Assembly: GCF_003628555.1 (NCBI RefSeq)
Contig: NZ_CP021731.1
Location: forward strand, 1,054,001-1,118,000
DNA: 64,000 nucleotides
Source: Azoarcus sp. DN11
GTDB taxonomy: Bacteria; Pseudomonadota; Gammaproteobacteria; Burkholderiales; Rhodocyclaceae
Direction: 5' to 3'
The translations under genes were made by a program, and so were the position numbers. Below are positions 1 to 64,000 of this stretch, in pieces (within the stretch, counting starts at the first letter, position 1; each line of letters begins with the position of its first letter). The notes under the pieces are model-generated. The model was not told the origin of the DNA and did not search any database. It worked only from the letters and a program-made list of their open reading frames with translations.

Positions 1-249
1 GCGCTGGAACTCGCGCGGCATGGCATCCGCGTCAATGCGCTGATGCCCGGCTACGTGGTCACGGACCTGAACCGCGATTTTCTCACCAGCGAGGCCGGCG
101 ACAAGCTTCGCCTGCGTATCCCGAGCCGGCGCTTCTGCGAGCTCGCCGACCTCGACGGACCGCTGTTGCTGCTCGCGTCGGACGCCGGCGCGGCGATGTC
201 GGGGGCCTGCGTCGCGGTCGATCGCGCACATCTGGTAAGCGGACTTTGA
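1..249 (+). CDS. Short-chain dehydrogenase/reductase, C-terminal fragment
   Basis: The reading frame is open from the first base of the window and stops at 249, leaving the last 82 residues. They carry the RVNALMPGYVVT segment, which matches the conserved RVN-x3-PG-x3-T stretch after the SDR active site, and they end with the usual SDR tail (VAVDRAHLVSGL). Such enzymes oxidise or reduce alcohol/carbonyl groups with NAD(P)H. The nucleotide-binding and catalytic parts lie outside the window. It precedes a LvaA-like phosphotransferase by 76 bases on the same strand. An SDR (LvaD) also belongs to the levulinate lva operon, so a role in hydroxyacyl-CoA catabolism is possible but inferred. Confidence 0.8.
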   Translation, partial: ALELARHGIRVNALMPGYVVTDLNRDFLTSEAGDKLRLRIPSRRFCELADLDGPLLLLASDAGAAMSGACVAVDRAHLVSGL

Positions 250-325
250 GCAGTATTGCCCGGCAACTGACTACCGTCCGGGCTGAACGGCGGTATGTGA
301 GTCCCGCCTGAATAAGGAAACGGAA

Positions 326-1342
326 ATGGATCAGACTTCACGCGCGGCAGTCGAGCGCTTCGTCCGCGCCGCGGCGGGGGCCTCTTCGGTCGCGATCACT
401 GAAGCGAAGCTGCTCTCGGGCGGCGCGGTGCAGGAAAACTGGCTCGTTGATCTGGAAATCGGAGGCGGTCCGCGCGCCGGGCGGCTGGAATGCGTGCTGC
501 GCTGCGACTCCCCGACCGCGGGGGTGGCGATCAGCCACGGGCGCTCGCACGAATTCGCGCTGCTGAAGACGGTTTTCGATGCCGGAGTGAGAGTCCCCGA
601 GCCCCTGTGGCTGTGCGAGGACAGGGAAGTGTTCGGGCGCCCCTTCTTCCTGATGCGGCGTATCGGCGGCACGGCGGCCGCGCACGTCCTGGTCAAGGAT
701 CGCCGCCTCGGCGGGGACCGGGTACGGCTGGCCGAACAGCTCGGCCGCGAGCTCGCGCGCATCCATTCGGTGCGTCCGCCGCAGCCGACGCTCGATTTTC
801 TGCCGCAATACGACGGCTCGCCCGCGCTGCACCGCGTTGCCCAGCATCGGGCCTTCCTCGATGCCCACCATACGGCTTACCCCGCGCTGGAATGGGGCCT
901 GCGCTGGCTCGAGCGCCACGCGCCGGCGCGCGGGCTCGTCACGCTGTGTCATGGCGACTACCGCACGGGCAACTACATGGTCGACGAACACGGTCTCACC
1001 GGCATCCTGGACTGGGAATTCGCCAGCTGGAGCGACCCGCACGAGGATCTTGGCTGGCTGTGCGCCAAATGCTGGCGCTTCGGCAATGCCGCGGAGGAAG
1101 CCGGGGGCGTCGGCGCCCGTGAAGACTTTTATCGCGGCTACGAAATCGAGTCCGGGCGACGCGTCGACCGCGACGCGGTGCGATACTGGGAAGTCATGGC
1201 GCATACCGGCTGGGCCGTGATCGCGGTCCAGCAGGCGGAGCGCCATTGCTCCGGCGAGGAGAACTCGCTGATGCTGGCGCTGACCGGCCACATCGTGCCC
1301 GAGCTGGAATGGGAAATCCTCAACATGACGGAGAACGACTGA
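326..1342 (+). CDS. APH-family phosphotransferase, LvaA/ACAD10-like
   Basis: 338 residues with the aminoglycoside-phosphotransferase/choline-kinase fold. The catalytic loop HGDYRTGNY begins at about residue 209. The metal-binding segment LDWEFASW follows near residue 230. The start ATG follows AAGGAAACGG, a reasonable ribosome site. The neighbouring DUF6285 gene overlaps its stop codon by one base, a pairing that resembles lvaA-lvaB. There, LvaA phosphorylates the 4-hydroxyl of 4-hydroxyacyl-CoA so that the hydroxyl can be moved to C3; mammalian ACAD10/11 contain a similar kinase domain. Phosphorylation of a hydroxyacyl-CoA is therefore the most likely job. A true aminoglycoside kinase is unlikely given the catabolic neighbours. 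Confidence 0.82.
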   Translation: MDQTSRAAVERFVRAAAGASSVAITEAKLLSGGAVQENWLVDLEIGGGPRAGRLECVLRCDSPTAGVAISHGRSHEFALLKTVFDAGVRVPEPLWLCEDREVFGRPFFLMRRIGGTAAAHVLVKDRRLGGDRVRLAEQLGRELARIHSVRPPQPTLDFLPQYDGSPALHRVAQHRAFLDAHHTAYPALEWGLRWLERHAPARGLVTLCHGDYRTGNYMVDEHGLTGILDWEFASWSDPHEDLGWLCAKCWRFGNAAEEAGGVGAREDFYRGYEIESGRRVDRDAVRYWEVMAHTGWAVIAVQQAERHCSGEENSLMLALTGHIVPELEWEILNMTEND

Positions 1343-1716
1343 TGCGCGAGCAACCGAAGGGCGACGCGCTGCTGGCCTGTGCGCGCCAGCTACTGCGGGA
1401 CGAAGTGCTGCCGGCGCTGCCCGCCGAGCGCAAGTACGCGCTGCTGATGGCGATGAATGCGATGTCGATCGCCGAGCGCCAGTTGCGCAACGGCGACGCG
1501 CCCGAAGCGCAGGAGCTGGCCGAGCTACGCGCGCTGCTCGACGATCCGAAGGCGGGGCCGGGCGAAGGCAACCGGCGGCTCGCGCGGCGGCTGCGCGCGG
1601 GCGCGGGCGACCCGGGCACGCCGCAGCGCGCCGCACTGTTCGCCCATCTGCGGGCGGCAGGCCGCAGGCGGCTGGCGGAAAGCAACCCCAAGGTGCTGCC
1701 GGTGGAGCCGCGATGA
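1342..1716 (+). CDS. DUF6285 protein, LvaB-like accessory subunit
   Basis: 124 residues, mostly helical, Ala/Arg/Leu-rich, with no catalytic motif I recognise. The start ATG at 1342 shares its first base with the stop codon of the phosphotransferase gene, so translation is probably coupled; an in-frame upstream Met would lie deep in that gene and is not used here. The size (about 13 kDa) and position fit DUF6285 proteins, which sit beside APH-family kinases, and resemble LvaB, a small protein required for LvaA activity in Pseudomonas putida. The proposed role as a partner of the kinase is inferred from that context. Confidence 0.72.
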   Translation: MREQPKGDALLACARQLLRDEVLPALPAERKYALLMAMNAMSIAERQLRNGDAPEAQELAELRALLDDPKAGPGEGNRRLARRLRAGAGDPGTPQRAALFAHLRAAGRRRLAESNPKVLPVEPR

Positions 1717-2390
1717 GCGCGCTGGTCCTGATGCGGCACGGCCAGGCGGCGTTCGGTGCGTCGCGCTACGACGTGCTGTCCGAGGTCGGTGTGGCACAGG
1801 CGCAGGCCACCGGCGCCTGGCTGCGTGATCGCGGCGACACGCCGACGGTCGTCTGGCACGGGCCGCGGCAACGCCATGCGGAGACCGCGGCGCAGGTGCT
1901 CGCCAAGGCGGGGGACTGGCCCGGCGCGCAGCTCGTGCCGGGCCTGGACGAATTTGCCGAAGGCGAGGAAGTGCTCGTTGCGGCCTCGACGCTGTATGGC
2001 CGCCCGTTGAGCGGGCCCGAGGCCCCCGCCCGCCGCGAGCAGTTGCGCTGCTACGAGGGGGCGTACGAGGCGTGGTCCCGGGGCGAGCTCGGTATCCCCG
2101 GGCGGGCCTCGTACCGCGACTTCCGTCTGGCCGTGCGCCAATGGATGCGCGACGTCGTCGCGGCGCCCGGCGCCCCCTCGGGGCAGCGGATCCTGGCGGT
2201 GACTTCAGGGGGCGTCATCGCCGCGGCCGTCTGCGACTTGCTCGGCGTTTCCGACGAGCAGTGGTGCGCGCTCGTCCGCGTGATCCACAACGCGTCGATC
2301 ACCGAGATCGTGTTTTCGCAAGGGCGTGCCAGCCTGCGCTCCTTCAACAGCGCCGCCCATCTTGCGCGCGAGCTGACGTCACCCATCTGA
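1713..2390 (+). CDS. Histidine-phosphatase-fold protein with altered second His
   Basis: 225 residues of the histidine phosphatase (phosphoglycerate-mutase-like) superfamily. The N-terminal catalytic RHG is at residues 8-10. The C-terminal motif, normally SHGG with the second active-site histidine, reads VTSGGV here, so that histidine is replaced. The protein may be a weak phosphatase or have another role. It overlaps the stop of the DUF6285 gene by four bases (ATGA) and so belongs to the same operon as the LvaA-like kinase. That suggests, by inference only, hydrolysis or sensing of a phosphorylated intermediate. Confidence 0.8.
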   Translation: MSALVLMRHGQAAFGASRYDVLSEVGVAQAQATGAWLRDRGDTPTVVWHGPRQRHAETAAQVLAKAGDWPGAQLVPGLDEFAEGEEVLVAASTLYGRPLSGPEAPARREQLRCYEGAYEAWSRGELGIPGRASYRDFRLAVRQWMRDVVAAPGAPSGQRILAVTSGGVIAAAVCDLLGVSDEQWCALVRVIHNASITEIVFSQGRASLRSFNSAAHLARELTSPI

Positions 2391-2422
2391 CGCAGCGCTC
2401 GACGGTTCCGGCTGCAGGGGCG

Positions 2423-2455
2423 AAAAAGGGGCAGGCCGTCAATGTGACCTGCCCC
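2423..2455 (-). terminator. Rho-independent terminator of the lyase-GntR operon
   Basis: Read on the minus strand, an 8-bp perfect stem (GGGGCAGG/CCTGCCCC) with a 12-base loop is followed by TTTTT. It lies 20 bases past the GntR stop codon and also between two convergent operons. Confidence 0.75.
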
Positions 2456-2474
2456 CGCGCGGCCGGATGGACAA

Positions 2475-3164
2475 TCAGATCGTGATTTCCTCGACTTCAA
2501 CTGCGGGGCCGTTTTCCTGGAGCCGCTGGATCATGAAGTCGGCCGCCTGCGAGATGTGCTGCCGTCCGAGTTCTTCCGCCTTCTGCGCATCGCCGGCCGC
2601 GATCGCCTCCAGCATCGCCTCGTGCTGGCCCCAGACGTTGCGCGGCTGCTCCTCGTTGACCAGGACGCCGCCCATGACACGTTGGGTGTTTGTCCAGTGC
2701 GCCTCCATCGCGGGCGCAATGAACGGGTTCTCGGACAACAGGTAGATGAAGTGATGGAAGGCCATGTCGGCCGAGATCATCGCGTTGTACGCGCCCGCCG
2801 CGACGGCCTTGCGTCCGGCGCGGATCAGCGCGGGACCCTTGGTCTTTGCCTGCTTGGCGTTGAGCTCCGCGGCCCGGCGGCACGCGAGGCCCTCGATGAC
2901 GGCACGCATGTCGTACATGTTGCGCACGTACTTGACGTCGAGCGGCGCCACGAGAAGGCCGCGCCCCGGGGCGTCGCGCAGCACGCCCTGGTTGCGGAGC
3001 AAGGCGAGTGCCTGCTGGACGGGCTGGCGCGACACGCCCAGTTCCTTGGCGATCTGCTCCTGGATGATCCGCGATCCGGGGCGCAGCTTGCCGCCCGAGA
3101 TTTCCTCGAGAATCGCCCTGTGGACCTGCTCGACGAGTTTGGGTTGGGTTTCAAGGATTTTCAT
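2475..3164 (-). CDS. GntR-family (FCD/FadR-type) transcriptional regulator
   Basis: 229 residues. An N-terminal winged helix spans about residues 10-75, with the GntR signature LRPGSRIIQEQIAKELGVSR. It is followed by an all-helical FCD ligand domain in which D/H residues (for example MAFHHFIY) would bind a metal and an acid effector. FCD regulators usually sense carboxylic acids. The gene lies 57 bases downstream of the ThDP enzyme gene on the same strand and is probably cotranscribed. The likely operators are the TCTGAATTCAGA palindromes at 5069-5115 and 7778-7826, because no other regulator of this kind is near. That link is inferred. Confidence 0.92.
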   Translation of the reverse strand: MKILETQPKLVEQVHRAILEEISGGKLRPGSRIIQEQIAKELGVSRQPVQQALALLRNQGVLRDAPGRGLLVAPLDVKYVRNMYDMRAVIEGLACRRAAELNAKQAKTKGPALIRAGRKAVAAGAYNAMISADMAFHHFIYLLSENPFIAPAMEAHWTNTQRVMGGVLVNEEQPRNVWGQHEAMLEAIAAGDAQKAEELGRQHISQAADFMIQRLQENGPAVEVEEITI

Positions 3165-3221
3165 GGAGCATTACTCTATCGCGTCAAAGGGAGATCCAGC
3201 TAGACCCCGGTGGCATCAGCC

Positions 3222-4955
3222 CTATTCCGGGCGGCTGCCGTCGCGCCAGCGGCGTTCGGCCTCGTCCCAGGCGGCGAGCGGCTGCAGGTCGGGGACCCAC
3301 GCGAGGCCGGACTTGGCGTCCGAGGACGCCGCCTCCGGTGTCACGAGAACGTCGAGCAGCGCTGGCCGGTTGGCCAGCGCCCGTTCGATGGCTGCAGGCA
3401 GATCTTCCGCCTTTTCGACCCGCTCTGCGTGCATTCCGAATGCACGCGCCATCGCAGCATGGTCCGAGAACTGCAGCCGGGTTCCGCACACCTTGCCGTG
3501 CGTTTCCTGCTGGTCGCGCACCTCGATGGCCCACGCCCCGTTGTTGGCTACGACAACCAGGACCGGCGCTTTGTGCCGCACGGCCGAGTCGAGCTCCATC
3601 GCGTTGAAGCCGAAGGCGCCGTCGCCGGTGGCGACCACGACGGTCTGGTCCGGGCGGGCGAGGCTCGCCGCGACGCCGAAGGGGGTGCCGACGCCGATGC
3701 AGCCGAGCGAACCGGGATCGAGGTAGGTCGTCGCGGGCAGGCCGACGCGCGCGAAGCTGAGGAAATCGCCACCGTCGGCGACGACGACGGCGTCGTCGGG
3801 CAACGCGTCGCGCAGCGCGGCGACGAGACGGTTCGGATGCATCAGGCCGTCGCTGCCCGGCGCCGCAGTGCGCATCGAATGCGCGAGCTTGTCGGCCCGC
3901 TCGCAGTGCTTCGCGCGCAGCGAGCGGATCCAGTCGAGATCGGTCGCGGGTGCGCGGTCCCCGGCGGCTTCCAGGATCGCTTCGAGCGCGAGCGCCGGGG
4001 TCGCCATCAGCTCCACCGCGCCGCGGCGGTTGTCGCGCAGCTCGGCCGCGCAATCGGCGATGCGCAGGAAGCGGGCGTCGCCGAACACTGCAGGAGAACC
4101 GTAGGCGAGCTGAAAGTCCAGGCGTCGGCCGACGGTGATCACGAGGTCGGCCTGCCCCATCACCGAGCCGCGCATCGCGGCGACCACCGACGGATGCTCT
4201 TCGGGCACGAGGCCGCGGCTTTCGCCCGTATCGAGATAGGCCGCGTTCAAGCGGCTCAGGAGCCGGCACAGGGTCGGGCCGGCGCCCTGCGCCCCTCGCC
4301 CGGAGATCACGAGCGGGCGCCTGGCGGACCATAGCAGCTCGACCGCGGCCTCTACCGCGGCGCGATCCGGGGACAAGGTCGGCGCGGCCTTCGGTGCGAA
4401 ATGTTCCGGCAGTTGCACCGCCTGCGGAATCTCGCCGCGCAGCGTGTCGACGGGGAAGTCGAGATACACCGGGCCCGGCTCGCCGCCTTGCCCCATCGCG
4501 CGCGACACCGCCTCGTCGAGCTCCTGCAGCACGAGTTCGGGTTGGCGCACCGTGCGCGCGTAGCGGGTGATCGAGCGCACGAGGTCGGTGTGCACGACGT
4601 CCTGCAGCGCGCCGCGGTTCTCCTGCGGGCGCGGCGGCAGTCCCGACAGCACCAGCACCGGCACACGGGCGACGTGCGCATTGGCGATGCCGGTCATCGC
4701 GTTGGTGACGCCGGGGCCGGCGGTGACCATCGCGACGCCGAAGCCGCCGTTGAGCTGGGCTTCGGCGTGGGCCATGTACACCGCCGCGCGTTCGTCGCGC
4801 ACGTCCACGATCCGGATGCCTTCGGCGTCGAGACGCATCCAGATCGGCATGATGTGCCCGCCGCACAGGCTGTAGACGCGCTTGACGCCGCGCGCCTTGA
4901 GAAAGCGTGCGATGACCGCCGCCGACGACTGTTCCGAAATTGCCATGCTGCTCAC
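3222..4955 (-). CDS. ThDP-dependent lyase/decarboxylase, acetolactate-synthase-like
   Basis: 577 residues with the three-domain layout of the POX/ALS/benzaldehyde-lyase group. The N-terminal Pyr domain has the conserved glutamate in VDVRDERAAVYMAHAEA (about residue 55), the middle domain is Rossmann-like, and the C-terminal PP domain has the ThDP/Mg motif GDGAFGF...NNGAW. A GTG start at 4955 is preferred because AGGAGGAGA lies 5-6 bases upstream; the ATG three codons later would be too far away. It diverges from an acyl-CoA ligase across a shared operator region. That context favours a carboligase/lyase on a 2-hydroxyacyl-CoA or 2-oxo acid over acetolactate synthesis, and no small ALS subunit is nearby. 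The exact reaction cannot be read from the sequence. Confidence 0.85.
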   Translation of the reverse strand: MSSMAISEQSSAAVIARFLKARGVKRVYSLCGGHIMPIWMRLDAEGIRIVDVRDERAAVYMAHAEAQLNGGFGVAMVTAGPGVTNAMTGIANAHVARVPVLVLSGLPPRPQENRGALQDVVHTDLVRSITRYARTVRQPELVLQELDEAVSRAMGQGGEPGPVYLDFPVDTLRGEIPQAVQLPEHFAPKAAPTLSPDRAAVEAAVELLWSARRPLVISGRGAQGAGPTLCRLLSRLNAAYLDTGESRGLVPEEHPSVVAAMRGSVMGQADLVITVGRRLDFQLAYGSPAVFGDARFLRIADCAAELRDNRRGAVELMATPALALEAILEAAGDRAPATDLDWIRSLRAKHCERADKLAHSMRTAAPGSDGLMHPNRLVAALRDALPDDAVVVADGGDFLSFARVGLPATTYLDPGSLGCIGVGTPFGVAASLARPDQTVVVATGDGAFGFNAMELDSAVRHKAPVLVVVANNGAWAIEVRDQQETHGKVCGTRLQFSDHAAMARAFGMHAERVEKAEDLPAAIERALANRPALLDVLVTPEAASSDAKSGLAWVPDLQPLAAWDEAERRWRDGSRPE

Positions 4956-5068
4956 GGTGTCTCCTCCTGTTGTTCGTGCCTGCGCCGCCCGGGGATTCGG
5001 GGGATCGGGTCCGGGGTGTCGCGAGGCAGTGTTGCAAATGGCCTCGTTTCGCTTAGAATCCTATCGCA

Positions 5069-5082
5069 TTCTGAATTCAGAA
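5069..5082. promoter_or_regulatory. Palindromic operator, probable GntR site 1
   Basis: TTCTGAATTCAGAA is a perfect 14-bp palindrome. It lies between the divergent ThDP-enzyme and acyl-CoA-ligase genes and recurs before the Rieske gene. It is the likely site of the linked GntR regulator. Confidence 0.7.
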
Positions 5083-5101
5083 GTCCATAAATTCTTCGGT
5101 G

Positions 5102-5115
5102 TTCAGAACTCAGAG
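5102..5115. promoter_or_regulatory. Degenerate copy of the operator, site 2
   Basis: TTCAGAACTCAGAG matches the site-1 palindrome at 11 of 14 positions. Its centre is 33 bp from site 1, about three helical turns. It sits 30 bases before the ligase start codon. Confidence 0.5.
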
Positions 5116-5145
5116 AGCCCGACGACACCCCAAGGAGACAACCCC

Positions 5146-6714
5146 ATGAGCCATCTGCTGACCATTTCCGATGCCGTTGCCACCCACGCCAGATTGACGC
5201 CGCAGAAACTCGGCACGCGCGACTCGCGGCGATCGCTGACCTACGCGCAATGGGACGAACGCGCGAACCGGCTCGGTTCGGGGATGCTCGGCCTGGGCCT
5301 GAAAAGGGGCGACCGCGTGGCGGTGCTCGCCTACAACTGCGTCGAGTGGATGGAGATTTACGTGGCGCTCGCGCGCGCCGGCCTCGTCGCGGTGCCGCTC
5401 AACTTCCGGCTCACTGCGCCGGAGATCGCCTACATCCTCGGCAATTGCGAAGCCGGTGCGCTCATCGCAGGCACGGAGTTCGTCGACACGGTGGATACGA
5501 TCGGCAGCGAACTCGGGGCGGTGCAGGGGCGCTGCGTCGTCCTCGGCGATCAGGCCGGTTCCGGCTGGGTCGCATACGAGGACCTCATCGCGGGAGCGAG
5601 CGCGGATGCCGGTTTCCCACGCGTCAATGCGGACGAGACCTGCGCGCTGCTGTATACCTCGGGCACCACGGGGCGCCCGAAAGGGGCGATCCGCGGCCAC
5701 GCCGGCAGCACGCTGATCGCGCTGGCGACGGCGCTGGAGATGGGCTTCACGCGCGACGACACGGCGCTGCTGGTGATGCCGATGTGCCACGCCAATTCCC
5801 TCTACTTCGGCACCACCTTCATCCACATGGGGGCAACCTGCATCATCGACGACCGGCGCAGCTTCGATCCGGAGGGGTTCATCGCGACGCTCGCGCAGGA
5901 CCGGGTCACCTTCACGTCGCTGGTGCCGACGCACTACATCATGATCCTGGCGCTGCCCGACGCGGTGAAGCAGCGCTACGACATGGGCAGCGTGGGGAAG
6001 CTGATGATCTCGTCGGCGCCCGCGCGCAAGGACACCAAGCTCGCGATCGTCGAATACTTCCGCAACGGCAGGCTGTACGAACTGTACGGCTCGACCGAGG
6101 CGGGCTGGGTCACGCTGCTGCGCCCGGACGAGCAGATCGTCAAGCTCGGCTCGGTCGGACGCGAGTGGGCCGGCAGCGGGGCGATCCGCCTGCTCGACGA
6201 GAACGGCCAGGAGGTGGCGGACGGCGAAGTGGGCGAACTCTTCTCGCGCACCTCCTACGTGTTCGACGGCTACTGGAAGAACCCCGAGAAGACCGCCGAA
6301 GCCTTCCGCGGCGAGTGGTGCTCGGTGGGCGACATGGCGCGCCGCGACGCCGACGGCTACATCTGGCTCGTCGATCGCAAGAGCAACATGATCATCAGCG
6401 GGGGCGAGAACATCTACCCGTCCGAAGTCGAAGGCGTGCTCGGCGGCCATCCCAAGATCAAGGACGTGGCGGTGATCGGTATCCCGCACGACAAGTGGGG
6501 CGAGACGGTGCAGGCCGTGATCGTGCTGCACGACGGCCAGAGCGCCGGCGCCGAGGAAATGCAGGCGTGGTGCCGGCAGCGTCTCGCGGCGTTCAAGTGT
6601 CCGCGTTCGGTGGTCTTCATCGCCGATTCGGAGATGCCGCGCACGGCGACCGGAAAGATCCTGCACCGCGTGCTGCGCCAGCGGCTTGCCCCTCCCGAGT
6701 CTGTCAACGCATGA
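5146..6714 (+). CDS. Acyl-CoA synthetase (AMP-forming ligase)
   Basis: 522 residues of the ANL superfamily. The P-loop-like motif YTSGTTGRPKGA is near residue 170, YGSTEAGW near 320, the hinge region SVGDMARRDADGYIWLVDR near 395, and the C-terminal catalytic lysine lies in PRTATGKILHRVLR. It activates a carboxylic acid as an acyl-AMP and then as a CoA thioester in the cytoplasm. The ATG at 5146 follows AAGGAGA, which decides the start; the frame is open further upstream but that part overlaps the operators. It is the first gene after the divergent promoter, with the AEC permease 13 bases downstream. Substrate class is uncertain: a hydroxy or short/medium-chain acid would fit the neighbours. 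Confidence 0.92.
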   Translation: MSHLLTISDAVATHARLTPQKLGTRDSRRSLTYAQWDERANRLGSGMLGLGLKRGDRVAVLAYNCVEWMEIYVALARAGLVAVPLNFRLTAPEIAYILGNCEAGALIAGTEFVDTVDTIGSELGAVQGRCVVLGDQAGSGWVAYEDLIAGASADAGFPRVNADETCALLYTSGTTGRPKGAIRGHAGSTLIALATALEMGFTRDDTALLVMPMCHANSLYFGTTFIHMGATCIIDDRRSFDPEGFIATLAQDRVTFTSLVPTHYIMILALPDAVKQRYDMGSVGKLMISSAPARKDTKLAIVEYFRNGRLYELYGSTEAGWVTLLRPDEQIVKLGSVGREWAGSGAIRLLDENGQEVADGEVGELFSRTSYVFDGYWKNPEKTAEAFRGEWCSVGDMARRDADGYIWLVDRKSNMIISGGENIYPSEVEGVLGGHPKIKDVAVIGIPHDKWGETVQAVIVLHDGQSAGAEEMQAWCRQRLAAFKCPRSVVFIADSEMPRTATGKILHRVLRQRLAPPESVNA

Positions 6715-6727
6715 GAGAGGCTTTCGC

Positions 6728-7708
6728 ATGCAACAGATCCTGCTGGTGACCTTTCCCTTTTTCGCGCTGGTGCTGTGCGGCTATCTCGCCGCGCGGTACC
6801 GGATGCTGCCGCTGGAAGCCATCCCGGGGCTGAACACCTTCGTGCTGTTCTTCGCGCTGCCGTGCATGCTTTTCCGCTTCAGTGCGGGGACGCCGATCGC
6901 CAGGCTCCTCGACCTCGGCGCCTTCGCGATCTACGTGCTGTGTGCGCTGGCGATGGTGGCGCTGACCGTGGTGACGACGCGCAAGGGGGCCATCGGCTGG
7001 AACGACGCCTCGTTCGGCGCGCTGGTGGCGGCCTTCCCCAACTCCGGTTTCATGGGCATGCCGCTGCTCGTGTCGCTGCTGGGCGCGCGCGCGGCCGGTC
7101 CCGTGATGGTGCCCCTCACGGTGGACATGGTGATCACCTCGTCGCTATGCATTGCGCTCTCGCGCCTGAGCACGGCGGAGGCGGGCGGCGCGCGGCAGGC
7201 GGCGATGAAGGCGCTCACGAGCGTGCTGGTGAATCCCCTGCCGTGGGCGATCATGCTCGGCGGCCTGTCTTCGGTCACCGGGTTCACGCCGTATCAGCCC
7301 CTGATGCGCGTCATCGAGATGCTTGCCGATGCCGGTTCGCCGACGGCCCTGTTCACGATCGGCGCAGTGCTCGCGCGCTCCCGCTTCGCGGCAACGGCGC
7401 AGCCGGCCGGGAGCGGCCGGGCCGGCGACGTGCCGCAAGTGGTGTTCTTCAAGCTGATCGTCCATCCCGCCCTGGTGCTCGGTGTCGGGACGCTCGCCAT
7501 CGCGGTCGGATTGCCGCTCGATCCATTCGCGCTGACCGTGCTCGTGCTGGTGGCCGCCTTGCCGAGCGCGAGCAACGTCCCGATGCTCACCGAGCGTTTC
7601 GGCGCCGATACCGAGCGTGTGGCCCGTGTCGTCCTCGTCACCACGGCCTGCGCCTTCCTCACCTTCTCGGCCGCGGTTGCAATGCTGGCGGGGCAAAGCG
7701 GTGCATAG
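6728..7708 (+). CDS. AEC-family transporter (auxin efflux carrier type permease)
   Basis: 326 residues with about ten hydrophobic segments spread over the whole length, and the AEC-type motifs LNTFVLFFALPCMLF near the N-terminus and PNSGFMGMPL in the middle. Bacterial members carry small organic acids across the inner membrane. The start ATG at 6728 lies 13 bases after the ligase stop, with GAGAGG upstream, so the two genes are cotranscribed. It probably imports or exports the acid that the ligase activates. A longer reading starting inside the ligase gene was rejected because it lacks a ribosome site. Confidence 0.88.
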   Translation: MQQILLVTFPFFALVLCGYLAARYRMLPLEAIPGLNTFVLFFALPCMLFRFSAGTPIARLLDLGAFAIYVLCALAMVALTVVTTRKGAIGWNDASFGALVAAFPNSGFMGMPLLVSLLGARAAGPVMVPLTVDMVITSSLCIALSRLSTAEAGGARQAAMKALTSVLVNPLPWAIMLGGLSSVTGFTPYQPLMRVIEMLADAGSPTALFTIGAVLARSRFAATAQPAGSGRAGDVPQVVFFKLIVHPALVLGVGTLAIAVGLPLDPFALTVLVLVAALPSASNVPMLTERFGADTERVARVVLVTTACAFLTFSAAVAMLAGQSGA

Positions 7709-7777
7709 CGCCGCTGCCCGCCCTGGCGGGTTGCGCGTGCCGCTCGGCACCGAATAACTGCGGCCTGCATATGGGAA

Positions 7778-7791
7778 TTCTGAATTCAAAA
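7778..7791. promoter_or_regulatory. Palindromic operator, probable GntR site 3
   Basis: TTCTGAATTCAAAA matches the 5069-5082 palindrome at 13 of 14 positions. It lies in the 193-base gap between the AEC permease and Rieske genes. Confidence 0.6.
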
Positions 7792-7812
7792 AATCTGCGA
7801 AAATCTATTGCA

Positions 7813-7826
7813 CTCTGAATTCAGAG
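7813..7826. promoter_or_regulatory. Palindromic operator, probable GntR site 4
   Basis: CTCTGAATTCAGAG is a perfect 14-bp palindrome that shares the 12-bp core TCTGAATTCAGA with site 1. Its centre is 35 bp from site 3, a spacing close to that of the paired sites at 5069-5115. Confidence 0.7.
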
Positions 7827-7901
7827 TTTGTACAGTGTGGAACATACGTAGGGACCACAAGAATTCCCGCCGCCAAGTGCCGGGCAGGGAATCGAAACAG
7901 G

Positions 7902-8528
7902 ATGGAGACGATTCAAATGGAACAGAGAGAAACGTGCGCCCGCACCGCGCAAGCGCCCATCGACGCGAGCCGGCGCAAGATCTTCAGGATCGCGGCGCTC
8001 GGCCTGGCGGCCGGAGTCGGGTTGCACGGGCGTTCCGCCCTCGCCATCGAAGCGGTGCCCGAAGCGCTCAGGCCCGTGGTCGGCGACCGCCTCGTCGAGG
8101 AGGATGCGGAGGGCGAACCCGTCCCGCTCAAGCTTGCCGACCTGCGCGTTGGCAAGCCGCTCCTGGCTTTCCCCTTCGATACCGCCTCGAAGAAAATCCG
8201 CTCCGAGACGCGCATGAACAAGGTCGTGCTGCTGCGCCTTCCCGAAGCCGAACTCGATGCCGAGACCAAGGCCGTGTCCGCGGGCGGCGTGCTCGCGTTC
8301 TCCGGGGTCTGCACACACATGGGGTGCGACATCAAGACCTGGATGGTGAGTGAAAAGGTCTTCGCGTGCTTCTGCCACGGCTCCAAGTTCCGTCCGCTCG
8401 ATCACGGATCGGTGGCCGGAGGCCCGGCGCCGCGTCCGCTCCCCGTGCTCCCCATCAAGCTCGAAGGCGACCAGCTGGTCATCGCCGGCCCGTTCACCGC
8501 GCCCCCCGGATTCACGCCGCAGGCGTGA
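7902..8528 (+). CDS. Rieske [2Fe-2S] protein with Tat-like signal
   Basis: 208 residues. Near the N-terminus, SRRKIF followed by a hydrophobic run (AALGLAAGVGL) resembles a twin-arginine signal, so the protein is probably exported folded with its cluster and may stay membrane-anchored. The Rieske ligands are CTHMGC and CFCHGS, about 20 residues apart. The last part (GGPAPRPLPVLPIKLEGD) is typical of Rieske domains of bc1-like or oxidase-linked proteins. No cytochrome b gene follows; the next gene is a PQQ dehydrogenase, so the protein may take electrons from it, by inference. An alternative start at ATG 7917 has GGAG 9 bases upstream and is equally possible. Confidence 0.88.
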   Translation: METIQMEQRETCARTAQAPIDASRRKIFRIAALGLAAGVGLHGRSALAIEAVPEALRPVVGDRLVEEDAEGEPVPLKLADLRVGKPLLAFPFDTASKKIRSETRMNKVVLLRLPEAELDAETKAVSAGGVLAFSGVCTHMGCDIKTWMVSEKVFACFCHGSKFRPLDHGSVAGGPAPRPLPVLPIKLEGDQLVIAGPFTAPPGFTPQA

Positions 8529-8605
8529 CACGCATCCCCGTTTTGCCACTGTCCGCGGCGCCCACCCTGCCGCGGCTTCCAACACAAGAGAGAGGAGACA
8601 AGAAG

Positions 8606-10342
8606 ATGAAGGGTCTGATGAAGGGCATCGCCGTTTGTGCCGTCGCAGTGCTGCCGGCGGCCGTGTCCGCCGCGCTCGGCGACTATGCGCCCGTGACCGA
8701 CGCGCGGCTCAAGAACCCTGAAGCGGCGAACTGGCTGCAGTATCGCGGCAACTACTCGGGTTGGGGCTACAGCCCGCTGTCGCAGATCACCGACCAGAAC
8801 GTCGGCAAGCTGCAGCTCGCCTGGGCCTTCGCAACCGGCCAGAAGGAAGGTCACCAGTCGCCGCCGATCGTGAACAACGGCTACATGTTCGTCACGACGC
8901 CGGGTGCGCAGGTCATCGCGCTCGAGGCCAAGACCGGCAAGGAGCTGTGGCGCTACAAGAAGGAGCTGCCCGGCGAGATGCTGCAGCTGCATCCGACCAA
9001 TCGCGGCGTCGCCCTCTATGGCGACAAGGTGTACGTGGCGACCATCGATGCCCACCTCGTCGCGCTGGATGCCAAGACCGGCAAGGAAGTGTGGATCAAG
9101 CAGGTCGGTGACTGGAAGGCCCTGCAGTACATCACGCTCGCGCCGCTCGCGGCCAAGGGCAAGATCATGGTCGGCTCCTCCGGCGGCGAGACCGGCGTGC
9201 GCGGGTTCGTCGCGGCCTTCGACGCCGAAACCGGCAACGAGGCGTGGCGCACCTACACGACGGCAGCCCCCGGCGAGCCGGGCGGCGACACCTGGCCGGG
9301 CGAGACCTACAAGAACGGCGGCGGCAGCATCTGGATCACCGGCAGCTACGATCCGGACACCAACCTCGCCTACTGGGGCACCGGCAACCCGGCGCCGTGG
9401 CCGACCGAAGGGCGCAAGGGCGACAACCTGTACACCGGCGCGACGATCGCGCTCGACGTGGATACCGGTGCGCTGAAGACCTACTTCCAGTACAACCCGA
9501 ACGACGCGTGGGACTGGGACGAAGTGTCGGCGCCGCTGCTGATCGACACCGAAGTCAAGGGCAAGAAGGTGAAGGCTGCCGTGCATGCGGGGCGCAACGG
9601 CTACCTGTGGGTGCTGGACCGCACTGGCCAGAAGCTGAACTTCGTCGACGCCTATCCCTTCGTCAACAACAACACGATCAAGTCCATCGATCCCAAGACC
9701 GGCCGCCCGACCTTCGCCGATGAGCACCGCCCCGGCCTGGGCAAGGGCGACGTGCATTTCTGCCCGTCCCTGTGGGGCGGCAAGGACTGGTTCCCGGAGG
9801 CGTACAACCCGAAGACGGGCCTGCTGTACGTGCCGGCCAACAACAACCTGTGCGCCGAGCTGCCCGAGCCCGAGCCGACCAAGTACAAGAAGGGCGACCT
9901 GTACATCGGCTATCCGATCGAGGCGATCCTGACCGGCCTGCGCTGGGCCAAGGGCGCGAAGGATGCGCCGAAGACGATGGGCGAGGTGCAGGCCTGGGAC
10001 CTGAAGACCGGCAAGCAGGTGTGGACGCACAAGTACCCGACCTTCAACTGGGGCCCGCTGCTCACGACCGGCGGCAACCTCGTGTTCGGCGGCGGCACCA
10101 ATGACCGCATGTTCCGCGCCTTCAACGCATCAACCGGCAAGGTGCTGTGGGAGACGGCGACGCCCTCGGGCGTGACCGGTGTGCCGACCTCCTTCGAGGT
10201 CGACGGCGAGCAGTACATCGCCGTCCAGTCCGGTTGGGGCGTGGATGCGCAGCGCATGCAGGGCGGCGTCGACCGGCTGCTGGGCTATCAGACCGTGGTG
10301 CCGCAGGGTGGCACCGTGATGGTCTACAAGCTCACGAAGTGA
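8606..10342 (+). CDS. PQQ-dependent dehydrogenase with lanthanide-type DxD motif
   Basis: 578 residues. An N-terminal signal peptide (MKGLMKGIAVCAVAVLPAAV) directs it to the periplasm. It is followed by an eight-bladed quinoprotein propeller with repeated A-x-D-x2-TGKE/N-W tryptophan-docking motifs. The catalytic aspartate is D303 in DAWDWDE, and D305 stands where lanthanide-dependent XoxF and PedH enzymes have their extra aspartate. The vicinal Cys-Cys pair seen in most methanol/ethanol dehydrogenases is absent: the segment before NRGVALYGDKVY reads LQLHPT. No C-terminal cytochrome c domain is present, so an external acceptor is needed. It is encoded between a Rieske protein and an aldehyde dehydrogenase. 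The ATG at 8606 follows GAGAGGAG. It probably oxidises a primary or secondary alcohol. Confidence 0.92.
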   Translation: MKGLMKGIAVCAVAVLPAAVSAALGDYAPVTDARLKNPEAANWLQYRGNYSGWGYSPLSQITDQNVGKLQLAWAFATGQKEGHQSPPIVNNGYMFVTTPGAQVIALEAKTGKELWRYKKELPGEMLQLHPTNRGVALYGDKVYVATIDAHLVALDAKTGKEVWIKQVGDWKALQYITLAPLAAKGKIMVGSSGGETGVRGFVAAFDAETGNEAWRTYTTAAPGEPGGDTWPGETYKNGGGSIWITGSYDPDTNLAYWGTGNPAPWPTEGRKGDNLYTGATIALDVDTGALKTYFQYNPNDAWDWDEVSAPLLIDTEVKGKKVKAAVHAGRNGYLWVLDRTGQKLNFVDAYPFVNNNTIKSIDPKTGRPTFADEHRPGLGKGDVHFCPSLWGGKDWFPEAYNPKTGLLYVPANNNLCAELPEPEPTKYKKGDLYIGYPIEAILTGLRWAKGAKDAPKTMGEVQAWDLKTGKQVWTHKYPTFNWGPLLTTGGNLVFGGGTNDRMFRAFNASTGKVLWETATPSGVTGVPTSFEVDGEQYIAVQSGWGVDAQRMQGGVDRLLGYQTVVPQGGTVMVYKLTK

Positions 10343-10350
10343 TCCCGGAC

Positions 10351-10377
10351 GGGCCGTTCCCGCGGCTCGGTTTTTTT
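10351..10377 (+). terminator. Rho-independent terminator after the PQQ dehydrogenase
   Basis: GGGCCG pairs with CGGCTC (one G-U pair) around a six-base loop, followed by GG and TTTTTTT. It may limit read-through into the aldehyde dehydrogenase gene 75 bases further on. Confidence 0.75.
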
Positions 10378-10452
10378 GTCCCGGTTCGATGAATTTCCGA
10401 ATTCGAACCGTGGGGCCGCGGCAGTCGCGGCGGAGCAAATGAGGACAGGCAA

Positions 10453-11886
10453 ATGAACAAGTCGTACCGCAACTTCATCGGCAACCAGTTCGTGGATTCG
10501 GAAGGGGGCGCCACCCTCGAGGTGCGCAACCCGGCGAACAACGAGCTCCTCGGCGTCGTGCCCGCTTCCACCCCGGCGGACGTCGACCGTGCCGTCGAAG
10601 CCGCCCGTCGCGCCCAGCCGGCGTGGGAAAGGCTGCCGGCGATCGAGCGCGCCAACCACCTGCGGCGGATCGCGAACAAGATCCGCGACAACAAGGAGCG
10701 CCTGGCGCGCACGATCACGCTGGAGCAGGGCAAGATCCTCGACCTCGCGCGTGTGGAAGTCGACTTTACGGCCAACTACATGGACTACATGGCCGAATGG
10801 GCGCGCCGCATTGAAGGCGAGATCATCCCCAGCGACCGTCCCGGCGAGACCATCTTCCTGCATCGCAAGCCGATCGGCGTCACGGCGGGCGTGCTGCCGT
10901 GGAACTTCCCGTTCTTCCTGATCGCCCGCAAGATGGCGCCGGCGCTCGTCACCGGCAACACCATCGTCATCAAGTCGAGCGAGGAGACGCCGCTCAACGC
11001 GGTCGAGTTCGCCGAGATCGTCGCCGAGTGCGGCCTGCCGACGGGCGTATTCAACCTCGTCAGTGGCGCCGGTGCCACGGGCGCGGCGCTGTGCGCGCAC
11101 AAGGACGTCGGCCTCATCAGCTTCACCGGCAGCGTCGACACCGGCATCCGCATCATGGAGACCGCCTCGCGCAACCTGACGCGCGTGAACCTGGAACTGG
11201 GCGGCAAGGCGCCGGCCATCGTGCTCGACGACGCCGACCTCGAACTCACCGCGCGCGCCCTGCATGCCTCGCGCGTGCTCAACACGGGGCAGGTGTGCAA
11301 CGCCGCCGAGCGCGTGTATGTGCAGCGCGGGGTCGCGTCGGCGCTGGCGGAGAAGGTCACCGCGCTGATGGCCGAAACGCGTTACGGCAACCCGATCGCG
11401 GAGCAGGGCCTGCACATGGGCCCGCTGGTGAACCGGATGGGCCTCGACAAGGTCGCCGCGCTGGTCGACAGCGCGCGCCGCCAGGGTGCGGAAGTGCTCA
11501 CCGGCGGCAAGGTCGCGAGCCGCGAAGGCTTCCACTTCGAGCCGACCGTGCTGATGGGCTGCCGCGCCGACATGGACGTGATGCGGAAGGAAATCTTCGG
11601 CCCGGTGCTGCCGCTGCAGATCGTCGAAGATCTCGACGAAGCCCTCGCGCTCGCCAATGACTCCGAGTACGGCCTGACCTCGTCGATCTTCACGCGCGAC
11701 CTCAACGCGGCGATGAAGGCCACGCGTGAGCTGCGTTTTGGCGAAACCTACATCAACCGCGAGCACTTCGAGGCGATGCAGGGCTTCCATGCCGGCCGGC
11801 GCAAGTCCGGCATCGGCGGGGCCGACGGCAAGCACGGCCTGTACGAGTACACCGAGACGCACGTGGTCTATCTCCAGACCACCTGA
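10453..11886 (+). CDS. NAD(P)-dependent aldehyde dehydrogenase (AldA-like)
   Basis: 477 residues of the ALDH superfamily. The N-terminal Rossmann domain has GVLPWNFPFFL and SFTGSVDTG. The general base is Glu in LELGGKAPAIV (about residue 250) and the nucleophile is Cys in NTGQVCNAAERVYV (about residue 284). The C-terminal EIFGPVLPLQ segment is also conserved. Resemblance to lactaldehyde/glycolaldehyde dehydrogenases (AldA) is highest by eye. It would oxidise the aldehyde made by the PQQ enzyme to an acid. That would require aldehyde entry to the cytoplasm, since this protein has no signal peptide. A good ribosome site (GAGGACA) precedes the ATG. Confidence 0.93.
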   Translation: MNKSYRNFIGNQFVDSEGGATLEVRNPANNELLGVVPASTPADVDRAVEAARRAQPAWERLPAIERANHLRRIANKIRDNKERLARTITLEQGKILDLARVEVDFTANYMDYMAEWARRIEGEIIPSDRPGETIFLHRKPIGVTAGVLPWNFPFFLIARKMAPALVTGNTIVIKSSEETPLNAVEFAEIVAECGLPTGVFNLVSGAGATGAALCAHKDVGLISFTGSVDTGIRIMETASRNLTRVNLELGGKAPAIVLDDADLELTARALHASRVLNTGQVCNAAERVYVQRGVASALAEKVTALMAETRYGNPIAEQGLHMGPLVNRMGLDKVAALVDSARRQGAEVLTGGKVASREGFHFEPTVLMGCRADMDVMRKEIFGPVLPLQIVEDLDEALALANDSEYGLTSSIFTRDLNAAMKATRELRFGETYINREHFEAMQGFHAGRRKSGIGGADGKHGLYEYTETHVVYLQTT

Positions 11887-12018
11887 TTACCGCATTCGTT
11901 TGAAGGGAGAAGGTCTGGGATCGCCTCGCGCGGTCCCGGCGGGACGACTCACGCCCGCGCAATCGAAGAAAAGCGGCGCCTGCGGGCGCCATCCATCAGA
12001 AGAAGCAGGAGACCGAAA

Positions 12019-12885
12019 GTGAAAGACCGGAAGAGCGTCAACAAGTCGTGTGTCAGGAAGGTGGTCCAGGGGGCCGTCGTCGCGGCCTTGTGTGCGGGAG
12101 CGACTGTCGCGAATGCGCAGATCACCCGCGGCTTCATCGCGCCGCATGAATACTCGCTTCCCGACCCCAACGGCATGGCACCGTGGAACGTGTTCGTGGA
12201 ATATGCCACCCTGCAGAAGACCAACGACAACTGGAACGCCAAGGGCGACAAGAAGAAGTCGGACGACGTCGAGCAGTTCGTCGGACTCTCCAAGTATGTT
12301 CACTTCTGGAGCCTGACGCCGACGGTAGGCATGGGGTGGGAACTCATCGTTCCCGAGGTCAGCGTCCGCAACAGGACCGCGGACGCTTCGGTGAGCGGGA
12401 TCGGGGACCCGATCACCGGTCCCGCGCTGTGGATCAAACCCAACGCGAACTGGACGCTCGGCCTCGACTTCTTCGTCCAGTTGCCGGTCGGCGACCAGAG
12501 TCTCCGCACGACGCGCTGGAATACGATCGGCTCGGTGTTCTGGGACGCGCAGTACGACAAGTTCAACTACACGGGAAACCTCGGCTACCAGTTCCCCGGG
12601 CCGACGGACAAGGCGACAACAGCGCGGCCCGCGCAGAACTGGTATTTCAACAACCGCTTCGGATATCGTGTTTCCGAACTGGTCGAGCCGTATGTCGGGG
12701 TCGACTACGAGTGGCAGGACAGCAAATCGGGCAATCCGCGCAACCACGAGCTGGGCGGAGCGGCCGGGGTGATGTTCCACATGATGAAGACCTCGACGCT
12801 GGCTGTTCATTACCAGTGGGGCATCGAGGGCGAAAACCGGCCCAGGTCCAACAACCTGAACCTGCGCTGGGTGTACGTCTTCTAA
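12019..12885 (+). CDS. Outer-membrane beta-barrel transporter-like protein
   Basis: 288 residues, beginning with GTG at 12019 behind AGGAGA. A cleavable signal peptide ends at about residue 34 (GATVANAQI). The rest alternates polar and aromatic residues and ends in WVYVF, a typical C-terminal outer-membrane barrel signature. It resembles the family of 'transporter' or MetA-pathway [17 protein letters not shown] barrels found in aromatic and solvent [11 protein letters not shown] clusters. Likely role: outer-membrane passage of the pathway substrate. It lies 132 bases after the aldehyde dehydrogenase gene on the same strand. Confidence 0.78.
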   Translation: MKDRKSVNKSCVRKVVQGAVVAALCAGATVANAQITRGFIAPHEYSLPDPNGMAPWNVFVEYATLQKTNDNWNAKGDKKKSDDVEQFVGLSKYVHFWSLTPTVGMGWELIVPEVSVRNRTADASVSGIGDPITGPALWIKPNANWTLGLDFFVQLPVGDQSLRTTRWNTIGSVFWDAQYDKFNYTGNLGYQFPGPTDKATTARPAQNWYFNNRFGYRVSELVEPYVGVDYEWQDSKSGNPRNHELGGAAGVMFHMMKTSTLAVHYQWGIEGENRPRSNNLNLRWVYVF

Positions 12886-13005
12886 GGTGCGACGGGGGCC
12901 CGCAAGGGCTCCCGCGCCGGCGGGGGCTTGTTCGCAGGCCCCGCCGCATTGCCGTTTCGCGCAGTTCCAGACTGTTCCGATCGATCCTTCCATCCGATCT
13001 TCGTC

Positions 13006-14007
13006 ATGCCAAACACGTTTCCGACAACCGAAAGTGTGATCCGCATCCATGCGCCAGGCGGGGCGGAGGCGCTGCAACTCGATGAAATTGAGGTCGGATG
13101 GCCGGGGCCCGGCGAGATCCGTATCCGGCACCGTGCATGCGGCCTCAATTTCATCGATGTGTATTACCGGAGCGGACTCTATCCCCTGGACATGCCTGCC
13201 GGGATCGGCATGGAAGGTGCCGGCATCGTGGAGGCCGTGGGGGAGGGGGTGACCCACCTTCAGCCCGGCGATCGCGCGGCCTACGCCTGTCAGCCGCCCG
13301 GTGCGTACTGCACGGCCCGCGTGATGCCGGCGAAGAACGTCGTGCGGCTGCCCGACGGGATCGACTTCGAGACCGGCGCGGCGATGATGCTCAAGGGCCT
13401 CACCGTGCAATATCTGCTGCGCAAGACGCAGCCGCAGGGCGGGCTGCAGCCGGGCGACTTCGTGCTCTTCCACGCCGCGGCGGGCGGGGTCGGACTGATC
13501 GCCTGCCAGTGGGCGCGCGCGATGGGCCTGCAACTCATCGGTACCGCGGGGGCGCCGGAAAAATGCGAACTCGCGCTGCGCCACGGTGCGGCCCACGCCA
13601 TCGATTACCGCCGCGAGGACTTCGTCGCACGCGTCGCCGAGATCACCGGGGGGCGCGGCGTGAAGGTCGTGTACGACTCGGTCGGCCAGGACACTTTCGC
13701 CGGCTCGCTGCAGTGCCTGCGCCCCTTCGGGCTGCTCGCGGTGTTCGGTTCGTCGTCCGGGCCCGTGCCGTCCTTCGGTCTGCAACTGCTCGCCGCGAAG
13801 TCGCTCTACGTCAGCCGCCCGACTCTCTTCACGCATCTCGCGACTCGCGAGGCCACGCAGGAAATGGCCGACGACCTGTTCGGCATGGTCGCGCGCGGCG
13901 ACGTCAGGATTCCGGTCGAGCGCCGCTACGCGCTCACCGAAGCGGTGCAGGCCCACCGGGACCTGGAGGCGCGCCGCACGACAGGTTGCAGCGTGCTGCT
14001 GCCGTAG
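13006..14007 (+). CDS. Zinc-independent quinone oxidoreductase (QOR-like MDR)
   Basis: 333 residues of the medium-chain dehydrogenase/reductase superfamily. The N-terminal GroES-like domain has the QOR signature CGLNFIDVYYRSGLYP. The nucleotide-binding domain has VLFHAAAGGVGLIACQWA (AAxGGVG), typical for NADPH. The zinc-ligating Cys/His residues of alcohol dehydrogenases are missing. These enzymes reduce quinones or enones with NADPH. The start ATG at 13006 gives the usual family length; an earlier start would add unrelated residues. It follows the outer-membrane gene by 120 bases and may be the last gene of the pathway or an independent detoxification gene. Confidence 0.9.
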   Translation: MPNTFPTTESVIRIHAPGGAEALQLDEIEVGWPGPGEIRIRHRACGLNFIDVYYRSGLYPLDMPAGIGMEGAGIVEAVGEGVTHLQPGDRAAYACQPPGAYCTARVMPAKNVVRLPDGIDFETGAAMMLKGLTVQYLLRKTQPQGGLQPGDFVLFHAAAGGVGLIACQWARAMGLQLIGTAGAPEKCELALRHGAAHAIDYRREDFVARVAEITGGRGVKVVYDSVGQDTFAGSLQCLRPFGLLAVFGSSSGPVPSFGLQLLAAKSLYVSRPTLFTHLATREATQEMADDLFGMVARGDVRIPVERRYALTEAVQAHRDLEARRTTGCSVLLP

Positions 14008-14035
14008 CGGCCACCGGATCACGAGGAAATTGCAC

Positions 14036-14683
14036 ATGGCAGCCACGCTCGAAGGTCTGCGCCTCGTCCTTGCCGACGATCATGCCGTCGTGCGCATGGG
14101 ATTTCGCATGCTGCTCGAAGGGGCGGGTGCCGAAGTCGTTGCCGAAGCCGCGTCCGGCGAGGCCGCGCTCGCGGCCTTCGCCAGGCACCGTCCGGACGTG
14201 CTGGTCATGGACGTGACGATGCCGGGCCTCGGCGGCCTGGGCGCACTGGAGCGCCTGCTGGCGCATCACGAGGAGGCCCGCGTGCTGATGCTGTCCGCGC
14301 ACGACGACACGCAGGTGCCGGCGCGTGCGCTGAAGGCAGGGGCGGCCGGCTACCTCTCCAAGCGTGCCCAGCCGGCCGAGCTGGTGCGCGCAGTGGCCCA
14401 GGTGGCGCGCGGGCGGCGCTACGTCGATCCGGACATCGCCGCGCAACTGGCGCTCGCCCGGTTCGGCGACGCTGCCGACCCCGTCGCCGCCCTCACCGAC
14501 AAGGAGTTCGCGGTGTTCCTGCAACTCGCGAAGGGCCGCGACGTCCGCCAGGTCGCGGACTCGCATGGCGTCAGCGCGAGCACCGTGGGCACGCATCTCT
14601 ACCACATCAAGCAGAAGCTGCAGGCGGGGAATGCGGCGCAGCTCGCGCTGATCGCCGTGCGTGCGGGACTCATCGAGGCCTAG
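14036..14683 (+). CDS. NarL/LuxR-family response regulator, orphan
   Basis: 215 residues. The receiver domain has the acidic pair in LADDHAVVRM, the phosphoacceptor D59 in VLVMDVTMPG, and the conserved Lys in YLSKRA. A C-terminal LuxR-type helix-turn-helix follows (about 150-210: LTDKEFAVFLQLAKGRDVRQVAD...STVGTHLYHIKQKL). The ATG at 14036 is favoured with GAGG nine bases upstream; an in-frame TTG lies two codons earlier. No histidine kinase is nearby, though one could have been separated by the insertion sequence that starts immediately after this gene. The stop codon TAG is part of that element's CTAG target duplication. Confidence 0.9.
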   Translation: MAATLEGLRLVLADDHAVVRMGFRMLLEGAGAEVVAEAASGEAALAAFARHRPDVLVMDVTMPGLGGLGALERLLAHHEEARVLMLSAHDDTQVPARALKAGAAGYLSKRAQPAELVRAVAQVARGRRYVDPDIAAQLALARFGDAADPVAALTDKEFAVFLQLAKGRDVRQVADSHGVSASTVGTHLYHIKQKLQAGNAAQLALIAVRAGLIEA

Positions 14684-16238
14684 GAGTCTGCGCGGCAGAA
14701 GCCAAGCGTCGGTGAGGTAAGCCCTCCCTGGCGTGTCGGGGCCGGTAGACTGTCGAGATGACGAGCTATCTGCCCTATTGCCCGCAGCAGCAGATGCTGC
14801 TGCCCCAGGCGCTGCAGGAGTGGCTACCCGAAGGCCACCTGGCGTACTTCATTAGCGACGCGGTCGACGGATTGGACCTGAGCGCGTTCCACACCCGGTA
14901 TGCCGGGGGCGGACCGCGCAACCAGCCGTTTCATCCGGCCATGATGGTCAAGGTGCTGCTGTATGCGTACGCCACGGGCGTGTTCAGCTCGCGCAAGATC
15001 GCGCGCAAGCTGCACGAGGATGTGGCGTTCCGGGTGCTGGCGGCAGGCAACTTCCCGGCCCACCGCACGCTCAGCGACTTTCGCGCTGTCCACTTGAAGG
15101 AGCTGAGCGAGTTGTTCGTGCAGGTGGTGCGACTGGCTCGCGAGATGGGGCTGGTGAAGCTCGGGACGGTGGCCATCGACGGCACCAAGGTCAAGGCGAA
15201 CGCCAGCCGCCACAAGGCGATGAGTTACGGCCACATGGTGAAGGCGGAGGCCGAATTGAAACGGCAGATCGAGGCGCTGCTCAATCGGGCCAAGGCCGCC
15301 GACGACGCCGAGAGGAACGAGCCCGAGCTGGATGTGCCGGCCGAGATCGCGCGGCGCGAGGCGCGGCTGACGGCGATTGCCGAAGCCCGGGCGCGGCTCG
15401 AGCAGCGCCAGCGCGAGGCCGATCAGGCGCGCGGGCGCAGCGACGATGACGACCGCCGTCCGCGCGGCGGTGACGGCAAACCGAAGGGTGGGCGCTACAA
15501 GCGCGACTTCGGGGTGCCCGAGGACAAGGCACAGGAGAACTTCACGGATCCAGACAGCCGCACCATGAAGCGCGCCGGCGGCGGGTTCGATCCGGGCTAC
15601 AACGCCCAGACGGCGGTCGACGAGACCGCCCACATCATCGTGGCGGCCGAACTGAGCAACAACGCCAGCGACGCCGGGCTACTGCCGGGGATGTTGCAGG
15701 TCGTGCGCGACACCCTCGCGCAGCGCCCGCGCCAGGCGCTGGCCGACACCGGCTACCGCTCGGAGCAGACGTTCCGGGAGCTCGACGGCTGCGGGACCGA
15801 ACTGGTGGTGGCGCTGGGCCGGGAAGGCAAGCGCCGACTCGGTTTCGACCGTGAACGCAGTCCGCACACCGCGCAGATGGCCGACAAGCTCGATAGCGAG
15901 GCGGGCAAGACGGCTTACCGAAAACGGAAATGGATCGCCGAACCGCCCAACGGCTGGATCAAGAACGTATTGGGATTCCGGCAGTTCAGCCTGCGGGGCC
16001 TGGAGCGCGTCAAAGCGGAGTGGAAGCTCGTCTGTATGGCCCTGAACCTGCGCAGGATGAGCACACTGAGGACGGCATAACGGGAAAAAGGGGCGCAAAT
16101 CTGTCCCCGTTCCCGTCCGGCACGGGCGCAGCACCGTCGCGAAGCAATTCAACCACGGCCGCAGTCTCTTCCCGCACCTCTCGCTTCGCCGATCCTTCTG
16201 CTAAAACCCCACTCTCTGGAGTTCTGCCGCGCAGACTC
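14684..16238 (+). mobile_element. IS1182-like insertion sequence, complete
   Basis: 1555 bp. Perfect 17-bp terminal inverted repeats (GAGTCTGCGCGGCAGAA at 14684-14700, complement at 16222-16238) enclose one transposase gene. Both ends are flanked by CTAG (14680-14683 and 16239-16242), read as a 4-bp target duplication. Confidence 0.88.
14758..16080 (+). CDS. IS1182-family transposase
   Basis: 440 residues. The N-terminal DUF772-type region (LPEGHLAYFISDAVDGLDL, PFHPAMMVKVLLYAYATGVFS) is typical of IS1182/IS5-group DDE transposases. The first catalytic Asp is probably in VAIDGTKVKANAS, the second in LADTGYRSEQ, and the Glu is in the C-terminal part near IAEPPNGWIKNVLGFRQFS. A charged coiled-coil-like insert spans about residues 165-240. 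The frame is intact, so the element may be active. The gene begins 74 bases inside the left repeat. Confidence 0.93.
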   Translation: MTSYLPYCPQQQMLLPQALQEWLPEGHLAYFISDAVDGLDLSAFHTRYAGGGPRNQPFHPAMMVKVLLYAYATGVFSSRKIARKLHEDVAFRVLAAGNFPAHRTLSDFRAVHLKELSELFVQVVRLAREMGLVKLGTVAIDGTKVKANASRHKAMSYGHMVKAEAELKRQIEALLNRAKAADDAERNEPELDVPAEIARREARLTAIAEARARLEQRQREADQARGRSDDDDRRPRGGDGKPKGGRYKRDFGVPEDKAQENFTDPDSRTMKRAGGGFDPGYNAQTAVDETAHIIVAAELSNNASDAGLLPGMLQVVRDTLAQRPRQALADTGYRSEQTFRELDGCGTELVVALGREGKRRLGFDRERSPHTAQMADKLDSEAGKTAYRKRKWIAEPPNGWIKNVLGFRQFSLRGLERVKAEWKLVCMALNLRRMSTLRTA

Positions 16239-16608
16239 CTAGCCGCGATGCCGGACGCAGCCGCCCCGTCGGTCGGCCCCCGCGGGCCGGGCCGGATACG
16301 GTGCTTTCCGCGATGGAGGTGTTCTATAACGGTTTCAGGGATCACGAATCCCGGCCGACCCCGCTGCTCACGGCGGGAGCGGGCGGGCTTGCCAGGGGGA
16401 GGAGCGGCCGCGGCTTCCCGCGTGACGCATGACCGACGGTTTTCATGCAGAAAGGTGCCTTGCCGTCACGCTCGAATGGTGGACTCCTACTCTCCCCTGC
16501 CTTCTTGCTGGCACCTTTCTCCTTTTTATTCTCAAGCAGTGGATGGCGCCGTTGCATGACTCGTTGAGCGAGACCGCGAGGGTACGTTTCGATAATGAGG
16601 TGACAAAA
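16239..16608. other. Gene-free leader before the cytochrome gene
   Basis: No convincing gene. AGAAAGGTGCC (16449-16459) and GGCACCTTTCT (16510-16520) form an 11-bp perfect inverted repeat with a 50-base loop, followed by CCTTTTTATTC. This could be a leader hairpin or a weak terminator. The frame of the cytochrome gene is open back to 16429, but that part lacks a ribosome site and reads as non-coding. Confidence 0.5.
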
Positions 16609-17277
16609 ATGAAGAAAATCCCGGCTTTTTCCCCAATTCTTTCCGTCCGTGACCCGGGCGTCCGTCAAGGTCTGAAGACGATCTTCAGGTCGGTGGGCGC
16701 TGTGCTCCTGCTGAGTGTCGCCGTCAGCGGCGGACACGACGCGCAAGCGCAGGAGATGACGATCACCGATAGTTCGTTCAAGTGCCTGAACGACATGGTC
16801 AAGGTGCGTCATTTCTACGTGGACAACCTCCTGGGCAACCGCAAGGCCACGATCGCGGTTGCCGAGAAGGGAACCGGAACGTATCCCCCGGGTTCCGTGG
16901 TGCAGCTGGTGCCCGGCGAGGTCATGGTGAAGCACCCGGAAGGGTTCAACTCCGCGACCCGGGACTGGGAATTCTTCGAACTGGATGTCTCCAAGGAGGG
17001 AACCAGGATTCGCAAGCGCGGCTTTGCAGAAGTGGTCAACCGCTTCGGCGGAAACTGCTTTGCCTGCCACGTGAAGGCGAAACCCGAGTTCGACATGGTC
17101 TGCGAGATCGACCACGGCTGCGACCCCATCCCCATCACTCGCCGGATGCTGGCCGCACTGCAAAAGACCGACCCCCGGTGTGCGGCGCCGGCTGCCCTGA
17201 CCGAGGATGATCAGCACGCGCTGAAGGAACTGGACGAGGTGATGAAGACGATGAGGGCCCCGGCGGCGCCGAAGTGA
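16609..17277 (+). CDS. Mono-haem c-type cytochrome, cytochrome P460-like
   Basis: 222 residues from ATG 16609, with GAGG nine bases upstream. A hydrophobic segment at about residues 27-40 (SVGAVLLLSVAVSGG), followed by AQAQ, suggests a signal peptide with a long basic n-region. The single haem motif is CFACH at about residue 147, inside RFGGNCFACHVKAK. That context, with WEFFELDVSKEGTRI before it and DMVCEIDHGC after it, resembles cytochrome P460-type proteins, which act on hydroxylamine or NO or serve as periplasmic electron carriers. It lies downstream of the insertion sequence with no partner gene. Function is not assigned. Confidence 0.75.
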   Translation: MKKIPAFSPILSVRDPGVRQGLKTIFRSVGAVLLLSVAVSGGHDAQAQEMTITDSSFKCLNDMVKVRHFYVDNLLGNRKATIAVAEKGTGTYPPGSVVQLVPGEVMVKHPEGFNSATRDWEFFELDVSKEGTRIRKRGFAEVVNRFGGNCFACHVKAKPEFDMVCEIDHGCDPIPITRRMLAALQKTDPRCAAPAALTEDDQHALKELDEVMKTMRAPAAPK

Positions 17278-17529
17278 GTATCGGCGATGGGCGGAACACC
17301 TCGGGCGAGGCATCGTTCGAGGTGACCGCGGGGGCGCGCATGCCGAAGAAACAACCGTGAAGCAGCCCCGGTAGTGCGTTGCATACGCTCGCGCGGCACG
17401 GACGTCCCGTGCGGGCGGAGCCGCCCGCACGGCCACCCCCTCGACAGCGCATCAGGCCCCTCTCGCCCCTCCCGCGAGCGGCATGCTTCGCCTGTGCGCC
17501 GCGGCGGGAACATTTCTCACATCCTCGCA
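17278..17529. other. Spacer upstream of the groESL promoter
   Basis: No gene or strong hairpin seen. GC-rich, with several short inverted repeats, for example around GGACGTCCCGTGCG. Confidence 0.4.
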
Positions 17530-17558
17530 CTTGAAATCCCGAAAGTGCGTCCCTATTA
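17530..17558 (+). promoter_or_regulatory. Sigma-32-like heat-shock promoter of groESL
   Basis: CTTGAAA (17530-17536), a 14-base spacer and CCCTATTA (17551-17558) fit the sigma-32 consensus CTTGAAA-N13-15-CCCCATnT. It lies directly upstream of the CIRCE operator. Confidence 0.8.
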
Positions 17559-17585
17559 TTAGCACTCGTTGGCAATGAGTGCTAA
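17559..17585. promoter_or_regulatory. CIRCE operator (HrcA binding site)
   Basis: TTAGCACTC-N9-GAGTGCTAA is an exact match to the CIRCE consensus. HrcA bound here represses chaperonin genes. It overlaps the transcription start region of the sigma-32-like promoter. Confidence 0.95.
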
Positions 17586-17667
17586 CGGCCCGGATTTGTC
17601 CCGCGGCCACAGCGAATTTTCCAGGCGGACCCTGTCCGTTCTCGACGCAATAGAAAGGAGTGAGTCA

Positions 17668-17958
17668 ATGAAAATCCGTCCCTTGCATGATCGCGTGATC
17701 GTCAAGCGCCTCGAAGCCGAACGCAAGACCGCCAGCGGCATCGTCATCCCCGACTCGGCCGGCGAGAAGCCCGACCAGGGCGAAGTGCTGGCCGTGGGCA
17801 ACGGCAAGATCCTCGACGACGGCAAGGTCCGCCCGATGGCCGTCAAGGTCGGCGACAAGGTCCTGTTCGGCAAGTACGCCGGCCAGACCGTCAAGGTCGA
17901 AGGCGACGAACTGCTCGTCATGCGCGAAGAAGACATCATGGGCGTGGTCGAGGCCTGA
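17668..17958 (+). CDS. groES: Co-chaperonin GroES
   Basis: 96 residues, the normal length. It begins [19 protein letters not shown] and contains the mobile-loop region [16 protein letters not shown] and the C-terminal EDIMGVVEA. It forms the heptameric lid of GroEL. The ATG at 17668 follows GAAAGGAG. It is cotranscribed with groEL 42 bases downstream, under the sigma-32-like promoter and CIRCE. Confidence 0.98.
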
Positions 17959-17988
17959 GCCTCCCTCGTTTCCCCACTCGAATCCTAG

Positions 17989-19665
<1,677 letters not shown>

Positions 19666-19691
19666 TCCCCGCCTGACCGTCCGGTCATCTT

Positions 19692-19740
19692 CCGGGCCTT
19701 CGGGCCCGGTGCAAAACGGCTCCGCCTCGGCGGGGCCGTT
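19692..19740 (+). terminator. Tandem hairpins after groEL
   Basis: CCGGGCC-TTCG-GGCCCGG (19692-19709) is followed by AACGGC-T-CCGC-CTCG-GCGG-G-GCCGTT (19715-19740) and GTGCTTT. Neither has a long T-run, but together they are a probable terminator. Confidence 0.6.
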
Positions 19741-19942
19741 GTGCTTTCCGGCGGGCGACGCGCGCAAGCGGCGCGACGCGCGGCCGCGCTCGAAGCGTGG
19801 GATAATCGAAGGGAAGGAAAAAAGGCGGTCGGGAGTTTCCGCACGGTTTCGTCGGAAGCTCCCGGGAGCGGGCGCGCGGGCGGCGCGGCCATTCCTCTGA
19901 CCGGGTAAAGGAGAACAGCGGGTGTAAATCTAGGCGTGCCCG
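19741..19942. other. Spacer between groEL terminator and response regulator
   Basis: No gene seen. It is GC-rich and ends in the promoter region of the two-component operon. Confidence 0.4.
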
Positions 19943-19960
19943 CTTACATACAACTTACAT
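19943..19960. promoter_or_regulatory. Direct-repeat site for an OmpR-type regulator
   Basis: CTTACATACAACTTACAT contains two CTTACAT copies with an 11-bp period, the usual spacing for OmpR/PhoB-type dimers. It lies 9 bases before the regulator's start codon. The same CTTAC-N6-CTTAC motif recurs, inverted, at 22139-22154. Confidence 0.6.
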
Positions 19961-19969
19961 CCTGATTCC

Positions 19970-20656
19970 ATGCGGATCCTGCTTGCGGAAGATGATACCG
20001 TCATTGCCGACGGTCTGTGCCGTGCGCTCAGGCGTGGCGGTTTTGCGGTCGATCACGTGGCTTCGGGCATCGAGGCCGATACCGCGTTGGCATCGCAACC
20101 CTACGATCTCGTGATCCTCGACCTGGGCCTGCCGCGGCTCCCTGGCATCGAAGTCCTCAAGCGCCTGAGGGCGCGCAAGTCGACGCTTCCGGTCCTGATC
20201 CTGACGGCCCAGGACGGCGTCGAGGATCGCGTGCGCGGCCTGGATGCGGGTGCCGACGACTACCTTTCCAAGCCCTTCGCGCTGCCGGAGCTCGAAGCGC
20301 GCGTGCGTGCGCTCACGCGCCGCGGCACGGGACAGCCGCGCTGCATCGAGGTCGGCAGCCTCTTGTACGACCAGGCCGATCGCGTCGTCAAGATCAACGG
20401 CCAGGTGGTCGAGTTCTCCGCGCGCGAGATCGGCCTGCTGGAAGTGTTCATCCTGCGCGTCGGGCGTCTCGTCAGCAAGGACCAGCTCGTCGATCACCTG
20501 TGCGGCTGGGGCGAGGAAGTCTCCAGCAACGCCATCGAGGTCTATGTCCACCGCCTGCGCAAGAAGCTCGAAGACAGCGGCGTGCGCATCGTGACGGTGC
20601 GCGGCCTGGGGTACTGCCTGGAAACGGTGGATGCTGGCCAGGCGGCGAAAGCCTGA
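19970..20656 (+). CDS. OmpR/TctD-family response regulator
   Basis: 228 residues. The receiver domain has the acidic pair E7-D8-D9, phosphoacceptor D51 in LVILDLGLPR, Thr in LILTAQDG and Lys in YLSKPF. The C-terminal winged helix spans about residues 128-222 (FSAREIGLLEVFIL ... VYVHRLRKKLE ... TVRGLGYCLE). It overlaps the kinase gene by 26 bases, so the two are a cognate pair. Two CTTAC repeats just upstream suggest autoregulation. The sensor's N-terminal domain places the pair in the TctDE class, which controls uptake of carboxylic acids. Confidence 0.94.
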   Translation: MRILLAEDDTVIADGLCRALRRGGFAVDHVASGIEADTALASQPYDLVILDLGLPRLPGIEVLKRLRARKSTLPVLILTAQDGVEDRVRGLDAGADDYLSKPFALPELEARVRALTRRGTGQPRCIEVGSLLYDQADRVVKINGQVVEFSAREIGLLEVFILRVGRLVSKDQLVDHLCGWGEEVSSNAIEVYVHRLRKKLEDSGVRIVTVRGLGYCLETVDAGQAAKA

Positions 20657-22112
20657 CAAGTCCGCCGGGGGCGGGCGGGCGTCGACGCAGCCGAATTCGC
20701 TGTTCGGCGAGATCCTCGACTGGATGCTCGCGCCGCTGCTGTTCCTGTGGCCGATCTCCATCATCGCCACGCACAACGTCGCGGACAACATCGCCAACCA
20801 GCCCTACGACCGCGCGCTCGCCGACAGCGTGCGGGCGCTGGCGCGCCTGGTGTCGGTGGAGGAGAGCAGGGTCGCGGTGCACTTTCCCGCGCCGCCGCGG
20901 GCGCTGTTCCGCGCCGACCAGGACGACGTCGTCTACTACCAGGTGGCGCACGAGAGCGGCGAGCTCGTCACCGGCGACCGCGAAATCGGCTGGACGCCGG
21001 CGCCCCCAACCCTCGTCCCCGAAGAGGTGCTCTACCGCGACGACGTCATCCACGGCGAGGAGGTGCGCATTGCCTACCAGTTCCTGCGCCCCTGGCCGGA
21101 ACCGGCCAGTCCGCTCGTGCTCGTGCAGGTCGCGGAAACGCGCAACAAGCGCAGCGACCTCGCGTCGCGTGTCGTCACCGGCGTGCTGCTGCCGCAGTTC
21201 GCGATCATTCCGCTCGCGGTGGTGCTGGTATGGGTGGGACTGTCGCGTGGCATCGCGCCGCTCAAGCGCCTGCAGAGCCTGATCCGCCGGCGCCGCCCGA
21301 CCGACCTGTCGCCGATCGCCGCCGCGAGCGTGCCCGAGGAAGTGCGCCCGCTGATCGTCGCGTTCAACGACATGATGGCGCGCCTCGAGGAAAACCTGCA
21401 CGCGCAGCAGCGCTTCATCGCCGACGCCGCGCACCAGATGCGCACGCCGCTCACGGGACTGCGCATGCAGACCGAGCTCGCACTGCAGGAAGCCGATCCC
21501 GTCGCGCTGCGCGAATCGCTGTCGCGCATCGCGCTGAGCACGGAGCGCGCGAGCCACCTGATCAACCAGTTGCTCTCGCTTGCCCGGGCCGAGGCAAGCT
21601 TCGAGAAGCTCTACACGGTCGAAACGATGGACCTGCGCGCGCACGTGCGTGACGTCGCGCTCGACCTGTTCCCGCGCGCGCAGGCGAAGAACATCGATCT
21701 CGGCGTCGAGGGCGGTTCCGACCCGCTGCCGATCGAGGGCAACGCGGTGCTGCTGCGTGAAATGGTCAAGAACCTCATCGACAACGCGATCAAATACACG
21801 CCGCCCGGGGGCAGCGTCACGGCGCGCACTCGCTATGCCGGGGCGCCGATCCTGGAAGTCGAGGACACTGGCGCCGGCATTCCCGAAGCCGACCGCGAAC
21901 GCGTGTTCGAGCGCTTCTACCGCGTGCTGGGCAGCGGCGAGGATGGTTCCGGCCTGGGCTTGCCCATCGTGCGCGAGATCGCCGAGCTGCACCGCGCGAC
22001 GGTGACGCTGAATCCCAACCCCGGCGGTCGCGGCACCATCGTCCAGGTCGTCTTCCCACGCGGCGCCGTTCCGCCGCCGGTGCCGGTGCGCGGGGACTTC
22101 CCCCTCGCCTGA
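20631..22112 (+). CDS. TctE-like sensor histidine kinase
   Basis: 493 residues. The first membrane helix is at about residues 28-48 (EILDWMLAPLLFLWPISII), followed by a periplasmic 2CSK_N-like domain (ANQPYDRALADSVRALARLV...). A second helix is at about residues 185-207, then a short HAMP linker. The phosphoacceptor is H268 in DAAHQMRTPLTGL. The catalytic domain has the N box LIDNAIKYTPPGG, G1 DTGAGIP, F FERFYR and G2 GSGLGLPIV. Pairing with the upstream regulator is shown by the gene overlap. The permease genes that follow are the probable targets. Confidence 0.93.
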   Translation: MLARRRKPDKSAGGGRASTQPNSLFGEILDWMLAPLLFLWPISIIATHNVADNIANQPYDRALADSVRALARLVSVEESRVAVHFPAPPRALFRADQDDVVYYQVAHESGELVTGDREIGWTPAPPTLVPEEVLYRDDVIHGEEVRIAYQFLRPWPEPASPLVLVQVAETRNKRSDLASRVVTGVLLPQFAIIPLAVVLVWVGLSRGIAPLKRLQSLIRRRRPTDLSPIAAASVPEEVRPLIVAFNDMMARLEENLHAQQRFIADAAHQMRTPLTGLRMQTELALQEADPVALRESLSRIALSTERASHLINQLLSLARAEASFEKLYTVETMDLRAHVRDVALDLFPRAQAKNIDLGVEGGSDPLPIEGNAVLLREMVKNLIDNAIKYTPPGGSVTARTRYAGAPILEVEDTGAGIPEADRERVFERFYRVLGSGEDGSGLGLPIVREIAELHRATVTLNPNPGGRGTIVQVVFPRGAVPPPVPVRGDFPLA

Positions 22113-22137
22113 AGTCGCTCGCCGGTATGCAGGCGGC

Positions 22138-22154
22138 CGTAAGCGCGTCGTAAG
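22138..22154. promoter_or_regulatory. Second CTTAC-N6-CTTAC site, upstream of the permease operon
   Basis: CGTAAGCGCGTCGTAAG is, on the other strand, CTTAC-N6-CTTAC with the same 11-bp period as the site before the regulator gene. A further inverted repeat, GGTTAC-G-GTAACC, lies at 22168-22180. Confidence 0.6.
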
Positions 22155-22224
22155 TCTCCGCCATTATGGTTACGGTAACCGGGAGAGGAATCCCGGTCTG
22201 ACCACCGCTAGAAAGGAGGGAGAC

Positions 22225-22533
22225 ATGCAAAACGATATGGTGACAAAAATCGTCGCCAACCCGAAGTACCAGCGACTGGTGAGCACCCGCTCGTCGTACG
22301 GCTGGGTGCTGACGGCGATCATGATGGTCGTCTATTACGGCTACATCGCGATCATCGCGTTCGACAAGGGGCTGTTCGCCCAGAAGCTCGGTGCCGGCGT
22401 CATGACCGTCGGCATTCCCGTCGGTTTCGGCGTGATCGTGTTCACGGTCATCATCACCGGCTTGTACGTGCGTCGCGCGAACTCCGAGTTCGACGCGCTG
22501 ACCCAGGAAATCGTCAAGGAGAGCAGCAAATGA
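22225..22533 (+). CDS. DUF485 small membrane protein
   Basis: 102 residues with two membrane helices (about 30-52, [19 protein letters not shown], and 62-84, [19 protein letters not shown]), which is the DUF485 pattern. Such proteins (YjcH-like) are encoded directly before ActP permeases. Its stop overlaps the actP start (ATGA), so translation is coupled. A strong ribosome site (AAAGGAGGGAGA) precedes the ATG. Its role is probably support of the permease; the mechanism is not known. Confidence 0.93.
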
Positions 22534-24248
22534 GCAGCCGCTACCTGAAAATCGGCGGCGGGCTGCTGCTCGCGCTCGCATCGGGCTCCGCCCTCGCGGC
22601 GGGTGCCGATCTCGGCCAGGCCGAGAAGCAGCCGACCAACTGGACCGCGATCACGATGTTCGCGGCCTTTGTCCTGTTCACGCTGTACATCACCAAGTGG
22701 GCCGCGGCCAAGACCAAGTCGGCGGCGGACTTCTACACTGCCGGCGGCGGTATCACCGGCTTCCAGAACGGCCTCGCGATTGCGGGCGACTACATGTCGG
22801 CCGCGTCCTTCCTGGGGATCTCCGCGGCGGTGATGGCCAACGGCTACGACGGCCTGATCTACTCGATCGGCTTCCTCGTCGGCTGGCCGGTGATCACCTT
22901 CCTGATGGCTGAAAAGCTGCGCAACCTCGGCAAGTTCACCTTCGCCGACGTCGCTGCCTACCGCTTCAAGCAGACCCCGATCCGCACCTTCGCGGCGTCC
23001 GGTACGCTGGTCGTCGTCGCGTTCTACCTGATCGCGCAGATGGTCGGTGCCGGCCAGCTGATCAAGCTGCTGTTCGGCCTCGAGTACTGGATCGCGGTCG
23101 TCATCGTCGGCGCGCTGATGATGGTGTACGTGCTGTTCGGCGGCATGACCGCGACCACCTGGGTGCAGATCATCAAGGCCTGCCTGCTGCTCGCCGGCGC
23201 GTCCTTCATGGCCTTCATGGTGATGTGGAAGTACGGCTTCTCGCCCGAGCAGCTGTTCGCAGCGTCGGTCAAGGTCAAGGAAGGCGTGGCGCTGGCTGGC
23301 GGCAAGACCGCGGAAGAGGCCGGCATCATCGGCCAGGCGATCATGGGGCCGGGGTCCTTCATCAAGGACCCGATCTCGGCGATCTCCTTCGGCATGGCGC
23401 TGATGTTCGGTACTGCCGGCCTGCCGCACATCCTGATGCGCTTCTTCACCGTGCCGGATGCCAAGGAAGCGCGCAAGTCGGTGTTCTGGGCGACCACCTG
23501 GATCGGCTACTTCTACATCCTGACCTTCATCATCGGCTTCGGCGCGATCGTGCTGGTGTCGACCAACCCGCAGTTCCTCGACGCCAAGGGCGCCCTGCTG
23601 GGCGGCGGCAACATGGCGGCCATCCACCTCGCCAACGCGGTCGGCGGCAACGTGTTCCTCGGCTTCATCTCCGCAGTCGCGTTCGCGACCATCCTCGCGG
23701 TGGTGGCTGGCCTGACGCTGTCGGGCGCGTCGGCGGTGTCGCACGACCTGTATGCGACCGTGTTCAAGAAGGGCAATGCCGACTCGGCCTCGGAACTGCG
23801 CGTCTCGCGCATGACCACGATCGCCCTGGGCATCATCGCGGTCATCCTCGGCATCGCGTTCGAGAAGCAGAACATCGCGTTCATGGTCTCCCTGGCCTTC
23901 GCGATCGCCGCTTCGGCCAACTTCCCGGTGCTGTTCATGTCGGTGCTGTGGAAGGACTGCACGACGCGCGGCGCGATGATCGGCGGCTTCCTCGGCCTGA
24001 TCACCGCGGTGGTGCTGACGATCGTGTCGCCGTCGGTGTGGGAAGCTACGCTCGGCAACCCGAAGGGATCGGCGCTGTTCCCCTACACCTCGCCGGCGCT
24101 CTTCTCGATGGCAGCGGGCTTCATCGGCATCTGGCTGTTCTCGATCCTCGACAACAGCGCCCGTGCCGCGGAAGACCGTGCAGGTTACCTCGCGCAGAAG
24201 GTGCGTTCGGAAACCGGTATCGGCGCGGAAGCCGCTTCCGGCCACTAA
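22530..24248 (+). CDS. actP: Cation/acetate symporter ActP (SSS family)
   Basis: 572 residues. A short N-terminal signal-like segment ([17 protein letters not shown]) is followed by about 13 transmembrane helices of the sodium:solute symporter family, with [23 protein letters not shown] and [16 protein letters not shown] as recognisable family stretches. It imports acetate or related short monocarboxylates. The operon partner is DUF485. Regulation by the TctDE-like pair immediately upstream is suggested by the shared CTTAC repeats. Substrates other than acetate, for example glycolate, propionate or pyruvate, are possible. Confidence 0.92.
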
Positions 24249-24260
24249 GATGCACCACCT

Positions 24261-24330
24261 CCGCCGGCCTTCGGGCCGGCGGTTGCAGGAAAACGAACAT
24301 GGGGCGGCCGACGGCTGCCCCATGTTTTTT
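24261..24330 (+). terminator. Terminator after actP
   Basis: A first hairpin (CCGCCGGCC/GGCCGGCGG type, 24261-24282) is followed by a second stem at 24298-24324 (CATGGGGC-G-GCC / GGC-T-GCCCCATG) and TTTTTT. Confidence 0.9.
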
Positions 24331-24369
24331 GCGTAGGCGCGATATTTCAGCGTCGTGACGAAAATATGT

Positions 24370-24397
24370 TTGACTCGTCGCCGATACCCGCTATAAT
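24370..24397 (+). promoter_or_regulatory. Sigma-70-type promoter of tRNA-Phe
   Basis: TTGACT, a 16-base spacer and a perfect TATAAT box, ending 13 bases before the tRNA gene. Confidence 0.85.
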
Positions 24398-24410
24398 GCG
24401 CGTCTTCACC

Positions 24411-24486
24411 GGCCAGGTAGCTCAGTTGGTAGAGCAGCGGATTGAAAATCCGCGTGTCGGCGGTTCGATTCCGTCCCTGGCCACCA
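24411..24486 (+). tRNA. tRNA-Phe (GAA)
   Basis: 76 bases with a complete cloverleaf: acceptor GGCCAGG/CCTGGCC, D arm GCTC/GAGC, anticodon stem GCGGA/TCCGC with loop TTGAAAA (anticodon GAA), TTCGATT T-loop, and an encoded CCA. Its 3' 47 bases are repeated at 31035-31081, so it is the attachment site of the element that follows. Confidence 0.98.
24440..24486 (+). repeat. attL: 47-bp direct repeat in the tRNA-Phe 3' half
   Basis: Runs from the anticodon stem to the CCA end and is identical, base for base, to 31035-31081. The two copies bound the integrated element. Confidence 0.93.
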
Positions 24487-24492
24487 GAATTC

Positions 24493-24528
24493 AAGCCGGT
24501 TCCAGCCTTAGTGCTCGAACCGGCTTTT
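24493..24528 (+). terminator. Element-borne terminator behind tRNA-Phe
   Basis: AAGCCGGTTC pairs perfectly with GAACCGGCTT around a 14-base loop, ending in TTTTCT. It starts 6 bases inside the element, so the element supplies a new terminator for the tRNA transcript. Confidence 0.75.
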
Positions 24529-24555
24529 CTACAAATAAACCCCGCGTTTCTACAA
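24527..24555. repeat. Integrase arm-type sites, left end
   Basis: TTCTACAA occurs at 24527-24534 and 24548-24555, 21 bp apart (two helical turns). The same octamer occurs near the right end at 30923 and 30985. Confidence 0.55.
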
Positions 24556-24558
24556 TTC

Positions 24559-25536
24559 TCACCGCAGCGGCTTCACGCGCTCGCCCTTTCGTGCACGCGT
24601 GTAGTGCTCTGTCATGTCCCGTTTGGTGTGGCCGAGAAGCTTCTGAGCGTGACCGAGGTCGCCCGTGTCGGTCGCAGCCTTAGCCCGAATGTCCCGGAAT
24701 TGGAAGGTCGCGCCGGCTGCTTTCCTGGCTTCGTCGAATCGGTTCCGCAGCATCCAGTAGGTCAGGGGCTGGCCGTTTTCGTCTTGAACGAGCCAAGCGC
24801 CTTTCACCTTTGCCGGGCGACTCGTAATGCGTTCGATGACCGCCGCCAACTCGCCAACGATCTCGATCGCAAGCTTCTTCCCGGTCTTGTTCTGCTTCAC
24901 GTGCAGACTGCCATCCCGGATGTCGGCGCGGGTCAGCTTGAGCACATCCGCGGGGCGCTGCCCGGTGAGCAGTGCCAGGTCCATCGCGTCTTGCAGCGTG
25001 TAGTGACCTTTCGCCCGAACCGCGGCGAACTCATCGTCCTCGACATATCGGTCGCGGCCGGTTTCCTTGTGACCTTTCACGCCGGCGCAGGGGTTCGGGG
25101 CATCCGTGTAGCCCCATTCCCGCGCCTTGTTGAAGACGTGCGACAGCAGGGCCTTTTCCCGGTTGGCGCGCGTCTTCGCCTGCTGGCCGCGAAGATCGAG
25201 GTAAGTGCGCACGTCCTGCGGTCGAATGCTGTCGATCGACACCGATCCGAACACGGCGACCAGCTTTGCGAGTTCGGCCTGGTTGTCCCGCTGGGTCCGG
25301 ATTGCCTTCGTGGGAATGACCTCGCGTTCATATCGCCGGGCGATGATTGCGAAGGTCTTGTCATCGGGATTCGCCGCTTCGCCTTCCAACTCGGCCCAGC
25401 GCAGCCGCGCCTGGTTCAAATCCTTCCCCAGCTTGATCCACTGCCGCGGCACCGTGGAGGTGACGTAGTAGAACGTTTCCCCCTTCCGGTGCATCCGAGG
25501 CGGCAGGTTCAGGTCTCGAGTACGACGACGGCCCAT
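24559..25536 (-). CDS. int: Tyrosine-recombinase phage integrase
   Basis: 325 residues. An N-terminal Arm-binding domain (FYYVTSTVPRQWIKLG) and a SAM-like core-binding domain (about 60-150) precede the catalytic domain. Visible catalytic residues are Arg in LLTGQRPADVL, RDIRAKAA in the box II position (the first His of the usual HxxR is replaced by Arg), LLGHTKRDMTEHYTR with His, and the nucleophilic Tyr. It integrates the element into tRNA-Phe. The ATG at 25536 has GAGGG eight bases upstream; an upstream extension overlaps the DUF4224 gene and was rejected. Confidence 0.93.
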   Translation of the reverse strand: MGRRRTRDLNLPPRMHRKGETFYYVTSTVPRQWIKLGKDLNQARLRWAELEGEAANPDDKTFAIIARRYEREVIPTKAIRTQRDNQAELAKLVAVFGSVSIDSIRPQDVRTYLDLRGQQAKTRANREKALLSHVFNKAREWGYTDAPNPCAGVKGHKETGRDRYVEDDEFAAVRAKGHYTLQDAMDLALLTGQRPADVLKLTRADIRDGSLHVKQNKTGKKLAIEIVGELAAVIERITSRPAKVKGAWLVQDENGQPLTYWMLRNRFDEARKAAGATFQFRDIRAKAATDTGDLGHAQKLLGHTKRDMTEHYTRARKGERVKPLR

Positions 25537-25538
25537 GT

Positions 25539-25769
25539 TCAGCGCCCTCGCAGCGCGGCAAAGTTCGGACGCCCGCCGCCCTGGACGGGCGCCGCCGCGT
25601 CGCCGCCCCCGAGGCGGCTTTTCGCATAGCTGCGGCCAATGACCGGGCGGTTGTTTCGGTTCTGCTCGAACACCCAGCCGCGATCCTTCAGCCAACGGCA
25701 TTGCAGGGCTGGCACCTTGTAGCCGGTCAGCTCGATTACCTCGTCCTTGGAAAGGAACATCGGTTCCAT
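25539..25769 (-). CDS. DUF4224 protein, probable excisionase/regulator
   Basis: 76 residues. MFLSKDEVIELTGYKVPALQCRWL followed by DRGW resembles DUF4224, a small winged-helix-like family encoded next to phage integrases. Its stop lies two bases before the integrase start, so translation is coupled. GGAG nine bases before the ATG supports the start. A role in excision or in helping the integrase is inferred from position. Confidence 0.78.
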   Translation of the reverse strand: MEPMFLSKDEVIELTGYKVPALQCRWLKDRGWVFEQNRNNRPVIGRSYAKSRLGGGDAAAPVQGGGRPNFAALRGR

Positions 25770-25784
25770 TCGAGTGATCTCCGA

Positions 25785-25958
25785 TCAATGCGCGCACTGC
25801 ATGCGCTGGCGAGCTTTCAGCCGGCGCGCCTTGTTCCGCGAGGGGCGAAAACCCGAAACGGTCTTTCGCAGTCTCCCGAGCAGACGGGCGTAGTTGATCG
25901 CGAGAGTAAGATGCTCGGCCGGATACTGAATTGCCGTGACATCGCGAATCGGTTTCAT
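25785..25958 (-). CDS. Small basic hypothetical protein (57 residues)
   Basis: 57 residues, starting MKPIRDVTAIQYPAEHLTL and ending in a Lys/Arg-rich tail (NKARRLKARQRMQCAH). The start codon overlaps the stop of the upstream HTH gene by four bases (ATGA). That overlap is the main reason for accepting it. No family recognised; the basic C-terminus could bind nucleic acid. Confidence 0.6.
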   Translation of the reverse strand: MKPIRDVTAIQYPAEHLTLAINYARLLGRLRKTVSGFRPSRNKARRLKARQRMQCAH

Positions 25959-26692
25959 GCGGTTGCTACCTTGCGTTGCGGCTGGGGGACTGAGTTGGCG
26001 TGGGGAAAGTCCATGATTCGGGCGGTTGCAATACGCCCGAGCAGATCGTTCAGGCGGTCTTGCATTCCGCGCAGCTCGTCTGTAATCCCGTCGGTGAGGT
26101 AGAGCGTTCGGAGGCGCGCATTCTCCGCTTGTGCTTCTTCCAGTTCCTTCCGCAGGCGGTCGGCTTCCCATTTGTGGTTGTCGCGCTCCGCGTAGAGCCG
26201 GGGCAGGGCGTTGAGCTCAGCCGGAAGCAGGGCGAGCCTGCCCACGTCGGGGGAGATCAAGGCGCCGGTTTGGCGGTTGATGAACCATCCGTCCCAGGTT
26301 TCATGCGAGAGCCGAAAGGCCGCGCTTTCCGAGAGAAGGCGAAGGGTCTCGACGGCAGCGAAGGGAACGGCTACCGCATCGGTCTCCCAGGCGGCAACGG
26401 TGCGCGCGCTTACGCGCAGGTAAGTTGCGGCCTGCGCGCGTGTCAATCCGACGACGTGCTCCCGAAGGAAACGGAAGCCGGCGCCAGTTGCCTCGCGTGC
26501 AGGATTCGACGCGATGAGCCAAGCCGGATGCTTGCGGCCGAACACCTGTGTAATGCGATCGACGCCGGCAGCATCATCGATGTCGGGATTCATGCCGTTC
26601 ATGAAATAGGACCAGCGGGAGCGATCTCCTACCGACTGGACAGGCTTTGTGCTCCGCTTGGTCGTGGATGCGGGTTTAGACGTGCGTTTCAT
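25955..26692 (-). CDS. HTH protein, DUF3653-like, phage-type
   Basis: 245 residues. A helix-turn-helix at about residues 78-105 (VGLTRAQAATYLRVSARTVAAWE) is followed by WDGWFINRQTGALISPDVG, which resembles DUF3653 phage proteins. The C-terminal third is a coiled coil (YAERDNHKWEADRLRKELEEAQAENARLR in part). Its start overlaps the replication gene by 17 bases. Probably a DNA-binding regulator or replication helper of the element. The N-terminal 20 residues are Lys/Thr/Ser-rich and disordered. Confidence 0.7.
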   Translation of the reverse strand: MKRTSKPASTTKRSTKPVQSVGDRSRWSYFMNGMNPDIDDAAGVDRITQVFGRKHPAWLIASNPAREATGAGFRFLREHVVGLTRAQAATYLRVSARTVAAWETDAVAVPFAAVETLRLLSESAAFRLSHETWDGWFINRQTGALISPDVGRLALLPAELNALPRLYAERDNHKWEADRLRKELEEAQAENARLRTLYLTDGITDELRGMQDRLNDLLGRIATARIMDFPHANSVPQPQRKVATA

Positions 26693-28550
26693 CGAAATGA
26701 GGTCCCGTAAAAGGTGGACGAGCAGTCAAATCTGATGGGAGCTGCCAGTCGGAATGGCTTCGCCCTGACAAGTCCGGCCAGTGGTGGCCGTGGTTTGATG
26801 GGAAAGGGGCTTCTCGGCGGCCGTCAGGGGCGGGCGGCTGCGTACAGTTATTCAAACGAGTCCAAGGGGTCCGGGCTCGCCGCTTGATTTCCCACTCCCG
26901 GCGCAGCGAGCGGACCAGGCGCCGCGGGTCGGCAGCGAGATAGAGGCCGCAAGGCTTCGGGGGCTGGGGCTCCATGTAGCGGCCCAGTCGGCCGGCGTCT
27001 TCCTTGGCGAGCTTGATGCGGTGGAATTTGCGCGGCGTGGTGACCCCGCCGATTGCTTCGCAGAAGGCGCCGAAGTCGGCACGGTCACCCGCTTCGGTGC
27101 GGCGATGCACAGCCTTGCACGCCTCACGGATCGCCTCGGGCGCTTCGTGCAGGGCCTCGGGAGGTACGCGGCGCGCTTCGCGCCACAGCCCGACCGGCGC
27201 GGCCCGCCATTGCTGGAACTGCCGGATTCCATGCGTAGCTGCCCAGGCCCGGACGCGTTTCGCCGCGGTGGGGGCGTCCTGGCCGTGCTCGGCGTCGTTC
27301 AGTCCGAAGCCATCAACATTCTTGGCGACATACTTTGCGACGTAGCCGACTGCCGTGCCGCGCTCCCAGTCGATCCGTTCGAATTTGCACCGCGCGCTTC
27401 GTGCGCCGCGCTCGTCCGGGGAATCCTGCATCGCGTAGTGAGTAAAGACCGCCTGAAGCTTTTCGGCTGCCGACTCCGGGCAGAAGGCCAGCAGATGCCA
27501 ATGCGGCGTGCCGTCGTGGTGCGGTTCGGCCACGCGTAGGCCGTAATACTCGATGCCGTCGCGATCGAGCTTCGAGCGGATGCGAGCACCGATCTTGCAC
27601 AGATAGGCTTGAGCTTCGCTTGGTGTCGTTCCGTCGAAGGCGGGGTTTCGGTTGCCGCTGGCGTGGTGAATTGCATGCATGCGGCTGGGGCAAGTGAGGG
27701 TAGCGAACAGGGCCACGTCGCAGCGCTTACGGGCTTGCTCTTCCATGCCGCGAACGCGCGTCATCAATTCCGCGCGGCGCTTATCCGGAGAAGCGACGCC
27801 AAGCGCCGACAGATCTTCCAAGGTGAAGACCTCTCCATCGTCATTGATCGCCTCGAATCCGGCGAGGAACGCAGCATTCGCGCGCTGCCGTCGTGTAAAG
27901 CGCTCGAAGCCTGGATCGCTGACATACAGCCCGCGCCGTGCCGAAACTAGGCCCAGCTCGCGCGCCAGCTCTTCGAGATTGCGGCTTGCCGTCGTGCGAA
28001 GTTGCCGAATCCACCATTGATGATCGGTCAGGCGAGCGATCAGGCCTGCCAGGTGATCCGCTTTCGGCGGTTGGGCGCCGAGGTGCCGACAGACCTTCTC
28101 GACCTGCATGCGCATTGCGTCCTGCGATCCTTCCGCAAGCGCTTGCCGCAGTTCGGCCGGTGATAGCCCATTGCGCTCGCACCACTCGCGGCCCGCCGTT
28201 GTCAGCAGCTCCGGCGCGCGGATTGCGGAGAGTTCCGCAAGCAACGTGGCGCAGCGCTTTGCCTTTCGTTCGGCAGCCGCGCCGATGTCGTCTTCTGATG
28301 CGTTGAATGGAATGTCATGCGCGCGATACCGGCCAAGGAAGCCGAGCAGCCACCGGTTTCCGTCTGCCATGTCTTCCGCCTGGCGCGCTCGCAACTCGCG
28401 AAGGACTTCCTTTCTGATGCCCCGTGGAAGGCCGTCTAGTTGTTCCTTTTCCCAGGCGTCTTGCTGCCGTTCGCGGCAGGCCTGTGCCTCAAGGGCATTA
28501 AGCTGCGCCCTCGTAGGCAAGGCTTCGGCCGGAATGTCGTGGAGGTTCAT
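26676..28550 (-). CDS. P2 gpA-like HUH replication endonuclease
   Basis: 624 residues. The metal-binding HUH motif is HWH at residues 350-352 inside HHDGTPHWHLLAF. The two catalytic tyrosines are Y403 and Y407 in VGYVAKYVAKN, the YxxxY arrangement of phage P2 gpA and phiX174 A proteins. The N-terminal half is helical and charged. It should nick an origin and start rolling-circle replication of the excised circle. In P2 the origin lies inside the gpA gene, so the origin here may also be internal. It is shorter than P2 gpA (about 760 residues) but appears intact. Confidence 0.9.
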   Translation of the reverse strand: MNLHDIPAEALPTRAQLNALEAQACRERQQDAWEKEQLDGLPRGIRKEVLRELRARQAEDMADGNRWLLGFLGRYRAHDIPFNASEDDIGAAAERKAKRCATLLAELSAIRAPELLTTAGREWCERNGLSPAELRQALAEGSQDAMRMQVEKVCRHLGAQPPKADHLAGLIARLTDHQWWIRQLRTTASRNLEELARELGLVSARRGLYVSDPGFERFTRRQRANAAFLAGFEAINDDGEVFTLEDLSALGVASPDKRRAELMTRVRGMEEQARKRCDVALFATLTCPSRMHAIHHASGNRNPAFDGTTPSEAQAYLCKIGARIRSKLDRDGIEYYGLRVAEPHHDGTPHWHLLAFCPESAAEKLQAVFTHYAMQDSPDERGARSARCKFERIDWERGTAVGYVAKYVAKNVDGFGLNDAEHGQDAPTAAKRVRAWAATHGIRQFQQWRAAPVGLWREARRVPPEALHEAPEAIREACKAVHRRTEAGDRADFGAFCEAIGGVTTPRKFHRIKLAKEDAGRLGRYMEPQPPKPCGLYLAADPRRLVRSLRREWEIKRRARTPWTRLNNCTQPPAPDGRREAPFPSNHGHHWPDLSGRSHSDWQLPSDLTARPPFTGPHFDETHV

Positions 28551-28562
28551 CGCGGGCCGCGC

Positions 28563-28760
28563 TTAGGCCTCGACGGGAACGCGTTCGAAGCGTTCGCCGT
28601 AGAAGCGTTCAGCCAGCGCGGCGACGTCGGCGGCTGCATGCTCGCAGAACGTGTCCGGCTTCATCACGTCGCCGAACATCAAGAAGGGCATGCCATCGGG
28701 CGACATGCAAACGAAGTCGCCCGATACCACCCCGCGCAGGGTGTAGAGGGTTGCGCACAT
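28563..28760 (-). CDS. Small hypothetical protein (65 residues)
   Basis: 65 residues from ATG 28760, beginning MCATLYTLRGVVSGDFVCM and ending VPVEA. Acidic, with Cys at residues 2, 18 and about 40. It lies 12 bases before the replication gene and 8 bases after a smaller gene, so it is part of the same tight operon. No family recognised. Confidence 0.55.
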   Translation of the reverse strand: MCATLYTLRGVVSGDFVCMSPDGMPFLMFGDVMKPDTFCEHAAADVAALAERFYGERFERVPVEA

Positions 28761-28768
28761 GGCGTGCC

Positions 28769-28912
28769 TCAGCGCGGGACGGGCGTTTGAGTCGGTTTGG
28801 TGTGCTGGCTGAGATAGACCGCAAGGCCAATCAGCACAGCGAGGACGAAGCCGCCGGACTTCGAAGCAACTCCGCACATGGGGAATGCGGACAGAGGAAT
28901 CGGGCCGCTCAT
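28769..28912 (-). CDS. Very small membrane protein (47 residues)
   Basis: Encodes a 47-residue protein: MSGPIPLSAF at the N-terminus, one membrane helix (about 22-36, GFVLAVLIGLAVYL) and a polar tail ending TQTPVPR. GAGGGGGG lies 6 bases upstream of the ATG, and the start overlaps the stop of the Xre gene (ATGA), which argues for real translation. Function unknown; small single-helix proteins in phages and satellites include holin-like and superinfection proteins. Confidence 0.55.
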   Translation of the reverse strand: MSGPIPLSAFPMCGVASKSGGFVLAVLIGLAVYLSQHTKPTQTPVPR

Positions 28913-29565
28913 GCTTCGCCCCCCTCTTCGGACTGCTCCTCGATCAAGCCAGCCCTGACGAAGGACTCGCGGGCTTGCTCAATCATGGCGCCAGCAATGG
29001 TGTTGTCCGCGAGTCCGATGCTATCGGCGTTCAAGCCCACTTCGGGCCACCCAGTTACGGAGCGGAGAAGCAGGTAGTTTGCGGCCAGTAGGCTATAGGC
29101 TTCGCCGATCGCGTGCTGTGTATCCGCCGACAATTCGCCGTCACCAAAGAAACTTTCATTGCGCTGCAACTCGTTGTTGAGCAGCGCCACGAGGCGAATG
29201 TCGTTGCTCTTGATGGCTTCCTTGGTTGCAGCCAGAGCTTCTTTTGATACCGACTCGACCGCGCGGAACATCAAACCGTCATCGGTGTAGCTGCGGATTT
29301 CGGGAACTTCTGTCGTGGTGATCTCGGCTTCGGCGAAGCTGAGTTCCACTTCGTCACCATTGGCCCGGGCTTCTTCGGCCTTGGCCTCGTAGAGGTCGCG
29401 CAGCTTGCGGAGTTGAGCCTTGGTGAGGCGGGTCAGATGCCCATTCTCGAAATCCGAGAGATAGGCGCGGTTGATGCTGAGTGAGGTTGCTACGTCAGCT
29501 TGCGAAAGGCCCAACTCCCGGCGTGCGTCGCGGGACCGGGAAGGGGTGATAGTAGTTTGCTGCAT
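28909..29565 (-). CDS. Xre-family HTH regulator
   Basis: 218 residues. The N-terminal Cro/CI-type helix-turn-helix spans about residues 10-62 (RRELGLSQADVATSLSINRAYLSDFENG). The C-terminal 150 residues are helical and acidic and match no domain I recognise. It precedes the small membrane protein and the replication gene in one operon and could activate or repress them. A palindrome (ATCCGATCGGAT at 29653-29664) and a half site (ATCGGAT at 29576-29582) lie just upstream. Confidence 0.82.
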   Translation of the reverse strand: MQQTTITPSRSRDARRELGLSQADVATSLSINRAYLSDFENGHLTRLTKAQLRKLRDLYEAKAEEARANGDEVELSFAEAEITTTEVPEIRSYTDDGLMFRAVESVSKEALAATKEAIKSNDIRLVALLNNELQRNESFFGDGELSADTQHAIGEAYSLLAANYLLLRSVTGWPEVGLNADSIGLADNTIAGAMIEQARESFVRAGLIEEQSEEGGEA

Positions 29566-29645
29566 ATTTTCTCCAATCGGATACGAAATGTTCCGTAAGG
29601 AGAATACTGAGCCGCATCGCTACTCGCTGTCAATCATTTCTGATA

Positions 29646-29671
29646 AAAAATTATCCGATCGGATGATTTTT
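29646..29671. promoter_or_regulatory. Palindrome between the two Xre genes
   Basis: ATCCGATCGGAT is a perfect 12-bp palindrome flanked by AAAAAT and ATTTTT, so 24 of 26 bases are symmetrical. It sits between the stop of one Xre gene and the start of the next. It is probably an operator; with T-runs on both strands it could also act as a terminator. Confidence 0.55.
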
Positions 29672-29673
29672 CT

Positions 29674-30111
29674 CTACGAGGGCTCTTTTTTTTCTTTTAC
29701 CTGGCCCATCTTGATGCCGTGGGCGAAGTCCCTGTTCGCACTTCGGTTGGGAAGGCGTTCGCGTGCCGTTGCGGTTCCGAGCAATGCCAGGAGCTTCCGT
29801 CCAATGTCTGCATCCTCTTGGAGGTCGGAGTCCCATTCATGTCCCAAGATCAGCCAATTCGGCGAAACGTTAAGGGAATCGGAGAGCAGTCTGAGTTCCC
29901 GAGCGCCCGGCAGCCGGTCCCCCTTTTCGTACCGGTAGAGTGTTGGAACGGAGATGCCTTCTGCTGAAGCGTATTCAAACTTGCTTGTTAGCACCGAGAG
30001 TTCTTCAACACTGAGGTCCAACTCCTTCCGTCGTTGCCGGAGGCGCTCGGCGATGCCGCGCTCGGGCTCCTGTAGAAGGTTGGCGAGTTCCTGCTTTTCG
30101 TCGTTGTTCAT
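29674..30111 (-). CDS. Xre-family repressor (CI-like, no peptidase domain)
   Basis: 145 residues. The helix-turn-helix spans about residues 22-82 (IAERLRQRRKELDLSVEEL...VPTLYRYEKGDRLPG...LSDSLNVSPNWLI). There is no S24 LexA-type self-cleavage domain, so induction by RecA-driven cleavage is not expected. It is a candidate repressor of the element. It has its own upstream gap of 70 bases facing the toxin gene. Confidence 0.83.
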   Translation of the reverse strand: MNNDEKQELANLLQEPERGIAERLRQRRKELDLSVEELSVLTSKFEYASAEGISVPTLYRYEKGDRLPGARELRLLSDSLNVSPNWLILGHEWDSDLQEDADIGRKLLALLGTATARERLPNRSANRDFAHGIKMGQVKEKKEPS

Positions 30112-30181
30112 GCAAATGTCACTGATATACAGCGGTTGTTCAACTTTCGAAAACCCGCATGCTTCCTTGGTCTTGCAGCGG

Positions 30182-30589
30182 TTATCCGCCCACTACGCCA
30201 ACCCCTGAAATGCTAGCGGCCGCTCTCATTGGTTCATCTTTTGTCGCAATCGGAAGTTGAAGCCGCAAGGCCAATTCCAAGTAGGCGGCGTCGTAGCTGC
30301 TCAAGTTGTACCGCAAGGCGAGTGCCAACAATTCAGACGGCCCCGGCGTGCCGGTATCGATCTCGATAGGCAGGCTGCAAATCTGCTCGATGATCTGTTG
30401 CGCGTGGGCGGCGACTAGTCGCTGCTTTCGGCACGCTGTCCGCAGGACATTGGCGAACTCCAGTTGCCACAGCGCCGGAACGATTGCCCTGTCGTCTTCG
30501 AGTAGCGCGCTGATCGCTTCAGTGTAGGGCGTCGCTTGGTCTTCCAGGAACCAGCCTGTGACGACCGAGTTATCGAGGATGAACGGCAT
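30182..30589 (-). CDS. PIN-domain ribonuclease toxin (VapC-like)
   Basis: 135 residues of the PIN fold. Acidic residues expected to bind metal are D6 (FILDNSVVTGWF), E44 (QLEFANVLR) and D98-D99 region (LSSYDAAYLELA), with a final acidic residue in ATKDEPM. VapC-type toxins cleave RNA, often initiator or other tRNAs. The start codon abuts the stop of the antitoxin gene. The pair lies at the attR end of the element and probably stabilises it. Confidence 0.88.
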   Translation of the reverse strand: MPFILDNSVVTGWFLEDQATPYTEAISALLEDDRAIVPALWQLEFANVLRTACRKQRLVAAHAQQIIEQICSLPIEIDTGTPGPSELLALALRYNLSSYDAAYLELALRLQLPIATKDEPMRAAASISGVGVVGG

Positions 30590-30843
30590 CAGTCGCGGCC
30601 GTCCTCGATCGCCTCACGAACGTCCATGCCAAGGGTGACGCCCTGGCGAAGAGCGCGCAGCCTCGCGAAGGTGCCCGCGACTCGCTCACGTTGGGTCTGC
30701 AAGGTTGCCGAAGCAGGTTCGGCAGCGACGATCCGGGCGACCGGCCGGCCACGCCGGGTGATGGTAACTTGCTCCCCGTGCTCGACGGCCGCGAGCAGTT
30801 CGGAGAACTTGGTCTTCGCCTCGTAGATGGGAACGGTCTTCAT
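30589..30843 (-). CDS. Phd/YefM-type antitoxin
   Basis: 84 residues starting MKTVPIYEAKTKFSELLAAVE, followed by GEQVTITRRGRPVARIV: the Phd/YefM DNA-binding fold. The C-terminal tail (about 50-84) should wrap the PIN toxin. Its stop overlaps the toxin start by one base. It represses its own operon in related systems. Confidence 0.9.
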   Translation of the reverse strand: MKTVPIYEAKTKFSELLAAVEHGEQVTITRRGRPVARIVAAEPASATLQTQRERVAGTFARLRALRQGVTLGMDVREAIEDGRD

Positions 30844-30920
30844 GGTCTGGCGCCTGAACGAGTTGGTTGGCCAGATTATAGGCGGATGCGCCGTGCCGCG
30901 TGCTGACAGGCGCTCGCCAT

Positions 30921-30994
30921 GCTTCTACAATCCGCTTCCGCGTCCATGAATGGCGAGGGTTGTAGCCCGACAGAAAGCCGGGGTTTGTAGAAGC
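30921..30994. repeat. Integrase arm-type sites, right end
   Basis: GCTTCTACAA (30921-30930) and its inverse TTGTAGAAGC (30985-30994) form a 10-bp inverted repeat and contain the octamer TTCTACAA also found twice at the left end. Confidence 0.55.
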
Positions 30995-31034
30995 ATTTTC
31001 CCGTAAACCGCTGATATTTGGCGACATGCAGATA

Positions 31035-31081
31035 GATTGAAAATCCGCGTGTCGGCGGTTCGATTCCGTCCCTGGCCACCA
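31035..31081 (+). repeat. attR: 47-bp copy of the tRNA-Phe 3' half
   Basis: Identical to 24440-24486. It lacks the tRNA 5' half and so is not a functional tRNA gene. It marks the right end of the element. Confidence 0.93.
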
Positions 31082-31088
31082 ATATTCA

Positions 31089-31118
31089 AACCCCAACCAC
31101 TCTCGGTTGGGGTTTTTT
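31089..31118 (+). terminator. Displaced tRNA-Phe terminator
   Basis: CCCCAACC pairs with GGTTGGGG (plus AA/TT), with a six-base loop and TTTTTT. It lies 8 bases after attR, where the tRNA terminator would be in an empty site. Confidence 0.85.
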
Positions 31119-31410
31119 CTTATCTGCTCCCGCCAGACCCGCGAACACGCGCGAAACGCTGAGTAGGTTTGCGGACTTCGCCAGTCTGGCTGGCTACCCA
31201 TCTGTGGCCACATAGCGCTCTCTCCGGGCCATTTCTCTCCCTTTCCTCTCGGCCAAAAAACCGCCCGAAGTCCGCAGGCGTCACGCCATAGGTCCATGTA
31301 AATCAACAGGTTGCGCGTTAATTGATCAATCGGTTGTTTTTTGGCATTGGTAAGCAATCGGTGATTTCGTCTTTGGCTGGCACGTTCAGGCAATCATCTG
31401 TCGTTTGCGG
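31119..31410. other. Gene-free stretch right of attR
   Basis: No gene supported on either strand. Short AT-rich segments near 31290-31350 could hold a promoter for the DUF6088 gene. Confidence 0.4.
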
Positions 31411-31442
31411 TTTGTCAGAAGTAAATATACACTTCTGACAAA
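31411..31442. promoter_or_regulatory. 12-bp inverted repeat before the DUF6088 gene
   Basis: TTTGTCAGAAGT and ACTTCTGACAAA, a perfect 12-bp inverted repeat with an 8-base AT-rich spacer, 12 bases before the ATG. AbiEi-type proteins are known to repress themselves by binding inverted repeats, so this is a likely operator. Confidence 0.7.
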
Positions 31443-31454
31443 CGGAGTCCGACC

Positions 31455-32069
31455 ATGAGCCATCTTGCTGAAACGATCTTGTCCGCTGCGCAAGCCCTGC
31501 CCGAGGGTGGCTTGCTGTCGGCCAAAGAGTTCCTGCATCTGGCCTCCAGAGCTGCGGTGGATCAGACCCTCACCCGTTTGACGCGCGAAGGCAAGCTGAT
31601 GCGCGTTGGACGCGGCGCCTACGTTGCACCGGTGGTCAGCCGCTTTGGGACACGCCCTCCCTCGACCGAAGCCGTGGTCAAGGCCATTGAGTCGGCCAGC
31701 GGCGAGGTGATCGTTGCCAACGGAGCCACTGAAGCCAACGCACTTGGTTTGACCACCCAGGTGCCCACCCGTGAGGTATTCCTGACCTCGGGGCGCTCAC
31801 GCAAATTACAGCTCGGCAACCGAACCGTCGAACTCAAGCATGGCAATCGGTGGCAGCTGGTGCTGGGTGCGCGTCCGGCTGGCATGGCGATCCGTGCCCT
31901 TTCCTGGTTAGGGCCTGAGCAAGCATCCTCGGCACTGAAAGTGCTCCAGACCAAACTACCCCCGGCAGAATGGGCTGCCATGCGCTCTGCCCGAGCCGTC
32001 CTGCCCAGCTGGATGGCGCGTGCAGTAAGCGAAGTCACTGATGGGTTTTTGGTCGACTCATCAACGTAG
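31455..32069 (+). CDS. DUF6088/AbiEi-like HTH protein, toxin partner absent
   Basis: 204 residues. The N-terminal winged helix spans about residues 8-60 (AQALPEGGLLSAKEFLHLASRAAVDQTL...RLTREGKLMRVGRGAYVAP in part). The rest resembles the AbiEi antitoxin family of type IV toxin-antitoxin systems. These normally precede an AbiEii nucleotidyltransferase toxin, but none follows here. The frame stays open for 19 codons past the TAG stop, so the stop may be a recent nonsense change or the partner may have been lost. The inverted repeat before the start codon fits autoregulation. Confidence 0.72.
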   Translation: MSHLAETILSAAQALPEGGLLSAKEFLHLASRAAVDQTLTRLTREGKLMRVGRGAYVAPVVSRFGTRPPSTEAVVKAIESASGEVIVANGATEANALGLTTQVPTREVFLTSGRSRKLQLGNRTVELKHGNRWQLVLGARPAGMAIRALSWLGPEQASSALKVLQTKLPPAEWAAMRSARAVLPSWMARAVSEVTDGFLVDSST

Positions 32070-32125
32070 CAAAGCTACGGAAACTTGGAAGTCGTTGACC
32101 TGGACGAGAAGGACTTGTCCTGACG

Positions 32126-32137
32126 ACGTCCGGACGT
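32126..32137. promoter_or_regulatory. Operator-like palindrome of the DUF1778-GNAT operon
   Basis: ACGTCCGGACGT is a perfect 12-bp palindrome directly before a TATACAAT -10-like box, 36 bases before the antitoxin gene. It is a likely site of the antitoxin or toxin-antitoxin complex. Confidence 0.55.
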
Positions 32138-32173
32138 ATACAATAACGACATGAATAACTTGGAGGGCAAGTC

Positions 32174-32452
32174 ATGAGCGCTGCCAATCTCTCAAAAACC
32201 GAACGCATCGACGTTCGTGCAAGCACGCTGATCAAGCAGTTGTTGCAGGATGCTGCACGTGCCAGCCACAAGAATGTCAGCGAGTTTCTGCTTGATGCAG
32301 GGGTGACGGCAGCCGCGCAGACGCTGGCGGATCGTCGCCAGTTCGTGCTCGACGAGACGCAGTGGCAGGCGTTCCAGGAAGCGCTGGATCGGCCGGTGCA
32401 AAGCAAGCCGCGCCTGAAGAAGTTGTTGCGTGAGCCCGGGGTGCTGGGTTGA
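32174..32452 (+). CDS. DUF1778 antitoxin (TacA-like)
   Basis: 92 residues. A ribbon-helix-helix N-terminus (SKTERIDVRASTLIKQLLQDAA) is followed by a C-terminal helix (FVLDETQWQAFQEALDRPVQ) that neutralises the toxin. This is the DUF1778 pattern. Its stop overlaps the toxin's TTG start by 3 bases. GGAGGGCAAG precedes the ATG. Confidence 0.92.
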   Translation: MSAANLSKTERIDVRASTLIKQLLQDAARASHKNVSEFLLDAGVTAAAQTLADRRQFVLDETQWQAFQEALDRPVQSKPRLKKLLREPGVLG

Positions 32453-32952
32453 GCGATGGCTACTCACCCGTTCGCAAGCTGCTTGCGACGGATCAGGTCG
32501 ATGCTTTTGACTGCGGCCAGGCTGCGCTGAACCAGTTCCTGCAGCGCTACGCGCTCGTCAACCAGAAGGCCAACAGCGCGCAGACCTACGTCTGCTGCCA
32601 GAGCGAGGTGGTGGTCGGCTTCTACAGCCTCGCCGTCGGCAGCGTCGATCCGGAGGCGGCGCCGTCAAGAGTGATTAAGGGGCTCGCGCGTCACCCGGTG
32701 CCGGTCATGATCCTCGCCCGGCTCGCGGTAGACAAGGCGCATCATCGCCAAGGCCTAGGCCAGGCCTTACTCAAGGATGCTCTGCTGCGCACCGCACAGG
32801 CCGCCGACATCGCCGGCATTCGTTGCCTGCTGGTCCATGCTAAGGACGATGCGGCACGGCAGTGGTACGAATCCTGGGAATTCGAGCCCAGCCCGACCGA
32901 TCCGTACCATCTGTTCCTGATGCTCAAGGATCTCAAGAATTTGCTGAGCTGA
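32449..32952 (+). CDS. GNAT acetyltransferase toxin (TacT-like)
   Basis: 167 residues, with a TTG start at 32449 overlapping the antitoxin stop. The GNAT acetyl-CoA loop is LARLAVDKAHHRQGLGQALL (RxxGxG form, about residues 88-107). The C-terminal YESWEFEPSPTDPYHLFLML carries the conserved Tyr/Phe region. TacT-type toxins acetylate the amino acid on charged tRNA and stop translation. The pair is intact and next to an IS21 element. Confidence 0.92.
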   Translation: MSDGYSPVRKLLATDQVDAFDCGQAALNQFLQRYALVNQKANSAQTYVCCQSEVVVGFYSLAVGSVDPEAAPSRVIKGLARHPVPVMILARLAVDKAHHRQGLGQALLKDALLRTAQAADIAGIRCLLVHAKDDAARQWYESWEFEPSPTDPYHLFLMLKDLKNLLS

Positions 32953-33078
32953 TCCCAATCAGCGCCCGCTGCTCTGTCCGCGCGCGTTGAATTTTGACCC
33001 CCCGTGTGCACCGAATTCTGACCCCGGGGGTTTAGCCGTTCATCATTGATTGGCTGTATTGAAGTGTAGTCGTATCGA

Positions 33079-33133
33079 CCGAGGGGGAGGAAGCGGCGAA
33101 GGGCGTAGCCCGCAGCCGCTTCCTCCCCCTCGG
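33079..33133. repeat. Two-tier hairpin behind istB
   Basis: A 19-bp perfect stem (CCGAGGGGGAGGAAGCGGC and its complement) encloses GAA-GGGC-GTA-GCCC-GCA, a second small stem. It starts two bases after the istB stop on the minus strand. A shorter hairpin of the same design lies at 37221-37250. Confidence 0.75.
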
Positions 33134-33134
33134 C

Positions 33135-33956
33135 TCAGAATGGCGCGTCCGGCTCCGCGGTCACATCCAGGGACTCGACGGGCCGCGTCGCCCGGCTCGC
33201 CTCGCGCGCCCGGACGCGCGCCTTGGCCGTCTGACTGCTTTGCTGGAAACGGAAGGATTCGTTGCCCGTTTCCACGATGTGGCAGTGGTGCGTGAGACGG
33301 TCGAGGAGCGCAGTCGTCATCTTCGCGTCGCCGAACACGGAGGGCCATTCGGCAAAGGTCAGGTTCGTCGTGATGATCACGCTGGTGCGCTCGTAGAGCT
33401 TGGAGATCAGGTGGAAGAGCAAGGCGCCGCCGGCCTGGCTGAAGGGCAGATAGCCCAGCTCGTCGAGGATCACGAGGTCGACGTGCATCAGCGCGTGCGC
33501 GAGCCGCCCCTGTTTGCCGGCGGCCTTCTCCAGTTCCAGACTGTTGGCGAGCTCGACGGTGGAGAAGAAGCGCACCCGCTTGCCGTGCTCGGTGATCGCC
33601 TTCACACCCAAGGCGGTCGCGAGATGCGTCTTGCCGGTCCCGGTTCCGCCGATGAACACGACGTTGGCGGCGGCGTCGGTGAAGGCCGCGGTGGCGAGTT
33701 CATCGATCAATTTTGCATCGACTTTCGACTTGTCGAAGTCGAAGCCGGCCAGATCGCGGTGCATGGGGAAACGCGCCGCCCCCATCTGATAGCGGATCGA
33801 ACGCACATGGCGGTCGGTGACTTCAGCCTCGAGCAGACACTGCATGAGCCAGCCGGCACTCTGGATGCCGACGCCGCCTTCCGCGAGCAATTCCTCGTAA
33901 CGCTGGGCCATGCCGTGCAACCGCAGCGATTTCAGTTCGGCGACGATCTCACGCAT
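33135..33956 (-). CDS. istB: IS21 helper ATPase IstB
   Basis: 273 residues of the DnaC-like AAA+ family. Walker A is [11 protein letters not shown] (about residue 103), Walker [13 protein letters not shown], and sensor I is in VIITTNLTF. It binds DNA and directs IstA to the target. The start at 33956 ([20 protein letters not shown]) overlaps the istA stop by 8 bases, as usual in IS21. Confidence 0.94.
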
Positions 33957-35442
33957 GATCGTTCTCCGCGTGCAGACGGTCGTAGCGGCCGGCGTCGGCA
34001 AGCGGTGCCTCGGTCACCGCGAGTGCCGTCTCGAGGGGGGCCGGTGGGGGTGCCTGGCGCAGGCGGGCGAGCACATTCTTGACGTGCTCGGCGCTGGGCG
34101 AGCCGGATTCGAGGATCACTTCGACCGCCACCAGCACGTTCTCCAGGCCATGCCGGGGGACGTGCGCCAGAATGTCGGCCATCAGGCGGTCGCCGCCCGG
34201 GCGTTTGACGAGCAGCGCCCGCAGTTGCTGCAGCGGCGCCGGCAAGCCCTCGAAGGGTGCTCCGTTGCGCAACGCGCCCGGCTTGCGTTCGAGCAGCGGC
34301 AGGTAGTGCTGCCAGTCGTAGATGACCTGGCCACGCTCGAAGCTACGCGCATGGGTGGCGACGAGACCGTCCTCGGCATGGATCTCGATCCGCTCGGGGT
34401 ACAGCCGCAGGCTCACCTTCTGGTTGGCGAAGGCGCACGGGACCGAGTAGCGATTGCGCTCGTTCGTCACGAGACTGGTACTGGACACCGGTACGATCGC
34501 CTCCACGTAGCCATCGAAGCTCGGCACCATCGGCATCAAGGCATCGCGCTCAAGCGTGAGGGCGTCGGCGATGGTGAGGTGCTCGGCGTCCGGGTACGCC
34601 AGTTCCGACCACAGCGCCTGGCAGCGCACCTCAAGCCAGGCGTTCAGTTCGGTGAAACTGCCGAAGCGCCGTTGTAGCGCCTCCTGCCACAGGCGCCGCC
34701 GGCTGTCCTGCACGTTCTTCTCGACGACCCCTTTCTCCCAGCCGCTGGCAACGTTGCAGAAGTCCGGATCGAACAGGTAGTGCGCCGCCATCGCCGCGAA
34801 GCGCGTATTGACGATGCGCCGCTTGCCCACGCCAACCTTGTCGACGGCGGTCTTCATGTTGTCGTAGATGCCACGCCGGGGAATGCCGCCGAACACCCGG
34901 AACGCACGCGTGTGCGCATCGAACAGCATCTCATGGCTCTGCGTCGGGTAGGCCGCGAGCATGAAGGCGCGGCTCGCACAGAGCTTCGTATGGGCGAGCA
35001 GCACCTTGCGATGGAAGCCGCCGATCACCAGCGATTCCTCGCTCCAGTCAAACTGGAAGGCCTCGCCGAATTCGAATTTGAGCGGGATGAAGCTCGATTT
35101 CGCAGGCTTCCCACCGGCCTCGCGCCAGCGTCGCACGTACTCGCTCACCCGCGAGTAGCTGCCCGTGAAGCCCAACTCCTTCAACTGCCGAAACAGCACC
35201 AGCGCCGTGCGCCGCTCCCGCTTCGCCCGTCGGGCGTCCGCCTCGAGCCACTGCACGAGCCGCGTCTCGAAGGGCGCCAGTACCGTCTCCCGCGCCGTTC
35301 GCCGGTACTTCGGTTCGGCTCCCTCGCCAGCCCTCAGCCATTGCCGCACGGTGTTGCGTGCCAGCCCCGTGCGCCGGCAGATCTCCTTGATCGACAGACC
35401 GTCGCGAAAGTGCAACCGCCGAATCTTGCCCAGCATGTTCAT
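33949..35442 (-). CDS. istA: IS21 transposase IstA
   Basis: 497 residues. The N-terminal helix-turn-helix is [22 protein letters not shown]. The DDE integrase core starts near residue 115 with FQFDWSEE and includes [11 protein letters not shown] with the second Asp and the Glu in [10 protein letters not shown]. The ATG at 35442 has GAGGAG nine bases upstream; an ATG three codons earlier touches that ribosome site. The frame is intact. Confidence 0.93.
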
Positions 35443-35691
35443 GGTGATCATCTCCTCGAACCCTGCTCAAACATCGAGCAGGCAGGTTAATCACCAGGGT
35501 CAATTTTCAGCGCGCACAACCCGCGAAAGGGGGTCAATTTTCAATGCGTAGCAACACAGCATCACAAGCACATGAAGAGCACCAACATGCTCGAACGGCT
35601 CAACGAATGAAATGGACTCCCCCTGCACCTGGGGCATCGGTGTGCCAGATTGGGATTGCGAAAGTCTCAATCACGGTGAGGAGGAGTCGAA

Positions 35692-36714
35692 ATGAACGTT
35701 ACCACTGTCGGTATCGACCTGGCGAAGAATGTATTCAGTGTGCATGGGGTCGGGAGGGATGGCAAGGTGCTGCTCAGGCGAAGTGTCGGACGGGCCGATC
35801 TGCTGCCGATGTTCGCGCAGATGCCGCCGTGCCTGATCGGTATGGAAGCGTGTTCGGGGGCGCATCATTTCGCACGCGAGCTGCGCCGGCTCGGCCACGA
35901 CGCGCGGATCATGGCCCCGCGCTTTGTCGCCCCGTACCGTAAGAGCGGGAAGAACGACGGCAACGACGCCGAGGCGATCTGCGAAGCGGTCGCGCGGCCA
36001 AACATGCGCTTCGTCGCGGTGAAATCGGTCGAGCAGCAGGCCATCTTGGCGCTGCATCGCGTGCGCAAGGAAGTGTCCGACCAGCGCACGGCGCTCATCA
36101 ACCAGCTGCGCGGAATGCTGTGCGAATTCGGCATGGTGTTGCCGCGCGGCCGCTACAGTTTCCGCCACAAACTGCCGCCAGTGCTTGAAGACACCGGCAA
36201 CGGCATCCCCGAGCTCGCGCGCCGCCTGTTCCGCGAGGTCAATGAACGCATTGGCGCGCTCGATGCGCAAATTCTCGCCTACGACCGCGAGATTGAAGCA
36301 TTGGCCCGCCACAGCGAAGCGGCGCAGCGCCTAATGGAAATGCCCGGCGTTGGATCGATCACCGCCACCGCGATCGTCGCGAGCGTCGCCGACATGAAGG
36401 TCTTCAAGAGCGGGCGCGAATTCGCCGCCTGGCTCGGTTTGGTCCCGCGTCAATATTCGACCGGCGGCAAGGTGCGCCTGGGGCGCATCACCAAACAGGG
36501 CGACGTCTATCTACGAACGCTGCTGATCCACGGCACCCGCGCGGTGCTCGCAGCACTGGGTACCAAAAATGACCGGCTGAGCCTTTGGATCCGCTTGCTG
36601 ATCGAACGGCGCGGCTACCGCAAGGCCACTGTTGCGCTGGCCGCCAAACATGCACGCATGATCTGGGCGATCCCCGCCAAGGGCGACGCGTATCGGCGCC
36701 CGGCCGCTGTGTAG
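35692..36714 (+). CDS. IS110/IS1111-family transposase (DEDD)
   Basis: 340 residues. The N-terminal RuvC-like DEDD domain has D9 in GIDLAKN, Glu in IGMEACSGAH, and the Asp pair in KNDGNDAEAICEA. The C-terminal transposase_20 domain has the serine-containing stretch PGVGSITATAIVASV...AAWLGLVPRQYSTGGKVRLG in separate segments. GGTGAGGAGGAG gives a strong ribosome site. IS110-family transposases work with a structured non-coding bridge RNA from the element's own ends. The frame is intact. Confidence 0.95.
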   Translation: MNVTTVGIDLAKNVFSVHGVGRDGKVLLRRSVGRADLLPMFAQMPPCLIGMEACSGAHHFARELRRLGHDARIMAPRFVAPYRKSGKNDGNDAEAICEAVARPNMRFVAVKSVEQQAILALHRVRKEVSDQRTALINQLRGMLCEFGMVLPRGRYSFRHKLPPVLEDTGNGIPELARRLFREVNERIGALDAQILAYDREIEALARHSEAAQRLMEMPGVGSITATAIVASVADMKVFKSGREFAAWLGLVPRQYSTGGKVRLGRITKQGDVYLRTLLIHGTRAVLAALGTKNDRLSLWIRLLIERRGYRKATVALAAKHARMIWAIPAKGDAYRRPAAV

Positions 36715-37011
36715 TCTGCAAGGAAGAAAGAAGCGTCTCACTCCCTCACGCTGCGAGGACATTTCGTTGATGCGATGACGGTTCAAACCGACGCGGGCGA
36801 CCCTGGTTAACTCCAAGGCGGCAAAGCCAGACCGGCTAACGAATGAGGGCCCCGCGCGGCGCATTGTCATCAGGGCCAGAGCGCATGTCGCTCACCAACA
36901 GGCCGCATGTAGAGCTGCAGTTTGTCCTTCACCGGATCGACGAAACCCCATGAGCGCGAGATCGGAGGAGTCGGTATTGAATGACGGCCTAGAAAAAGCC
37001 CCTTGAAAATC
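36715..37011 (+). ncRNA. IS1111 right-end non-coding region, candidate bridge/seek RNA
   Basis: 297 bases without a gene between the transposase stop and the right inverted repeat. In IS1111-type elements the target-guiding RNA is encoded downstream of the transposase. Short inverted segments are present, but I did not derive a full fold or the guide loops. This is placed by analogy. Confidence 0.45.
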
Positions 37012-37220
37012 GGGGGAGTCCATGTAGAGGAGATCAAGCGGCGCACCCACGTCGTGCGCATCTTCCCCAATACCGATTCGTGCCTGCGCCTGATCCGCGC
37101 GCTGTGCGTCGAAACGCACGAGAGCTGGCTCGAGGACAACCGCTATCTGAACATGACTCTGCTCGCCCAGCAGAAGAAGGAGGCCCTGCGGCTGGCCGCG
37201 TGAGGCCGCACCCGCTTTTA

Positions 37221-37250
37221 GCGCCGCTTCGGGCTACGCCCTCCGCGGCG
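37221..37250. repeat. Two-tier hairpin behind the IS256 remnant
   Basis: GCGCCGC-TTC-GGGC-TAC-GCCC-TCC-GCGGCGC: an outer stem, a 3/3 internal bubble and a GGGC/GCCC inner stem. The inner part equals, on the other strand, that of the hairpin at 33079-33133. Confidence 0.65.
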
Positions 37251-37546
37251 CCGAAAGCGAAATGACATCAACCAAGCCGTGCTCAACCCAAATTGCACAA
37301 CTTGACGCACACAACTTCATGCGGACGCCCAAGGTCCATGCCTCGGAACTACGGGCGCCTGTTGAAATGTGAAATTTGCTCCCAAGTCTTGTGCATCAAA
37401 GGCTTGTTGAACCAAGCTGGTTTTGCGGTAGGATGGCAAACGGCCAAAGTTTTCGCATCGGCACGTAAGGGCAGACATAATCTGTTTTACGTACGTTCAT
37501 GCTGCTGTGGGTGGCGGGCGAGTCTCCCACCACCAAGGGATTTTCA

Positions 37547-37585
37547 AGCACTTAGCCCAGCCATCGCGCTGGGCTAAGTGCTTTT
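37547..37585 (+). terminator. Strong hairpin with short T-run
   Basis: AGCACTTAGCCCAGC pairs perfectly over 15 bp with GCTGGGCTAAGTGCT around CATCGC, followed by TTTT. No intact gene lies directly upstream, so it is probably left from a lost gene or insertion element. Confidence 0.7.
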
Positions 37586-37702
37586 GGCGTCTGGCATTTA
37601 TCGACGCGTCGGGCATGTCGCCATTTCATGCGGATGACGTGATTTCCGTGGTGCGTGCGACGATCCGGGGTGGTCTGATCCGGCTGATCGAACCGCGGCG
37701 CA

Positions 37703-37733
37703 GTCGAGGGAGCGTTTTCCGTGCTCCCTCGAC
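37703..37733 (-). terminator. Hairpin downstream of cysNC
   Basis: GTCGAGGGAGC and GCTCCCTCGAC, an 11-bp perfect stem with a 9-base loop, 9 bases past the cysNC stop. No T-run is present. Confidence 0.5.
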
Positions 37734-37741
37734 CGGCCGCC

Positions 37742-39655
37742 TCACCGCGAATCGGTGAGCCGCTGAACCAGATGAGATACCGTGTCCTGCAGGGACGCTT
37801 GCCTGGTATCGACGATCAGGTTCGGATGTTCCGGCGGCTCGTACGGGCTGTTGATGCCGGTCATGTTCGGTAGCTGCCCGCTGCGCGCCTTCTTGTAGAG
37901 CCCTTTCGGATCGCGCTGTTCGCACAGTTCCAGCGGCGTATCGACAAAGACCTCGACGAAGTGGTCCTGGCCGATGAGCTCGCGTGCCATCTCGCGTTCG
38001 GCGCGGAAGGGGCTGATGAAGGCGGTCATCACGATCAGGCCTGCGTCCATCATCAGCCTGGCGACCTCCGCGACGCGACGGATGTTTTCCACGCGGTCGG
38101 CATCGGTGAAGCCGAGGTCCTTGTTGAGCCCCTGGCGGACATTGTCGCCATCCAGAATGTAGGTGCGCTTGCCCTGGGCGTGGAGCTCCTTTTCCAGCGC
38201 ATTGGCGATGGTGGATTTGCCCGAGCCGGACAGGCCCGTGAACCAGATGACCTTGCCCTGGTGGCCGTTGAGCCGTTCCCGGTCCGCGCGGCTGATGCTC
38301 AATGCCTGGCGGTGCACGTTCTGCGCGCGGCGCAGGTTGTGGCGGATCATGCCGGTCGCCACCGTCGCGTGGGTGAACTTGTCCACGAGGATGAAGCCGC
38401 CGAGCGTGTGCGACTGCTCGTAGGTGTCGAACACCAGCGGCTTGCTCAGCGCGAGGTTGACCACGGCAATGTCGTTCAGCCCCAGCTTCCGGCACGACTC
38501 GTGCGCCTGGGTGTTGACGTCCACGCGATACTTCAGCGCCGTGATGCTGGCGGTCGCCCATTGGTTGGCGAGCTTCAGCTCGTAGGCGCGGCCGACGAGG
38601 CCGGCGTCGTCCTGCATCCAGACCAGGGTTGCCTCGAACTGGTCGGTCATCTCGAGCGGCTGATCGGCGCGCGCCAGCACGTCCCCCCTGGAGCTATCGA
38701 CTTCGCGATCCAGCACGAGGGTCACGGCGTCGCCGGCGTTGGCGGCAGCGAGGTCGCCGTCCGCGGTCACGATGCGTGCCACGCGGGCGACTTGGCCGGA
38801 TGCCGTGACCCGCACTTCGTCGCCCACTGCGAGTTCGCCCGAGGCCAGGGTGCCGCTGAAGCCGCGGAAGTCGGCATGCGGCCGGTTGACCCACTGAACG
38901 GGGAAGGCGACCTTGGCATGTGCGGGCGGTTTGATCTCGATCGTCTCGAGGCGCGCCAGGAGGGTCGGGCCCTGGTACCAGGGCGTCAGCGCCGACCGCG
39001 CAGTGATGTTGTCACCCTTGAGTGCCGAGACCGGGATGGCTGTGACGCTGTCGAACCCCAGCGCCGCGGCCATGTCCTTGAACGAGGCCTGGATCGCGTC
39101 GAAAACCTGCCGATCGTATGCCGCCAGATCCATCTTGTTGATGGCGAGGATCACGTGCCGGATGCCGACCAGCGAGACGAGATAGGCGTGCCGGCGAGTC
39201 TGGGTCAGCACGCCGTGTCGGGCGTCGACGAGGAGCACCGCGACGTCGGCGGTGGAGGCGCCGGTGACCATGTTGCGCGTGTATTGCTCGTGGCCCGGGG
39301 TGTCGGCGACGATGAACTTGCGCCGTGGCGTGGAAAAGAAGCGGTAGGCGACGTCGATCGTGATGCCTTGCTCGCGTTCGGCGGCCAGGCCGTCGACCAG
39401 CAGGGCCAGGTCGATCTGGTCACCCTGGGTGCCGTGGCGCTTCGAATCCGCCGCAAGTGCCGCCAGCTGGTCATCGAAGATCTGTTGCGATTCCCACAGC
39501 ACGCGGCCGATCAGGGTGCTCTTGCCGTCATCCACGCTGCCGCAGGTGATGAAGCGCAACGTGTCCTGATGGGCTTGCCGGGCCAGCCACTCGGCAACGC
39601 TCAGCGCTTCCTGCCTGGCTTGGGCGGTCTCGCCCGATTTCTTGATGCGTGCCAT
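37742..39655 (-). CDS. cysNC: Bifunctional CysN/CysC: ATP sulfurylase GTPase + APS kinase
   Basis: 637 residues. The N-terminal EF-Tu-like GTPase has GSVDDGKST (residues 39-47), [12 protein letters not shown] (about 115) and NKMD (about 172), followed by two beta-barrel domains. The C-terminal APS kinase starts near residue 455 with the P-loop GLSGSGKST and contains [15 protein letters not shown]. CysN powers the CysD adenylyltransferase by GTP hydrolysis; the CysC part phosphorylates APS to PAPS. The gene overlaps the cysD stop by one base. This fused form is common in proteobacteria. Confidence 0.96.
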
Positions 39656-41106
39656 CAGAAATAGCCCTCCTGCTTCTTCTTTTCCATGGAGCCGGCGCTG
39701 TCGGTGTCGATCCTGCGGCCCTCGCGTTCCGACTGGCGGGCGTGGATGACTTCCAGCAGGACATCTTCCAGCGTTTCGGCTTCGGACTCGACCGCCCCGG
39801 TCAGCGGGTAGCAGCCGAGGGTGCGGAAGCGCACCTTGCGGATCTGGATCTCTTCGCCGGGCAGCAGCCTGCAGCGCTCGTCATCGACCATCATGATCAT
39901 CCCGGGCCGCAGCACCACGGGCCGTGGCCGGGCGAAGTACAGCGGCACGACCGGGATGTTCTCCTGGTAGATGTACTGCCAGATGTCGAGTTCGGTCCAG
40001 TTCGACAGGGGAAACACGCGGATGCTTTCGCCCGGGTTCTTGCGCGTGTTGTAGAGATTCCAGAGCTCGGGGCGCTGATTCTTCGGTTCCCAGCGGTGGG
40101 TGGCGGTGCGAAACGAGAATACCCGCTCCTTGGCGCGCGATTTCTCCTCGTCGCGGCGGGCTCCGCCGAAGACCACGTCGAACTGGTAGTGGTCCAGCGC
40201 CTGCTTCAGCCCCTCGGTCTTCGTGATGTCGGTGTGCAGGGCGGAGCCGTGGTCGAAGGGGTTGATGTTCTTCTCGATGGCTTCCGGGTTGGTGTGCACC
40301 AGCAGGTCCATGCCGCACTCGCGTGCCATGAAGTCGCGGAACAGGTACATCTCCTGGAATTTCCAGCGCGTGTCCACGTGCAGCAGCGGAAACGGCGGGG
40401 GCGCCGGGTAGAAGGCCTTGCGCGCCAGATGCAGCATGACGCCGCTGTCCTTGCCGATGGAGTACAGCATCACCGGGTTCCGGGCTTCGGCCACGGCTTC
40501 GCGGATGATGTGGATGCTCTCGGCCTCGAGGCGCTTCAGGTGGTGCGAAACGCCGGTGCGGCCCCTGGCCGCATCCTGCCTTGGTTGCGCCTCGAGTACG
40601 GGGCGGTACGCCTGTGGACAGGTGCCGATCCGCGCGAGGTCGGGCATATCCCGCAGCTGGCCGACCAGGGCGCCATGTGGAAATGCAGCGATGGGTTTTC
40701 CGATGTGTCGCTGCAGTTCGCCGAGTGCCCGCCGGACGTGAGCGGCATCCGCGGCCGCCAGCGGCACCCAGAAGCGCGCGCCGCGGGCGTCGTTGGCGTG
40801 CAGGCAGGGCTTGCCGTTCGGTAGCGGGTGCAACTGGACGAACAGCACGCGGTCGCGCCGCTTGCGCGCCTGTTCAATCGCCCAGTCGAGCACCAGGCGA
40901 TTGGGGGGGCGGTCGAGCTCGTCCAGCAGCTGATTTTCCGTGAGCTCTTGAGGAAGCACCCCGAGTGACTGCAAGCGACGTTCCGCGGTGCGCTTGGTGT
41001 CCGCCTGGCCGGTGTGCTTGAGATGCTCGTAGGCCAGTTCGGTGTCCCAGACCTGTTCCGCATCGAGCCCGAACAGGGGGTGATCAGTGCTTGTCGCGGT
41101 TTGCAT
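39655..41106 (-). CDS. cysD: Sulfate adenylyltransferase CysD with unusual N-terminal extension
   Basis: 483 residues. The C-terminal ~298 residues (from [13 protein letters not shown], near residue 186) are a normal CysD with the PP-loop [31 protein letters not shown] and the tail ending [12 protein letters not shown]. The first ~185 residues (start [20 protein letters not shown]) match no domain I recognise and have no stop or convincing internal start before the CysD part. CysD proteins are usually about 300 residues. The extension could be a fused domain tied to sulfate activation or an accidental in-frame fusion. An AT-rich promoter region lies upstream, shared with the divergent TauE-like gene. 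Confidence 0.9.
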
Positions 41107-41289
41107 TATTTGAGAATTTTATTTCAATGAAGCTAATGCTACCATGCAAAAAGTGTTTTAATTGCGAGTAATTCACAAAATGCGACATATTGATTTGGCG
41201 CCCTTGGCCGCTGCGTCGATGCTGGTCCCTCGCGCGGATGTCGTCCGCCCCGGTTTCATTGCGACGCGTCACGGCGTGTCGATCGCCGC

Positions 41290-42069
41290 ATGATCGCCGG
41301 CGAATACACGCTGGCCGGCGCGCTGACCGGTTTCGTCATCGGCCTGACCGGCGTGGGCGGCGGCGCCTTGATGACCCCGATCCTGTTGCTGATCTTCGGG
41401 GTGTCGCCGACCACCGCCATTGCGACCGACCTGTGGTTCGCGGCCGTCACGAAGATCGTCGGCGCACGCGTTCATCACGCCAACGGCCAGGTCGACTGGC
41501 AGGTCGTCAGGCGTCTTTGGCTGGGCAGTCTGCCGATGGCCCTGTTGATCGTCGTGCTGGTGAGCCTCGGGGCGCAGGTGACGAGGGTGGGCTTCCTCTC
41601 CAGGGCGATCGGCGTGGTGATCCTGGTCACGGCGGTCGGGTTGCTGGCCGCCCCGAAACTGCTTGCGTCGGCCAGAGGCCGGCGAATCGGTCAGCCGGAG
41701 CGTTTCAAGGCCGTGCAGCCCGCGCTGACCGTGACCTCCGGCGCGATCCTGGGGCTGTGCGTGGCTCTGACATCCGTAGGGGCCGGCGCCTTGGGCAGCG
41801 TGATGCTGCTCTACCTCTATCCGCTGCGCATGACACCCCACCGCCTGGTCGCGACCGACATCGTGCATGCCATTCCGCTGGCAGTCGTCGCGGGTACCGG
41901 TTACCTGTTTGCGGGCATGGTGGACTGGTGGATGCTGGCAAGCCTGCTGATCGGGTCGATACCCGCGGTCGTCGTGGGCAGCACGCTCGCCGGCAAGGTG
42001 GCGGGGCGCGGCATTCAGGTCGCCCTGGCGACGGTGCTGATGGCCGCCGGGGTGAAGGTCCTGGTGTGA
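41290..42069 (+). CDS. TauE/SafE-family sulfite/sulfonate exporter-like permease
   Basis: 259 residues with about eight membrane helices and the family's repeated glycine-rich segments (FVIGLTGVGGGALMTPILL and SVGAGALGSVMLL). The N-terminal half carries PTTAIATDL and the second half HRLVATDIVHAIPLA, an internal duplication typical of TauE/SafE. It diverges from cysD across 183 bases, so export of sulfite or uptake of a sulfur anion is likely. Confidence 0.88.
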   Translation: MIAGEYTLAGALTGFVIGLTGVGGGALMTPILLLIFGVSPTTAIATDLWFAAVTKIVGARVHHANGQVDWQVVRRLWLGSLPMALLIVVLVSLGAQVTRVGFLSRAIGVVILVTAVGLLAAPKLLASARGRRIGQPERFKAVQPALTVTSGAILGLCVALTSVGAGALGSVMLLYLYPLRMTPHRLVATDIVHAIPLAVVAGTGYLFAGMVDWWMLASLLIGSIPAVVVGSTLAGKVAGRGIQVALATVLMAAGVKVLV

Positions 42070-42229
42070 CGCATGGGAAAAAGTGAGGCAGTCAGCGGGC
42101 CGCCGGATGCCGGCGCGTATCCGTTTGCGTTGCGATATCGGCAACAGAATTGACTGATTCCGCGCAATATAGGGTCGATTCCTGCGGTGCTATAATCCGC
42201 GAGATCAAGCCTCCCATTTGCGATCGCGC

Positions 42230-43483
42230 ATGCAACTTTATGCTCTTGGTCTGAATCATCACACCGCACCGCTCAATATCCGGGAGCGTGTGGCGTTTCA
42301 GCCCGAACGGCTGGATGATGCCCTGCACGATCTGACGAATGCGCGCACGGTGCGCGAGGCCGCCATCCTGTCGACCTGCAACCGCACCGAGCTGTATTTC
42401 GCCACCGAGCAGCCGCAACACGCCGCCGACTGGTTGGCGCGCTTCCATCAGGTTTCCTTGAAGGATGTGTCGCCCTACCTCTACACCTATCCGCAGCGCG
42501 ACGCCATCCGACACGTGTTCCGCGTCGCCAGCGGCCTCGACTCGATGGTGATCGGCGAGCCGCAGATCCTCGGTCAGGTCAAGGACGCGGCGCGGCGGGC
42601 GGAAGAGGCGGGGACCATGGGGACCCTGCTGCACAAGCTGTTCCAGAACACCTTCGCGGTGGCCAAGGAGGTGCGTTCGACGACGGCGATCGGCGCCAAC
42701 ATCGTGTCGATGGCCGCCGCCGCCGTGCATCTGTCGGAACGCATCTTCGAGCGCATTTCGGACCAGCGCGTGCTGTTCATCGGCGCCGGCGAGATGATCG
42801 AGCTGTGCGCGGCGCATTTCGCGGGCGCCACGCCGAAGGAGATGGTCGTCGCGAACCGCACCGAGGCCCGCGCCCAGGTCGTGGCGAGCCGCTTCGGCGC
42901 CAGCGTGATGCGCCTCGACGGGATCGGCGACGTGTTGCCGCAATTCGACATCGTGGTGTCCTGTACGGCCGCGCCGCTGCCCATCGTCGGCCTCGGCATG
43001 GTCGAGCGCGCGATCAAGGCCCGCCGGCACAAGCCGATGGTGATGGTGGACCTCGCCGTGCCGCGGGACATCGAGCCCGAGGTCGCCGAACTCGACGATG
43101 TCTTCCTGTACACCGTCGATGACCTCGCGCAGGTCGTCGACGCTGGGCTCGAGTCGCGCCAGCAGGCCGTGCTCGAGGCCGAGGAGATCATCAATACGCG
43201 CGTGGATGGTTTCCTGCACTGGATGCAGGCGCGCGATGCCGTGCCGACGATCAAGGCGCTGCGCCAGCACGCGGAGATGTTGCGGACCGTGGAAGTCGAG
43301 CGCGCCAGCAGGCTGCTCGCGAAAGGCGAGGATCCGCAGAAGGTGCTCGACGCGCTGAGCCATGGCCTGATCAACAAGCTGATGCACGGGCCGACCCGAT
43401 TCCTGAACCAGTCCGACGGCGAGCAGCAGGTCGACGTGGCGCGGCTGGTGCAGCAACTCTTCAATCTCAACGCGCACGACTAG
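42230..43483 (+). CDS. hemA: Glutamyl-tRNA reductase
   Basis: 417 residues, beginning [20 protein letters not shown]. The catalytic cysteine is C50 in STCNRTE. The NADPH domain has [12 protein letters not shown] and the C-terminal dimerisation helix follows. It makes glutamate-1-semialdehyde, the first step of C5 tetrapyrrole synthesis. The start at 42230 gives the family length; an in-frame TTG four codons earlier is less likely. A TATAAT box lies about 35 bases upstream. Confidence 0.97.
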
Positions 43484-43542
43484 GCGCGTCGGCGCCGGCT
43501 GTCGGCGCGACGCCCGTCCTTGCGTTCTCCGGTCATTTCCCG

Positions 43543-44622
43543 ATGAAGCAGAGCATCCGCGAAAAGCTCGATTTCCTGAGCAGTCGACTCGTCGAACTGG
43601 ATCGCGAGCTCGCGTCCGAGGATGCGGCGCGCGACATGGATGCCTTCCGCGCGCTGGGGCGCGAGCGTGCCGAGATCGAGCCCGTGGTGGCCCTGTACGA
43701 GGCGTGGCGCCAGACGGAGAGCGATGCCGCCAGCGCGCGCGAGATGCTCGTCGATGCGGAGATGCGCGAACTGGCCGAGCTGGAGCTCGCGGCGTGCGCG
43801 GAACGCAGCGGCGCGCTGGAGGACGAACTGCAGTGTGCGCTGCTGCCGCGCGACCCCGACGACGAGCGCAACCTGTTCCTCGAAGTGCGCGCCGGCACCG
43901 GCGGCGACGAGGCGGCGCTGTTCGCGGGTGACCTGCTGCGCATGTACACGCGCTACGCCGAGCGGCAGCGCTGGAAGGTCGAGATCGTGTCGGCCAGCGA
44001 ATCCGATCTCGGCGGCTACAAGGAAGTGATCGCGCGCGTCGTCGGCAGCGGCGCATACTCCCGGCTCAAGTTCGAATCCGGCGGGCACCGCGTGCAGCGG
44101 GTGCCGGCGACCGAGACGCAGGGGCGCATCCATACGTCGGCCTGCACGGTCGCCGTGATGCCTGAGGCGGACGAGCTGGAGGCGGTGAACATCAATCCGG
44201 CCGACCTGCGCATCGACACCTTCCGCGCGAGCGGGGCGGGCGGCCAGCACATCAACAAAACCGACTCGGCCGTGCGCATCACGCACCTGCCCACCGGCAT
44301 CGTCGTGGAGTGCCAGGACGACCGCTCGCAGCACCGCAACAAGGCGCAGGCGATGTCGGTACTGGTCGCGCGCATCCACGACGTGCAGCTGCGCGAGCAG
44401 CAGGCGCGTGAGGCCGCCACGCGCAAGAGCCTCGTCGGCAGCGGCGACCGCTCGGAGCGCATCCGCACCTACAATTTCCCGCAGGGGCGCATCACCGACC
44501 ATCGCATCAATCTCACCCTGTACAAGCTGGACGCGGTGATGGACGGGGAGCTCGACGACCTGATCGCCGCGCTCACGGCCGAACACCAGGCCGAGCAGCT
44601 GGCGGCGCTCGCGGGTGAATGA
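43543..44622 (+). CDS. prfA: Peptide chain release factor 1
   Basis: 359 residues. The codon-recognition PxT motif is in [15 protein letters not shown] and the peptidyl-hydrolase GGQ in [15 protein letters not shown]. It ends translation at UAA and UAG. It follows hemA by 59 bases and precedes prmC, which methylates the GGQ glutamine; hemA-prfA-prmC is a common bacterial operon. Confidence 0.98.
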
Positions 44623-44709
44623 CGTGAGCGCGCCTGCGCGAAGCCTATGCTCGTCCGGGCCGCGTTGCGCAGGGATGGCCCGGCTGCGGACATCGGGCCG
44701 GGTGTGGCG

Positions 44710-45567
44710 ATGACGGAGACGCCGGAATTTGCACCGGACATTGCCGGAGCGCTGAACTGGGCGCGTGCGCGCATCGCGGTTATCGATGCGCGCATCCTGC
44801 TGCGCCACGTGCTGCAATGTTCGGCGGCCCGCCTCGCGGCCTACCCCGAAGCGCAGCTCGAGGAGCGTGAGTGGGGCGAATTCCGCAGCCTCGTCGAGCG
44901 CCGCGAGGCCGGGGAGCCGGTGGCCTACCTGATCGGCGAGCGCGAATTCTACGGCCGCTCGTTCATGGTCGGGCCCGCGGTGCTGATTCCGCGCCCGGAC
45001 ACCGAGCTCCTGATCGAGCTGGCGCTCGCGCATTTCGGCGACAAGCCGAGGACGCGGGTGCTCGACCTGGGCACGGGCAGCGGTGCGCTGGCGGTGACGC
45101 TGGCGCTCGAGCTGGCCGATGCGGACGTGACCGCGGTGGACCGTTCGCGCGAGGCCCTGCTGGTCGCGATGGCCAACGCCGCACGTCTCAAGGCGAGCGT
45201 GTCCTTCGTGCTCGGCGACTGGTTCTCGCAGCTCGGCGGCGACCGCTACCAGCTGATCGTCGCGAACCCCCCATACGTCGCGGCGGACGACCTGCACCTG
45301 AGCGAGGGCGACGTGCGCTTCGAACCGGGGACCGCGCTGGCCGCGGGGCCGCAGGGGCTGGACGACCTCGCGGCGATCGCCGCCGAGGCGCCGCGCCATC
45401 TCGAAGCGGGCGGCTGGCTCTTCATGGAGCACGGCTACGACCAGGCGGCGGCGGTGCGCGGCCTGCTGACCGATGCGGGGTTCTCGTCGATCGCGTCGTG
45501 GAAGGATCTCGGCGGGATCGAACGGGTGTCGGGCGGCCAGTGGCAGGGACGCGGCGAACCGCGCTGA
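44710..45567 (+). CDS. prmC: Release-factor glutamine methyltransferase PrmC
   Basis: 285 residues from ATG 44710; an ATG at 44647 would add 21 residues. An N-terminal helical domain binds the release factor. The SAM-binding domain has VLDLGTGSGALAVTLAL and the catalytic motif NPPY in IVANPPYVAAD (about residue 190). It methylates the GGQ glutamine of RF1 and RF2. It is cotranscribed with prfA. Confidence 0.95.
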   Translation: MTETPEFAPDIAGALNWARARIAVIDARILLRHVLQCSAARLAAYPEAQLEEREWGEFRSLVERREAGEPVAYLIGEREFYGRSFMVGPAVLIPRPDTELLIELALAHFGDKPRTRVLDLGTGSGALAVTLALELADADVTAVDRSREALLVAMANAARLKASVSFVLGDWFSQLGGDRYQLIVANPPYVAADDLHLSEGDVRFEPGTALAAGPQGLDDLAAIAAEAPRHLEAGGWLFMEHGYDQAAAVRGLLTDAGFSSIASWKDLGGIERVSGGQWQGRGEPR

Positions 45568-45589
45568 ATGCAAGTGGGCGGCAGGGCTA

Positions 45590-45618
45590 TTGACGCGAGG
45601 GATGGCAGTCCCTAGAAT
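45590..45618 (+). promoter_or_regulatory. Sigma-70-type promoter of grxD
   Basis: TTGACG, a 17-base spacer and TAGAAT, ending 37 bases before the grxD start codon. Confidence 0.7.
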
Positions 45619-45655
45619 TTTCCGAGTTAATTACTCAACTTTTGGAACGCGCAAC

Positions 45656-45976
45656 ATGGATATCCAGAACGTCATCCGCGAACAGGTCACCGGCAACCCG
45701 GTCGTGCTGTACATGAAGGGCACGCCCCAGTTCCCGATGTGCGGTTTCTCCGCCACCGCGGTGCAGATCCTGAAGAACCTGGGCGTCACCAACCTGTACT
45801 CGGTGAACGTGCTGGAGAACGAGGAGATCCGCAGCGGCATCAAGGAATTCGCCAACTGGCCGACGATTCCGCAGCTCTACGTCAACGGCGAGTTCGTCGG
45901 CGGCTGTGACATCATGCGCGAGATGTACGAGAACGGCGAGCTGAAGACGATGCTCGCCGAAGCCGGCGTCAAGTAA
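45656..45976 (+). CDS. grxD: Monothiol glutaredoxin (Grx4 type)
   Basis: 106 residues with the active-site CGFS in FPMCGFSATAVQIL (about residue 30), TIPQLYVNGEFVGGCDI and a C-terminal GELKTMLAEAG. Such proteins bind a [2Fe-2S] cluster with glutathione and pass it on to iron-sulfur protein assembly. It has its own promoter and terminator. The upstream frame was excluded because the promoter lies within it. Confidence 0.97.
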   Translation: MDIQNVIREQVTGNPVVLYMKGTPQFPMCGFSATAVQILKNLGVTNLYSVNVLENEEIRSGIKEFANWPTIPQLYVNGEFVGGCDIMREMYENGELKTMLAEAGVK

Positions 45977-46020
45977 TCCCCCGTCCGCGCGGCGCCTGGC
46001 CGCGCAGGAACCGGTATCAG

Positions 46021-46053
46021 GCCCGCCCGTCGACGGCGGGCTTGTCTTTTTTT
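46021..46053 (+). terminator. Rho-independent terminator of grxD
   Basis: GCCCGCC pairs with GGCGGGC around CGTCGAC, followed by TTGTC and TTTTTTT. Confidence 0.88.
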
Positions 46054-46095
46054 GGGCCGCGCCACGTGCGCGCGGCGCCTGCCGCCGGGCCGGTT

Positions 46096-47376
46096 TCAGA
46101 CGCCCGCGAGGCGCGAATTGGCGAGCGACAGGCGGCTCGCCAGGACCTCGAGGAATCCCTGATAGAAGTGCATGCGGGTCGCGTCGGAGGCCCGGTGCAG
46201 CGCCTGCGCGTCGATGCGGATCGTTTCGAGCGCCGTGGTCGCCTCGACCGAGGCCGAACGCACCGAGCCGCCGGCGGCGAACAGGGACATTTCGCCGAAG
46301 CATTCCCCTTCGCCGAGGAGGTTGAGCAGCCGGCCGCGTTTCCTGACACGTGCCTCGCCCGTGGCGAGGAAACAGAAGTGGTCACCCGGCTCCCCTTCCC
46401 GGATGACGACCGTGCCCGGTTGCACCCGGCTCCAGTGCGCCAGGCCGATCACTTCCCACAGCTCCACGTCGCTGAAGTTGCGGAAGAAGGTGAGGCGGCG
46501 CAGGGTCTGGAACTTTTCCGCGTCGGGGATGGGCGAGTGGATCGAAGCGGCGGCGCGATTGCGGAAGGCGCACGCGAGATCATGTGCGAAGTCCGGCCAG
46601 TCGCGGTAGCGACGATCGAGATCCCGGTCGATCGCGCGCCGGACGATGGCGTCCAGCGTGTCGGGGATGTCGGGCCGGAGCGACGCGGGAGCGGGCGCCT
46701 CGTCGTGCGCGATGCTGTACAGCAGGCTGAACTGGTTGTCGGCTTCGAAGGGCAGGCGGCCGGTGAGCAACTGATACATGACGACCCCGAGCGAATAGAT
46801 GTCCGTCTGCTGATCCAGCGGCAGCTGGCGCACCTGCTGCGGCGACATGTATGACGGCGAACCGACCGAGGCGATCTGCGTCGCATCGCTGCCGGCGTCG
46901 AAGGCGGAGCCGAAGTCGGAAATCTTGATGTCCTGGCCGTCGCGGTCGGTCAGCAGGATGTTGGCCGGCTTGATGTCGCGATGGGTGATCCCGCGGCGAA
47001 AGGCGTAGTCGAGCGCCCGGGTGCATTTGAAGATGATTTCGATCAGGCGATCGAAGGGGAGCAGTGCCTCGGGCGTGCAGAAATCGGCGAGTGTGCCGCC
47101 GCCGACGTACTCCATGACGATCCAGGCATCCTCGTCGTCGACGTGCGCATCGAAGGTGCCGACGATGTGCGGGTGGACAAGCTTGCCGGCGAGCGCCGCC
47201 TCGTTCATCAGCAGGTGGCGGTAAACATGTCCGCGCCGCGGATCGCGCAGGATCTCGGGGTGGATGCGCTTGATCGCGACCTCGCGGCCGGCGAAGGGAT
47301 CCCACGCGAGATGAACGGAGCTGGTGGCGCCCGCACCGAGCGGGCGCCTGATTTCGTATTTGCCGATCCGTTCCAT
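46096..47376 (-). CDS. Ser/Thr protein kinase with C-terminal cyclic-nucleotide-binding domain
   Basis: 426 residues from ATG 47376 (an in-frame TTG lies two codons earlier). The Hanks-type kinase domain has the P-loop LGAGATSS (13-20), the VAIK lysine, the catalytic loop HRDIKPANILL (about 133), DFGSAFD and the activation segment GSPSYMSPQQ. Residues about 295-410 form a cNMP-binding fold: VVIREGEPGDHFCFLATGEARV and LLGEGECFGEMSLFAAGG, the phosphate-binding cassette, lacking the usual Arg after the Ala-Ala pair. No transmembrane segment is present. It follows argH on the same strand by 13 bases. The substrate and second messenger are unknown. Confidence 0.92.
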   Translation of the reverse strand: MERIGKYEIRRPLGAGATSSVHLAWDPFAGREVAIKRIHPEILRDPRRGHVYRHLLMNEAALAGKLVHPHIVGTFDAHVDDEDAWIVMEYVGGGTLADFCTPEALLPFDRLIEIIFKCTRALDYAFRRGITHRDIKPANILLTDRDGQDIKISDFGSAFDAGSDATQIASVGSPSYMSPQQVRQLPLDQQTDIYSLGVVMYQLLTGRLPFEADNQFSLLYSIAHDEAPAPASLRPDIPDTLDAIVRRAIDRDLDRRYRDWPDFAHDLACAFRNRAAASIHSPIPDAEKFQTLRRLTFFRNFSDVELWEVIGLAHWSRVQPGTVVIREGEPGDHFCFLATGEARVRKRGRLLNLLGEGECFGEMSLFAAGGSVRSASVEATTALETIRIDAQALHRASDATRMHFYQGFLEVLASRLSLANSRLAGV

Positions 47377-47389
47377 CGGCAACCGGGCG

Positions 47390-48808
<1,419 letters not shown>

Positions 48809-48981
48809 AATGTCCGTCAGTGGTGTGGCGCGGCCGGATGCGGCCCTTGGGTGGCGAGGTACCCGGCGACGGGATCTCCCCGCGCAAACAGGCCAAAAGT
48901 ATAAAGCAAAAGCCCCGCTCGCCTTTCCCGCCGGATCGCGGGGTGCAGGCAGGGCGCGCGGCGGCGGGGAGGGCGAACGAG

Positions 48982-49743
48982 ATGTCGGTACAGGCTCTGC
49001 GGGTGTTGATCGTCGATGACGAGGCGCCGGCCCGGGCGCGCCTGCGCGATCTGCTGGCCGACGTCGCGCCGGATCAGCCGACCCTGCTGGTGGGCGTGGC
49101 GGCAAACGGCATCGAGGCGCTGCGCCTGATCGAGCAGGAGCCGGCGGACGTCGTGCTCGCGGACATCCGCATGCCGGTGATGGATGGCGTCGAACTGGCG
49201 CGCCACCTCGGCCGCCTCGAGAACCCGCCGGTAGTGATCTTCACCACGGCCTACGACGGCTATGCCGTGCAGGCCTTCGAGCTTTCCGCCGTCGACTACC
49301 TGCTCAAGCCCGTCAGGCCGCAGCGCCTCGCGGACGCACTGGCCAAGGCGCGGCGCCGCCTGCCGCTGCCGGACGCTGCGCTGGCGGCGATCGCGCCGGG
49401 CGTGCGCCAGCATTTCAGCGTCAACGAGCGCGGCCGCATCCTGCTCGTGCCGGTGGCGGACGTGCTGTGCCTGCGCGCCGAACTGAAGTACGTGACAGCG
49501 CGCACGGCCGAGCGTGAATACCTGCTCGACGAATCGCTGGTGCAACTGGAGCAGGAGTTCGCGGCCCGCTTCCTGCGCATCCACCGCAACTGCCTCGTCG
49601 CGCGCGCCGCGGTTGTCGGCGTCGAGCGTGCGGGCGAGCAGGAGGGCGAGCCGCACTGGGACATCCTGCTCGCCGGGCTGCCCGAAGGCCTGCCGGTGAG
49701 CCGCCGGCAGTGGCCAGCGGTGAAGCAGATACTCGGGATTTGA
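48982..49743 (+). CDS. LytTR-family response regulator, AlgR-like
   Basis: 253 residues. The receiver has the acidic pair D12-D13, phosphoacceptor D61 in [11 protein letters not shown], and Lys in YLLKPVRP. The C-terminal LytTR DNA-binding domain spans about residues 145-250 ([19 protein letters not shown]...[19 protein letters not shown] in part). Position between argH and hemC matches Pseudomonas algR, but the AlgZ/FimS kinase gene usually found upstream is missing. The ATG at 48982 follows GGGAGGG. Confidence 0.92.
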
Positions 49744-49755
49744 GCGGCGCTGCCC

Positions 49756-52503
49756 TCAGCCGCTGTTGCGCAGCCCCGCGGCGACGCCGTTGATCGAGAG
49801 GTGGATGCCCAGGCGCACGCGCGCGTCGTCGTGGCCTTCGCGGTGGCGGCGGAGCAGCTCGACCTGGACGTGGTTGAGCGGGTCGAGGTAGGGGAAGCGG
49901 TTGCGGATCGAGCGCTTGAGCAGCGGGTTGCCGTCCAGCAGTTCCGCCTGGCCGGTGATTGCGAGCAGGGCGTCGACGGTGTCCTGCCACTCGGCGCGGA
50001 TGCGGCCGAAGATCGTGTCGCGCAGCGCCGGATCCTTGACGAGGCCGGCGTAGCGCGACGCGATCGCGAGGTCGGATTTCGCCATCACCATGTCCATGTT
50101 CGACAGCAGCGTCGCGAAGAACGACCACTCCTTGTGCATCGCCTGCAGCCGCGCGAGGCCGTCGTCCGGGTGCGCCGCGCGCCACGCCTTCACCGCCGCG
50201 CCGAAGCCGAACCAGCCGGGCAGCATCAGGCGGCACTGCGACCAGCTGAACACCCAGGGAATCGCGCGCAGATCCTCGATGCGCGTGCCCTTCTTGCGCG
50301 ACGCGGGGCGCGAGCCGATGTTGAGTTCGGCGATCTCCGAGATCACCGTCGATTCCCAGAAGTAGCGCTCGAAGCCTTCCGTTTCATACACGAGGCCGCG
50401 ATAGGCCGCGAACGCCGCGTCGGACAGCGCCTGCATGGTGTCGAGGAACTCGGCGCGCGGCGCCGGGGCGCGGTCGGCGAGGAGGCTCGCTTCGAGGGTC
50501 GCGGCGACGAGCACTTCGAGGTTGCGCCGGCCGACTTCCGGGTTGTTGTACTTCGCGGCGATGACTTCGCCCTGTTCGGTGAGGCGGATGCGGCCCTGCA
50601 CGGCGCCGCCGGGCTGCGCGAGGATGGCCTGGTAGCTCGGGCCGCCGCCGCGCCCGACCGAGCCGCCGCGACCGTGGAAGAGGCGCAGGTGCACGCCGTG
50701 CCGGGCGAACACGTCGACGAGTCCGATCTCGGCCTTGTACAGCGCCCAGCCGGAGGTCAGGAAGCCGCCGTCCTTGTTGCTGTCGGAGTAGCCCAGCATG
50801 ATCTCCTGCATCCGGCCGCGCGACTCCAGCAGGCTCATGTAGGCCGGCAGCGCGAACAGGCGGTCCATCACCGCCGGCGCGTTGGCGAGATCCTCGATCG
50901 TCTCGAACAGCGGAATGATGTTCACGTCGAGCGCCTGCTCGTGCGGCCGCAGGAGGCCCGCTTCCTTGAGCAGCAGTGCGAGTTCGAGCAGGTCGGAGAC
51001 GTCGTCGGTCTTCGAGATGATGCAGTTGGTGATCGCTTCCTTGCCGAAACGCAGGTGCGCGCTTCGCGCGGCGCGGAAGATCGCCAGCTCGCCTTCCGTC
51101 TCGTCCGAGTAGCGCACGTGCGGCGAGGCCAAGAGGCGCGGCGTGGCCAGTTCGGCGATGAGCACCTCGCAGCGTCCGGCCTCGTCCAGCGCGCGGTAGT
51201 CGCTGCCGGGCTGGGCGGTCGCGAGGAGTTCGGCGACGACGCGCTCATGCACGTCCGAGTTCTGGCGCAGGTCGATCGGCGCAAGGTGGAAGCCGAACAC
51301 GCGCACCGCGCGCCGCAGCAGGCGCAGGCGTCCGCGCGCGAGAGCGGCTGAGCCGTTGGCGACGAGCGAGCGGTGGAGGATGTCGAGATCTTCCGCGAGT
51401 TCGTGCGCGCTTGCGTAGGGCGCCGCCGGGCCGACCGGCGCGCGCGCCGGCTCGCCGCCGAGCAGCGTGCGGTGGGTGGCCGCGAGGCGTGCGTAGATGC
51501 CGGAGATCGCACGGCGGTAAGGCTCGTCCTTGCGGTGCGGCGATTTGTCGGGGGATTGCTCGGTGAGGGCGAGCAGGGCGTCGGAGGCGCTCACGAGCCC
51601 GGTCGCGAGCGACAGGCGCGCGCCGAGCGTGTGCAGTTCGGCCAGATAGAAGCCGAGCGCCGCGCTCGCCTGCATCGTCAGCGCGCGTTCCAGCACCTCG
51701 GCGGTGACGAAGGGGTTGCCGTCGCGATCGCCCCCGATCCAGCTGCCGACGCGCAGGAAGGCGGGCAGTTCCAGCGCGCCCAGCGCCGGATCGCGCTTGG
51801 CGAGCTGGTCCTCGAGGCTGGCGTAGAGGCGCGGCACTTCGCGCAGGAAAGTCGCGTCGAAGTAGGAGAGGCCGTTGGCCACCTCATCCACCACCGACAG
51901 CCTGGCCGGGCGCAGCATGCGCGTCTGCCACAGGATCAGCACCGCGCGGCGCAGGGCTTCGTCGCTGTGTTCGCGCTCCTCGGGCGTGAGCATCATGCGG
52001 TCGCGCCGGTCGAGCAGTCGCGCGATGTCAGTCTCGCAGTTGAGGATGCTCTTGCGCTGCACTTCGGTCGGGTGGGCCGTGAGCACCGGTGAGATCGACG
52101 CGGTATCGAAGAACGCGGCCAGTTCGGACGCCTCGTGGCCGCTGGCGAAGGCGCGGGCGAGCGCATGGGCGAGGCTGCCTTCGCGCGGTGCCGAGCCCGC
52201 GATCAGGTGGGCGCGGCTGCGGCGGATGTGGTGCTGGTCCTCGGCGATGTTGGCGAGGTGGGAGAAGTAGCTGAACGCGCGGGCGACCTGGATCGTCTGT
52301 TCGCGCGACAGGGCGTCGAGGATGCCTTCGAGTTCCTGGCGCGCGGCGCGGTCGTCGTCGCGGCGAAAGCGCACGGAAGTCTGGCGGATGCGTTCGACGA
52401 GGCCGAACACGGCGTCGCCCTGCTGGTCGCGCACGGTGTCGCCGAGCACGCGGCCCAGCAGTCGGATGTCTTCGCGCAGCGGTGCGTCCTTGTCCTGATT
52501 CAT
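49756..52503 (-). CDS. ppc: Phosphoenolpyruvate carboxylase
   Basis: 915 residues from ATG 52503 ([17 protein letters not shown]). The catalytic His is in [13 protein letters not shown] (about residue 150), the glycine-rich loop is [14 protein letters not shown] (about 600), and the C-terminus ends [13 protein letters not shown], with Asn replaced by Ser relative to the usual RNTG. It makes oxaloacetate from PEP and bicarbonate to refill the TCA cycle. It converges with the AlgR-like gene and diverges from hemC. Confidence 0.97.
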
Positions 52504-52680
52504 GGTCCTTCCGGGCGGTTCGGGGCTATGGGTTGGAATGGGGGGCGGGGGGTGTATACAGGCGCCCATGCTAGAATGCCGGTTTGCTGCGGCGCCATTG
52601 GCGCGAACCCTGATGCTGCGGCGCGGAAATGTGCCGCCCCGTTCAGGATCCTAATCCATCTGCCGACGAGTCTGTTTACC

Positions 52681-53628
52681 GTGAGCGCAACTTCCGCCGA
52701 TTTCACCCCGCCCGAACGCATCGTCATCGCCACCCGCGAAAGCCGGCTCGCGCTGTGGCAGGCCGAACACGTCAAGGCTCGCCTCGAGGCGCTGTACCCG
52801 GGCTGCCGCGTCGAACTGCTGGGCATGACCACCCGGGGCGACCAGATCCTCGACCGCCCGCTCGCGAAGGTCGGTGGCAAGGGGCTGTTCGTCAAGGAGC
52901 TCGAGGCCGCGCTGCTCGAAGGGCGGGCCGACATCGCGGTGCATTCGATGAAGGACGTGCCGATGCAACTCGCGGAACCCTTCGCGCTGCCCTGCATTTC
53001 CGAGCGCGAAGTGCCGCTCGACGCCTTCGTGTCGCCGCGCTACGCGAGCCTCGACGAGCTGCCGCCGGGCGCCGTCGTCGGCACGTCCTCGCTGCGCCGC
53101 GAATCGCAGCTGCACGCGATGTATCCGATGCTCGCGGTGACCAGTCTGCGCGGCAACCTCGACACGCGCCTGCGCAAGCTCGACGAGGGCCAGTACGACG
53201 CGATCATCCTCGCCGCGGCCGGCCTGAAGCGCCTCGGCCTGGCGGACCGCATCCGCAGCGAACTGCCGTCGGCGGTGTCGCTGCCGGCGGCGGGACAGGG
53301 CGCGCTGGGCATCGAATGCCTCGCGAGCCGCAAGGACGTCGCCGCCTGGCTCGCGCCGCTCAACGACGCCGACACCTCGGCCTGCGTGCGCGCCGAGCGC
53401 GCCGTGTCGCGTGCGCTGGCGGGCAGCTGCGAAGTGCCGCTGGGCGCCTACGCCGAAATCCGTGCGGGCAAGCTGTGGCTGCGCGGTTTCGTCGCGCTGC
53501 CCGACGGCAGCCGCATCGTGCGTGCCGAGCTCGAAGGCGATCCGGCGGACTGCGAAACGCTGGGCCTGGCGCTGGCGGCCGACCTGCGCGGGCAGGGGGC
53601 CGAGGAAATCCTCGCCCAGATCGGCTGA
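52681..53628 (+). CDS. hemC: Porphobilinogen deaminase (hydroxymethylbilane synthase)
   Basis: 315 residues with a GTG start at 52681. Conserved segments are [29 protein letters not shown] and HSMKDVPM with the catalytic Asp. The dipyrromethane-cofactor cysteine is in [14 protein letters not shown] (about residue 247). It joins four porphobilinogens into hydroxymethylbilane. It is the first gene of hemC-hemD-hemX-hemY. Confidence 0.97.
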
Positions 53629-53650
53629 GTTCGCTGCGACGGTGCCGGCG

Positions 53651-54448
53651 ATGAGCGCGGCCACGCTGTCCGGGCGCCACATCGTGGTGACCCGTCCGTC
53701 CGGGCAGGCCGACAGCCTGTGCGAGGCGATCGAGGCGCGCGGCGGGAACGCCCTGCGCTACCCGGTGCTGGCGATCGGCGAGCCCGCCGACAAGCGGGCC
53801 CTTGACGGGATCGCCGCGCGGCTGGACGGATTCGACCTCGCCTTCTTCGTCAGTCCGAACGCCGTCAGCCACGCCCTGGCCCCCCTCCTCGCGCAGCGCA
53901 CGTGGCCGGCCGGCCTGCGTGTCGCCACGGTCGGCAAGGGCAGTGAGCGGGCGCTGGCGGCCTACGGCTTCAAGGACGTGATCGCGCCGCAGGGCGGATT
54001 CGACAGCGAGGCGGTGCTTGCCTTGCCCGAGTTCCAGGCGGACGCCATTGCCGGCAGACGGGTGGTGATTTTCCGCGGCGACGGCGGGCGCGACCTGCTC
54101 GGCGAAACCCTGCGCGAACGCGGTGCCGCAGTCGAATACGTCACCTGCTACCGCCGCTATTGTCCCGCGATCGACCCCGCGCCCCTGCTGGCGCTGGCGG
54201 CGGAGGGGCGCCTCGATGCGATCACGCTGACGAGCAGCGAAGGCGTCGGCAACCTGCGCGTCATGGTCGGCGACGCCGGCTGGCCGGTGCTGCGGAAAGT
54301 CGCCGTCTTTGCCCCGCATCCGCGCATCGTTGCGCATGCGCGCGCGGCGGGCTTCGAGTTCGTCCTCGAGACGCCGCCGGGTGACGACGGCCTGATCGGC
54401 GCGCTCGAGTCTCATTTTCGGCACGCCTCGGTTACACTCAGGTCATGA
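53651..54448 (+). CDS. hemD: Uroporphyrinogen-III synthase
   Basis: 265 residues, with the family's weakly conserved bilobed fold. Recognisable stretches are VVTRPSGQADSL at the N-terminus, FFVSPNAVSHAL, VTCYRRYCP and ITLTSSEGVGNL. It closes hydroxymethylbilane into uroporphyrinogen III. It starts 22 bases after hemC, and its stop overlaps the hemX start (ATGA). Confidence 0.95.
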   Translation: MSAATLSGRHIVVTRPSGQADSLCEAIEARGGNALRYPVLAIGEPADKRALDGIAARLDGFDLAFFVSPNAVSHALAPLLAQRTWPAGLRVATVGKGSERALAAYGFKDVIAPQGGFDSEAVLALPEFQADAIAGRRVVIFRGDGGRDLLGETLRERGAAVEYVTCYRRYCPAIDPAPLLALAAEGRLDAITLTSSEGVGNLRVMVGDAGWPVLRKVAVFAPHPRIVAHARAAGFEFVLETPPGDDGLIGALESHFRHASVTLRS

Positions 54449-55689
54449 ACCAAGAACAACCAGCGCTTACTCCCTCCAGCACGTCCGAAACTGCCGCCGC
54501 GCCGAATCGTGAAGCGGCGGAACGTTCGCCCGTTCCTGCCGCCGCGCGTTCCGGCTCGCGCGGCGGTCTTGCCTCGACCGTCTCCGTGATCGCCCTCGTC
54601 GCGACCGGCGTGCTCGGCTGGTACGTCCATGACATGCGCGGCAGCGTCGCGACCGTGCGCGAGGAAGTCGCCCAGCGGCTCTCCGCCGGCGAGGCGGCTG
54701 CGGCGGAGTACCGCGCGCTGGGCCGCCAGCAGCAGGAGGTGATCGCCGCGCTGCAGGGCAAGCTCGGCGCACTCGAAGCCCAGGTGGCGGCCACCGAGGG
54801 CCAGGCCGCGGCGCTCGAAACCCTGTACCAGCAGTTTTCGCGCACGCGCGAGGATCGCGTCATCGCGGAGACCGAGAACGCCGTCGCGATGGCGACGCAG
54901 CAATTGCAGCTTGCAGGCAATGCCGAGGCTGCGCTGATTGCGCTGCAGGGCGCCGAGGCGCGTCTCGCCGCCCAGGATGCGGGCCAGCTGCTGCCGCTGC
55001 GCCGGGCCCTGGCGCGCGACATCGAACAATTGAAGGCGGCGCCGCAGGTGGATGTGCCAGGGATCGCGCTGCGCCTCGAAGGCCTGCTCGAGCATGCGGA
55101 TGCGCTGCCGCTCGCCTTCGCGGGCGAGCTTGCCGAAAAACCGGCCGTGGAGCGTGGCGATGGTGCAGCGCCGGCCGCGGCCGCGCCGTCGCCGATGGAT
55201 TTCGTCAAGCGCGTGGCGCACGAGGTGTGGCACGAGATCCTCGCGCTGGTGCGCATCGAGCGTCTCGACCAGCCCGAGCCGGTGCTGCTCGCGCCGGCAC
55301 AGAGCACCTACCTGCGCGAGAACCTGAAGATCCGCCTGCTGACGGCCCGGCTGGCGCTCCTCGCGCGCGACGGGCGCACCTTCGCGGCCGATCTTGCGCA
55401 GGCGCAGGAATGGGTCGAACGCTACTTCGACAAGCGTGACACCAGGGTGCAGGAGACCTTGTCCGAACTGGCCACCCTCGCGGCGACCCCGGTCAAGGTC
55501 GCGCAGCCGGCACCGACCGAGAGCATCGCGGCGCTCCGGATGCTCCAGGCGCGCGCAGGTGAGGCGGGCCGGAGCGCGGCGGCCCTTGCCGTGCCGCCGG
55601 CGCCCGCAACGGCACCCGCCTCGGCTTCGGTCCCGGCGCCTGCGAAGGGCGGCGCCACGACTCGTCAGCCAGCCAACGGCGCGCGTTGA
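54445..55689 (+). CDS. hemX: HemX-like membrane protein
   Basis: 414 residues. A cytoplasmic N-terminus of about 35 polar residues is followed by one membrane helix (about 38-58, GLASTVSVIALVATGVLGWYV) and a long coiled coil with LGRQQQEVIAALQGKLGALE and similar repeats. The C-terminus is Ala/Pro-rich. This is the HemX pattern; these proteins are often called uroporphyrinogen-III C-methyltransferase but lack that domain, as this one does. It probably organises heme synthesis at the membrane. Confidence 0.9.
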   Translation: MNQEQPALTPSSTSETAAAPNREAAERSPVPAAARSGSRGGLASTVSVIALVATGVLGWYVHDMRGSVATVREEVAQRLSAGEAAAAEYRALGRQQQEVIAALQGKLGALEAQVAATEGQAAALETLYQQFSRTREDRVIAETENAVAMATQQLQLAGNAEAALIALQGAEARLAAQDAGQLLPLRRALARDIEQLKAAPQVDVPGIALRLEGLLEHADALPLAFAGELAEKPAVERGDGAAPAAAAPSPMDFVKRVAHEVWHEILALVRIERLDQPEPVLLAPAQSTYLRENLKIRLLTARLALLARDGRTFAADLAQAQEWVERYFDKRDTRVQETLSELATLAATPVKVAQPAPTESIAALRMLQARAGEAGRSAAALAVPPAPATAPASASVPAPAKGGATTRQPANGAR

Positions 55690-55699
55690 GGAGCGGATC

Positions 55700-56878
55700 A
55701 TGCGTGCATTGATCTGGCTCATCGGAATCTTCGCGCTCGCGGCCGGCGTGGCGATGCTCGCGAACGTCAACAACGGTTACGTGCTCGTCGTGCTGCCGCC
55801 CTGGCGCATCCAGCTTTCGCTCAACCTGCTGATCGTCGGACTGGTCGTGGCCTTTTTCTGTGCCTACGCGATGCTGCGGATGATCCGGCGGACCATGGAG
55901 CTGCCCGGACGGGTCATCCAGTACCGCGAGCGGCGGCGCAGGGAGAAGGCCGGCCGCGCCCTGCGCGACGGGATGCGCGCGTTGTTCGAAGGACGGTTCG
56001 CGCAGTCGCTGAAATTGGCCGGAGCGGCCTTTTCGGATACCGACAACCGCTCGATGGCTGCCCTGGTCGCCGCGCGGGCCGCGCATGCGATGCGCGACGA
56101 CACGCGCTATCGCATCTGGCTCGGCAAGGCTGCCGAGCAGGAAGGCGAGTCGCGCGTCGCGCGGCTGATGACCGAAGCGGAACTGGCAGTCGAGGGGCGC
56201 CGCTTCGAGGAAGCGGCCGAGCGGCTGGAGCATCTCCGCGTCGCGGGGCACCGCCACATCGCGGTCCTGCGCCTGTCGCTGCGCGTGGCCTCGGCGCTCG
56301 CACGCTGGGACGAGGTGCTGCGCACGGGGCGCCAGCTGTACAAGCACAAGGCCATGTCCGAAGAGCAGATGCGTTCCGTGCTGCGGCGCGCGCATCTGGA
56401 GCGGATGCGGGAACTCGCCGGCGATGCGGAAGGGCTGGCCGCGTACTGGAAGGGAATCCCCGCGGATGAGTTGAGCGATCGGCGCATGGTTGAACGGGCC
56501 GTGCCTTACCTCGCAGCGACCGGCCAGGGGGCGCTCGCGCGCAAGACGCTCGAACGCCTGCTCGACGCGGAATGGGACAGCGGCCTCGCGCGGCTGTACG
56601 GCAGCTGCTGCGAGGGGGACGCGGTCGATTGCCTCGCCCGCGGCGAAAAATGGCTGAGGATGCATCCCAAGGATGCCGGCCTGCTGTACGCGTTGGGCCG
56701 CCTGTGTGCGAACGCGCAGTTGTGGGGCAAGGCGCAGAGCTACCTCGAGGCGTCCCTGAATCTCGCTCCCTCCGTCGAGACCCACCTGGCGCTCGCGCGG
56801 CTGTTCGAGAGTCGTCTGGATCGTCCGGGCGAAGCGCAGGAGCACTACCGCGCGGCGGCGGAGCGATCCACCGCCTGA
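55700..56878 (+). CDS. hemY: HemY-like TPR membrane protein
   Basis: 392 residues. Two membrane helices (about 3-21 and 40-62) are followed by the HemY N-terminal domain and TPR-like helical repeats up to the C-terminus (LYALGRLCANAQLWGKAQSYLEASL near the end, in two helices). The ATG at 55700 follows GAGGAG, 10 bases after the hemX stop. In other proteobacteria hemXY are cotranscribed with hemCD and act in heme synthesis or assembly; the exact role is not settled. Confidence 0.92.
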   Translation: MRALIWLIGIFALAAGVAMLANVNNGYVLVVLPPWRIQLSLNLLIVGLVVAFFCAYAMLRMIRRTMELPGRVIQYRERRRREKAGRALRDGMRALFEGRFAQSLKLAGAAFSDTDNRSMAALVAARAAHAMRDDTRYRIWLGKAAEQEGESRVARLMTEAELAVEGRRFEEAAERLEHLRVAGHRHIAVLRLSLRVASALARWDEVLRTGRQLYKHKAMSEEQMRSVLRRAHLERMRELAGDAEGLAAYWKGIPADELSDRRMVERAVPYLAATGQGALARKTLERLLDAEWDSGLARLYGSCCEGDAVDCLARGEKWLRMHPKDAGLLYALGRLCANAQLWGKAQSYLEASLNLAPSVETHLALARLFESRLDRPGEAQEHYRAAAERSTA

Positions 56879-56956
56879 AAATGCGAGGGTTGCCCGCGAG
56901 GGCTGCCCTCGTTCAGCCCGAACGGCCCGCGGTGGCCGGGCCGATGGCGATTGCGC

Positions 56957-59186
<2,230 letters not shown>

Positions 59187-59206
59187 GCTGTTACCTGCGC
59201 TGCGGA

Positions 59207-60808
59207 TCAGTGGCGGAAGTGGCGGAAGCCGGTGAACACCATCGCGATGCCCTGCTCGTCGGCGGCGGCGATCACTTCGGCGTCGCGCATCGAGCCGCCG
59301 GGCTGGATCACCGCGGTCGCGCCGGCCTGGGCGAGGACGTCGAGGCCGTCGCGGAACGGGAAGAAGGCGTCGGAGGCGACGACGGTACCCTTGATCTGGA
59401 GGCCGGCGTTCTCGGCCTTGATCGCGGCGATGCGGGCGGAGTCGACGCGGCTCATCTGGCCCGCGCCGACGCCGACGGTCATGCCGTCGCGGCAGTACAC
59501 GATGGCGTTCGACTTGACGTACTTGGCGACGCGCCAGGCGAAGAGGAGGTCGCCCAGTTCCTGTTCGGTCGGGGCGCGCTTGGTGACGACCTTGAGGTCG
59601 GCCGCCTGGATGCGGGCTTCGTCCGCGCTCTGCACCAGCAGGCCGCCGCCGACGCGCTTGTAATCGAGCGCGCCCGCGGGCTTGCCGAGCGGGCCGGGGA
59701 TTACGCAACTGAGCACGCGCACGTTCTGCTTCGCGGTGAGGAGCGCCAGCGCATCGGCGGTGTAGGCGGGGGCGATCAGCACTTCGAGGAACTGCGCAGA
59801 GACCGCTTCGGCCGCGGCGCGGTCGACTTCGCAGTTGAAAGCGATGATGCCGCCGAAGGCCGAGGTCGGGTCGGTCGAGAAGGCCTTGCGGTAGGCGGCG
59901 ACCGGCGATTCGGCGACCGCGACGCCGCAGGGGTTGGCGTGCTTGACGATGACGCAGGCGGGCGTTGCGCCCTCGAAGGCCTTCACGCATTCCCACGCGG
60001 CGTCGGCGTCGGCGATGTTGTTGTACGAGAGTTCCTTGCCCTGCAGCTGTTTGTACGACGCGATCGAACCTTCGGGAGCGTTCGGTTCGCGATAGAAGGC
60101 GGCGCTCTGGTGCGGGTTCTCGCCGTAGCGCAGGTCCTGCACCTTGTCGAAGGCGACCTGGTAGCGCTCGGGGTAGGCTTTCTTCGCCACCTCGCCCTTG
60201 TCGCCGAAAACCAGCGCGGTGAGGTGGTTGGAGATTGCGCCGTCGTAACGGGCGGTGTGGGTGAAGGCCTTCACCGCGAGGGCGAAGCGCGTCTTGTAGC
60301 TCAGTTCGCCGCCGTTCGCTTTCAGTTCGCCGATGATCGCCGCGTAGTCCTCGGGATCGGTCACGATGCCGACGCCGCCCTGCTCGTCGCCGTGGTTCTT
60401 CGCCGCCGCGCGCACCATGGTGGGGCCGCCGATGTCGATGTTCTCGATCGCGTCCTCGAGCGTGCAGCCGGGCTTGGCGATGGTCTGCGCGAAGGGGTAG
60501 AGGTTCACGACGACGAGGTCGATGCGCGTGATGCCGTGTGCGGCGATCGTCTCCATGTGCTCGGGCAGGTCGCGGCGCGCGAGGATGCCGCCGTGCACGG
60601 TCGGGTGCAGGGTCTTGACGCGGCCGTCGAGCATTTCCGGGAAGCCGGTGTGCTCGGATACGTCGGTGACGGGCAGGCCGGCGTCGCGCAGCATCGAGGC
60701 GGTGCCGCCGGTCGACAGGATCTTCACGCCGAGGCCGTGCAGGGCCTGGGCGAATTCGAGGACGCCGTGCTTGTCGGAGACGCTGATCAGGGCTTGGGAG
60801 ACTTTCAT
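59207..60808 (-). CDS. purH: Bifunctional AICAR transformylase/IMP cyclohydrolase
   Basis: 533 residues from ATG 60808. The N-terminal MGS-like IMP cyclohydrolase has [28 protein letters not shown] (in segments) and the C-terminal AICAR transformylase has [13 protein letters not shown] (Lys-His catalytic pair). It carries out the last two steps to IMP. It is cotranscribed with purD and follows fis by 71 bases. Confidence 0.97.
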
Positions 60809-60879
60809 CGTTCGGATCGCTGGAAGGTGTCGGAAAGGCCCGGCGCGCCGCCGCAATGCGCCGCGCCGGGGGAGTTCGG

Positions 60880-61116
60880 TTACAGCAGTTCGTATTCGGT
60901 GAGCTTGCGCCGCAGCGTGTTGCGGTTGATGCCGAGCATCTCCGCGGCGACCGTCTGGTTGCCGTTGGCCTGGCGCAGGACGAACTCGAGCATCGGGCGC
61001 TCGACGTTGCGGATCACCATCTCGTAGATCGCGGCGGGCTTTTCGCCGTCGAGGTCACGGAAATACTGGTCGAGGGTGCGGTGCACGGAATCGGCAATCT
61101 CGTTGGGGCGGCTCAT
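60880..61116 (-). CDS. fis: Fis-family nucleoid DNA-binding protein
   Basis: 78 residues, shorter than E. coli Fis (98) because the N-terminal beta-hairpin arm is reduced. The C-terminal helix-turn-helix is [19 protein letters not shown]. It bends DNA and affects rRNA transcription and recombination. Its start overlaps the dusB stop by four bases, the conserved dusB-fis operon. Confidence 0.95.
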
Positions 61117-62135
61117 GCGGCAAGCTCCTGCGGGAGTTCTTCTTCATAGCGCAGGCGGGTGTCCTGCTGGGCCAGCTGGCCGAAAAAATCCTCGACGGCC
61201 GCCATCTGCGAGGGGACGTCGGGGAGCTGGTTCATCGCGCGGCGGAAGGCCGCCGATCCGACCAGGCCCTTCGTGTACCAGGAGATGTGCTTGCGGGCGA
61301 CCTTGACGCCGGTGTCTTCGCCGTAGAAGGCGTACAGGTCGGCCAGGTGCTCGCGGCACACCTGGAGGATCTCGCTGACGAGTGGCGGTGGCATCAGCTC
61401 GCCGGTCGCGAGGTAGTGTTCGGTCTCGCGGAAGATCCACGGCCGGCCCTGCGCGGCGCGGCCGATCATGACGCCGTCGGCGCCGGTGTAGTCGAGCACG
61501 TGCTTCGCCTTCTCGGGCGAGGTGATGTCGCCGTTGGCGATGACCGGGATCTTCACCAGGGTCTTCACGTGCGCGATCGTGTCGTATTCCGCCTCGCCCA
61601 TGTACTGGTCGGCGCGCGTGCGGCCATGGATCGCGATCGCGCGGATGCCGGCTTCCTCGGCGATGCGCGCGACGGTCGGGGCGTTGCGGTGCTGGCGGTT
61701 CCAGCCGGTGCGGAACTTCAGCGTGACCGGGGTGCCGGGCACGGCGGCGACGACGGCTTCGAGGATGCGCGCGACGAGCGGTTCGTCCTGCATCAGCGCG
61801 GAGCCGGCCATCACGTTGCACACCTTCTTGGCCGGGCAGCCCATGTTGATGTCGATGATCTGCGCGCCGTTGTCGGCGTTGTAGCGCGCGGCATCGGCCA
61901 TCATCTGCGGGTCGGCGCCGGCGATCTGCACCGAGATCGGATCGACCTCGCCTTCGTGGTCCGCCCGCCGGCGCGTCTTCGCGCTGCCATAGAGCAGCGA
62001 GTTCGACGTGACCATCTCGCTCACCGCGACGCCCGCGCCGAGCTTCTTGCACAGCTGGCGGAAGGGGCGGTCGGTGACGCCGGCCATGGGGGCGACGAAG
62101 AGGTTGTTGCGCAGGGTGAAACCGGCGTACTGCAT
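61113..62135 (-). CDS. dusB: tRNA-dihydrouridine synthase B
   Basis: 340 residues. FMN-binding TIM barrel with APMAGVTDRPFRQLC, the catalytic Cys in INMGCPAKKVC, TLKFRTGWN, IHGRTRADQYMG and IANGDITSPEKA. It reduces uridine at position 17 of tRNAs. It heads the dusB-fis operon. Confidence 0.97.
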   Translation of the reverse strand: MQYAGFTLRNNLFVAPMAGVTDRPFRQLCKKLGAGVAVSEMVTSNSLLYGSAKTRRRADHEGEVDPISVQIAGADPQMMADAARYNADNGAQIIDINMGCPAKKVCNVMAGSALMQDEPLVARILEAVVAAVPGTPVTLKFRTGWNRQHRNAPTVARIAEEAGIRAIAIHGRTRADQYMGEAEYDTIAHVKTLVKIPVIANGDITSPEKAKHVLDYTGADGVMIGRAAQGRPWIFRETEHYLATGELMPPPLVSEILQVCREHLADLYAFYGEDTGVKVARKHISWYTKGLVGSAAFRRAMNQLPDVPSQMAAVEDFFGQLAQQDTRLRYEEELPQELAA

Positions 62136-62258
62136 GGGCGGGGGTGCGAAGCGGGGGAAAGTCCGGGATTTTACCCCATGCCGCGCCGGGCGAGCAGCGG
62201 AATGCTCGCTTCGGGTGGCGACTGGTTCACGCCGGTGTGGTATCCGCGCCTGCGCTGG

Positions 62259-63416
62259 TCACGGCCAGGCGCGGGCACCAAACATCATGCGGCGGGCGAT
62301 GAAGTGGCGCAGCGGCGGCAGCATGTCGAGCGCGAAGAGCGCGGCGCCGCGGGCGTGGTGCAGCGGCGCGAAGTTGTTGCTGAAGATGCGCACGAGGCTG
62401 TCGGTGAAGTTGATCGCGCCGAAGCGGTCGAGGCGGCGGGCATCGCGGTAGGCCGCGAGCGTGCCGGCGAGGCCGGGGTCGCCGCCGTGGTCGAGCAGCG
62501 CGCGCGCGAGCGCCCACACGTCGCGCAGCGCGAGATTGAAGCCCTGGCCGGCGACCGGGTGCAGGGTCTGGGCGGCATTGCCGAGCCACACGGTGCGCTG
62601 GCCGACCGGGTCGCGCCGATAGCGCAGGCCGAGCGGGTAGCGCAGGCGTCCGGCGACGTGCGTGAGCCGGACCCGGCTGCCGAAATGCGCCTGCAGGCGT
62701 TCGAGGTAGGCAGCTTCGGGCAGGGCGAGGAGTTCGGTCGCGCGCGCCGGGGAGGCGACGTGGACCAGCGCGTAGTCGTCGCGATGAGGGAGCAAGGCGA
62801 TCGGGCCTTCGCTGGTGAAGCGCTCGAAGGCGGTGTCGTGGTGGCCGCCGGCGATGCCGATTCGGGCGATGAGCGCGTGCTGGGCGTAGTCGCGTTCGAT
62901 GACGTCCGGCGCGCCGGCCTTCAGCCCGCCTTCGGCGCAGGCGACGAGGCGGGCGGTCGCGGTGGTGCCGTGGAGGGCGGTGCCCGGTCCGGCGAGGGTT
63001 GCGGTGACCGCGTCGCGGGCCGGACTCAGCGCGGCGATCTCGGTTTCGTCCATGACCGCGATGCCGGCGCGATCGACAGCGTCGCGCAGGGCGCCGGCCA
63101 GCGCCCCCGCCTGCAGGCCGTAGCCGAGCGCGGGCAGGCCGTAGTCGTCCGCTTCGAGCCGGGTGCGGCCGAGGCCGCCCTGCTGCGAGATGTGGATGTG
63201 GCGGATCGGGGTGGCGGGCAGGTCGTGCCACACGCCCAGGCGCTCCAGGGTCAGGCGCGAGCCGTGGGCGAGCGCGAGCACGCGCGGGTCGGCGGCGACA
63301 GCGTCGCGCGGACGGGTGTCGGCGAGCGTGACCGCGAGGCCGCTGTCCTTGAGCGCGAGGGCGAGCGACAGGCCGACCGGGCCGGCGCCGACGATCAGCA
63401 GGTCAGGCTGCGCCAT
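62259..63416 (-). CDS. ubiH: Ubiquinone-biosynthesis FAD hydroxylase (UbiH/UbiF/VisC family)
   Basis: 385 residues. The N-terminal FAD motif is LLIVGAGPVGLSLALAL, the second motif WLGNAAQTLHPVAGQGFNLALRD. It hydroxylates an aromatic intermediate of ubiquinone. The start overlaps the pepP stop by 14 bases, the same pepP-ubiH order as in E. coli. Which ring position it modifies cannot be told from sequence alone. Confidence 0.9.
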   Translation of the reverse strand: MAQPDLLIVGAGPVGLSLALALKDSGLAVTLADTRPRDAVAADPRVLALAHGSRLTLERLGVWHDLPATPIRHIHISQQGGLGRTRLEADDYGLPALGYGLQAGALAGALRDAVDRAGIAVMDETEIAALSPARDAVTATLAGPGTALHGTTATARLVACAEGGLKAGAPDVIERDYAQHALIARIGIAGGHHDTAFERFTSEGPIALLPHRDDYALVHVASPARATELLALPEAAYLERLQAHFGSRVRLTHVAGRLRYPLGLRYRRDPVGQRTVWLGNAAQTLHPVAGQGFNLALRDVWALARALLDHGGDPGLAGTLAAYRDARRLDRFGAINFTDSLVRIFSNNFAPLHHARGAALFALDMLPPLRHFIARRMMFGARAWP

Positions 63417-64000
63417 CGACCGCCTCGCGCATGACGTCTTCGATGTCGGCGACCGAGCGCGGCGCCGACTCGGTGAGGTACTCGCAGCCGGTGTCGGTGA
63501 CGAGCGCGTCGTCCTCGATGCGCACGCCGATGTTCCAGAACGCTTCCGGCACGCCTTCGGCGGGGCGGATGTAGCAGCCCGGCTCGACCGTGAGCACCAT
63601 GCCCGGCACCAGCGGACGCCAGTCGCCGCCGAGCTTGTATTCGCCGGCGTCGTGCACGTCGCGGCCGAGCCAGTGGCCGGTGCGGTGCATGTAGAAGCGC
63701 CGGTAATGGCCCTGCTCGATGACTTCGGCGAGGCTGCCGGAGAGGAGCTTGAGGTCGAGCATGCCCCGCGCGAGCACCTCGACGGCGGCGTCGTGCGGCA
63801 TGTTCCAGTGGGCGCCGGGACGGATCGTGGCCTTCGCGGCGGCCTGGGCGGCGAGCACGAGTTCGTAGATGTCGCGCTGCGGGCCGCTGAAGCGCCCGTT
63901 CACCGGGAAGGTGCGCGTGATGTCCGAGGCGTAGCCGTCGAGTTCGCAGCCCGCGTCGATCAGCAGCAGTTCGCCGTCTTCCATGCGGCGCTCGTTCTCG
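63403..64000 (-). CDS. pepP: Xaa-Pro aminopeptidase, C-terminal part
   Basis: The last ~198 residues of a creatinase-fold metallopeptidase; the rest lies past the window end. Metal ligands visible: Asp in LLIDAGCELDGY, Asp in ASDITRTFPV, His in HRTGHWLGRDVHD, Glu in VEPGCYIRP and Glu in VRIEDDALVT. It removes N-terminal residues linked to proline. It is cotranscribed with ubiH. Confidence 0.95.
   Translation of the reverse strand, partial: ENERRMEDGELLLIDAGCELDGYASDITRTFPVNGRFSGPQRDIYELVLAAQAAAKATIRPGAHWNMPHDAAVEVLARGMLDLKLLSGSLAEVIEQGHYRRFYMHRTGHWLGRDVHDAGEYKLGGDWRPLVPGMVLTVEPGCYIRPAEGVPEAFWNIGVRIEDDALVTDTGCEYLTESAPRSVADIEDVMREAVDGAA

Follow-up and report, generated by a model that had tools for sequence, protein, structure and literature searches.

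The window, the 64-kb stretch of DNA analysed here (positions 1,054,001-1,118,000 of a single-contig 4.96-Mb genome), carries in its tRNA-Phe gene an element of ~6.6 kb (24440-31081), bounded by the 3′ part of the tRNA gene and a repeat of it. The element looks like a real, intact member of a recurrent family of virion-less integrative elements, here termed type A, in Rhodocyclaceae and their relatives. It combines three features by which satellites are recognised: site-specific integration with its own integrase, its own replication functions and an incomplete virion gene set. As far as sequence can indicate, satellite status is plausible. The bounded element, its ten relatives and a putative 24-nt origin together make an easily testable system.

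Boundaries and gene content of the element

All element genes between the att copies lie on the minus strand. Their order from the right end is Phd/YefM, PIN, CI/RstR-type repressor, 218-aa HTH regulator, 47-aa protein, 65-aa protein, gpA, DUF3653/VC1465-like protein, 57-aa protein, DUF4224 protein and integrase. The features are as follows.

24411..24486, plus strand: tRNA-Phe(GAA), the integration site (ARAGORN)
24440..24486, plus strand: left att copy, the last 47 bases of tRNA-Phe, identical to 31035-31081
24559..25536, minus strand: tyrosine integrase (PF00589, E=3.5e-16; PHROG 1 integrase, 1.7e-46)
25539..25769, minus strand: excisionase-type protein (DUF4224), 76 aa (DUF4224, E=7e-15; PHROG 4764, E=2e-20)
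25785..25958, minus strand: small basic protein, 57 aa, kept in several relatives; no PHROG match
25955..26692, minus strand: DUF3653 / VC1465(XafT)-family-like protein, 245 aa (NF040522 and Pfam DUF3653, both under cut-off; relatives)
26676..28550, minus strand: gpA-type HUH replication initiator, 624 aa (Pfam, PHROG, residues, alignment)
26844..26867, minus strand: putative rolling-circle origin, 24 nt within the gpA gene, differing from the family motif at 2 positions
28563..28760, minus strand: small protein, 65 aa; start codon picked by eye, longest frame 104 aa
28769..28912, minus strand: 47-aa protein with one hydrophobic stretch (by eye); homologues in relatives
28909..29565, minus strand: 218-aa HTH regulator whose helical C-terminal part is separate (Pfam, predicted model)
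29674..30111, minus strand: CI/RstR-type repressor, 145 aa (HTH_3, 5.4e-10; PHROG repressors; NF041951 RstR family, 9.1e-7, under cut-off)
30182..30589, minus strand: PIN-domain protein, likely toxin, cargo (PF01850, 7.7e-9)
30589..30843, minus strand: Phd/YefM antitoxin, cargo (PF02604, 1.4e-13)
31035..31081, plus strand: right att copy, identical to the left 47-bp copy; junction absent in nine same-genus loci

The att repeats are 95% alike over 58-bp copies, and their 29-nt core has only two occurrences in the window (0 expected by chance). The left flank was matched in all 17 genomes of the genus that were searched, own genome included. The exact core is present in the best loci of 9 of the 16 relatives (L233-L241), and in none of these nine does element DNA align past tRNA-Phe, with ~1.5 kb visible in each. 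tRNA-Phe is joined to window position 37530 in L233 and to 42110, directly before a hemA-like gene, in L234, L235, L237 and L238; L236 resumes at 42108 and L241 at 42176. Past tRNA-Phe, L239 and L240 hold mostly DNA with no counterpart in the window. Among the seven loci lacking the exact core, the tRNA copy of L246 is diverged and leads into window position 42096, and the insertion site is not visible in the other six. The tract missing in the closest relative is 24487-37529, and therefore ~6.4 kb past the element is also extra DNA; this DNA beyond 31081 was left outside the element. A search for gpA in the family sample gave no match in its remaining 11 genomes from the same genus.

A sequence-only reading had placed a satellite candidate at 25539-29565. 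This extent was too narrow: the integrase and the CI-type repressor lie outside it, as do the PIN/Phd pair (30182-30843) and the two att sites. The tyrosine integrase that it named is the gene recognised by PF00589 and PHROG 1. Its DUF3653 assignment is a sub-threshold Pfam match, at 17.8 bits where the cut-off is 22.4. The same 245-aa protein matches the NCBIfam model ‘VC1465 family Xer recombination activation factor’ (NF040522; E=1.6e-15, 57.1 bits, cut-off 70). The DUF3653, VC1465, DicA and RstR assignments all fall under the curated cut-offs of their models. As the reading had also claimed, capsid or virion, terminase or packaging, and conjugation families are absent among the element proteins in Pfam, PHROGs and NCBIfam scans.

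Among the smaller proteins, the 65-aa protein has a similar one in L037 (50% over 64 aa), and the 47-aa protein has homologues in L032 and L034, to which a wider search adds L033, L035, L037, L075 and L277. The predicted model of the 218-aa regulator (pLDDT 83, pTM 0.53) found no fold match at E ≤ 0.001 in two libraries, the best rows being HTH parts. The DUF3653-like protein had no match in 50,697 phage records.

Type A elements in other genomes

A search of 297 genomes of the bacterial family found gpA-like proteins in 23, counting the own genome (E ≤ 1e-10). We read 20 gpA loci, from 19 of the other 22 genomes (all except G006, G012 and G183). The gene order of the window is largely kept in seven (L031, L032, L033, L034, L035, L037 and L039), and with the window itself type A is therefore present in at least 8 of the 297 family genomes. 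L072 (Zoogloea) and L075 (Azonexus) came from the best 80 of a larger number of gpA loci in named genomes, among which L070, L071 and L103 are the same contigs as L031, L034 and L039. Searches with a DUF3653 alignment, which included the L032 row (a resolvase and non-homologue), matched 16 of 399 genomes of the order and 4 of 369 genomes of the class, three of the latter weakly. The only strong match outside the family was G362 (E=1.9e-60), with the complete element L277. Type A thus totals 11 loci, the window and ten more, with a shared layout and some modules swapped.

Direct repeats overlapping a tRNA gene bound 8 of the 11 loci, with 6.6-7.9 kb between copies. The sites are tRNA-Phe in the window and L072, Ser in L031, Glu in L033 (19 bp only), Lys in L034, and Met in L035, L039 and L277. 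No bounding repeats were resolved for L032, L037 and L075; tRNA-Phe was considered as the att site of L032 and rejected, the second copy not being found. The integrase is replaced by a serine recombinase in L033 and by a distant tyrosine integrase in L031, and L032 has a resolvase in place of the DUF3653 protein. L072 has no DUF3653 match, and some type A loci have no detectable match to the excisionase or small proteins. The cargo lies at the repressor end and consists of PIN with Phd in the window, L033 and L037, SocA/Panacea in L032 and L035, ParE in L034 and L072, and DUF3800 in L031; the 272-aa cargo protein of L039 has no Pfam match.

We also inspected metagenomic and genomic contigs with the 218-aa regulator, which cluster at the length of the element and in this way support an integrative unit. 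The longest contig measured 6.6-8.6 kb in 23 of 78 rows (own row excluded) and in 7 of 120 rows of a chromosomal control, PrmC (Fisher p=8e-6), where the size range was picked after viewing the data, rows are non-independent and the control comprises the top 120 of 7960 PrmC matches. Contigs of element length could represent circles, or could arise where assembly broke off at att. The PrmC protein of the window is 97% identical to one of A. toluvorans, and Aromatoleum is the probable genus of the host. Type A elements were absent from the best 80 IMG/VR gpA loci, none of which encodes a relative of the 218-aa regulator, of the 47-aa protein or of the DUF3653 protein; an integrase related to the one in the window (44%) was seen in only two IMG/VR contigs.

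The gpA-type initiator and a conserved 24-nt motif

The 624-aa protein matches Pfam Phage_GPA (E=3.8e-81) and PHROG 91 ‘nicking at origin of replication’ (E=7.3e-151), in agreement with the P2 gpA-like HUH initiator first proposed from the sequence. The HUH motif HWH at residues 350-352 and the catalytic-type Y403/Y407, also named then, are present and invariant across an alignment of eight initiators, in which the window protein lacks its first Met and residue numbers are one lower. The other seven initiators are 38-40% identical to that of the window. A search of solved structures with gpA returned one irrelevant match (E=0.094). In a tree of 142 initiators (L277 left out), 8 of the 10 type A sequences form one clade (support 0.874) whose nearest neighbour is the P2-like prophage L086 (support 0.86), and those of L037 and L039 pair elsewhere (support 0.99). 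The neighbours in this tree are a mix of P2-like, tailless-phage-like and unclassified loci, the Peduoviridae phage Acica (L231) being shown among the unclassified, and some deep nodes are weak.

The 3′ end of gpA contains a 24-nt stretch that differs little or not at all among type A elements. Allowing ≤6 mismatches, we detected it in 184 of the 188 loci scanned, which are not independent since seven contigs are present twice and several are near-identical; the loci without it are L082, L133, L134 and L207. The motif has 3 mismatches in P2, 3 in Acica, 1 in fs2, 6 in the tailless Vibrio phage L068 and 2 in the window, where 0 matches are expected at ≤3 mismatches. Of 142 gpA genes, 108 contain the motif in their own reading frame and 9 in a different one; in 13 it spans the stop codon, in 8 it follows the gene, and 4 lack it. 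Judged by these comparisons, the conservation of the motif follows the DNA, beyond the protein alone. Of 24 13-mers common to at least 5 of the 11 elements, 14 derive from the motif and its edge; judging from their positions, the remaining ten fall within the coding part of gpA. The motif is likely a rolling-circle origin common to P2-like, tailless and filamentous phages, and it is new in the present analysis. Its P2 copy presumably lies at the known P2 nick site.

Possible mode of spread and wider occurrence of the replicon

Several known systems resemble the element in part. Peduoviridae (P2, HP1-like phages, Acica) share the gpA-type initiator (P2 31% over 71% of the query, Acica 38%), the origin motif at 3 mismatches, an integrase and a repressor. 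The element differs from them in the absence of P2-type capsid, terminase and portal genes and of tail genes, and in size (6.6 kb vs 31-37 kb). Tailless, corticovirus-like prophages share the initiator, a repressor and toxin gene at one end, an excisionase in L068, and the origin motif at 0-6 mismatches in L068, L073, L092, L116 and L144; their packaging ATPase and capsid genes, including the double jelly-roll capsid of L068, have no counterpart in the element. Rolling-circle replication is attributed to P12 of PM2 in PMC1950889. Filamentous phages (fs2, Vibrio inovirus-like loci) have a gpA-type initiator and the origin, and the TLC satellite has a VC1465-like protein; unlike these, the element has its own integrase and lacks a Zot/pI-type ATPase, coat genes and a secretin gene.

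Among satellites of tailed phages, PICMI are likewise small, with few genes, an integrase and no capsid-remodelling genes. Their AlpA and DUF3987/DUF5906 primase are absent from the Pfam matches of the element, which has an HUH initiator and tRNA sites (tRNA-Phe in the window) instead of the fis site. PMC10803314 describes PICMI with integrase, AlpA and primase and a rolling-circle mode inferred by its authors. P4-like satellites and PLE share integration, an own replicon and cargo with type A, whereas P4 and SaPI use primase and helicase activities and PLE uses RepA_N, as stated in PMC7145576. If the element is a satellite, a P2-type rolling-circle initiator would join the primase-helicase (P4, SaPI), DUF3987-type primase (PICMI) and RepA_N (PLE) replicons of tailed-phage satellites given in these papers. 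The contrast that the sequence-only reading drew with primase/helicase satellites was too broad; the filamentous-phage satellites RS1 and TLC have rolling-circle initiators. Among the matches listed in a search of open-access literature, subscription papers being outside its scope, no title or abstract covers gpA-type satellites or the type A family.

We lean towards the view that a type A element excises, replicates by gpA rolling circle and spreads as a helper-packaged satellite. The CI-type repressor would hold the element, and its lifting would allow integrase and excisionase to release a circle; gpA would then nick the 24-nt site and the circle would be copied by rolling circle. The PIN/Phd pair would stabilise the element, possible roles for the 218-aa regulator and the XafT-like protein are in excision or copy-number control, and a helper phage, resident or infecting, would package the element DNA. 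Helper packaging is favoured because the identifiable parts, except the toxin pair, have phage-type relatives (PHROGs). The satellite candidate of the earlier reading stands in so far as this is an integrating element with a P2-type replicon, no recognised virion genes and a recurrent family. Its pointing to P2 through gpA does not stand: filamentous and tailless phages also carry initiators of this family together with the same origin motif, and therefore gpA alone is no pointer to P2 as helper, a candidate that we rejected.

In a search of 20 genomes for possible helpers, 5 had Zot and 5 had P2 capsid. The 8 type A genomes include one with Zot (G116, two matches) and one with P2 capsid (G199), and the own genome lacks both. 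The L032 element, compared with both G116 Zot loci, and the L039 element, compared with the surroundings of the P2 capsid gene in G199, gave exact matches within the range of shuffles (longest element-phage matches 14-16 nt, shuffles up to 17). These outcomes and those of the IMG/VR searches count against the satellite view. A search of 9 genomes with PF09018, which we take to be a PRD1-type and not a PM2-type capsid model, was uninformative, its controls also being silent. A cos core is common to P4 and P2, and the P2-like cos lies between gpA and gpQ, according to PMC9122126.

These helper searches, together with the absence from the element of a packaging gene or recognised packaging signal, are also what would be expected of a plasmid-like integrative mobilisable element, whose transfer would depend on natural transformation or on a conjugative apparatus in trans, with either gpA as relaxase or a small oriT. 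That HUH initiators can serve in mobilisation counts for this reading. A reference title quoted in PMC5714925 relates to HUH-initiator mobilisation. Conjugative mobilisation is a serious rival to helper packaging; with no relaxase or conjugation family above curated cut-off in the element (Pfam, NCBIfam) and phage-type relatives for the identifiable parts other than the toxin-antitoxin cargo, we nevertheless find it less likely. As a sub-case of the helper-packaged satellite, rolling circle could supply single strands that a filamentous helper extrudes. Such a helper would suit the presence in fs2, and in two Vibrio loci of inovirus type, of gpA-type initiators and of the origin motif with 1 mismatch. 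It would also suit the RstR-like repressor, the element size and the resemblance of the 245-aa protein to VC1465, the XafT of the TLC satellite. Zot is in only 1 of 8 type A genomes, with no shared DNA, and P2-like and tailless phages have the same replicon, so that this sub-case seems unlikely.

Decay of a P2-like prophage by loss of its virion genes could also be proposed, given that gpA, repressor and integrase of these types occur in P2-like phages too and that L086 is nearest to the type A clade. This origin is largely refuted and very improbable. The small bounded unit recurs in eleven loci, with repeats in eight, catalytic residues are intact in 8 of 8 aligned initiators, and P2 capsid is absent from the own genome. 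A larger prophage of which the element would be a deletion remnant, named beforehand as the observation that would count against a satellite, was sought in relatives and not found; they carry the small bounded unit.

Tentatively, the gpA / 24-nt-origin replicon might be a common currency, one origin serving several virion-less lineages as well as tailed, tailless and filamentous phages. A phage initiator could then fire a satellite origin and the reverse, and satellites could exploit phages with any of three unrelated kinds of particle, or could work against these phages as decoy origins. The common origin makes such cross-action of initiators between unrelated phages and satellites testable. 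Among the best 80 gpA loci of named genomes are fourteen elements with integrase, AlpA-like HTH and gpA between tRNA-overlapping repeats, mostly in Gammaproteobacteria; one integrase and one AlpA-like protein of these elements were profiled. Their cargo gave clear PADLOC matches in 3 of 9 cases (L118 type IIG restriction, L084 SIR2-type, L105 type II methyltransferase) and none in 5; that of L078 has a weak Cas10b match and reads as GGDEF-EAL in Pfam. Seven other loci of the best 80 have gpA first and integrase next, five of them with 6.2-6.6 kb between repeats and L142 with 9.3 kb. The seventh, the L120 contig, has a 140-bp terminal repeat, which suggests a circle of ~6.36 kb.

DNA to the right of the element and the tRNA-Phe site

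The closest relative lacks a 13-kb tract (window 24487-37529), and three gene sets located between the element and the right end of this tract, all assigned by eye, fall entirely within it:

32174-32952, DUF1778-like and GNAT pair
33135-35451, IS21-like istB/istA pair
35692-36714, IS110-like transposase

A short way to the right of the element lies another gene:

31455-32069, DUF6088/AbiEi-like protein (Pfam, 2.4e-25)

In one genome of the same genus (G288:C1:3636436-3676177, locus L239), the 3' end of tRNA-Phe is repeated roughly 39 kb beyond the tRNA gene on its downstream side. This extra 3' end hints at a different and larger island than the window's element at the same tRNA-Phe site.

Repeats and a plasmid record at other gpA loci

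A gpA gene of Massilia frigida (L074) is flanked by repeats of 74-92 bp with a spacing of approximately 11.4-11.7 kb, as if two element copies were arranged in tandem. A contig of a metagenome-assembled genome (L120:1-6501) encodes gpA and an integrase and carries a 140-bp terminal repeat; it is probably a complete circle of ~6.36 kb. The circular Klebsiella plasmid record NZ_CP072999.1 (L051, 9.1 kb) consists of a P2-like phage early region including CI, CII, Fil, gpA, and others, and its annotation contains no virion gene. The putative rolling-circle origin motif is present in this record with one mismatch.

Cargo of integrase-AlpA-gpA elements

Large cargo was found in four of the integrase-AlpA-gpA elements, which are separate from the window's type A family. 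The cargo is a GGDEF-EAL protein in L078, a SIR2/TPR protein in L084, a methyltransferase in L105, and a type IIG restriction enzyme in L118.
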